The notes under the pieces were generated by a model that was not told the origin of the DNA, ran no database searches, and saw only the letters and a list, made by a program, of their open reading frames with translations. Shown here one piece after another: positions 1-34,086 of a stretch of DNA of 34,086 bases. Made by a program: the position numbers and the translations under genes. Source of the DNA: Thermoclostridium caenicola. GTDB taxonomy: Bacteria; Bacillota; Clostridia; DSM-8532. The stretch is from NCBI RefSeq assembly GCF_900142095.1, contig NZ_FQZP01000025.1:1-34086 (forward strand), in the 5' to 3' direction. How positions within the stretch are numbered: the stretch's first letter is position 1; the number at the start of each line of letters is the position of its first letter.

Positions 1-103
1 CGTCAACAGCTTTCGCGGCATAAACGCTTAGGCTATTGTCTCATTAGCTACCGTTTGATGACCGAGGTAATTTACACACTAATTTGGACTTGACTAAATC
101 AAG

Positions 104-346
104 GTGCCGATTGATTATTCGGACGATGCTTCAGGAACCTACCGGCTGGAGCAAAGGCTTGAGCTTCTGGTGACTCTGACCGGGATTCCCAAGGAGAGCT
201 TCATGATATCCAGGAACATATCCAGGGATAACAACCCTTACTTTGTGCTCATCCTTGAAGAAACTCCCGAAAGGATCAAGATGGTGGAGGATTTGATCGA
301 TAAACTGGATAATCCTCGCGAAAACGAATATGAACCGAATTACTGA
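104..346 (+). CDS. Hypothetical 80-aa acidic protein upstream of pilT
   Basis: I do not recognise this protein. The GTG at 104 is the only usable start, because an in-frame TAA lies at 95-97, and there is no clear ribosome site before it. The product is 80 aa, soluble and acidic at its C-terminus, with no signal peptide, membrane segment or cysteine. The codon choice and the amino-acid mix (RLEQRLELLV near residue 15, RIKMVEDLIDKLD near residue 58) look coding rather than random. It ends 42 bp before pilT on the same strand, so it may be the first gene of the pilus operon or the rest of a longer gene whose 5' part has been lost. Function unknown. Confidence 0.45.
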   Translation: MPIDYSDDASGTYRLEQRLELLVTLTGIPKESFMISRNISRDNNPYFVLILEETPERIKMVEDLIDKLDNPRENEYEPNY

Positions 347-388
347 GCCGTATAAGGCACCCATAAATAAGGACAGTGGTGATGGACG

Positions 389-1498
389 ATGCGATTTACT
401 GGTGTAACTGATTCTGCTTATGCACTTTCCATAGATGATTTGCTCAGGATGACCGTTGAGCGCCGGGGTTCGGATCTCCACCTGGCTGTGGGCATGCCGC
501 CGTGCATCCGTATTCATGGGGATCTGGTACCGGTGGATGCGCCTGTGCTTAAGGCCCAGGATGTGGAGCATATGATCCTTTCCATCATCCAGGATTATCA
601 GAAGGAAAAACTGGAACAGGAAATGGAACTGGATTTTTCCTATGCGGTTCCCGGCTGTGCCCGGTTCAGGGGGAATGTGATGTTCCAGCGAGGCACGCTG
701 GCTGCGGTGTTCAGGGCTGTACCCTTTGTCATTCCTGATTTTGATAAGCTTGGATTGCCCCAGGACATTAAGCGGCTGTGCGATTTGCCAAGGGGACTCA
801 TCCTGGTTACCGGTCCTACGGGCAGCGGTAAATCCACCACCCTGGCAGCCATGATCGATCTGATCAACAACACCCGTGCCTGCAATATTGTGACGGTAGA
901 GGATCCCATTGAGTTTTTGCACAAGCATAAGAAATCTTCCGTAAGGCAGCGCGAAATCGGCACGGACACCCATTCGTTCGCTTCAGCCCTGCGCCATGTG
1001 CTGAGACATGACCCGGATATTATCATGATAGGGGAGATGCGGGACCAGGAGAGCATCAGCATCGCTTTGACAGCCGCCGAGACAGGGCATCTGGTTCTGT
1101 CCACCCTGCACACCCAAACTGCGCCGCTGACCATCACGCGCATCATCGATTCATTCAGCGAGGACAAGCGGGTTCAAATCAGGCAGCAACTGGCCAACTC
1201 CCTCCGGGCTGTCATATCCCAGCAGTTGATTCCCACCATCGACGGAAAGGGTCGGGTGGTTGCTGTGGAATACATGGTGGACACACCGGCCATCAGGAGC
1301 ATGATCCGCGAGGGCAAGGAGCATCAGCTCTATTCTGCCATCCAGACAGGCCAGAAGGATGGCATGCAGACCATGGATCAGGCTCTTGTCAAGCTGTTCA
1401 GAGCCGGAAGGATTTCAAGGGAGTCCGTTTTGGAGTATTGCGTGGACCGAGCGGAAGTGGAAAGGCTTATCAAGAACGCATTTTACGATCAGTTCTAG
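389..1498 (+). CDS. pilT: Type IV pilus retraction ATPase PilT
   Basis: This is a cytoplasmic hexameric AAA-like ATPase of the GspE/PilT secretion family. It powers depolymerisation of the pilus and so twitching. The 369-aa product has the usual PilT length. The N-terminal PAS-like half (about residues 12-110) carries the family opening GSDLHLAVGMPP. Walker A GPTGSGKST is at about 142-150, the Asp box around EDPIEF, Walker B DPDIIMIGE near 207, and the His box ETGHLVLSTLHT follows. The C-terminus has AIRSMIREGK, close to the AIRNLIRE retraction motif of PilT, and GMQTMD. A stop at 380-382 makes ATG 389 the first in-frame ATG. pilC follows 15 bp downstream, so the genes are co-transcribed. A second PilT-like gene lies at 9023-10093. 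Confidence 0.95.
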   Translation: MRFTGVTDSAYALSIDDLLRMTVERRGSDLHLAVGMPPCIRIHGDLVPVDAPVLKAQDVEHMILSIIQDYQKEKLEQEMELDFSYAVPGCARFRGNVMFQRGTLAAVFRAVPFVIPDFDKLGLPQDIKRLCDLPRGLILVTGPTGSGKSTTLAAMIDLINNTRACNIVTVEDPIEFLHKHKKSSVRQREIGTDTHSFASALRHVLRHDPDIIMIGEMRDQESISIALTAAETGHLVLSTLHTQTAPLTITRIIDSFSEDKRVQIRQQLANSLRAVISQQLIPTIDGKGRVVAVEYMVDTPAIRSMIREGKEHQLYSAIQTGQKDGMQTMDQALVKLFRAGRISRESVLEYCVDRAEVERLIKNAFYDQF

Positions 1499-1513
1499 CG
1501 GGGAGGATGTAAA

Positions 1514-2719
1514 ATGCCTGTATTCACCTACGAATGCATGAATAAGCAGGGTGAACTCATCACGGGAGAAATCACCGCGGATACAGTAGCCTCGGCAGCT
1601 GAAAGGCTGAGGTCTTCCGGTTATGCCGTCCTTGAACTGGCCGAATACAGGGAAAAGGTACGGAGCAGTTTTCTCTCAAACGAGCCCAAGGTGAAGCTTT
1701 CGGATATCACCCTGTTCAGCCGTCAGTTGGCGGCCATGCTTGGGGCAGGTATCCCTGTCACCCGTTCCCTCCATACCCTGAGCAAACAGTGTGAGAATCC
1801 TACCTTGAAAAATGCGTTGGAACATATCGCCCGGAATATTGAAGGGGGTATGAGCCTTACCGACGCCTTCAGTGCCTATCCGACGATATTTCCCAAGATT
1901 TACATATCCATGCTGAAGGCCGGTGAAGTAGGGGGAACGCTGGAAAAAACGCTCCTGCGCCTGTCTGATCAGCTTCAGAAGGAAAAGCAGGTCAAGGACA
2001 ATATCAAATCAGCCATGTCCTATCCGAAAATGATCTGCATTTTTACCGTGCTCATTTTCCTGGCCATGCTGATATTCATGGTCCCGGTTTTCAAAGGATT
2101 CATACCGTCATCTGCCGAGATCCCTGCCATTACCCAGTTCATTTTCAATCTCTCCGATTCCATACGCACCAGATGGTATGCCTGGGTACTGGTCGCGGGA
2201 GTTATTGTGGGCGGCATGATTCTGTTCTTCAAAAGTGAGGCCGGTCATGATCTTTGGGAGCAGTACAAGCTGAAGATACCCATCCTGGGGCCTATCATGG
2301 TCAAGTCGGTCATCGCCAGGTTTACAAGAACCCTTGCAACCTTGCTGGACGGCGGTATTCCGGTTGTTCAGGCACTGGAAAGTGCCGGTCCCACTTCGGG
2401 AAGCGATGTGCTGGCTGAAACGGTCAAACTGGCCACCAAGCGGATTGAGGAAGGAAAAACCATTGCATCCACACTGGAGGAGAGCCCGGTATTTCCGCCC
2501 ATGGTCACCCATATGATCGCAGTGGGTGAGGATTCGGGTACCCTGCCGACCTTGCTGGATAAAGTGGCCGAGTTTTATGAAGAGGAAGTGGATGTAGCCA
2601 CCAAGAGCCTTCAGGCTGTTATCCAGCCGGTACTGCTCATTTTTATCGGCACACTTATTGGAGGCATGCTGATTTCGCTGTATTTGCCGATGCTTACCGT
2701 TGTAGCCAATACAAGATAG
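1514..2719 (+). CDS. pilC: Type IV pilus inner-membrane platform protein PilC
   Basis: This is a polytopic GspF/PilC platform protein that couples the PilB and PilT ATPases to pilin insertion and removal. It is 401 aa, the usual length. It has two T2SSF domains, at about residues 65-190 and 270-390, each opening with the family pattern (SRQLAAMLGAGIPVTRSL and TRTLATLLDGGIPVVQAL). Three hydrophobic segments lie near residues 172-192, 221-240 and 369-393, as expected. A GGAGG ribosome site sits just before ATG 1514. It lies 15 bp after pilT and 52 bp before pilM, within one operon. Confidence 0.95.
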   Translation: MPVFTYECMNKQGELITGEITADTVASAAERLRSSGYAVLELAEYREKVRSSFLSNEPKVKLSDITLFSRQLAAMLGAGIPVTRSLHTLSKQCENPTLKNALEHIARNIEGGMSLTDAFSAYPTIFPKIYISMLKAGEVGGTLEKTLLRLSDQLQKEKQVKDNIKSAMSYPKMICIFTVLIFLAMLIFMVPVFKGFIPSSAEIPAITQFIFNLSDSIRTRWYAWVLVAGVIVGGMILFFKSEAGHDLWEQYKLKIPILGPIMVKSVIARFTRTLATLLDGGIPVVQALESAGPTSGSDVLAETVKLATKRIEEGKTIASTLEESPVFPPMVTHMIAVGEDSGTLPTLLDKVAEFYEEEVDVATKSLQAVIQPVLLIFIGTLIGGMLISLYLPMLTVVANTR

Positions 2720-2771
2720 CAGATTCTGACGATAGCATGTTGAACGTCTGCGAACAGGGGTTGAAAGAATA

Positions 2772-3722
2772 ATGGGTTTGTTTGATAAAAGGATTATTGG
2801 CCTGGAGCTGGATTCTAAGGAAATACGCGCCGTAGAAATCACCGGAAGCGTCCGTCAGCCCATGATAACGGCATGGGGTCGCATAAGCCTGCCCGAAGGA
2901 ACGGTGAAGGACGGCCGTATTGTCAACGCGGAATCCTTGTCATCGTACCTGGAAAGGCTGATTACCCAAAACGGTTTCAAATCACGGGATGTTCTGCTCG
3001 GCGTGGCAAACCAGGATGTGATCATCCGCTTTGCATCATTTCCGAAGGTTCCGGAAGACAAGATAAGGAATATGGTCATGTTCCAGGCCCAGGAATACAT
3101 ACCGGTCCCTCTGGAAGAACTGCAGCTGGATTATATCGTTGCAGGTGAAAAACAGAACGAGGAAGGCCACTTCCTGAACATCATCCTGGTTGGTGCCAGG
3201 CAGAAGATGCTCAACGATTTTATACAGGCTCTGAGCGGTGCCAGGCTGAATGTCAGGGAGATCGATTCGGTCACATTGGCCATCGGACGTGCAGCCATCA
3301 CTTCGGTCAATGAGAGCGTTTTTGCTGTGGCAGGATTCAACCATGATATCGCCAACCTGATGATCTTTAACAAAGGTTTGCTTGCCATGGCCCGATCGGT
3401 TCCGTTTTCCCAGACATCTGCATGGAAAAACGGCAGCGAGGAACCGGAAAGTTCCGGCGATATGGCGGACATCCTCATCAGTGAACTCCGATCCTGCATG
3501 AGCTACTACCGTATGCAAAGCGAGGATGCCATTGAAGGCATTTACCTGATCGGGTTGCCAAACATCAACAACATTGCCGGTAAATTCAAGGATGCCGGGT
3601 ATGAAGCGAAGATCGCACAGCCCTATAAGGATATCCCCTGGAAAAACAGCGGGCTTGCGAATTTCAATACCAACGATTATTCGGCTGCCATCAGCCTGGC
3701 CATCAGGGGATTGGAGGGATGA
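2772..3722 (+). CDS. pilM: Type IV pilus assembly protein PilM
   Basis: PilM is an actin-like (FtsA-fold) cytoplasmic ATP-binding protein. It binds the N-terminus of PilN and links the PilNO alignment complex to the cytoplasmic motor. The product is 316 aa, slightly short of the usual 350. It opens with IGLELDSKEIRAVEI, the first phosphate-binding strand of the family. The middle contains the LLGVANQDVIIR and ELQLDYIV segments typical of PilM, and there is no signal peptide or membrane helix, as expected. A GAAAG ribosome site precedes ATG 2772. The stop is followed after 3 bp by pilN, so translation of the two is probably coupled. Confidence 0.9.
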   Translation: MGLFDKRIIGLELDSKEIRAVEITGSVRQPMITAWGRISLPEGTVKDGRIVNAESLSSYLERLITQNGFKSRDVLLGVANQDVIIRFASFPKVPEDKIRNMVMFQAQEYIPVPLEELQLDYIVAGEKQNEEGHFLNIILVGARQKMLNDFIQALSGARLNVREIDSVTLAIGRAAITSVNESVFAVAGFNHDIANLMIFNKGLLAMARSVPFSQTSAWKNGSEEPESSGDMADILISELRSCMSYYRMQSEDAIEGIYLIGLPNINNIAGKFKDAGYEAKIAQPYKDIPWKNSGLANFNTNDYSAAISLAIRGLEG

Positions 3723-3725
3723 ACC

Positions 3726-4313
3726 ATGTATGCTGTCAGACTCCTGCCGCGAGAATACCAGGAATCCATTATCAAGGCAAGAAGAAACAGGCGTCTGTTG
3801 GCAGTTGAATGCGTGATCGCGATTATTCTGACAATTGCCTTGATCGTTTTGAACTTATATGCTTCCAACCTGAATCAGGAGCTTGGGGAACTGAAAGCGG
3901 AAAACGACAGGATATTTCAGCGCATTGAATCCTTAAGACCAGTGGAAGCGATGCAAAACCGGGTTCGGGATCTGACCGGACAGATGGCGGAAGTTCTTGG
4001 CACATGCCCCAACTGGGGAGAAATCCTGCCCAGGGTGGGCAACGCGTTGCCGCCGGATGTATCCCTGATTGGTCTTAATGCAAAGTATTCAGATGGTGCA
4101 AGCACAATAGTCATTACAGGCTTTGCCCCCGATCACGAAACCGTTTCCAGGTTGATGAAGAACCTGGCTGATGTGAATAATCTGGGCGAGATCTCATGCA
4201 GGTATTCCACAGCGGAGTCAGGGCGGGGACAGGTTTATGACGACATCCAGTTTGAGCTCACCATTCCCGTCGTATTCAATATCACCGATCTGACAGGGGG
4301 GAGCGGTCAATGA
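3726..4313 (+). CDS. pilN: Type IV pilus assembly protein PilN
   Basis: PilN is a bitopic membrane protein that binds PilM in the cytoplasm and pairs with PilO outside it. The product is 195 aa. It has a short basic cytoplasmic tail opening with MYAVRLLPREY, which resembles the conserved PilN NLLP motif that contacts PilM. One membrane helix lies at about residues 24-46, then a coiled coil to about residue 75, then a ferredoxin-like extracellular domain. A GGAGGGA ribosome site overlaps the end of pilM. The last bases overlap the start of the next gene in an ATGA. The assignment rests on topology and position between pilM and pilO more than on sequence. Confidence 0.85.
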   Translation: MYAVRLLPREYQESIIKARRNRRLLAVECVIAIILTIALIVLNLYASNLNQELGELKAENDRIFQRIESLRPVEAMQNRVRDLTGQMAEVLGTCPNWGEILPRVGNALPPDVSLIGLNAKYSDGASTIVITGFAPDHETVSRLMKNLADVNNLGEISCRYSTAESGRGQVYDDIQFELTIPVVFNITDLTGGSGQ

Positions 4314-4849
4314 ACACGTTAAGCGGTAAGAAAACGCAGATAACCCTTTTCCTCGTTTTATTGGGCATCCTGATCCTTGCCCTGACCGCCCTGACGGTTT
4401 TATCGGTTATCAAAATAACCGAAACATCTGCTTCTATCCGCAATGAAGAGCAAATCCTGCGGGAAAATGAAAGCACGCTGGCAAAAATGGAACTGCTGTC
4501 GATCATTGAAAATGAACTCAAGCAGTCATTTGAAAGATTGTATCGGATGATCCCTGAGCAGGCCCATGAGGATCAGCTGATTGCCTACATAAACCGCCTG
4601 TCGGAAAAGGCCGGGCTGGAATTGCTGACGGTTGAATTCCTTGAAAAGGTGGTAAATACAGATAATAAACCGAATGAAATGCCAATGTCATTAACCTTCA
4701 GGGGCGGCTACTCGCAACTGATCACGCTGTTGAGGAGCATGAGCACGGGAGAAAGGCTTATCCGGGTGGACGAAGTTACCATCGCCAATGAAAAGGCTGA
4801 TCATAAGAACATGAAAATCAACATAAAAGCTCATGCGTTTTACAGATAA
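4310..4849 (+). CDS. pilO: Type IV pilus assembly protein PilO-like
   Basis: This is the probable PilO partner of PilN. The 179-aa product has one N-terminal membrane helix (about residues 11-35), a charged coiled coil (about 40-75) and a small alpha/beta domain containing LIAYINRLSEKAGLELL and a conserved-looking segment around RGGYSQLITLLRSM. This matches the usual PilO plan. The start overlaps the pilN stop by 4 bp (ATGA), a standard sign of translational coupling. Assignment is by size, topology and order (M-N-O-B). PilO sequences diverge strongly, so the exact family needs a profile search. Confidence 0.82.
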   Translation: MNTLSGKKTQITLFLVLLGILILALTALTVLSVIKITETSASIRNEEQILRENESTLAKMELLSIIENELKQSFERLYRMIPEQAHEDQLIAYINRLSEKAGLELLTVEFLEKVVNTDNKPNEMPMSLTFRGGYSQLITLLRSMSTGERLIRVDEVTIANEKADHKNMKINIKAHAFYR

Positions 4850-4891
4850 CAGCGATTCCACCACCAGACAAAAAGTTAGGGATGAACAGTT

Positions 4892-6589
4892 ATGGTTATG
4901 CGATCTGAAGTGGGGTACCTGGGCGAGCAACTCATCAAGATGGGCATCGTCAACGAGGAACAACTGAAGGAGGCTCTTGAGCTTCAGGCCAGGAACAAGG
5001 CCAAGGGGATCCGGATCATGCTTGGTCAGGCGCTTACTCAGCTTGGCTATTGCAAGGAAGAGGATATTGCCAGGGCCATGGCCAGAAAATGGGGCCTGGA
5101 ATTTATTACATTGAAGCAGCAGGGCATCGATATGGCGGCGGCCAACCTGATCTCGCCCGAGATTGCACAGAAATACAAACTGCTCCCGATCCGCATTCAG
5201 AATGGCAAGCTCCTTGTCGCCATGAGCAATCCCAATGACATCATCGCCATCGACGACATTGAGCTGCTGACGGGCTATGAGGTCCAGCCTGTCATTGTGA
5301 TGGACAGGGAACTGAACCTGGCCCTCGAGCAATTCACGAACCTCAGCAAGGGGATTGATACCCGGAATATCGAGGACGAGGAAGAAGAGGAAAAGGTAAG
5401 CTCCATTGATGACGAGGCCAATGAAAAACCCGCCGTCCAGCTGGTAAACCAGATCCTCCATCAGGCTGTGAAAACGAATGCCAGTGACGTCCATATTGAA
5501 CCTCAGGAAAAGTATACACGCGTCCGGTTCAGGATCGACGGCGTCCTTCATGAAGTTACTCAGGCACCGCTAAAGCTTCATCCCACCATTACTTCAAGGA
5601 TTAAGGTCATGGGCGGTATGGATATTGCGGAGCGAAGGGTGCCCCAGGATGGAAGAATAACGGTCAGGATCGAAGACAAAACCATCGATATCCGTGTAGC
5701 CACACTGCCATCCGCACATGGCGAGAAGGTGACTATGAGGCTGCTCAATCGGTCCAGCAAGGTCTTTACCCTGGAAGAACTGGGGTTCCCGGACAGGCAT
5801 CTGAGGCGTTATGAGAAAACCATCCGGCTTCCTTATGGTTTCATCCTCATCACGGGACCCACGGGCAGCGGAAAGAGTACCACCCTCTATGCGACGCTGG
5901 CAAAGCTCAACTCACCCGACAAAAACATCATCACGCTGGAGGACCCCATCGAGCGGCGCATGGACGGCATAAACCAAATACAAATGAATGCCCGTGCCGG
6001 CATGACTTTCGCATCCGGTCTCAGATCCATTCTGAGAAGCGATCCGGACATCATCATGGTCGGCGAGATTCGTGACATGGAAACGGCCAAGATCGCTGTG
6101 GAATCGGCCCTTACCGGACACCTGGTCTTTTCAACCCTGCATACCAATGATGCACCCGGTGCTGTTACCAGGCTGGGCGAGATGGGGGTTGAACCTTTTT
6201 TGACCGCTTCATCCCTGCTCGGTGTGGTGGCCCAGCGACTGGTGCGTGTTCTTTGCCCGGAATGCAAGAAAGCCTTTACGTTTTCCAGGGAAGATATCCT
6301 CAAGAGCGTTCCGGATTTTCCGGTTGAGCCGGATGAAAAAACCGTAACCCTGTACAAACCCGTAGGCTGCATGGCCTGCAACCATACCGGCTATAAGGGC
6401 AGAATCGGCGTTTACGAGTTTCTGACTGTATCGGAATCCATCCAGAAACTGATTCTGGAACAAGCTTCAACCAATGTTATCAGAAAGGTTGCCATGAGCG
6501 AAGGGATGAACACCCTCCGTCAGGATGGGCTCATGAAAGTGAAGCAAGGCTTGACATCCATGGAAGAACTGCTCAGGGTTGTCATGTAG
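4892..6589 (+). CDS. pilB: Type IV pilus extension ATPase PilB
   Basis: PilB is a hexameric GspE-family ATPase that drives pilin polymerisation. It is 565 aa, full length. The N-terminal MshEN (GSPII_E) domain, at about residues 5-150, contains LGEQLIKMGIVNEEQL and is the type of domain that can bind cyclic di-GMP in some relatives. An acidic linker of about 20 residues (IEDEEEEEK) follows. The C-terminal ATPase carries NASDVHIEP, Walker A GPTGSGKST at about 322-330, the Asp box LEDPIE, Walker B DPDIIMVGEIRD at about 384 and the His box ALTGHLVFSTLHTND. A four-cysteine zinc motif (CPEC near 455 and CMAC near 495) is present, which separates PilB from PilT. ATG 4892 and ATG 4898 are both possible starts. 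Confidence 0.96.
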   Translation: MVMRSEVGYLGEQLIKMGIVNEEQLKEALELQARNKAKGIRIMLGQALTQLGYCKEEDIARAMARKWGLEFITLKQQGIDMAAANLISPEIAQKYKLLPIRIQNGKLLVAMSNPNDIIAIDDIELLTGYEVQPVIVMDRELNLALEQFTNLSKGIDTRNIEDEEEEEKVSSIDDEANEKPAVQLVNQILHQAVKTNASDVHIEPQEKYTRVRFRIDGVLHEVTQAPLKLHPTITSRIKVMGGMDIAERRVPQDGRITVRIEDKTIDIRVATLPSAHGEKVTMRLLNRSSKVFTLEELGFPDRHLRRYEKTIRLPYGFILITGPTGSGKSTTLYATLAKLNSPDKNIITLEDPIERRMDGINQIQMNARAGMTFASGLRSILRSDPDIIMVGEIRDMETAKIAVESALTGHLVFSTLHTNDAPGAVTRLGEMGVEPFLTASSLLGVVAQRLVRVLCPECKKAFTFSREDILKSVPDFPVEPDEKTVTLYKPVGCMACNHTGYKGRIGVYEFLTVSESIQKLILEQASTNVIRKVAMSEGMNTLRQDGLMKVKQGLTSMEELLRVVM

Positions 6590-6613
6590 GATTGCCTGAG
6601 AAGGGATGGTAAG

Positions 6614-8155
6614 ATGTTTGGGATTTTAAAGTCAAACAAGGGAATGGCCCTGCCCCTGGTGCTGGTTGTTATGGTTGTCCTGATGGTATTCAGCACCGCG
6701 ATTCTTGGCATGGGTGCCACCGATACGCTGATGTCAGCCCATGACAGCAACAAGTCACAGGCCTACTATTATGCCCATTCAGGCGCAGAAGCGGTAGCTT
6801 CCTATATCGTGGAAAATCCCGACGGTCTGTCCGAAAGCGAACGCAAGGCATTGGTAGACCGTATGATCGCTGCCGGTGCCAGCAATCCGTTTACCCTGTC
6901 TTCTTCTGACAGCGGGGTCATCGTCGTCGACATGAGCCGATCGGGCAATACCATTTCCATCCGTTCAACAGCCACTTACCAGGGTATACAGGAGTCTGTC
7001 ACCCTGAATATCCTGGAGACCGTTATTGGTGGAGAACCCTTTAACAAGGCGATTTATTCCAGAGGCAACATCACGATCAGCGAAGGCGGTACCGTTGAAG
7101 GCGATGTTGCCAGCTTGTCGAGAATTGCCCTGGACGGCGGCAGCAGGGTCACCGGAACCATTTATATCCACCCGGATGCGGACGAGTCTTCTTTCAGCAG
7201 TCTACCCTGGATCAGCACAACGATTGAGAACCTTACGGAGATCTTTGACTACGACACGTTTCCATTCCCGGAATTTCCGCCTTATCCCGCAGGGCTTCCT
7301 TCCGACAACACGACACTTAACGTAAGCAGCGGTACCCGGAGAATAGAGAATGACGTCTATTACAGGGGTGGAATTAACGTCACCAACGGTGAACTGCAAA
7401 TTGTCCGCAATAACACGGATCGTGTCATACGGACAAGGTACCTGCGGGTATCCGGCTCCGGCAGGATTACGGATATCCGGAGCGGTAATCGGACGCTGCA
7501 GATCTATATCGATGAAGATTTGCAGATATCTTCCGATAACACCTTGACCTTTGATTTGGGAAACGGAGATATCATCCTGAGGGTCAGAAGGCTTCTTTTG
7601 AACCAGGGGCATATTCAGGTCAACCACAATGGCACAGGAAAGCTTTACATCTTTGTAGATGATGTTTTCCATATCGACGGAAGCAGTTCCATCAATCACA
7701 GTTGGAGCGCTTCTGCCGCCCAACTGGAGGATTGGGCCAAAAAGGTCCTGGTCTATTATGCCGGAACCATTGACAAGGATGGCAACGATATCAGGAATCC
7801 GGGCAACAGCTACTACCTGAAGTTCCCCAACGCAGTCAAGGTGGTAGCCACGCTGCACGTCAAGGAAGCAAAGATTCATATTACCAATGGTACCGGCGTA
7901 GTGGGCAATATCATTTCGGGAGGCAGCAAACTGCAATTTGATGGCGGTACCAACTCCGACGTGAAGGTGGTATACGCGCCCAATGCCGAAATCGAGGTCA
8001 GGGGAGGTGCCCTGGTCACCGGCATTGTGGTTTGCGATTCTTTCAGCATGTCAGGCGGCGCGAGGGTCAAGTATCAGCCGATAGGCGAAGAAGAAATGGA
8101 GTATTTCAAGGATGTGGCCGGTAAAACCGTGTATACCTATGGCCACTGGGAATAA
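6614..8155 (+). CDS. PilX-like pilus-associated surface protein with repetitive beta domain
   Basis: The N-terminus (residues 9-36, GMALPLVLVVMVVLMVFSTA) is the hydrophobic helix seen in PilX-type minor pilin proteins. It is followed by the typical KSQAYYYAHSGAEAVASYIVE segment. These proteins have a G-[MF]-[AS]-L-P cleavage-like context rather than the classical GFTLVE. From about residue 135 onward the 513-aa protein becomes Gly/Asn/Ser/Thr-rich, with repeated short strands (ITISEGGTVEGDV, INVTNGELQIV, IHITNGTGVVGNI, VRGGALVTGIV). That suggests a parallel beta-helix or bactofilin-like polymer-forming fold. In the operon it lies 24 bp after pilB and before two minor prepilins. It may be a tip or adhesin subunit, but that is inference. 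Confidence 0.8.
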   Translation: MFGILKSNKGMALPLVLVVMVVLMVFSTAILGMGATDTLMSAHDSNKSQAYYYAHSGAEAVASYIVENPDGLSESERKALVDRMIAAGASNPFTLSSSDSGVIVVDMSRSGNTISIRSTATYQGIQESVTLNILETVIGGEPFNKAIYSRGNITISEGGTVEGDVASLSRIALDGGSRVTGTIYIHPDADESSFSSLPWISTTIENLTEIFDYDTFPFPEFPPYPAGLPSDNTTLNVSSGTRRIENDVYYRGGINVTNGELQIVRNNTDRVIRTRYLRVSGSGRITDIRSGNRTLQIYIDEDLQISSDNTLTFDLGNGDIILRVRRLLLNQGHIQVNHNGTGKLYIFVDDVFHIDGSSSINHSWSASAAQLEDWAKKVLVYYAGTIDKDGNDIRNPGNSYYLKFPNAVKVVATLHVKEAKIHITNGTGVVGNIISGGSKLQFDGGTNSDVKVVYAPNAEIEVRGGALVTGIVVCDSFSMSGGARVKYQPIGEEEMEYFKDVAGKTVYTYGHWE

Positions 8156-8179
8156 GCGAAGCCCTGGGGGTGATGTCAT

Positions 8180-8506
8180 TTGAAGAATACCGGCGGATTC
8201 AGCGTGGCAGAAATACTGGTATGCCTGATGCTCATCGGTCTGATCGTCATCATGGTTTTGCCATCCATCACATATGGCTTCATTCAGCTCAACGAGTCGG
8301 GTGAAAGGACGAAGGCGGTCTATACCGTCCGTCAGGCCGTGGAAAATGAGCTGGCCAATGCGACGCCCGGCCCGACATCGGATACCCTCAGAATCACCTT
8401 CAACAGGGATACCATTGCTGTAAAAGGGCGCATCATGGAGACAGAAGCAACCTTTGGCACCAAGGGAGACAGGACACGTATCAGGGTCTTTATACCGAAC
8501 AAGTAA
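8180..8506 (+). CDS. Minor type IV prepilin (pseudopilin), 108 aa
   Basis: This is a class III signal-peptide protein. The short leader MKNTGG precedes the cleavage site G|FSVAE, with Phe at +1 and Glu at +5 of the mature protein, followed by a hydrophobic helix ending in a Pro (IVIMVLPSI). This is the N-terminal signature of prepilin peptidase substrates. The start is TTG at 8180, supported by GGGGTGATG just upstream; no ATG lies before the pilin signature in this frame. The C-terminal part is short and unremarkable, and the specific minor pilin class cannot be told. It lies 24 bp after the PilX-like gene. Confidence 0.85.
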   Translation: MKNTGGFSVAEILVCLMLIGLIVIMVLPSITYGFIQLNESGERTKAVYTVRQAVENELANATPGPTSDTLRITFNRDTIAVKGRIMETEATFGTKGDRTRIRVFIPNK

Positions 8507-8528
8507 GACGGGCGGGGTGCTTCTTGCG

Positions 8529-9020
8529 ATGAAAGGAAAAAAAGGGTTCACGCTTGCTGAACTGATAGTTTTTCTGGCCTTGCTCGGCGTGGTGCTGGCC
8601 ATCGGCTACAGGCTGTTCTTCTTGGGCCAGAATACCTTTACCAGGGGGAGCGACCGTTTCGAACTGCAGTCCGAAATGCGTTCAGCGGGGGATTTCCTGC
8701 TGGATGAACTGAGAAATGCCGTTGAGGTGGAAATCCTTGATGCGCCAACGGACGAAGCCGATTATCATTACATATACCTTGATGGCTCTCGGATTGTCCA
8801 TAAATATAACGGGAGTACCAAAGTCATCACCCTTCCCATCATCCGGGATGAGGACCTGTTCACGCTCAAAAAAGACAGCGGCAACAAGAACTTCCTGGGC
8901 ATCCGCATGACCGGAATCCGCAACGGCAATACCTACGACCTGTCCACAGAGGTTTTTCTGAAGAATATTGCCAACCTGGATCCGGATTCCGGGAAGGTGA
9001 TCAAGTACAAAAAGCCATAG
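8529..9020 (+). CDS. Minor type IV prepilin (PilW/ComGF-like), 163 aa
   Basis: The leader MKGKKG precedes the cleavage site G|FTLAE with Glu at +5, then a hydrophobic helix (LIVFLALLGVVLAIGYRLFF). The frame is open upstream to 8454, but that would place the pilin signature after 31 residues and overlap the previous gene. ATG 8529, with GGCGGGGTG upstream, gives the normal six-residue leader and is preferred. The mature region contains FELQSEMRSAGDFLLDELRNA, a helix common in PilW/ComGF-like minor pilins, which prime pilus assembly. The gene ends 2 bp from the end of the convergent pilT2. Confidence 0.85.
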   Translation: MKGKKGFTLAELIVFLALLGVVLAIGYRLFFLGQNTFTRGSDRFELQSEMRSAGDFLLDELRNAVEVEILDAPTDEADYHYIYLDGSRIVHKYNGSTKVITLPIIRDEDLFTLKKDSGNKNFLGIRMTGIRNGNTYDLSTEVFLKNIANLDPDSGKVIKYKKP

Positions 9021-9022
9021 GA

Positions 9023-10093
9023 TCAGTAGGATAGCATCCGCTTCATATATTCCGGATCGGATGCGTAAGCCAGGGCGTTTTCGATACTGATCCTGTTCTC
9101 CCTGACCAGATCCAGGAGGGAGGCATCCATGGATTTCATGAAGAGCTTGCCGCTGGTCTGGATGACATTGGAAATCTGATGGATTTTGTTGTCCCGGATC
9201 AGGTTCTTGATGGCCGGCGTGGTGATCATGATCTCGGTCGCCAGGGCCCTGTCCCTGCCGTCCACCGTCGGGATCAGCTGCTGGGAAATGACCGCCTGCA
9301 GGACCATCGATAGCTGGGTGCGTATCTGCTGCTGCTGGAAAGGGGGGAAGACATCGATGATGCGGTCAATGGTCTTGGAGGCACCGATGGTATGGAGCGT
9401 GGACAGAACCAGATGTCCGGTTTCGGCCGCCGTGAGTGCAATGGAAATGCTGTCCAGGTCGCGCATCTCGCCAATGAGGATCACGTCGGGATCCTGGCGG
9501 AGCACGGCACGGAGCGCATTGGCATAGCTCAATGAATCATAGCCGATCTCCCTTTGGTTGACTATGCTCCGTTTGTGCTCATGGACGTATTCGATGGGAT
9601 CCTCCAGCGTGACGATGTGGCAGTCCCTGTTGCTGTTAATCCAGTCCACCATGGCAGCCAGCGTGGTGGTCTTGCCGGCCCCTGTGGGACCGGTAATCAG
9701 GATAAGCCCTCTGTTCAGGGAACACAGGTCTTCCAGCACCGGCGGCAACCCAAGAGCCTTGAAATCCTTGATGATGGGATTCAGCATCCTGATGGCCAGG
9801 CTGTAACAGGATTTCTGCCGGAAGATGTTGATACGGCAGCGATATTTTTCATAGGAGGAAATGGAGATGTCTATTTCCCCGGTTTCGTGCAGATGGTGCA
9901 GCTGTTTCTCATTGAGAAGCTGAACGGCATAGGCTTCCGTATCCCGGGGTTCCACCCTGGCATAGGGAAGGGGGCGCAGATGACCGTTGACCCGGCAGGT
10001 AGGAGGGATTCCCACGGAGATATGCAAATCCGAAGCGTTCAGTTTCAGGGTTTCATCGATGAGCGTGAAGATATTGTCGCATTTGCGTTCCAC
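9023..10093 (-). CDS. Second PilT-family ATPase (PilT2/PilU-like)
   Basis: This is a second retraction-type ATPase, 356 aa, encoded opposite the pilus operon. It has NASDLHISVGIPP at the N-terminus, Walker A GPTGAGKTT, Asp box LEDPIEYVHEHK, Walker B DPDVILIGEMRD and His box ETGHLVLSTLHT. The C-terminus differs from pilT at 389: AIKNLIRDNK instead of AIRSMIREGK, and FMKSMD instead of GMQTMD. No zinc cysteines are present, so it is PilT-like and not PilB-like. The start is GTG at 10093; no start codon lies further upstream in frame, and AGGACAGGATGG is the only ribosome-site-like stretch. It could act as an auxiliary (PilU-like) motor; that role is inference. A TATAAT promoter lies about 40 bp upstream. 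Confidence 0.93.
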   Translation of the reverse strand: MERKCDNIFTLIDETLKLNASDLHISVGIPPTCRVNGHLRPLPYARVEPRDTEAYAVQLLNEKQLHHLHETGEIDISISSYEKYRCRINIFRQKSCYSLAIRMLNPIIKDFKALGLPPVLEDLCSLNRGLILITGPTGAGKTTTLAAMVDWINSNRDCHIVTLEDPIEYVHEHKRSIVNQREIGYDSLSYANALRAVLRQDPDVILIGEMRDLDSISIALTAAETGHLVLSTLHTIGASKTIDRIIDVFPPFQQQQIRTQLSMVLQAVISQQLIPTVDGRDRALATEIMITTPAIKNLIRDNKIHQISNVIQTSGKLFMKSMDASLLDLVRENRISIENALAYASDPEYMKRMLSY

Positions 10094-10131
10094 GGTGGTT
10101 CCATCCTGTCCTTTCCATGGTTTTTTATGGT

Positions 10132-10160
10132 ATTATAGCAGAAATTATGGGTTAGGCCAA
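10132..10160 (-). promoter_or_regulatory. SigA-type promoter of pilT2
   Basis: On the minus strand a -35 box TTGGCC (plus 10155-10160) and a perfect -10 box TATAAT (plus 10132-10137) are separated by 17 bp. The transcript would start near 10125, about 30 nt before the GTG of pilT2. It diverges from the pilA promoter about 80 bp away. Confidence 0.5.
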
Positions 10161-10241
10161 ACAGTTTTTTGCGGTTTGCTGACGGCGTACTGACATATTT
10201 GTATATTATACCTATCCGACAGGATATTGCGGCAATCATTC

Positions 10242-10270
10242 TTGTCATAAGTGCAATAGTGTGGTATATT
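10242..10270 (+). promoter_or_regulatory. Promoter of the major pilin gene
   Basis: A -35 box TTGTCA (10242-10247), a 17-bp spacer and a -10 box TATATT (10265-10270) with the extended -10 TG at 10262-10263. The predicted start near 10277 leaves a leader of about 70 nt before pilA. It is among the best promoters in the window, fitting a highly expressed pilin. Confidence 0.65.
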
Positions 10271-10347
10271 ATTGTACAGATAACCATTGATTAGTATGGC
10301 TGGCTTTGTCAGCTGATAATAAACAAAAAAAGTAGGAGGGTCATTTT

Positions 10348-10674
10348 ATGCTCAAAAGATTCAAGAAAAACAACAAAGGCTTCACCCTGGTAGAGCTGAT
10401 GGTGGTTGTTGTCATCCTGGGCATATTGGTAGCCATCGCCGTGCCCATTTATAACAGCATTACCGGTAATGCAGAGAAGAATGCATGCCATGCCAACCTG
10501 AGAACCATTGACGGAGCGAAAACCCAGTATGCGGTATCTTCCGGACTGACCTGGCCAGGTGACTTCTTCCGTGGAGGTACAATACCGAAATGCCCTTCCG
10601 GTGGTACTTACTCGCACACCGACCCCACCGATGCTGATCAGGCAGAATGTTCTGAACACGGTACATATAAATAA
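10348..10674 (+). CDS. pilA: Major type IV pilin PilA
   Basis: The leader MLKRFKKNNKG precedes the cleavage site G|FTLVE, with Glu at +5. The hydrophobic helix that follows contains ILGILVAIAVPIYN, the classical type IVa pilin signature. The mature protein is about 97 aa. The C-terminus has the CPSGGTY...CSEHG arrangement seen in many Gram-positive and T2SS-like pilins, so its cysteines probably stabilise the globular head. A third Cys lies near residue 48 (NACHANL). The ribosome site AGGAGGG is strong. Its own promoter at 10242-10270 and a terminator directly after the stop point to a short abundant transcript, as expected for the main pilus subunit. Being the major subunit is inferred from that context. 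Confidence 0.9.
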   Translation: MLKRFKKNNKGFTLVELMVVVVILGILVAIAVPIYNSITGNAEKNACHANLRTIDGAKTQYAVSSGLTWPGDFFRGGTIPKCPSGGTYSHTDPTDADQAECSEHGTYK

Positions 10675-10677
10675 ACT

Positions 10678-10703
10678 AAAGCCAGCTTCCAAGCTGGCTT
10701 TTT
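10678..10703 (+). terminator. Rho-independent terminator between pilA and the second pilin gene
   Basis: A perfect inverted repeat with 11-base arms (AAAGCCAGCTT at 10678-10688 and AAGCTGGCTTT at 10691-10701) is followed by T residues to 10703. It begins 4 bp after the pilA stop and ends 10 bp before the next pilin-like gene. Confidence 0.85.
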
Positions 10704-10712
10704 AAGAGAAAC

Positions 10713-11111
10713 ATGATGGGTGCGAAAAAACGAGTGAAAATGCTGCGCCAAAAGAGCGGGTTGTGCATCGCAACGGGAAGCCCGGTGGGTTTCACGCTGG
10801 TGGAACTCATGATCGTGGTCCTCATTCTGGGAATACTCGTCGGCATCGCTGTCCCGCTATACAATGCCTCGCGGGAAAGGGCCGAAGAAACGGCATGCCT
10901 TTCAAACCAGAGGCTGATTAACAAGGCTTTGGAGGAATGGCGGATGGAAAGGGGTACGATGAGCAAGCCCTATCCCGCCGATGTGCAGCAGTTGGTGGAC
11001 GACGGTTATCTCCGGCATGTCCCTGCCTGCAAAGGTCATCCGTTTACAAAAATAGACGATGCCACCGGGCTAACAGAGTGCCCTGCCGGCGGCAGGCATG
11101 TGCTGCCGTAA
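10713..11111 (+). CDS. Second type IV pilin-like protein, 132 aa
   Basis: This is a prepilin with the cleavage site G|FTLVE and a helix nearly identical to that of PilA (GFTLVELMIVVLILGILVGIAVPLYN). The head is different: VPACKGHPF and TECPAGGRHV supply two cysteines near the C-terminus, so a disulfide-closed loop is likely. From ATG 10713 the leader would be 26 residues, unusually long; the in-frame ATG at 10740 gives a 17-residue leader. No strong ribosome site marks either. It has no evident promoter of its own and lies directly behind the pilA terminator, so it is probably expressed by read-through at a lower level. Confidence 0.85.
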   Translation: MMGAKKRVKMLRQKSGLCIATGSPVGFTLVELMIVVLILGILVGIAVPLYNASRERAEETACLSNQRLINKALEEWRMERGTMSKPYPADVQQLVDDGYLRHVPACKGHPFTKIDDATGLTECPAGGRHVLP

Positions 11112-11155
11112 TGAGGATGCCGCAGCGTTACGAACATAAAGCATAATCTTTTTCC

Positions 11156-11192
11156 ATCAGAAGGGGATCGTTTCGGACGAGCCCCTTCTGAT
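11156..11192. other. Perfect 11-bp stem-loop in the pilin-topA spacer
   Basis: ATCAGAAGGGG (11156-11166) and CCCCTTCTGAT (11182-11192) form a perfect 11-bp stem around a 15-nt loop. There is no T tract on either strand, so it is not a normal intrinsic terminator. A second small hairpin, CTGCGG/CCGCAG, follows at 11221-11234. It may protect the 3' end of the pilin mRNA or help Rho-dependent ending. Function unknown. Confidence 0.5.
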
Positions 11193-11247
11193 ATTCCGGA
11201 AGCCTGTTCCCATTGGACGCCTGCGGCCCCGCAGCATAAAAACCAGG

Positions 11248-11276
11248 TTTACAAAATACACTATCAGTGATACGAT
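11248..11276 (+). promoter_or_regulatory. Probable topA promoter
   Basis: A -35 box TTTACA (11248-11253), a 17-bp spacer and a -10 box TACGAT (11271-11276) with an extended -10 TG at 11268-11269. The start would fall near 11283, about 37 nt before the topA ATG. Confidence 0.45.
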
Positions 11277-11319
11277 AACAAATGTTAAATGACTGTAAAA
11301 TACGGTGCTGGAGGTACGG

Positions 11320-13470
11320 ATGTCCAAATACCTTGTCATAGTGGAATCGCCGGCCAAGGCCAAGACCATCAGAAAATACCTGGGCAATGATTACAAGATC
11401 GTCGCATCCATGGGGCATGTGAGGGATTTGCCCCAGAGCCATCTGGGTGTGGATGTGAAGAACGATTTTGAGCCCATGTACATCACCATGACCGGAAAGA
11501 CCCAATTGATCAAGAGCATGAAAGAGGATGCAGCCAAGGCCGAAAAGGTCTATCTTGCCACCGACCCTGACCGTGAAGGGGAGGCCATCTCCTGGCATCT
11601 GGCCCATCTTCTCAAACTGGACGGATCCAGCGCCTTACGGATCACCTTCAATGAGATTACCCAAAATGCAGTGGTAAACGCCATCAAGGAGCCACGGCCC
11701 CTGAACATGAACCTGGTGGATGCCCAGCAGGCCAGAAGGGTTTTGGACAGGATTGTGGGCTATGAGATCAGCCCGGTGCTCTGGAAAAAGGTTAAAAAGG
11801 GCCTGAGCGCCGGACGCGTCCAGTCCGTGGCCATGCGGATCATCTGCGACAGGGAAAAAGAGATCGAGGAGTTTGTTCCCAAGGAATACTGGAGCATCGA
11901 TGCCCGTTTTGCCAAGGAAGACGGCAGCGTCTTTGCTTCGCGTTTTTACGGCAGGGACGGCAAAAAGCTTGAGATTAAGTCGAAGGAAGATTCCGATGCC
12001 ATTGTGACCCTGATGAAGGGTTCAACCTGGCGCGTTACCCAGGTGAAAAAGAGCACCAAGAAGCGTTCGCCGGCGCCCCCGTTCATCACGAGCACGCTCC
12101 AGCAGGAGGCTTCCCGCAAGCTGGGATTCAGCGCCCAGCGGACCATGATGGTGGCCCAGCAACTCTATGAAGGCGTTGAGCTGGGGAACGAAGGCTCTGT
12201 CGGTTTGATTACATACATGCGAACCGATTCGGTGCGGATATCCGAGGATGCCCTGAGGGAAGCCCGAACCTACATCCAGAACAGGTTCGGCAAGGATTAT
12301 CTCCCGGCCAAACCCAGGGTGTTCAAGACCAAATCGGCCGCCCAGGATGCCCACGAGGCCATACGGCCCACCTATGTGGAACGGGAACCGGAGTCGCTGA
12401 AAAGCATGCTGACCGCCGAGCAGTACAAACTGTATAAGCTGATTTGGGAGCGTTTCATCGCCTGCCAGATGGAAAATGCCGTATTTGATACCATTTCTGT
12501 CGAGATAGAGGGCAAACCGGCCGAAATTGCGGAAAATGTTCCGGCGAACCCTGTGCTCAATTTCAGGTCCAGCGGTTCCAGGATAGCTTTCCCCGGATTT
12601 ATGGCCCTCTATGTGGAAGGAAAGGACGAAGAGGAAAACGAGGATTCCCAGCAGCTGCCGCCGCTGGCGGAAGGCGAAAGCCTCAGCCTGAAGGATATCG
12701 AACCGGCCCAGCATTTCACTGAGCCACCGCCGCGGTATACCGAGGCGACCCTGGTTAAGGCGCTTGAAGAAAAAGGCATCGGCCGGCCAAGCACCTATGC
12801 GCCTACCATCAGCACCATCATCAACCGCGGTTACGTGGAACGGAACAAGAAGCAACTGGTTCCCACTGACCTGGGAAAGATGGTCAATAAGCTGATGGTG
12901 GAGAACTTCGCCGATATCGTCAATGTCAACTTTACCGCTGAAATGGAAAGCAAGCTGGACAGCGTAGAAGAGGGAAAGATCCCCTGGAAGCAGATCCTGC
13001 GGGAATTCTATCCGGGCTTTAAGGAAACCGTGAAAAAGGCCGAGCAGGTCATCGAAAAGGTGGAACTGCCCGTCGAAGTGTCCGACGTGGTTTGCGAAAA
13101 ATGCGGCAGAACCATGGTGATCCGGACCGGAAGGTACGGCAAGTTCCTGGCATGCCCCGGCTATCCGGCATGCAAGAACACCAAGCCTCTCCTGGAGGAA
13201 GCCGGTGTGAGCTGTCCCAAGTGCGGCGGCAAGGTGATCATCCTCAAGAGCAAGAGGGGAAGAAAATACCTGGGCTGCGAGAACTATCCCAACTGCGACT
13301 TTATGTCATGGGACATGCCTTCGGGCAGGAACTGCCCGAAATGCGGCAGTTTCATGACGCAGAAATCCAAGGGCAAAGCCTTGATTCTCACATGCGCCAA
13401 TCCCCAGTGCGGGCATGTGGAGGAGCAGGAGAAGAAGGGAAAGGAAAAAGCAAAGGCAAGCACCGAATAA
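11320..13470 (+). CDS. topA: DNA topoisomerase I
   Basis: This type IA topoisomerase relaxes negative supercoils by single-strand passage. The product is 716 aa. A Toprim domain (about residues 2-120) includes VESPAKAKTI and the acidic DPDREGEAI. The catalytic tyrosine is Y299 in GLITYMRTDSVRIS. Three C-terminal four-cysteine zinc ribbons begin at about residue 592 (CEKCG...CPGYPAC, CPKCGG...CENYPNC, CPKCGS...CANPQC). The tail is lysine-rich. The frame is open to a GTG at 11305, but GGAGG at 11310-11314 sits correctly for ATG 11320, which also gives the family N-terminus MSKYLVIVESP. An intrinsic terminator overlaps the stop codon. Confidence 0.97.
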   Translation: MSKYLVIVESPAKAKTIRKYLGNDYKIVASMGHVRDLPQSHLGVDVKNDFEPMYITMTGKTQLIKSMKEDAAKAEKVYLATDPDREGEAISWHLAHLLKLDGSSALRITFNEITQNAVVNAIKEPRPLNMNLVDAQQARRVLDRIVGYEISPVLWKKVKKGLSAGRVQSVAMRIICDREKEIEEFVPKEYWSIDARFAKEDGSVFASRFYGRDGKKLEIKSKEDSDAIVTLMKGSTWRVTQVKKSTKKRSPAPPFITSTLQQEASRKLGFSAQRTMMVAQQLYEGVELGNEGSVGLITYMRTDSVRISEDALREARTYIQNRFGKDYLPAKPRVFKTKSAAQDAHEAIRPTYVEREPESLKSMLTAEQYKLYKLIWERFIACQMENAVFDTISVEIEGKPAEIAENVPANPVLNFRSSGSRIAFPGFMALYVEGKDEEENEDSQQLPPLAEGESLSLKDIEPAQHFTEPPPRYTEATLVKALEEKGIGRPSTYAPTISTIINRGYVERNKKQLVPTDLGKMVNKLMVENFADIVNVNFTAEMESKLDSVEEGKIPWKQILREFYPGFKETVKKAEQVIEKVELPVEVSDVVCEKCGRTMVIRTGRYGKFLACPGYPACKNTKPLLEEAGVSCPKCGGKVIILKSKRGRKYLGCENYPNCDFMSWDMPSGRNCPKCGSFMTQKSKGKALILTCANPQCGHVEEQEKKGKEKAKASTE

Positions 13471-13490
13471 AAACGGTGCTCTTTATTTTA
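13459..13490 (+). terminator. Terminator of topA
   Basis: AGCACCG (13459-13465) and CGGTGCT (13474-13480) form a 7-bp stem whose loop contains the topA stop codon, followed by the T-rich CTTTATTTTA. It lies between two convergent genes. Confidence 0.7.
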
Positions 13491-13494
13491 TGGC

Positions 13495-14739
13495 TTACGG
13501 TTCGGCCTTGTAGTCCTGCACCAGGCTCATGGTCCTGTCGTAGGAAGCATAGGCCTCGGCCAGCACTTCCGCATCATACTCGTTGTTCCGGTAAAATTCC
13601 TTGTGCGGAACAGGAATGATTTTGAACCGGAAAATCCCGTTCTCCCTGTAACGCCAGAGCCAGGTCGGGATATGGGTCACTTCGCGGATGATGGTTTTGC
13701 CCGTTTCCGGGTTCTTTTCAAAGGTCACCTTGACCAGCATGCTGTCCTCGGCCAGTTCCTTGTTGGTGAGCGGATAGCCCGAAGCGCCGCGTCTCTGGTT
13801 GGATACAAAATTACCCATGGAGTAGATGACATATTTCTGCTCGCCGTTGTGCTCGATCATCTCGCTGGGTTCCACCACATGGGGATGGGAGCCCAGGATC
13901 ACATCGGCGCCCCAGCTTATCATATCCCTTGCCAGCTGCTTCTGCTCCTCGGTGGGCTGCTGCCGGTATTCCACACCCCAGTGCATGCAAACCACCGAGA
14001 CGTCCACATTTTCCTCCATATCGGCCAGTTCTTTCTGAATCCTTTCCCGGTCGATAAGGGCAAGATGCTTATATCGCTGCTCCTCGGTCAGGGCCAGTTC
14101 ATTCATGTTGCAGCTGTAGGTATAGGCCATAATACCTATTTTGATGCCGTTGACCTCTTTCACAAGATAACGGGGCTCTTCTCCGTCATAAACGCCAAGG
14201 ACATCAAGTCCGCGGCTTTTGATGTTGTCACGGGTTTCAAACATACCGGCAAGTTTTCTGTCCAATTGATGGTTGTTGGAATTATTGACGATGTCAAATC
14301 CCACAAACTTGAAGGTGTCGAAGATCTCGGGCGGGCAGTTGAACAGGGGATATCCTGTATAATCCTTCCGGTTGTTGGTGGCAGCACTTTCAAAGCTGAT
14401 GATGGAAACATCGCTTTCCGCCAGGTATTCCTGGATGGGAGAGAAGATGCTGTAAAAATCGTACCGGTCCTCTTCCGGGATGTATGCCGAATCCTGGAAG
14501 GTCTTATGCAGCACGCAATCGCCGGCTGCCATCAAAACAGCTGTCCTGGGCGGTTCGGGCGTTGGTTCAGGCGTGGGTTCAGGTGAGGGTATGGGTATGA
14601 TCTCCGGTGCAATCTGGTTGGATACAGGCGTGCTTCCAGAGAGTTCAGATTCATTCAGAGAGGCCTGTTTGTCGTTCTGACCGCAGGATGACACAAGAAT
14701 CAGGCATAGGATAACGGGAAGGATGGCTTTTTTGATCAT
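13495..14739 (-). CDS. CapA-family lipoprotein (metallophosphatase-like)
   Basis: The 414-aa precursor starts with a lipoprotein signal peptide whose lipobox is VSSC near residue 19, so the mature protein should be lipid-anchored on the outer face of the membrane. A Pro/Glu-rich spacer (PEPTPEPTPEPP) follows. The rest is a PGA_cap (CapA/PgsA) domain of the calcineurin-like fold: AAGDCVLH, NNSNNHQLD, VCMHWGVEY, ADVILGSHPHVVEP and YSMGNFVSNQ, with the His and Asp/Asn residues in place. CapA takes part in poly-gamma-glutamate capsule export in Bacillus, but lone homologues like this have no proven function, and no capB/capC is nearby. The start has AGGAGGA. It interrupts the topA-trmFO neighbourhood common in Firmicutes. 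Confidence 0.88.
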   Translation of the reverse strand: MIKKAILPVILCLILVSSCGQNDKQASLNESELSGSTPVSNQIAPEIIPIPSPEPTPEPTPEPPRTAVLMAAGDCVLHKTFQDSAYIPEEDRYDFYSIFSPIQEYLAESDVSIISFESAATNNRKDYTGYPLFNCPPEIFDTFKFVGFDIVNNSNNHQLDRKLAGMFETRDNIKSRGLDVLGVYDGEEPRYLVKEVNGIKIGIMAYTYSCNMNELALTEEQRYKHLALIDRERIQKELADMEENVDVSVVCMHWGVEYRQQPTEEQKQLARDMISWGADVILGSHPHVVEPSEMIEHNGEQKYVIYSMGNFVSNQRRGASGYPLTNKELAEDSMLVKVTFEKNPETGKTIIREVTHIPTWLWRYRENGIFRFKIIPVPHKEFYRNNEYDAEVLAEAYASYDRTMSLVQDYKAEP

Positions 14740-14795
14740 GGATGCTTCCTCCTGGCCTTTATCGGCTTCTGGAAAGCCATAAACGGCTCAGATGC

Positions 14796-14825
14796 ATTAT
14801 ATAATATTGTCAAACGAGTCTGCAA
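14796..14825 (-). promoter_or_regulatory. Possible promoter of the CapA-family gene
   Basis: On the minus strand TTGCAG (plus 14820-14825), an 18-bp spacer and TATAAT (plus 14796-14801). The start codon is about 56 bp downstream of the -10 box. Several overlapping AT-rich alternatives exist. Confidence 0.35.
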
Positions 14826-15005
14826 GCTGCTTGTAAAACACGCTGCAGGCTCCATGATGCCGGTGGCAGGATGGAAAGTCCTCCCGGCAAAACTATGGTA
14901 TTTATGATATGATATGATGGATATCAAAAGGACAGAATAATGGAACAGGTTGTCCGCCATAATCGTGGACATTTGAGATTCAACCCATATCAAGAGGTGC
15001 ATAGG

Positions 15006-16319
15006 ATGAAGGATGAAGTCATACACGTCATAGGTGCCGGGCTGGCTGGCTGTGAAGCCGCATGGCAAATTGCCCGGCAGGGTATAAAAGTCAGGCTTTT
15101 CGAGATGAAGCCGCATAAAAAGACACCGGCCCACCACAGCGATACCTATGCCGAACTGGTTTGCAGCAATTCCCTGCGTTCCGATCGGCTGGAGAATGCG
15201 GTGGGACTGCTGAAGGAAGAACTGCGTCTTCTCGGTTCCCTGATCATGCACTGTGCCGATAAAACCCGCGTACCCGCCGGGGGAGCCCTGGCCGTGGATC
15301 GGCACGGTTTTTCGCGCATGGTGACCGAGGCCATTGAAAGCCATCCGCTGATCGAGGTCATCCATGAGGAAGTAACGTCATTAAGTCATGACAACATCAC
15401 TGTTGTCGCTACCGGTCCGCTGACATCGGAGCCCCTGGCCCAGATCATCAGGCAAATGCTCGGCATGGAAAGCCTGTTCTTCTTTGATGCTGCCGCACCC
15501 ATCGTGCGGGCTGATACGATCAACATGGATCGCGTATTCAGGGCGTCGCGGTATGGCAGGGGTGATGCCGACTATATCAACTGTCCCATGACCCAGGAAG
15601 AGTACCTGGCATTCTATGATGCGCTGATCCATGCGGAAACCGTGGAACTCAAGGATTTTGAGGATGACCGGATCTTTGAGGGCTGCATGCCCATTGAGAG
15701 CATGGCTAAAAGAGGGCTCGATACCATGCGTTTTGGTCCCCTGAAACCGGTGGGCCTGATCGATCCGCGCACCGGGCGGGAGCCCTGGGCCGTTGTGCAG
15801 CTGAGGCAGGACAACGCGGCAGGTTCCCTTTACAACATGGTAGGGTTCCAGACCCGGTTGAAATGGGGAGAGCAAAAACGCGTCTTCTCCATGATACCCG
15901 GCCTTGAAAACGCCGAATTCGAGCGATACGGTGTCATGCACCGCAACACCTTCATCCATTCGCCAAAGCATCTGGATGCTGCATACCGCCTGAAATCCAG
16001 GCCGAACATCTTCTTTGCGGGACAGATCACCGGCGTGGAAGGCTATATCGAGTCGACCGCTTCGGGCATGGTGGCCGGGCTGAACGCCGCCAGGCAGTTA
16101 AAAGGCTTGAAGGATCTTATCTTCCCGGCCTGCACGGCCATTGGCGCTCTTGCCCATTATGTTTCCAACCCGGCCAACACCCATTTCCAGCCCATGAATG
16201 CCACCTTTGGCATCATGGAACCGCTTGGCACCCGTATGCGTGACAAGAAGGAGAAATACAGAAAGATGGCCGAACGGGCCCTTGGGATGATACAGGAATA
16301 CGTCAGGCTTCAGGAATAA
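15006..16319 (+). CDS. trmFO: Methylenetetrahydrofolate-tRNA-(uracil-5-)-methyltransferase TrmFO
   Basis: TrmFO is an FAD- and folate-dependent enzyme that makes m5U54 (T54) in the T-loop of tRNA. The product is 437 aa, the usual length. The N-terminal FAD dinucleotide-binding motif GAGLAG is at residues 10-15. Cys53 lies in [11 protein letters not shown] and Cys227 in FEGCMPIE, matching the two functional cysteines of the B. subtilis enzyme (53 and 226). [18 protein letters not shown] near the C-terminus is family-typical. The frame opens at ATG 14940 with a possible ribosome site and 22 extra residues, but ATG 15006 with AAGAGGTG upstream gives the family start. In many Firmicutes trmFO follows topA directly; here a reverse-strand gene separates them. 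Confidence 0.96.
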
Positions 16320-16338
16320 GCCCGTCCTGAATATGCAT

Positions 16339-16367
16339 CAGACAATTCCTGTGTTTTCACGTATTAT
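16339..16367 (+). promoter_or_regulatory. Weak candidate promoter for hflKC
   Basis: CAGACA (16339-16344), a 17-bp spacer and TATTAT (16362-16367). The -35 box matches the consensus at four positions. It is the best candidate I see in the 144-bp spacer before hflK. Confidence 0.28.
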
Positions 16368-16463
16368 TTTCGGCATCGTGGACAAATGGTATGCCGGTAA
16401 GGCCGAGCCATTGGGTCCATTATTTTTGAGAAGAAAGGTAGCATGCTTGGAAAGGAGAATGGC

Positions 16464-17417
16464 ATGAAGAAGCTAGGACTCAAGTATTTTATCCCGGCAC
16501 TGCTGCTGGTTCTCGGCATCTGGCTCATGACCGGATTCTACACGCTGAGCACCGACGGCGGTGAACAGGCAGTCATCCTGAGGTTCGGCAGGCATGTCCG
16601 GACAGTGGAGGAAGCCGGACTCAAGTGGCATCTTCCTTATCCCATCGAAAAAGCGGAAATTGTCAAGTGCGACGTAATCCGAAGCCTGGAACTGGGTTAC
16701 AGGACGCAGCAGACAGGCGGCCATCAAACGACCTATGCGGCCGTTCCCGAGGAATCCCTGATGATCACGGGTGATGAAAACCTGGTACATACCGAAAGCG
16801 TTATACAATACCGTATCAAGAATGTGGCCGATTACCTGTTCCGGGTACGCCAGGCACCCGAAACCCTGAAGATTGCGGCTGAATCCTCTGTTCGGCGCGT
16901 GGTGGCCAATCATGAGCTGGATCATGTGCTCACCGACCAGAAGGACGCCATCCAGAATGAAATACGCGAAGATCTGCAGGCAATCTGCGATGAATACGGA
17001 TTGGGGGTTGAGATCATCAAGGTTGCCCTCCAGGACGTGTATGCGCCCGATGAGGTGGCCGACGCGTTCACCGATGTCATCAAGGCCCGTGAGGATATGA
17101 ACCGCTACATCAATGAGGCGCAGAAGCAGGCCAATGAGATCGTGCCCGCCGCCGAGGCCAAGCGCCAGGAGATCCTCAACGAGGCAAACGCCTACAAGGA
17201 GAAGCGGATCGCCGAAGCCAAGGGTGATGTGGAGAATTTCAGGCAGGTCCTGGCCAGGTACTCGCTGGGACCTGAGGTCACCAGGACCAGGATGTACCTG
17301 GAGACCATGCAGGAAGTCCTTCCCAAGGCCAAGATCTATATCATGAAGGATGGGGGAGAAATGATGAAGTTCATGCCCCTGGATTCCGGAACGCAAGGTT
17401 CGTCCACCGGCAACTGA
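16464..17417 (+). CDS. hflK: HflK, SPFH-domain modulator of the FtsH protease
   Basis: HflK and HflC form a membrane complex that encloses and tunes the FtsH protease. The 317-aa product has one N-terminal membrane helix (about residues 7-25), the opening DGGEQAVILRFGR and an SPFH/band-7 domain (about 30-215). A long Ala/Glu/Lys-rich helix (NEIVPAAEAKRQEILNEA) follows. The first in-frame ATG is 16443, but GGAGA at 16454-16458 is correctly placed for ATG 16464, giving the family start MKKLGLKY. hflC follows 53 bp later with its own ribosome site. FtsH itself is not in the window. Confidence 0.92.
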   Translation: MKKLGLKYFIPALLLVLGIWLMTGFYTLSTDGGEQAVILRFGRHVRTVEEAGLKWHLPYPIEKAEIVKCDVIRSLELGYRTQQTGGHQTTYAAVPEESLMITGDENLVHTESVIQYRIKNVADYLFRVRQAPETLKIAAESSVRRVVANHELDHVLTDQKDAIQNEIREDLQAICDEYGLGVEIIKVALQDVYAPDEVADAFTDVIKAREDMNRYINEAQKQANEIVPAAEAKRQEILNEANAYKEKRIAEAKGDVENFRQVLARYSLGPEVTRTRMYLETMQEVLPKAKIYIMKDGGEMMKFMPLDSGTQGSSTGN

Positions 17418-17470
17418 ACCGTTTAGACACCCCATTGCGTTAAGACCAGGAATGAAGAAAGGAGAATCGC

Positions 17471-18490
17471 ATGAACGACTATCATGAATACAAGCAAGCC
17501 TATAACGCGCAGCGGAAAACGAAGCAGTATCCGGAAAAGCTTTTGGGATTCCTGAAATCCCTGGGGATCATTGCAGCCGCCGCGTTTATCCTGATAATTC
17601 TGTTCACTTCTTTCATCTTTACGGTTGATGAGCGGGAGCAGGTTATCATCACGCAGTTTGAGGAAATCGTGAGGGTCATCGTTGATGAGAAATCCTATGA
17701 AACCATCAGCGCGGAGCTAAAAAGCAATCCCCGCTTTGCCAATGTCAAAGTGGAAAAGGGAAAGGGTCTGTATTTCAAAATACCCCTGATCCAGCAGGTA
17801 AAAAGGTTCCCGAACCAGCTGCTGACCTATGACACCAATGCAGAAAACGTCTTCACGCTGGACAAGAAGACCATCATGCTGGATAACTTTGCCCAGTGGT
17901 ACATCAGCAACCCGGTTCTTTTCATGATCAATATCGGGAGCGTCAGCCAGGCCAACCAGCGAATCGATGAATTCATCTACTCCAAGATGCGGGAAGAGAT
18001 AGGTAAGATCGATGCCAGGACCCTGGTGGCCGACAAGGACTATGTGTTTGAAATGCTCCAGAATGTTGAGAGCTATCTGAACAGCCAGATGGAATCCATG
18101 GGCATCCGGATCATGGATATCCGGATCAAGCGGACCGAGTATCCCGATGCCACAAAACCCAGCATTTACGAGCAGATGCGCTCCGAAAGACAGGCCGTGG
18201 CCACCAAGTACAGGGCAGACGGCCAGAAACAGGCGCGGACCATTACGGCCGAAGCCCAGAAGCAGGCGACCATCATTGAAGCCCAGGCCTACGAGGAAGC
18301 CCAGAAGATCCGGGGCGAAGGGGACGCGGAGGCCCTACGCATCTATGCGGAAGCCTATAACACAGATCCGGAGTTCTACAGGTTCTGGGAAACTTTGAAA
18401 ACCTACAGCCAGGTCATCGATGAGGATACCACTATCATCATCGACTCGGAATCGCCCTTTGCCCAGTATCTGTTTGGTGAAGGCAGATAA
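17471..18490 (+). CDS. hflC: HflC, SPFH-domain modulator of the FtsH protease
   Basis: This is the partner of HflK. The 339-aa product has a membrane helix at about residues 31-52, preceded by about 30 polar residues, then FTVDEREQVIITQF, the HflC opening. The SPFH domain contains FKIPLIQQVKRFPNQLLTYDT and ARTLVADKD. The C-terminal helix is rich in Ala, Gln and Glu (AEAQKQATIIEAQAYEEAQKIRGEGDAEA) and ends with the typical FYRFWETLKTY. The ribosome site is AAAGGAG. The gene ends about 20 bp before a hairpin shared with the converging ktrB gene. Confidence 0.92.
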   Translation: MNDYHEYKQAYNAQRKTKQYPEKLLGFLKSLGIIAAAAFILIILFTSFIFTVDEREQVIITQFEEIVRVIVDEKSYETISAELKSNPRFANVKVEKGKGLYFKIPLIQQVKRFPNQLLTYDTNAENVFTLDKKTIMLDNFAQWYISNPVLFMINIGSVSQANQRIDEFIYSKMREEIGKIDARTLVADKDYVFEMLQNVESYLNSQMESMGIRIMDIRIKRTEYPDATKPSIYEQMRSERQAVATKYRADGQKQARTITAEAQKQATIIEAQAYEEAQKIRGEGDAEALRIYAEAYNTDPEFYRFWETLKTYSQVIDEDTTIIIDSESPFAQYLFGEGR

Positions 18491-18504
18491 AATCTTTACA
18501 GTAT

Positions 18505-18550
18505 AAAAAGGAGCCGCAAGCGGGAAATCACCCGTTTCATGCGGCTCCTT
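18505..18550 (-). terminator. Terminator of ktrB, possibly bidirectional
   Basis: An 11-bp perfect stem (AAGGAGCCGCA at 18508-18518 with TGCGGCTCCTT at 18540-18550) encloses a second small CGGG/CCCG stem. Read on the minus strand it is followed by TTTTTAT, a proper U tract. On the plus strand, behind hflC, there is no T run. Confidence 0.75.
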
Positions 18551-18580
18551 GCCATTATGTATACCGTCGGTTAAATGTTT

Positions 18581-19801
18581 TTAGCCCACAACAAACTTGC
18601 CGTCCGGATATATGGTATGATCCGGGGGCTTTTTCCCGGATGCCAGCGCAAGGGCGAAGGAGATGGGCCCGATGCGTCCCGTGAACATGCAGAGAATGAC
18701 CAGAATCTTGTTCAGCGCGTTCATGTCCTGGACCGCGCCGGTGGAAAGACCGACAATACCCAGGGCGGACACCGAATCGAAGAATGTGTTGAGCAGGGAA
18801 ATCTCCGGCTGGATGATATGGATCAGGATGGTCACCCCAAGCATAATCAAGGTTGCGAAAAAGACGATGGCGAAGGCCTTCATGACGATGCGCTGAGGGA
18901 TTTTACGGTTGAAGACGATGGTTTCGTCCCGGCCACGGATCAGGCAGTAGACGGCGCACAGCAGGATGCCAAGCGTGTTGACCTTAATACCGCCCGCCAG
19001 GGAACCCGAAGCCCCGCCGATGAACATCATCAGCGCGATGAAAACCTTAGTGACACCATGAAGCGTGTCGACGTTGAAGGTTGAGAAACCGCCCGACCTT
19101 GCGTTAACCGACAGGAACAGGGAGGCGTTGAGCTTTTTGCCCAGTGACAGCCCTGCCAGGGCATGATCCCGCTCCATCAGGAAGACAAACAGGGCAGAAA
19201 GGATCAGCAGAACGGCAGAAAGAATGAGCACAATCCTGGTATGGGCCGTCAGCTTCCTGTTTTTATGGTAGTTGAAGAGATCCTGCCAAACGATGAATCC
19301 CAGTCCACCGATGATAACCAGCAGGGAGAGAGTATAGAGGACCAGCGGATTCCCGGTAAAATCCGCCATGCTGGCGTATCCGCCGCCCATCAGATCAAAG
19401 CCTGCATTGCAGAATGCTGCAACCGAATGAAAAACGCCATAATACAAGCCGATGAGGCCAAACCGGGGAACAAAGTCAATGGAAAGCAGGCAGGCGCCTG
19501 CCAGCTCGACAATGAAAACGAGGCCCAGCATCTGTTTAATCAACGGAATGGCATCCTGCATGTTGATGGTGTTGAGGGATTCCTGCGCCAGTTTCATATT
19601 TTTGAGCCCGGCCTTCCTTCCTGCCATGGTCAGGAAAAAGGTGGCCAGCGTGACGAAGCCAAGCCCGCCCAACTGGATAAGGAACAGGATGACCAGTTCC
19701 CCGAAAGTGGACCAGTAGGGCGCCGTATCATAGATGACAAGACCGGTGATGCAGGTTGCCGATGTGGCGGTAAACAGGCTGTCGATGAAGGGCGTAGCCA
19801 C
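18581..19801 (-). CDS. ktrB: KtrB/TrkH-family potassium transporter subunit (5' end out of frame)
   Basis: This is the ion-conducting subunit of a Ktr/Trk K+ uptake system. Its four pore-loop repeats are visible: SATCITGL, AAFCNAGFD, NARSGGFST and LGIVGLSTG, each with the conserved filter glycine. The last is followed by FTGRIGPISF, the KtrB C-terminal signature. The readable frame begins at GTG 19801, which has no ribosome site and starts inside the family sequence, just after the first membrane helix. That first helix is encoded upstream in the same frame (RPPAIISL to ILLCLPAATESG), but it has no start codon and is blocked by a TAA. The missing start lies in another frame (see 19802-19961). 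No ktrA partner is in the window. Confidence 0.85.
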   Translation of the reverse strand: MATPFIDSLFTATSATCITGLVIYDTAPYWSTFGELVILFLIQLGGLGFVTLATFFLTMAGRKAGLKNMKLAQESLNTINMQDAIPLIKQMLGLVFIVELAGACLLSIDFVPRFGLIGLYYGVFHSVAAFCNAGFDLMGGGYASMADFTGNPLVLYTLSLLVIIGGLGFIVWQDLFNYHKNRKLTAHTRIVLILSAVLLILSALFVFLMERDHALAGLSLGKKLNASLFLSVNARSGGFSTFNVDTLHGVTKVFIALMMFIGGASGSLAGGIKVNTLGILLCAVYCLIRGRDETIVFNRKIPQRIVMKAFAIVFFATLIMLGVTILIHIIQPEISLLNTFFDSVSALGIVGLSTGAVQDMNALNKILVILCMFTGRIGPISFALALASGKKPPDHTIYPDGKFVVG

Positions 19802-19961
19802 GCCGGATTCCGTAGCCGCCGGAAGGCACAGCAGTATGCTCCCGATAAGAATAGCGGTGATGATTGTCAGCGATATGATGGCGGGCGGTCTGTCGTAAAC
19901 TGCCGTACCAACTGCCCGTCTGATGTTGCTTTTTTAGCTTAACCCAGTTTTCCCTGCTCAT
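19802..19961 (-). pseudogene. ktrB: Out-of-frame 5' segment of ktrB (apparent frameshift)
   Basis: ATG 19961 opens MSRENWVKLKK, then the frame runs into nonsense (77 codons in total). A shift of +1 at the run of six A residues (plus-strand T6, 19930-19935) continues it as KSNIRRAVG...YDRPPAIIS and then into the ktrB frame, restoring the first membrane helix and a normal KtrB N-terminus. With five A residues the whole gene 19961-18581 would be one open frame. Either the gene is broken here, or the run is miscounted in the assembly, or the frame is switched during expression. Confidence 0.75.
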
Positions 19962-20024
19962 AAATTGCGGCCTGATAAAAACCTTTCACCCGCCAAATCC
20001 GTAATGTATAAGTCCGTGTTAAGC

Positions 20025-20033
20025 ATTATATCA
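20025..20033 (-). promoter_or_regulatory. Extended -10 promoter of ktrB
   Basis: On the minus strand TGATATAAT: a perfect TATAAT (plus 20025-20030) with the extended -10 TG. No good -35 box is seen. It lies about 65 bp before ATG 19961, which supports a gene start upstream of the broken frame. Confidence 0.42.
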
Positions 20034-20103
20034 CTTCCCGGACATTTATAACAGATGTCGCTCGGGCCAGACTGGCGTTTTCTGAAGTGGCGACGTGCAT
20101 CCG

Positions 20104-20132
20104 TTGACACCTTCCGCCCGTTCAAGTAGAAT
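20104..20132 (+). promoter_or_regulatory. Strong SigA-type promoter of typA
   Basis: A perfect -35 box TTGACA (20104-20109), a 17-bp spacer and a -10 box TAGAAT (20127-20132). The start near 20139 leaves a leader of about 60 nt that begins with the palindrome at 20144-20161. Confidence 0.7.
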
Positions 20133-20141
20133 ACTTGAGTT

Positions 20142-20167
20142 GGAGCATGGCGCGCCATGCTTCCTTT
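20142..20167 (+). promoter_or_regulatory. Hairpin with T run at the 5' end of the typA leader
   Basis: AGCATGGCGCGCCATGCT (20144-20161) is a perfect 18-bp palindrome. As RNA it extends with G-U and G-C pairs to 20142-20163. It is followed by TTTT at 20164-20167, in the manner of an intrinsic terminator. It lies within about 5 nt of the predicted transcript start. It could be an attenuator, an mRNA-stabilising 5' stem or a dyad operator. Confidence 0.5.
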
Positions 20168-20199
20168 TGTACATACTATACGCAGCATCAGGTGATAAA

Positions 20200-22026
20200 G
20201 TGGAAACAGTCAGGAACGAATTAAGAAACATAGCCATTATCGCACACGTCGATCATGGCAAGACCACCCTTGTGGATGCCATGCTGAAACAGACAGGCAT
20301 TTTCCGGGCCAATGAAAAAGTGGCCGAACGCGTTCTGGATTCCAACGACCTGGAACGGGAAAAGGGGATCACCATCCTTTCCAAGAACACTTCCATCCAA
20401 TACCGCGATACCCGCATCAATATTGTCGATACACCCGGACATGCCGATTTCGGCGGCGAGGTGGAGCGCATCCTGAAGATGGTGGACGGTGTTCTCCTGT
20501 TGGTGGACGCCTATGAGGGACCCATGCCCCAGACGCGGTTTGTACTGAGAAAGGCCCTTTCGATGCGTCTGAAACCCATTGTTGTCATCAACAAGATCGA
20601 CAGGAAGGATGCGCGGCCGGCAGAGGTCATCGACGAGATCCTGGATCTCTTCATCGAACTGGGGGCAGACGAATCCCTGCTGGATTTTCCGGTGGTCTAT
20701 GCTTCCGCCAGGGATGGCTACGCCAAGCTCAGCCTTTCCGATGAACCCAAAAACCTGGAACCGCTCTTCCAGACCATCCTGGAATATGTCCCCGCTCCCG
20801 GGGGCGACATGGATGCGCCGCTCCAGCTCCTGGTTTCAAGCATCGATTACGACGACTATATCGGACGTATTGCCATAGGCCGCATTGAAAGGGGAACCAT
20901 CACCAGGGATCAGCAGGCGGTCATCTGCAAGCGCGACGGTTCGATCCAGAATATGAAGATCTCCACCTTGCAAAGCTTTCTGGGCCTTAAGCGGATCAAC
21001 ATCGAAAGCGCGACCATCGGGGATATCGTGGCTGTTTCGGGAATCAGCGACATCACCATCGGCGAGACCATCTGCAGCAAGGATAAGCCAGAACCCATTC
21101 CCTTTGTGGATATCGACGAGCCCACCATATCCATGTACTTTCTGGTCAACAACAGCCCGTTTGCAGGGAAGGAAGGCACCTATGTCACCTCCAGGCACCT
21201 GAGGGAACGGCTCTACAAGGAAGTCGAATCCAATATCAGCATGCGCGTGGAGGATACCGATTCCCCCGATACCTTCAAGGTATCGGGAAGGGGTGAGCTC
21301 CACCTGTCCATCCTGATAGAGACCATGCGCAGGGAAGGCTATGAGTTCCAGGTATCCAAGCCCGAAGTAATCACCATCGAGCGTGATGGTGAAATCCTTG
21401 AACCCATGGAATACCTGGTGGTGGATATCCCTGAAGAATATATGGGTAGCGTGATGGAAAAACTGGGAGCACGAAAGGGCGAAATGGTCAACATGCATAA
21501 CACGGGTCAGGGCTCCGTACGTTTGGAATACAGGATCCCATCCCGGGGACTTATCGGTTATCGCTCGGAGTTTTTGACGGATACCAGGGGAAATGGTATA
21601 ATGAATCATGTTTTCAATGGTTACGAGCCATGGAAGGGTGAGATCAGAAAGCGTACCCGCGGCGCCCTGGTTGCCTGGGAAACAGGTGAATCGGTCACAT
21701 ACGGGCTCTTCAACGCCCAGGAAAGAGGCAGCCTGTTTATCGGACCGGGTGTCCCGGTATATGAGGGAATGATTGTTGGCGAATGTTCCAGGAACGAGGA
21801 CATCACCATCAACGTTTGCAAGAAAAAGCATGTAACCAACATGCGCGCTTCAGGCTCCGATGAGGCTCTGAAGCTTGTTCCCCCGATCAATATGACCCTG
21901 GAGAAATGCCTTGAATTCATAGAGGACGATGAACTGATAGAGATTACCCCGAAATCCATCCGGCTTCGGAAGAAGATTCTGAATACCGAGCAGAGAGCCA
22001 AGGTGAGGAACAGTGCAAAGAAGTAA
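20200..22026 (+). CDS. typA: Ribosome-associated GTPase TypA/BipA
   Basis: TypA is a translational GTPase of the EF-G/LepA class that binds 70S ribosomes and helps 50S assembly and growth under stress and cold. The product is 608 aa, the usual length. G1 AHVDHGKT is at residues 15-22, G3 [12 protein letters not shown] and G4 NKIDR follow, then domain II, EF-G-like III and V, and the TypA-specific C-terminal domain containing [13 protein letters not shown] and [15 protein letters not shown]. The frame is open to 20095, but GTG 20200 with AGGTGAT directly upstream gives the family N-terminus [17 protein letters not shown]. mltG overlaps its end by 14 bp. Confidence 0.96.
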
Positions 22027-23167
22027 TGCCGTCAACAAGCCCATTGAACCCGATGCCAGGCCTGTTGTCAGGAAAAAGAAAAAGGGACGGAAGAAGCGCT
22101 ATATTTTTCTCAAGACGCTTCTGTTCATACTGGTATGCATGATCATCTTCATGGCCAGCGCCCTATACGGCTATCGCTATATCATGGAGGGCGCCCAGCA
22201 GGCCGAAATCCCCATCACCGAGAGCGAAGGCATCGTGTTCAAGGTAGCCTACGGCTCCAGCACCAATGATATTGCCAATGCCCTAAAGGAACAGGGGTTT
22301 ATCAAGAACACCACGATTTTCCGGATCATTTCAAAGTTCATGGGCTTTGATAATGTCTACAAGGCTGGCCGGTATGTTCTTTCCAGGGACATGAACTACT
22401 ATGCCATCATGCTGGCGCTCACCGGGGAACCCCTGAAGAATCCTACCCAGGACGTGATGATCCCCGAAGGAAAGACCCTTCTGGAGACCGCACAGATCCT
22501 TGCGGATCAGGGGTACATCGACAAGGATCATTTCCTGGCGCTCTGTGAGCAAATACCGACCCAATACCTGTTCCTCAACGAGCTTGCGGTATCCCCGGAT
22601 CGGAAGTATCCCCTGGAAGGCTATCTCTATCCCGACACCTACAAAATGGACGAGGGATGGACGGAAGAGGATCTGATCAAGCGCATGTTGGGCCAGTTTG
22701 ACCGTATTTTCACCCAGCAGTATTATGATCGGGCCAAGGAACTGGGCATGACCATTGACGAAGTGGTAACGCTCGCGTCCCTCATTGAGATGGAGGCCAA
22801 GTATCCGGCGGATTACAAAAAGATATCCAGCGTCTTCCACAACAGGCTGAAGCTTGATCCGCCCATGATGCTGCAGTGCGATGCCACCATCCAATATGCC
22901 CGGATCTATGCCGGACTTGGCAGGACCACCGCGGTCCTCAACAAGGACCTGGAAATCGAAAGCCCGTACAACACCTACAAGAACCATGGACTGCCGCCGG
23001 GACCGATTTGCTCGCCCAGGGTGGAAGCCATAGAAGCGGCGTTGTATCCGGAGAGCACCAAGTATCTGTATTTCTTCGCCACTCCTGATGGCGTCAACAT
23101 CTATAACGAGACCTTTGAAGGGCATCTGGCGGATCAGAAGAAATATGGGGTCAGTGGTTTCAACTGA
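22013..23167 (+). CDS. mltG: Endolytic murein transglycosylase MltG
   Basis: MltG is a membrane-anchored lytic transglycosylase (YceG-like) that cuts nascent glycan strands and is thought to set their length. The 384-aa product has a basic cytoplasmic N-terminus ([12 protein letters not shown]), one membrane helix (about residues 31-52), a LysM-like subdomain and the catalytic domain. The catalytic Glu is E259 in [19 protein letters not shown] and [19 protein letters not shown] are also family-typical. The GTG start lies inside the typA end, with AAGGTGAGG at the right spacing, so the two are translationally coupled. In B. subtilis the homologue yrrL likewise precedes trmR (yrrM). Confidence 0.95.
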
Positions 23168-23169
23168 GA

Positions 23170-23198
23170 TTGAGGCGGCAATGAAAAGCCGCCTTCAA
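23170..23198 (+). other. Stem-loop between mltG and trmR
   Basis: GGCGGC (23174-23179) and GCCGCC (23188-23193) pair around an 8-nt A-rich loop, extended by TTGA and TCAA with one bulged base. No U tract follows, so it is at most a weak terminator. It may be an mRNA processing or stabilising element. Confidence 0.4.
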
Positions 23199-23235
23199 TT
23201 ACTTCATGGCGTTAATTATGAAAGGTTGAAGCGCT

Positions 23236-23913
23236 TTGGAAGAAAGGATCAGATATCCGGAGATTGACCGGTTCATCAGGAAAACCATCAAAAGGGAATC
23301 GGGACTGCTGAAATGTCTTGAGGATTATGCCAGCACGCATTTTATTCCCATCATTTCTCCTGAAACGGCAGCCCTGCTCAAAGTCCTGGTCAGGATACAC
23401 AGGCCGGGGAGGATCCTGGAGGTCGGCACCGCCATCGGGTATTCGGCCCTGATCATGGCAGCCGCTTCCGAAGGCAAGACCCATATCGATACCATAGAAA
23501 TTGATGACGAAATAGCCGGCATGGCGGAACATCATTTCCGGCAGTCGGGCTATGGCCACTGCATCCGGGTTCTGAGGGGCGATGCCGTTGACATCCTCCA
23601 GTGCCTGACCACATCTTACGACATGATCTTCCTGGACGCATCAAAGGGCCAGTACCCGGAGTTCCTGCCCGAATGCCTGAGACTTCTTAAGGAGGGCGGC
23701 ATCCTGCTCTCAGACAATGTCCTTTATAAAGGGCTTGTGGCCAGGGAAGGGCAGGTGGAGCACAAGCACCGGACCATTGCGGTGAGGCTGAACGAGTACC
23801 TGGAAAGCCTGTGCCGCAATCCCCTGCTCGATACGGCCATCATCCCCATCGGAGACGGTCTGGCACTGAGCTACAGGCTCGGAGGGGATGGCACGCAACC
23901 ATGCAATGCATAA
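23236..23913 (+). CDS. trmR: tRNA 5-hydroxyuridine methyltransferase TrmR
   Basis: This is a SAM-dependent class I O-methyltransferase that turns 5-hydroxyuridine-34 into 5-methoxyuridine (mo5U) in tRNA, as shown for B. subtilis TrmR (YrrM). The product is 225 aa. SAM motif I is EVGTAIGYSAL at about residues 62-72. The acidic end of strand 2 is IDTIEIDDE, and FLDASKGQYPEF plus LLSDNVLYKGLVA match the YrrM signature. The start is TTG 23236, with GAAAGG about 10 nt upstream; no ATG or GTG fits better. The order mltG-trmR-trhP is the same as yrrL-yrrM-yrrN/O in B. subtilis, which supports this function over a catechol or caffeoyl-CoA methyltransferase. Confidence 0.9.
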   Translation: MEERIRYPEIDRFIRKTIKRESGLLKCLEDYASTHFIPIISPETAALLKVLVRIHRPGRILEVGTAIGYSALIMAAASEGKTHIDTIEIDDEIAGMAEHHFRQSGYGHCIRVLRGDAVDILQCLTTSYDMIFLDASKGQYPEFLPECLRLLKEGGILLSDNVLYKGLVAREGQVEHKHRTIAVRLNEYLESLCRNPLLDTAIIPIGDGLALSYRLGGDGTQPCNA

Positions 23914-24023
23914 TATGTGTTATAACGGCATGATGCCGGTTCCTTCAGGTGATGGAACATACGGTATCCTGATGATCCGGTAAATCGGATACATAAAACG
24001 CAAGATACAGCGGAGGTGCCCTC

Positions 24024-25241
24024 TTGAGCAATAAAGTGGAGCTTTTGGCGCCGGCAGGCAACATGGAAAAACTGAAGATGGCCGTCCAGTACGGGGCCGA
24101 TGCGGTGTACCTGGCAGGCAAGCAGTTCGGGCTTCGTACGGCTTCCGATAATTTCACCCTCGACGAGATGCGGGAAGGCGTCGCCTATGCCCATGCGCAT
24201 GGGAAAAAAGCCTATCTGACCATGAACATCCTGGCCCACAATGACAGCATCGAACAGGTGGAACCCTTTGTGCTGGAAGCCGCCGAGACCGGTATAGACG
24301 GGGTGATTGTCTCGGATCCCGGCATCTTCCGTATTATCCGGAAGGTTCGTCCCGATCTGCCCATTCATATCAGCACCCAGACCAGCACCACCAACTGGGA
24401 AACGGTGGCCTTCTGGCACGAACTGGGCGCAAAACGGATTGTCCTGGCCAGGGAACTGTCCCTCCGGGAAATCAGGGAAATCCGGGAAAGGGTTCCCAAT
24501 GTGGAACTGGAGATGTTTGTTCACGGAGCCATGTGCATATCCTATTCGGGCAGGTGCCTCTTAAGCAATTACATGGCCGGCCGTGATGCCAACCAGGGGG
24601 ACTGCGCCCATCCCTGCCGATGGCGTTACCGGCTGGTGGAGGAAAAACGCCCGGGGCAATATTACCCCATCGAGGAAGACAGCACAGGGACCTTTATCTT
24701 CAATTCCAAGGATCTTTGCCTTTTGCCGCATCTTCCGGATCTGATACAGAGCGGTGTAAGCAGCCTGAAGATTGAAGGACGGGTGAAAAGCTCCTTCTAT
24801 GTGGCCACAGTGGTGAAGGCCTACAGGGAAGCCCTTGATGCCTGGTATGCAGGCAACTGGCAGGATGTGCAGTCCTGGCTGGAAGAGGTGGGGACGGTCA
24901 GCAACAGGGACTTTACAACGGGTTTCCTCTTCGGCAAACCCGGCCCGGAAAGCCACAATTACGCCACCAGTTCCTATATCCGCCGTTATGATTTCATAGG
25001 CCTTGTCACAGGTTTTGACAAGGCTTCCGGAAGGCTTGTTGTGGAGCAGAGGAACCATTTCCGGACCGGTGAGACCATTGAAGTGCTGCCGCCCAAAGGA
25101 CCTGTCGTTTCATTGACGCTGGGCGAAATGTACGATGCGGAAGGCAACCGGATAGAGGCGGCTCCCCATCCGCAGATGAAGGTGTATCTGGCAGGTGTTC
25201 CGCCATTTCCCGAGTACAGCATTCTCAGGCGCAGGGCTTAA
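24024..25241 (+). CDS. trhP: tRNA hydroxylation protein TrhP (peptidase U32 family)
   Basis: This protein is annotated in the peptidase U32 family, but members of this clade (E. coli YegQ, B. subtilis YrrN/YrrO) are prephenate-dependent tRNA uridine-34 hydroxylation proteins that use an iron-sulfur cluster. The product is 405 aa. The N-terminus VELLAPAGNMEKLKMAVQYGADAVYL begins a TIM-barrel-like domain. The cluster cysteines are in FVHGAMCISYSGRCLLSNY and GDCAHPCRWRY, and KIEGRVKSSFYVA follows. The start is TTG 24024 with GGAGGTG at good spacing. It supplies the ho5U substrate for TrmR immediately upstream, so the pair forms one modification pathway. B. subtilis has two copies; only one is seen here. 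Confidence 0.9.
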   Translation: MSNKVELLAPAGNMEKLKMAVQYGADAVYLAGKQFGLRTASDNFTLDEMREGVAYAHAHGKKAYLTMNILAHNDSIEQVEPFVLEAAETGIDGVIVSDPGIFRIIRKVRPDLPIHISTQTSTTNWETVAFWHELGAKRIVLARELSLREIREIRERVPNVELEMFVHGAMCISYSGRCLLSNYMAGRDANQGDCAHPCRWRYRLVEEKRPGQYYPIEEDSTGTFIFNSKDLCLLPHLPDLIQSGVSSLKIEGRVKSSFYVATVVKAYREALDAWYAGNWQDVQSWLEEVGTVSNRDFTTGFLFGKPGPESHNYATSSYIRRYDFIGLVTGFDKASGRLVVEQRNHFRTGETIEVLPPKGPVVSLTLGEMYDAEGNRIEAAPHPQMKVYLAGVPPFPEYSILRRRA

Positions 25242-25275
25242 ACGGGCCGGGATCATTAGAGCGGCCAAAACTGGC

Positions 25276-25300
25276 TCTAATCCAAAGATTAGAATTTTTT
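25276..25300 (+). terminator. Terminator after trhP, with a competing upstream arm
   Basis: TCTAATC (25276-25282), loop CAAA, GATTAGA (25287-25293), then ATTTTTT. This is a good intrinsic terminator. The left arm can also pair with the upstream segment 25255-25262 (ATTAGAGC with GCTCTAAT at 25274-25281), which would undo the terminator. Confidence 0.7.
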
Positions 25301-25322
25301 AATGTTATCACGATATAACCTG

Positions 25323-25331
25323 TGGTATGAT
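25323..25331 (+). promoter_or_regulatory. Extended -10 promoter of the zinc-ribbon gene
   Basis: TGGTATGAT: -10 box TATGAT (25326-25331) with the extended -10 TG. The nearest -35-like hexamer, TTATCA, is only 15 bp away. It lies downstream of the trhP terminator and about 65 bp before the next ATG. Confidence 0.45.
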
Positions 25332-25396
25332 AGTATTGTGCAAAATGCTGTTGCGGAGGCAGGAACAGCAATAATCCCATAAGGAGGTTTTCAGAC

Positions 25397-25741
25397 ATGT
25401 CATTCCTGGACGATGTAAAGAAATTTGGCAAGAACCTGACGGATAAGGGCAAGGACATTGTTGAGATTACCAAGCTCAATGCACAGATCAATTCCGAAAA
25501 GGACAACATCAGGGAAATCTATACCAAGATTGGCGAGCAGGTTTACCAGGCATTCAAGAACGGTACCGAGACCGGCTACACCGATCTCTGCAATGAGATA
25601 GCTCAGATCGAGAACAAGATCAAGGAACTCAACGACAAGCTCCTTGAACTGAAAAACGCATTGAAATGCCCCAATTGCGGAGCAGAGGTCACCAAGGAGA
25701 GCGCTTTCTGCCCGAAATGCGGCACAAAGCTTGCCCAATAA
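25397..25741 (+). CDS. Small coiled-coil protein with C-terminal zinc ribbon
   Basis: The product is 114 aa. Residues 1-85 form a charged amphipathic helix or coiled coil (LDDVKKFGKNLTDKGKDIVEITKLNAQI, then IAQIENKIKELNDKLLELKNAL). A zinc ribbon with cysteines at 91, 94, 105 and 108 (CPNCG and CPKCG) closes the protein. There is no signal peptide or membrane helix. Such zinc-ribbon proteins are common in Clostridia and their function is not established. The strong ribosome site AAGGAGG, its own promoter and tight terminators on both sides make it a single-gene transcript that is probably well expressed. Confidence 0.85.
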   Translation: MSFLDDVKKFGKNLTDKGKDIVEITKLNAQINSEKDNIREIYTKIGEQVYQAFKNGTETGYTDLCNEIAQIENKIKELNDKLLELKNALKCPNCGAEVTKESAFCPKCGTKLAQ

Positions 25742-25760
25742 TGACCGAATGAAACGCTGT

Positions 25761-25785
25761 GCGGCCGATGGCCGCTTTCTTTTTT
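25761..25785 (+). terminator. Terminator of the zinc-ribbon gene
   Basis: GCGGCC (25761-25766) and GGCCGC (25770-25775) with a 3-nt loop, followed by TTTCTTTTTT. A clear intrinsic terminator 20 bp after the stop. Confidence 0.85.
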
Positions 25786-25832
25786 GTCCCAGGTTTTGCA
25801 GCAAATCAGCGGAGAAACAGCCGGGCCAAAAA

Positions 25833-25841
25833 TGCTATAAT
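25833..25841 (+). promoter_or_regulatory. Extended -10 promoter of the 5-formyl-THF cyclo-ligase gene
   Basis: TGCTATAAT: a perfect TATAAT (25836-25841) with the extended -10 TG at 25833-25834; a weak GAAACA lies 16 bp upstream. The start near 25848 leaves a leader of about 25 nt. Confidence 0.5.
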
Positions 25842-25872
25842 GCATAGGGTATGCATAAAAGAAAGGCGGCTC

Positions 25873-26466
25873 ATGGCGGAAATGAACGAGGAAAGGATTA
25901 AAAACGAAAAGAAAACCATCCGGGCAGCCATGCTGCGCATAAGGAGCGAACTGGATCCGGACACCGTCCGGGAATATTCCTCCGCGATCCAGCGCAGGAT
26001 CCTGGAAAGCCAAATCTTTAAAATCAGTTCTGTTATAATGGCCTACATGCCCATCAAAAACGAGATACGGACCGAGCTTCTCATCCGGGCCGGCCTGGAT
26101 TCAGGAAAAACCGTGCTTCTCCCCAGGGTGAAGGATTCTGAAACCATGGAGGCAGTCCCCATAAAAGATTTGGATGCGGATCTCCAAAGCGGCGCCATGG
26201 GCATCATGGAACCCAGGCCATCCATCCCCGCAGCGGATCCGGAAACCATCGATCTGGTCATCCTGCCGGGAATCGCCTTCGACAGAAGAGGGTTCCGCCT
26301 TGGCTTTGGCGCCGGATATTACGATCGCTTTATACCTCGTCTTCGCAAGGACTGCGTCCTCCTTGCGCCGGCATATTCCTTCCAGGTGCTGGACCATATC
26401 CCGACAAGCTCCTTTGACCAGCCCATCCATTGGATTGTGACCGAAAAGGAGGCCCTTCATATTTGA
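25873..26466 (+). CDS. 5-formyltetrahydrofolate cyclo-ligase
   Basis: This enzyme (MTHFS) converts 5-formyl-THF to 5,10-methenyl-THF using ATP, returning stored folate to one-carbon metabolism. The product is 197 aa, the normal length. MAYMPIKNEIRTELLI is the substrate-side segment. DLVILPGIAFDRRGFRLGFGAGYYDRF carries the family signature G-x-G-x-G-Y-Y-D-R from about residue 144, and the C-terminus has the expected D-x-P-x-H/D pattern. The frame is open to 25759, but that start would lie inside the preceding terminator. ATG 25873 with AAAGG is preferred; ATG 25882 is a second option. Confidence 0.93.
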   Translation: MAEMNEERIKNEKKTIRAAMLRIRSELDPDTVREYSSAIQRRILESQIFKISSVIMAYMPIKNEIRTELLIRAGLDSGKTVLLPRVKDSETMEAVPIKDLDADLQSGAMGIMEPRPSIPAADPETIDLVILPGIAFDRRGFRLGFGAGYYDRFIPRLRKDCVLLAPAYSFQVLDHIPTSSFDQPIHWIVTEKEALHI

Positions 26467-26488
26467 TCGGAACAAGAGTTCGTTTATA

Positions 26489-26497
26489 TGGTAAAAT
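26489..26497 (+). promoter_or_regulatory. Possible extended -10 promoter of dnaE
   Basis: TGGTAAAAT: -10 box TAAAAT (26492-26497) with the extended TG at 26489-26490. No good -35 box is seen. It falls in the 147-bp spacer between the folate gene and dnaE. Confidence 0.35.
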
Positions 26498-26613
26498 AGG
26501 ATCATGGATCTTTTCCGCAAGGAGGGTACGGGGCGGATCATGCCGTTGTTTGATCGGATGGTTTGCGCCAAAACCTTGCGGCCTGGTCCTGTGCACTTTC
26601 CGAAAAAAGGGGT

Positions 26614-29600
26614 ATGGGTTTGAAAGAGTTTGTCCATTTGCATCTCCATAGCGAATACAGCCTGCTGGACGGCGCCTGCAGAATCCCTCAGCTGGTAGGA
26701 AAAGCCGCTGAATTGGGGTTTAAAAGCCTTGCCATTACCGATCACGGTGTCATGTATGGCGTGATAGATTTCTACAAGGCTTGCAGGAAAGCAGGTATCA
26801 AGCCCATCCTGGGCTGTGAGGTTTATACGGCAAAACGCACCCACAACGACAAGGATCCGCGCCTCGATGCGGAACAGGGACACCTGATCCTCCTTGCCGA
26901 AAACAACACGGGTTACCGGAATCTTATCAAGCTCGTGTCCCTGGGCTTTACCGACGGTTTCTACTATAAGCCCAGAATAGATCTGGATCAACTGGCCGAG
27001 CATTCGGAAGGCCTCATCGCCCTCAGTGCATGCCTGGCCGGCGATATTCCCCAGCTCATCCTGAATCATGAATATGAAAAGGCAAAAGCCTTTGCCCTGC
27101 GCCTGGAAGCCATTATGGGGAAGGGCAATTTCTACCTGGAACTCCAGCATAATGGTCTCAGGGAGCAGCAAATCGTCAACGCGCAGCTCGTCAGAATGTC
27201 CCAGGAAACGGGCATCCCACTTGTAGCCACCAATGATGTGCATTACATCAACAGAGAAGACGCCAAGGCCCAGGAGGTCCTGGTCTGCATCCAGACGGGG
27301 AAAACCCTGGAGGATCCGGATCGGCTCAGGTTTGAGACAGACAGTTTCTATCTGCGATCCGCTGAAGAGATGTGGGAACTCTTTGCCGGGTACCCCGAGG
27401 CCCTTGAGAATACGGTGCGCATAGCGGAACGCTGCAACGTGGAGATCACGTTCGGGCAGCTGCATTTTCCGAGCTTTGACGTGCCTGAAGGCTATACGCC
27501 TTTCGAATACCTCAAAATGCAGTGCGATGCGGGCTATCGGCAGCGCTACGGCGACAACATGGCGCATTACAGGCGGCTGGAATATGAGCTGTCGGTCATA
27601 CAGCAGATGGGATACGTGGATTACTTCCTGATCGTATGGGACTTCATCAGGTATGCCAGGGACCATGGCATCATGGTGGGGCCGGGAAGGGGATCGGCGG
27701 CCGGAAGCCTGGTGGCCTACTGCCTGGGGATCACCAATGTGGATCCCATAAAGTACGACCTGCTTTTTGAGCGGTTCCTCAATCCCGAGCGCATCAGCAT
27801 GCCGGATATCGATATTGACTTCTGCTATGAAAGAAGGCAGGAAGTCATCGATTATGTGGTCAGAAAATACGGCGAGGATCGGGTGGCCCAGATCATCACC
27901 TTTGGTACCCTGGCCGCCCGGGCAGCCGTGCGCGACGTAGGCAGGGTCCTGGGAATTCCCTACAATGAAGTGGACCGGGTCGCCAAGATGATACCCATGG
28001 TTCCCGGCAAACATATCACCATCGAAGGGGCTATTGAGGCCAACCCGGAGCTTAAGAACCTGTACACCGGTGATCCGGTTGTGAAGGAACTGCTGGATAT
28101 GGCAAAAAGCCTTGAGGGCATGCCCCGCCATGCGTCAACTCATGCAGCGGGCGTGGTGATTTCCAGTCGTCCCATCACCGATCTCGTGCCTTTGTATCGC
28201 AATGAAGACCTGATATCCACCCAGTTCCCCATGACCACCCTGGAAGAGCTGGGCCTGGTGAAGATGGATTTTCTCGGGCTTAGGACCATCACGGTGATCC
28301 GGGATGCTGTAAACCTTATCCGGGAACAGCACGGAACAACCATCGACATGGATCGGATTGATTACGAGGATCCGGCCGTATACGAAATGCTGAGCAATGG
28401 CGAGACCGCCGGCGTGTTCCAGTTGGAAAGCCCGGGCATGACCCAGTTCTTCCGCGAACTTAAGCCGTCCAGCATGGAGGATATCATCGCCGGTATTTCG
28501 CTTTACAGGCCGGGACCCATGGATCAGATTCCCCGTTATATCCGGAACAAAAACAATCCCGGTCTGATCACCTATCCCACCGACAAACTGAAGCCCATCC
28601 TGGACGTAACCTACGGCTGCATGATCTACCAGGAGCAGGTCATGCGCGTCTGCCGCGACCTGGCCGGTTATTCCCTGGGGCGTTCCGACCTGGTGAGACG
28701 AGCCATGTCCAAGAAGAAAAAGGACGTCATGGACGCCGAACGGAAGAATTTTGTGTACGGCTGTACCGATGAGGAAGGGAACGTCATCATTCCCGGAGCC
28801 ATACGCAACGGGGTGGATGAAAAGACCGCCCACCAGATCTTCGATGAAATGATGGATTTCGCCAGCTACGCCTTCAACAAGTCCCATGCGGCCGCCTATG
28901 CCTACGTGGGATACCAGACCGCGTGGCTCAAATGCCACTATCCCGTCGAATTCATGGCGGCCCTGATGAACAGCTTCGTGGGGAGCCTCGGCAAGGTTTC
29001 CCAGTACGTCCTTGAATGCAGAAGGATGGGCATAGAAGTCCTGGCACCCGATATCAATGAAAGCCTGGGCGGGTTCTCCGTTTCCAAAGGCAAGATTCGC
29101 TTTGGTCTCAGCGCCGTCAAACACGTCGGGGAAAACCTGGTGAGAAGCATCGTGGAGGAAAGGAGCAAGAACGGGCCTTTCCGGAACTTTATCGATTTCT
29201 GCGAAAGGTTGGAGGGCAGGGAACTGAACAAGCGGGCTGTAGAGAGCCTTATCAAATGCGGCGCATTCGACAGTTTCGGCGTTTACCGTTCCCGGCTGAT
29301 GGCCTCCTATGAAAAAATCCTGGAACGCGTCTCGGCCAGGAAAAAAAGCATGTTGTCGGGCCAGTTCTCGCTCTTCGACACCATACCGGAGGAAGATACG
29401 GCTGCTTCCGTGGAATGGCCGCAGATCGATGAATACGACAAGCGGCTCCTCTTAGCCATGGAAAAGGATATGCTCGGGCTGTACCTGACAGGCCATCCGC
29501 TCGACGGCTTCGAGGATCAGATCCGACAATTTGCCACCCATTTCTCTTATGAATTTGATGTCTCGGAGGAGGGGCAGCCCGATCAGAACAAGCTCTGCGA

Positions 29601-30171
29601 TAACCAGTTCGTGCGGATTGCGGGCATTGTAACCGATGTCAAAACCATCAGTACCAAGAACAACCGGCTGATGGCCTTTGTGACCGTTGAAGATCTCTAT
29701 GGTCAGATGGAAGTCGTGGTATTTCCCAACGTCTATGAACAGTACGCCAAGTTCCTGGCCGTTGATTCCCAGGTATGGGTGGAGGGCCGCATCAACCTGA
29801 AAGAGGATGAGCAGGCCAAGATCCTGGCCAACCTGATCAAGCCCCTGGTGCTCGGCAATGGGCAGCCAGGCGCCGATGACAGCATCCAGGAAGAAGCCAT
29901 GGCTTACCAGCCTGAAAAGCAGGATAATCTTCCAGTCATGAATCCGTCCGCCAATGGAAAAATAATTAAGATCCTGTTCACCGAAGACGTGCCGGAAATC
30001 AAGCGCAAGGCGGTTCTGGCACTGCTCCAGTATTTTGATGGCACCGATCGGGCCCTGATCTACCTTCAGGATGACAAAAAACCTGCCATCAAAATGCACA
30101 CGCATGCGAACCAGGCCGTGATGTCCGAGCTTGCGGACATCCTGGGTAATAACCTGGTGAAAATTTGCTAG
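26614..30171 (+). CDS. dnaE: DNA polymerase III subunit alpha
   Basis: DnaE is a family C replicative polymerase. The product is about 1185 aa. An N-terminal PHP domain starts FVHLHLHSEYSLLDG and contains AITDHGVMYG. The polymerase core holds GPGRGSAAGSLVAYCLGIT and the catalytic acidic motif PDIDIDF (Asp 398, 400 and 402). A helix-hairpin-helix region and an OB fold at about residues 990-1080 (VRIAGIVTDVKTI, LYGQMEVVVFP) follow. There is no exonuclease domain, so it is DnaE and not PolC. Starts considered are 26563 (too long), ATG 26614 and TTG 26620. AGGGG at 26608-26612 sits almost against ATG 26614 but at ideal spacing from TTG 26620, so translation may begin at the TTG. Confidence 0.96.
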   Translation: MGLKEFVHLHLHSEYSLLDGACRIPQLVGKAAELGFKSLAITDHGVMYGVIDFYKACRKAGIKPILGCEVYTAKRTHNDKDPRLDAEQGHLILLAENNTGYRNLIKLVSLGFTDGFYYKPRIDLDQLAEHSEGLIALSACLAGDIPQLILNHEYEKAKAFALRLEAIMGKGNFYLELQHNGLREQQIVNAQLVRMSQETGIPLVATNDVHYINREDAKAQEVLVCIQTGKTLEDPDRLRFETDSFYLRSAEEMWELFAGYPEALENTVRIAERCNVEITFGQLHFPSFDVPEGYTPFEYLKMQCDAGYRQRYGDNMAHYRRLEYELSVIQQMGYVDYFLIVWDFIRYARDHGIMVGPGRGSAAGSLVAYCLGITNVDPIKYDLLFERFLNPERISMPDIDIDFCYERRQEVIDYVVRKYGEDRVAQIITFGTLAARAAVRDVGRVLGIPYNEVDRVAKMIPMVPGKHITIEGAIEANPELKNLYTGDPVVKELLDMAKSLEGMPRHASTHAAGVVISSRPITDLVPLYRNEDLISTQFPMTTLEELGLVKMDFLGLRTITVIRDAVNLIREQHGTTIDMDRIDYEDPAVYEMLSNGETAGVFQLESPGMTQFFRELKPSSMEDIIAGISLYRPGPMDQIPRYIRNKNNPGLITYPTDKLKPILDVTYGCMIYQEQVMRVCRDLAGYSLGRSDLVRRAMSKKKKDVMDAERKNFVYGCTDEEGNVIIPGAIRNGVDEKTAHQIFDEMMDFASYAFNKSHAAAYAYVGYQTAWLKCHYPVEFMAALMNSFVGSLGKVSQYVLECRRMGIEVLAPDINESLGGFSVSKGKIRFGLSAVKHVGENLVRSIVEERSKNGPFRNFIDFCERLEGRELNKRAVESLIKCGAFDSFGVYRSRLMASYEKILERVSARKKSMLSGQFSLFDTIPEEDTAASVEWPQIDEYDKRLLLAMEKDMLGLYLTGHPLDGFEDQIRQFATHFSYEFDVSEEGQPDQNKLCDNQFVRIAGIVTDVKTISTKNNRLMAFVTVEDLYGQMEVVVFPNVYEQYAKFLAVDSQVWVEGRINLKEDEQAKILANLIKPLVLGNGQPGADDSIQEEAMAYQPEKQDNLPVMNPSANGKIIKILFTEDVPEIKRKAVLALLQYFDGTDRALIYLQDDKKPAIKMHTHANQAVMSELADILGNNLVKIC

Positions 30172-30196
30172 AAGGGTTGCCCGGGAATTGTTCTAC

Positions 30197-30225
30197 TTGC
30201 ACTTTCAACTAAAATAATATATATT
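30197..30225 (+). promoter_or_regulatory. Promoter of mtrB with overlapping palindrome
   Basis: TTGCAC (30197-30202), a 17-bp spacer and TATATT (30220-30225). The -10 region overlaps the perfect 16-bp palindrome AATAATATATATTATT (30213-30228). The start near 30232 would leave only about 10 nt before the TTG start codon, just enough for the ribosome site. Confidence 0.6.
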
Positions 30226-30241
30226 ATTCTGGGGTGATGAG

Positions 30242-30496
30242 TTGGAAAAGTTTGATTTTGAAAGGGCTTATGCCGATTACATCGTCGTTGCCGCAGAGGA
30301 AAACGGCGTGAACGTGATCGGACTTACAAGGGGTAAGGATACCAGATTGCATCATACCGAAATCATCGACAAGGGAGAAGTGCTGATTGCCCAGTTCACC
30401 GAGCAGACATCTGCCATCAAGGTCAGGGGCAAGGCAAAGATTTACTGCAGTCATGGTATAATTGAGTCCGGTAGCAGACAGGGAGGGCATCCATAA
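30242..30496 (+). CDS. mtrB: trp RNA-binding attenuation protein MtrB (TRAP) homologue
   Basis: TRAP is an 11-subunit ring that binds tryptophan and then wraps GAG/UAG-repeat RNA to attenuate trp genes. The 84-aa product matches B. subtilis MtrB closely from VNVIGLTRG through HH-E--DKGEV to [14 protein letters not shown] (residues 23-63, offset +4). Tryptophan-pocket positions are kept: Gly25-equivalent region, Thr29, Gln51, Thr53 and Ser57. Of the three basic RNA-binding residues of B. subtilis (Lys37, Lys56, Arg58), Lys60 and Arg62 are present, but the Lys37 position is Ile41. The start is TTG 30242 with GGGGTGATG. No trp gene or clear GAG/UAG repeat is in the window. A DUF2007-like gene follows after 2 bp. 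Confidence 0.9.
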
Positions 30497-30498
30497 TT

Positions 30499-30693
30499 AT
30501 GTGGACGGTCGTTTACATGGCACAGAACAAGGAAATGGCTGAAAAGCTGAAGTCCATCCTTGAAGAGGGTGGCATACTGGTAAGGATCAACCCCATAAGC
30601 CGCAAAGAAAAGGCTGACGATTATTTTGAGGTTTCGGTGCCCGAAGCCGAAGTGGAAGAAGCGCATGGCATCATTATTGAAAAAGGGTTCTGA
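30499..30693 (+). CDS. DUF2007-like small protein
   Basis: The 64-aa soluble protein opens MWTVVYMAQNKEMAEKLKSI and continues LEEGGILVRINPI, the pattern of DUF2007 ('putative prokaryotic signal transducing protein'), a small ferredoxin-like fold. The C-terminus EVSVPEAEVEEAHGIIIE completes the second beta-alpha unit. Similar clostridial proteins are sometimes misnamed glutamate decarboxylase; there is no such catalytic domain here. The ribosome site GGGAGGG is 11 nt upstream, inside the end of mtrB, so the two genes are co-transcribed and probably coupled. Its function is unknown. The position directly after a TRAP gene makes a role in the same regulation possible but unproven. Confidence 0.8.
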   Translation: MWTVVYMAQNKEMAEKLKSILEEGGILVRINPISRKEKADDYFEVSVPEAEVEEAHGIIIEKGF

Positions 30694-30721
30694 ACCTTAA
30701 AAAAATCGGATCATCCGTTTC

Positions 30722-30759
30722 GGTACGAGGCAAAACCAATTACGGACAAGCCTGGTACC
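30722..30759 (+). promoter_or_regulatory. Stem-loop in the pfkA leader
   Basis: GGTAC-G-AGGC (30722-30731) pairs with GCCT-G-GTACC (30750-30759), giving nine pairs and one G-G mismatch around an 18-nt loop. It precedes the terminator at 30823-30850 in the 215-bp spacer before pfkA. I do not recognise a known riboswitch. Confidence 0.4.
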
Positions 30760-30822
30760 CCGGTATCAAAGGCAGCCGTGGATAATAGCAGGAAGGTTAA
30801 TTGATGTTTCGAACAACAATCG

Positions 30823-30850
30823 GCCCGTGTTCCATCAGACACGGGCTTTT
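30823..30850 (+). terminator. Terminator or attenuator ahead of pfkA
   Basis: GCCCGTGT (30823-30830) and ACACGGGC (30839-30846) form an 8-bp stem with an 8-nt loop, followed by TTTT. It ends only 58 bp before the pfkA ATG. A further hairpin, GAGGCG/CGCCTC (30867-30884), lies just before the pfkA ribosome site. No convincing promoter fits between terminator and gene, so it may act as an attenuator. Confidence 0.75.
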
Positions 30851-30908
30851 CCAAAATTAAAAGTGCGAGGCGTTATCCCGCCTCCCACATCCTGAATGGA
30901 GGTTAGCA

Positions 30909-31880
30909 ATGAGCGATGTACGCACGATTGGCGTGCTGACAAGCGGTGGAGATGCCCCGGGCATGAACGCCGCCATCCGGGCTGTAACCCGTGCCGGAAT
31001 CTATCATGGTTTCAAGGTGATTGGCATCCGAAAAGGATATGAAGGGCTCCTTCACGGAGATATGGAGGAACTGACCCTGCGTTCGGTGGGCGATATCATC
31101 CAACGTGGCGGGACCATTCTTCAGACAGCCCGTTCAGCGGAGTTCAGCACCGAGGAAGGCGTGAAGAGAGGTCTGTCCATGGCTCAGGTTTTTGGTATTG
31201 ACGCCCTCGTGGTTATCGGCGGCGATGGTTCCTTCCGCGGTGCCAGGGATCTGGCCAGGCTGGGCATGAAGGTCATTGGCATACCGGGTACCATCGATAA
31301 CGACATCGCCTGCACCGATTACACCATCGGATACGACACGGCGATGAACACCGTGCTGGATGCCATAGACAAGATTCGTGACACGGCCTATTCCCACGAG
31401 CGCTGCAGCGTGATGGAAGTTATGGGCCGGCATGCGGGATGGATTGCCATCAACTGTGGTATCGCTGGTGGTGCTGAGGCTGTGATCATCCCGGAACAGC
31501 ATTTCGATATCGACAAGGATATCATCCTGCCCATCATCGAGGGAAGGAACCGCGGAAAAAAGAACTACCTGGTAATCGTGGCGGAAGGAATCGGCGGTGC
31601 AGCCGAAATCGCAAGATATATCGAGGAAAAAACCGATATCATCACCAGGGAAACCATCCTTGGCCATATTCAGAGGGGTGGTTCCCCGACCATGACGGAC
31701 AGGGTCATGGCAAGCCGGATGGGCGTCTATGCGGTGGAACTCCTCAAAGCAGGGAAGTATAACCGTATCGTGGCTTCCCAGGGCGGCAAAATGGTGGATT
31801 ATGATATCGAGGAAGCCCTCAGCATGGAGAAGACCATCGATGAGGAACTGATCAAAATTGGCAAAATTCTGGCTTTATAA
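30909..31880 (+). CDS. pfkA: ATP-dependent 6-phosphofructokinase
   Basis: PfkA phosphorylates fructose 6-phosphate to the 1,6-bisphosphate, the committed step of glycolysis. The product is 323 aa, the bacterial PfkA length. TSGGDAPGMNAAIRAV is the ATP site, GGDGSFRGA binds nucleotide, and GIPGTIDNDI holds the catalytic Asp (TIDND). MEVMGRHAGW and HIQRGGSPTMTDRVMASRMG form the sugar-phosphate site. GGDGS, with Gly where PPi-dependent enzymes have Asp, indicates ATP use. The ribosome site is GGAGG. It is preceded by a structured leader with a terminator, and a thioesterase gene follows 11 bp after it. Confidence 0.96.
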   Translation: MSDVRTIGVLTSGGDAPGMNAAIRAVTRAGIYHGFKVIGIRKGYEGLLHGDMEELTLRSVGDIIQRGGTILQTARSAEFSTEEGVKRGLSMAQVFGIDALVVIGGDGSFRGARDLARLGMKVIGIPGTIDNDIACTDYTIGYDTAMNTVLDAIDKIRDTAYSHERCSVMEVMGRHAGWIAINCGIAGGAEAVIIPEQHFDIDKDIILPIIEGRNRGKKNYLVIVAEGIGGAAEIARYIEEKTDIITRETILGHIQRGGSPTMTDRVMASRMGVYAVELLKAGKYNRIVASQGGKMVDYDIEEALSMEKTIDEELIKIGKILAL

Positions 31881-31891
31881 GGGGTTTTAGA

Positions 31892-32332
31892 ATGGCAACG
31901 GAAACCAGATTTCCTGTTCGGTATGCAGAGACAGACCAGATGGGCATCGTGCACCATTCGGTCTATCCCGTATGGTTCGAGTGCGGTCGTACCGAGCATA
32001 TCAAATCCTACGGCTTACCCTATGATGAGCTGGAAAGATTGGGAATCATGCTTCCCCTCATTCGGCTGGAAGCGGAATACAAAAAACCGGTTCACTACGG
32101 TGAAACGGTCGTGGTTCGCACTTCCATCGCCGAGGCAACAAAGGTCAGACTTTTAATCGCTTATGAAGTATATGTTGATGGTGATCCGCAGCTCAGGGCC
32201 AGGGGCTGCACGGAGCATGTCTGGACATCTTCGGATCTGAAGCCTGTCAATCTTGCCAAATACAGACCGGACATCTATGAACGGCTGATACGGATGTTCA
32301 ATGAAGCAACAGGAGAAAGACCCGGACAATGA
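31892..32332 (+). CDS. Acyl-CoA thioesterase, YbgC/FadM type (hotdog fold)
   Basis: A single hotdog domain of the 4HBT superfamily, 146 aa. The N-terminal motif RYAETDQMGIVHHSVYPVWFE contains the catalytic Asp15 and the family pattern D-x-M-G-x-V-x-x-x-x-Y. The rest forms the usual central helix and beta sheet (GIMLPLIRLEAEYKKPVHYGETVVV). It probably hydrolyses short or medium acyl-CoA; the substrate cannot be read from sequence. The ribosome site is AAGGGG. It lies 11 bp after pfkA, and its stop overlaps the following start (ATGA), so the three genes appear to be one transcript. Confidence 0.88.
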   Translation: MATETRFPVRYAETDQMGIVHHSVYPVWFECGRTEHIKSYGLPYDELERLGIMLPLIRLEAEYKKPVHYGETVVVRTSIAEATKVRLLIAYEVYVDGDPQLRARGCTEHVWTSSDLKPVNLAKYRPDIYERLIRMFNEATGERPGQ

Positions 32333-32865
32333 ATAGGATAATCAAGCACATTCCCAATATCCTGACTGTTTTGAGAATGGCGGCTGTCCCTGTGTTCTTT
32401 GTACTGATGAGGGACAACCTGATCACCGCTGCCACATGGGTATTCCTGCTGGCCGAGTTTACCGATGTGCTGGACGGCATCATTGCCAGAAAATTCAACC
32501 TGATCACGCCCTTCGGCAAGATAGCCGATCCTGTTGCCGACAAGATGATGCAGCTGACAGCCCTGTTCATGCTGAGCAGAATGGATATGATTCCGCGTAT
32601 CATTCCTTTCCTTGTCCTGTTTAAGGAGTTGTTCCTGCTCATTTCGGGGCTGTACCTGATTAGAAAGAAGTTTGACATGTCATCCAAATGGTTCGGGAAA
32701 CTGACATCGGTGTTGTTTTTTGTGGCCATCATGATGGCTTTCCTCGGCGTCCCCAGGGAGATTACCGATGTGATGCTCTGGATCTGTGTGGGGATGGCGG
32801 TTTTCGCCTCCATCATGTATGCCAGGAATTATTTCAACCAGGTGGGCAAAAAGCCTTTTTCCTGA
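32329..32865 (+). CDS. pgsA: CDP-alcohol phosphatidyltransferase, probably PgsA
   Basis: This is an integral membrane enzyme of the CDP-alcohol phosphatidyltransferase family. The 178-aa size fits CDP-diacylglycerol-glycerol-3-phosphate 3-phosphatidyltransferase, which commits CDP-DAG to phosphatidylglycerol. The full signature D-x2-D-G-x2-A-R-x8-G-x3-D-x3-D is present (Asp46, Asp49, Arg54, Gly63, Asp67 and Asp71). The opening IPNILTVLRMAAVPVF is typical of PgsA. About five to six hydrophobic segments follow. It overlaps the thioesterase stop by 4 bp. A paralogue for another head group (for example cardiolipin or phosphatidylserine) cannot be excluded. Confidence 0.87.
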   Translation: MNRIIKHIPNILTVLRMAAVPVFFVLMRDNLITAATWVFLLAEFTDVLDGIIARKFNLITPFGKIADPVADKMMQLTALFMLSRMDMIPRIIPFLVLFKELFLLISGLYLIRKKFDMSSKWFGKLTSVLFFVAIMMAFLGVPREITDVMLWICVGMAVFASIMYARNYFNQVGKKPFS

Positions 32866-32891
32866 ACTTTTTCCGTCTCTGAAAAGGCATC

Positions 32892-32916
32892 AAAAAAAGC
32901 GGGATTTAATCCCGCT
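32892..32916 (-). terminator. Terminator of the minus-strand micro-protein genes
   Basis: AGCGGGAT (32898-32905) and ATCCCGCT (32909-32916) form an 8-bp stem with a 3-nt loop. On the minus strand it is followed by seven T residues, a textbook terminator 11 bp after the small gene at 32927-33049. On the plus strand, behind pgsA, the tail is only CTTCCT. Confidence 0.85.
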
Positions 32917-32926
32917 CTTCCTATAT

Positions 32927-33049
32927 TTAGTTGCAGCATCCGCCGCCGAACAGACCTCTGTCCCAGAACAGACAAAGGAATATCAGAATGAAGAACAGTA
33001 CTGTGCAATCACCATTGAATCCGGTCCTGGCTCCTAATACGTTATCCAT
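32927..33049 (-). CDS. 40-aa membrane micro-protein, FWDRG family (copy 2)
   Basis: A short ORF read from the minus strand: ATG at 33049, stop at 32927. The 11-base ribosome site GGAAGGAGGTG lies 5 nt upstream, among the best in the window. The product has a polar N-terminus ending FNGDC, a single hydrophobic helix (residues 16-28, TVLFFILIFLCLF), then WDRG and a Gly/Cys tail (LFGGGCCN). It aligns with the neighbouring 35-aa protein at (D/N)C-x-VL-x-F-I-(L/I)-(I/L)-F-L-x-LFWDRG. I do not recognise a named family; it resembles in style the tiny Gly/Cys-tailed membrane proteins of spore formers. An intrinsic terminator follows. Confidence 0.72.
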   Translation of the reverse strand: MDNVLGARTGFNGDCTVLFFILIFLCLFWDRGLFGGGCCN

Positions 33050-33092
33050 AATGGCACCTCCTTCCAGGGAAAGTTAATGCTCTCCAGCGGCA

Positions 33093-33200
33093 TCAGCAGG
33101 ATGACTCGGAGTAGCCGCCCCTATCCCAGAAAAGCAGCAGGAAAAGGATGATGAACATAAGGACTTCACAATTGTCGCCCAAACCTTTGAAGAATCCCAT
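33093..33200 (-). CDS. 35-aa membrane micro-protein, FWDRG family (copy 1)
   Basis: Minus strand, ATG at 33200, stop at 33093, with GGGAGG 7 nt upstream. The product begins MGFFKGLGDNC, has one hydrophobic helix (EVLMFIILFLLLF, residues 12-24), then WDRGG and a short tail ending SESSC. It is a paralogue of the 40-aa product of the next gene, 43 bp downstream, with the same Cys before and FWDRG after the helix. Both probably sit in one two-gene transcript ending at the terminator 32892-32916. The function is unknown. Confidence 0.7.
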   Translation of the reverse strand: MGFFKGLGDNCEVLMFIILFLLLFWDRGGYSESSC

Positions 33201-33454
33201 ATGATAACCTCCCATGCCTTATTGAACTCAATACATTCTATTCCAATCCATAAAAATGGGTTACAAGACATGCCGGAATCAAAAAACGCCGTTGTCGGGC
33301 ATTCGGTCCGGGTTGGCAGACTTTAAGGCAAATCCCCCCCGCGAACATTTTAATGGGTGAGAGGGAAGACCCGTGGAAGGCAGGCCCTGATATCCCTGCT
33401 CAGTGTTCTATGTTCGCTTTATTCTGAATAGGATCAGACAGTGGATCGGACATA

Positions 33455-33961
33455 ATGGGGGAATGGTTTGTGAAGGACGGGGCATACAATGCCAACGCCA
33501 GTATAAGGGATTACCTGAAAAGCCTCATTAAAAGCGTTGCTGTTTCATTCATCCTCACCTTTGTGATCCTGGTCATAGCGGCACTGCTTCTCTGTTTCAC
33601 CGATTTTCCGGAAAAGTACACCCTGCCATCCGCTATTGCCGCCACGGTGCTGGGGGTTTTGGCCGGAAGCTACGGGGCAGCCAGAAAAAATCAGGACAGG
33701 CGCATCCTGTCTGCATTGATACTGGGCCTGTTCTATTCAATCCTGGCCTATCTCATCGGCTGCCTGATCCAGGGGAAGCTGATGATCAGCAGCAATACCG
33801 GGCTCTTCACGGCAATCGTTATGGCAACGGCAGCAATAGGCGGCATCCTGGCAGGCAGGCCTGTAAAGCCCAAGAGCAAGTACAAGGGCGGATCCAATAT
33901 CTTTTCCGACCGGTTTAAAAAGAGCGCCACCGGCGGCTACAAGTTCGGAAAAAGCAGTTAA
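33455..33961 (+). CDS. TIGR04086-type membrane protein
   Basis: The 168-aa product has four hydrophobic segments (about residues 28-48, 58-76, 83-104 and 115-134) and a basic Gly/Ser/Lys tail (KPKSKYKGGSNIFSDRFKKS). The TM1 region SLIKSVAVSFILTFVILVIAALLL, the SYGAARKN loop and the GGILAGRP end resemble the TIGR04086 family of Firmicute membrane proteins, whose function is not known. As I recall, members often lie next to the genes for the SCIFF ranthipeptide and its radical-SAM maturase. That is from memory and cannot be checked here because the window ends 125 bp downstream. ATG 33455 has only a weak GGATCGGA ribosome site. Confidence 0.75.
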   Translation: MGEWFVKDGAYNANASIRDYLKSLIKSVAVSFILTFVILVIAALLLCFTDFPEKYTLPSAIAATVLGVLAGSYGAARKNQDRRILSALILGLFYSILAYLIGCLIQGKLMISSNTGLFTAIVMATAAIGGILAGRPVKPKSKYKGGSNIFSDRFKKSATGGYKFGKSS

Positions 33962-34041
33962 TCAGCCGGAAAGATAGCCGGCGAGCCTGATCATAGTGTA
34001 AAGTTTATGTAGGAATAAAAAAGCAAGTTACCTTCTCGATG

Positions 34042-34050
34042 TGGTATAGT
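34042..34050 (+). promoter_or_regulatory. Extended -10 promoter reading out of the window
   Basis: TGGTATAGT: -10 box TATAGT (34045-34050) with the extended -10 TG. No good -35 box is seen. It would serve a gene starting just past the window end. Confidence 0.38.
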
Positions 34051-34086
34051 TTTCAAGTAACCCACACAATAAAACATAACCAACAG

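Follow-up and report, generated by a model that had tools for sequence, protein, structure and literature searches.

Among the very small sporulation proteins of Bacillus subtilis, SscA is linked with coat assembly. The same link was described for CmpA, while SpoVM is a sporulation micro-protein which acts at the outer forespore membrane (PMC7911427). Bacillus also has tiny one-helix transmembrane proteins of the YjcZ type that are connected with sporulation, and yjcZ, like cotA, is part of the sigma-K regulon in B. subtilis (PMC517825). Clostridial coats have few proteins in common with Bacillus coats (PMC3789822).

The locus analyzed here consists of two short adjacent genes, A and B, located in a 34,086-nt stretch of Thermoclostridium caenicola DNA (the window). 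The A and B proteins and their relatives are similar to the YjcZ-type proteins in size, which is below about 60 aa, and in having one hydrophobic helix. They differ from them in that they form two fixed helix types, which occur in pairs and were found only in their own class. Moreover, none of the 56 family members compared to Pfam and NCBIfam, both of which contain YjcZ models, had a match better than E 0.02, and the matches were never to a spore family. At the outer forespore membrane, the closest micro-protein precedent is SpoVM, but this is a 26-aa amphipathic protein controlled by sigma-E, whereas A and B have a fully hydrophobic helix, tails containing Cys and Tyr, and a sigma-K-type promoter. 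Neither an amphipathic, curvature-sensing helix nor sigma-E control was recognized in A and B, their promoter being unlike that of spoIVA. The proteins CmpA and SscA resemble A and B in their small size and in their connection with sporulation, and no family match was found for A and B in Pfam or NCBIfam. As far as the searched libraries show, A and B belong to a widespread and unnamed family of clostridial sporulation micro-proteins.

Two paired genes and their relatives in Clostridia

Both genes are located on the minus strand. Gene A (33093–33200, start at 33200) encodes a 35-aa protein, MGFFKGLGDNCEVLMFIILFLLLFWDRGGYSESSC, and gene B (32927–33049, start at 33049) encodes a 40-aa protein, MDNVLGARTGFNGDCTVLFFILIFLCLFWDRGLFGGGCCN. 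As the initial annotation had described, each is preceded by a strong ribosome site, which is GGGAGG at 33208–33213 for A and AAGGAGGTG at 33055–33063 for B, and an intrinsic terminator with a T7 run (32923–32891, minus strand) closes the unit after B. AlphaFold2 predictions from single sequences gave one long helix in each protein, spanning residues 8–28 of A and 14–31 of B, with moderate confidence. The flanking genes, both outside the A-B unit and on the plus strand, encode a pgsA-like CDP-alcohol phosphatidyltransferase (32329–32865, convergent) and a TIGR04086/DUF3792 membrane protein (33455–33961, divergent). The position of the pair between pgsA and the TIGR04086 gene, both on the opposite strand, is kept in the source family, while the single-helix genes of other families of the class have different neighbors.

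When B was used to query the whole source genome, only the A and B loci were returned, with 47% identity between A and B (E = 3.5e-6). The first search for relatives covered 61 genomes, which were the source genome and 60 relatives, and it recovered the pair across the source genus and in the greater part of its family and order, as paired ORFs of which nearly all have a strong G-rich ribosome site upstream. An alignment of these relatives was then used as a profile against 291 genomes of the class, and matches were found in 66 of them, with up to nine per genome. The recurrence of the pair in the genus, family, and order, together with the relatives in the class, argues that A and B are not chance ORFs. 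In the source genus the pS and pN values were 0.17 and 0 for A (pN/pS of 0), and 0.39 and 0.02 for B (pN/pS of 0.06), while the pN/pS value of the core was about 0.15 over the relatives in the family (25 A and 29 B sequences). The initial annotation had argued from duplication with conserved features that these were real genes, and had proposed the comparison of synonymous and nonsynonymous changes as a check; the homologues were indeed found, and the substitutions spared the frame and the protein. There is hardly any doubt, judging by these sequence comparisons, that A and B are real genes. The idea of a membrane micro-protein family which arose by duplication is likewise supported.

To define the family at the level of the class, 40 stretches were fetched and aligned with the source-family members, which gave 56 single-helix sequences and several fused two-helix ones. 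The core of the family is [SCD][ET][IV]L[FWM]FI[IL][LIV]FL[LC]LF, and the helix is fully hydrophobic. Two features previously regarded as shared by the proteins proved to be more local. The FWDRG motif was rejected as a defining one, because it is confined to the genus level, and its W-D is often replaced by Y-N, F-N, C-N, or W-G elsewhere in the family. The Cys before the helix is similarly local, as the residue preceding Glu/Thr is S, C, or D across the family. Positions 20, 21, and 28 (B numbering) are invariant and positions 18, 24, 25, and 27 nearly so, while the variable positions 19, 22, 23, and 26 fall on one helix face. The confinement of variability to one face is suggestive only, as the periodicity at 100 degrees had a permutation p value of 0.066.

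The members are of two fixed types, with FIIL in A and FIL[IV] in B. Type A has Ile22 in 30/30, Leu23 in 29/30, and Leu26 in 29/30 members, while type B has Leu22, Val or Ile at 23, and Cys, Leu, or Phe at 26, with Phe19 fixed in 26/26. Adjacent genes combined an A with a B in 42 of 43 pairs, in either gene order, and in 13 of 14 pairs outside the source order; many of the 43 pairs share descent and so are not 43 independent events, with both gene orders and many families being represented. This heterotypic pairing suggests that the A and B products act together. The pairing with swapped Ile and Leu residues also provides a compact natural case for the study of helix–helix recognition in membranes. 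A Cys or Tyr is present in 93% of the C-terminal tails.

The phylum-wide sample of 299 genomes gave no match at E ≤ 1e-5 outside the source genome, a scan of named genomes yielded nine close relatives only, the family profile had no match in the PDB, and a literature search for the core peptides found nothing. Inside the class sample, spoIVA was present in 60 of the 66 genomes carrying the family versus 148 of the 225 noncarriers, an association uncorrected for, and confounded by, phylogeny. All six carriers without spoIVA have spoVAC, and five of them are less than 90% complete. Among the strong carriers (E < 1e-6), spoIVA or spoVAC was found in 38/38. Thus, by gene content, all 66 carriers are spore formers.

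A sigma-K-type promoter upstream of gene A

The alignment of the DNA upstream of A genes showed a block, TAAC-N16-GAATANNNT, which is much more conserved than its surroundings. It precedes 26 of the 28 A genes, the two exceptions (L014 and L021) being both near contig ends. In the window it corresponds to a putative −35 element TAACC (33259–33263, minus strand) and a putative −10 element GAATAGAATG (33234–33243, minus strand), separated by a gap of 15. For sigma-K of B. subtilis, the consensus reads KCACM at −35 and GCATANNNTA at −10 (PMC3416734), with a gap of 14–16 between the elements (PMC517825). The source-family block departs from this consensus once at −35 and once (C to A) or twice at −10, where it reads GAATA instead of GCATA. 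The exact sigma-K −10 is found in many relatives from other families, for example CATACTATA and CATAATATA, and the class-wide −10 is of the CATANNNTA type, accompanied by an AC-type −35 at a gap of 14–16, as in sigma-K elements. The pattern AC-N16/17-[CA]ATANNNT was found before 35 of the 49 first genes class-wide, compared to a mean of 2.9 and a maximum of 8 in shuffles, and before one of the nine second genes.

Two genes served as controls. The yabG gene is a sigma-K gene in Bacillus. Because the source family lacks it, the comparison with yabG was confined to other families, where in several genomes it is preceded by AC...CATATTATG. The upstream region of the sigma-E gene spoIVA has ATAT at −35 and AATANNNT at −10 in the source family. 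An A thus replaces the C at −10 in the spoIVA promoter too, so that this substitution is a habit of the source family, and it is the −35 by which the two factors can be told apart. The spoIVA upstream regions L130–L138 have AATANNNT rather than CATANNNT at −10, suggesting that promoter preference has shifted across the whole lineage.

Other promoter types were also considered. The promoter scan gave no match to a sigma-A promoter, nor does the conserved block look like one. A sigma-G promoter with GAATA as the −35 was rejected, because a properly spaced −10 would coincide with the ribosome site, so that the transcript would lack a leader. An ECF-type promoter, in which the upstream element would be read as TGTAAC, is not favored, since both the class-wide CATANNNTA at −10 and the sharing of the element with coat genes favor sigma-K. 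The source genome contains an intact sigma-K gene, above the family cut-off and in one open frame. Taken together, these sequence features make it very probable that the A-B pair is expressed by sigma-K in the mother cell.

The strict form of the element occurs in the source genome only at the A-B pair and before a YmaF-family gene. The degenerate form was modestly enriched genome-wide, with 75 matches versus 41 in a reversed control; because of this ratio, most of the degenerate matches are likely due to chance. Matches followed by a good ribosome site, with a start 30–62 bases downstream, were retained as candidates, and they included genes for a SipL-domain (SPOCS) protein, a CotA-like multicopper oxidase, a superoxide dismutase, a cupin with a Tyr-rich start, and YmaF. 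Caution comes from C. difficile, in which the sodA product is found on the spore, yet the gene was assigned to sigma-G (PMC3789822). The YmaF-family gene (L070:1561-2001, contig C9 near 40.4 kb) could be under sigma-K control in this lineage, and the regions L155, L156, L160, L173, and L193 contain putative sigma-K genes, which encode the SipL-domain protein, the superoxide dismutase, the CotA-like oxidase, the Tyr-rich cupin, and a Cys-rich unannotated protein.

Proposed role at the forespore membrane and its alternatives

The explanation that we favor, with a probability of roughly 0.6, is that RNA polymerase with sigma-K would transcribe the A-B two-gene unit late in sporulation, in the mother cell, and that each product would place its single hydrophobic helix in a membrane, for which the outer forespore membrane is the best candidate. 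Both helices would be made together because they cooperate, probably as a hetero-oligomer; one helix face is strictly conserved between A and B, and the other (positions 19, 22, 23, and 26) distinguishes them. Their short tails, rich in Gly, Asn, Cys, and Tyr, would become cross-linked to the coat above them and thereby tie it to the membrane. The late mother-cell timing is well supported by the promoter sequences, while we infer the membrane side, the association of A with B, and the coat cross-linking, the coat and cross-linking roles from tail composition and by analogy. The initial suggestion that the proteins are spore- or envelope-related is upheld in its spore part by the sigma-K-type promoter, the restriction to spore formers, and the spore-gene neighbors of fused relatives; as to the envelope, it is probable that A and B are components of the spore envelope. 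That an A/B complex serves as a membrane-to-coat anchor is a tentative proposal, made by analogy, with odds somewhat below even. It is doubtful, though conceivable, that Clostridia have a dedicated lattice of two micro-helix components, one A and one B, which would be made under sigma-K, hold the coat at the outer forespore membrane, have no counterpart in Bacillus, and have been missed by annotation. The family would bear on how the clostridial coat is held to the spore membrane, and with up to nine copies per genome in many clostridial families, and absent from Pfam and NCBIfam, it offers a ready set of targets.

The fused two-helix (B-B) forms are located in a conserved operon with unannotated small proteins, beside sleB or gerAA-AB-AC. 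Their position in several genomes could suggest that the helices are germination accessories, which assist the GerA receptor, or SleB in its breakdown of the cortex, once the spore is complete. Both GerA receptors and SleB are forespore products, with their sites of action at the inner membrane and the cortex. The promoter of A is, in contrast, of the mother-cell type, and the pair in the window and in the source family does not adjoin germination genes, which makes this role unlikely. The fused B-B forms at L076, L078, L079, L083, L091, and L108 are 62–69 aa long, and one operon partner has two hydrophobic stretches at its end.

A holin-like effector and its partner, made late by sigma-K to permeabilize the mother cell and free the spore, would likewise be small and hydrophobic, form a fixed pair, and have a late mother-cell type of promoter. 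However, the window proteins and two others had no match in PHROGs better than E 0.9, the neighbors of the pair are housekeeping genes, the Cys/Tyr/Gly tails look like those of coat proteins, and lysis proteins would not usually occur in several copies per genome or as fused doubles next to germination genes. Hence, a lysis function is improbable.

An earlier role, in engulfment or in the basement layer of the coat, would follow if the unit were controlled by sigma-E instead of sigma-K. The B. subtilis sigma-E consensus is TYATATTT at −35 and KCATANANTN at −10, and a −10 of CATANNNT is common to both factors (PMC3416734), which would allow this assignment. On the other hand, the −35 of the A genes is AC and not ATA, in contrast to spoIVA in the same genomes, and sigma-K is therefore preferred; there is only a slim chance that sigma-E controls the unit. 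The initial annotation also considered that A and B might regulate a membrane enzyme, and the neighboring phosphatidyltransferase would be one such enzyme. This is very improbable, because pgsA, although it adjoins the single-helix genes in the source family, is convergent and has its own unit, and in other families the neighbors are unrelated.

With regard to the genomic surroundings, the copies at L104, L111, L073, L107, and L110 are, as judged by eye, near a gene for a heavy-metal-type P-type ATPase or for an ArsR-like regulator, which may be a coincidence. The region 389–11111 of the window contains, also as judged by eye, a type IV pilus/type II secretion-like cluster with two PilT-like ATPases, PilB-, PilC-, and PilM-like proteins, and several prepilins.
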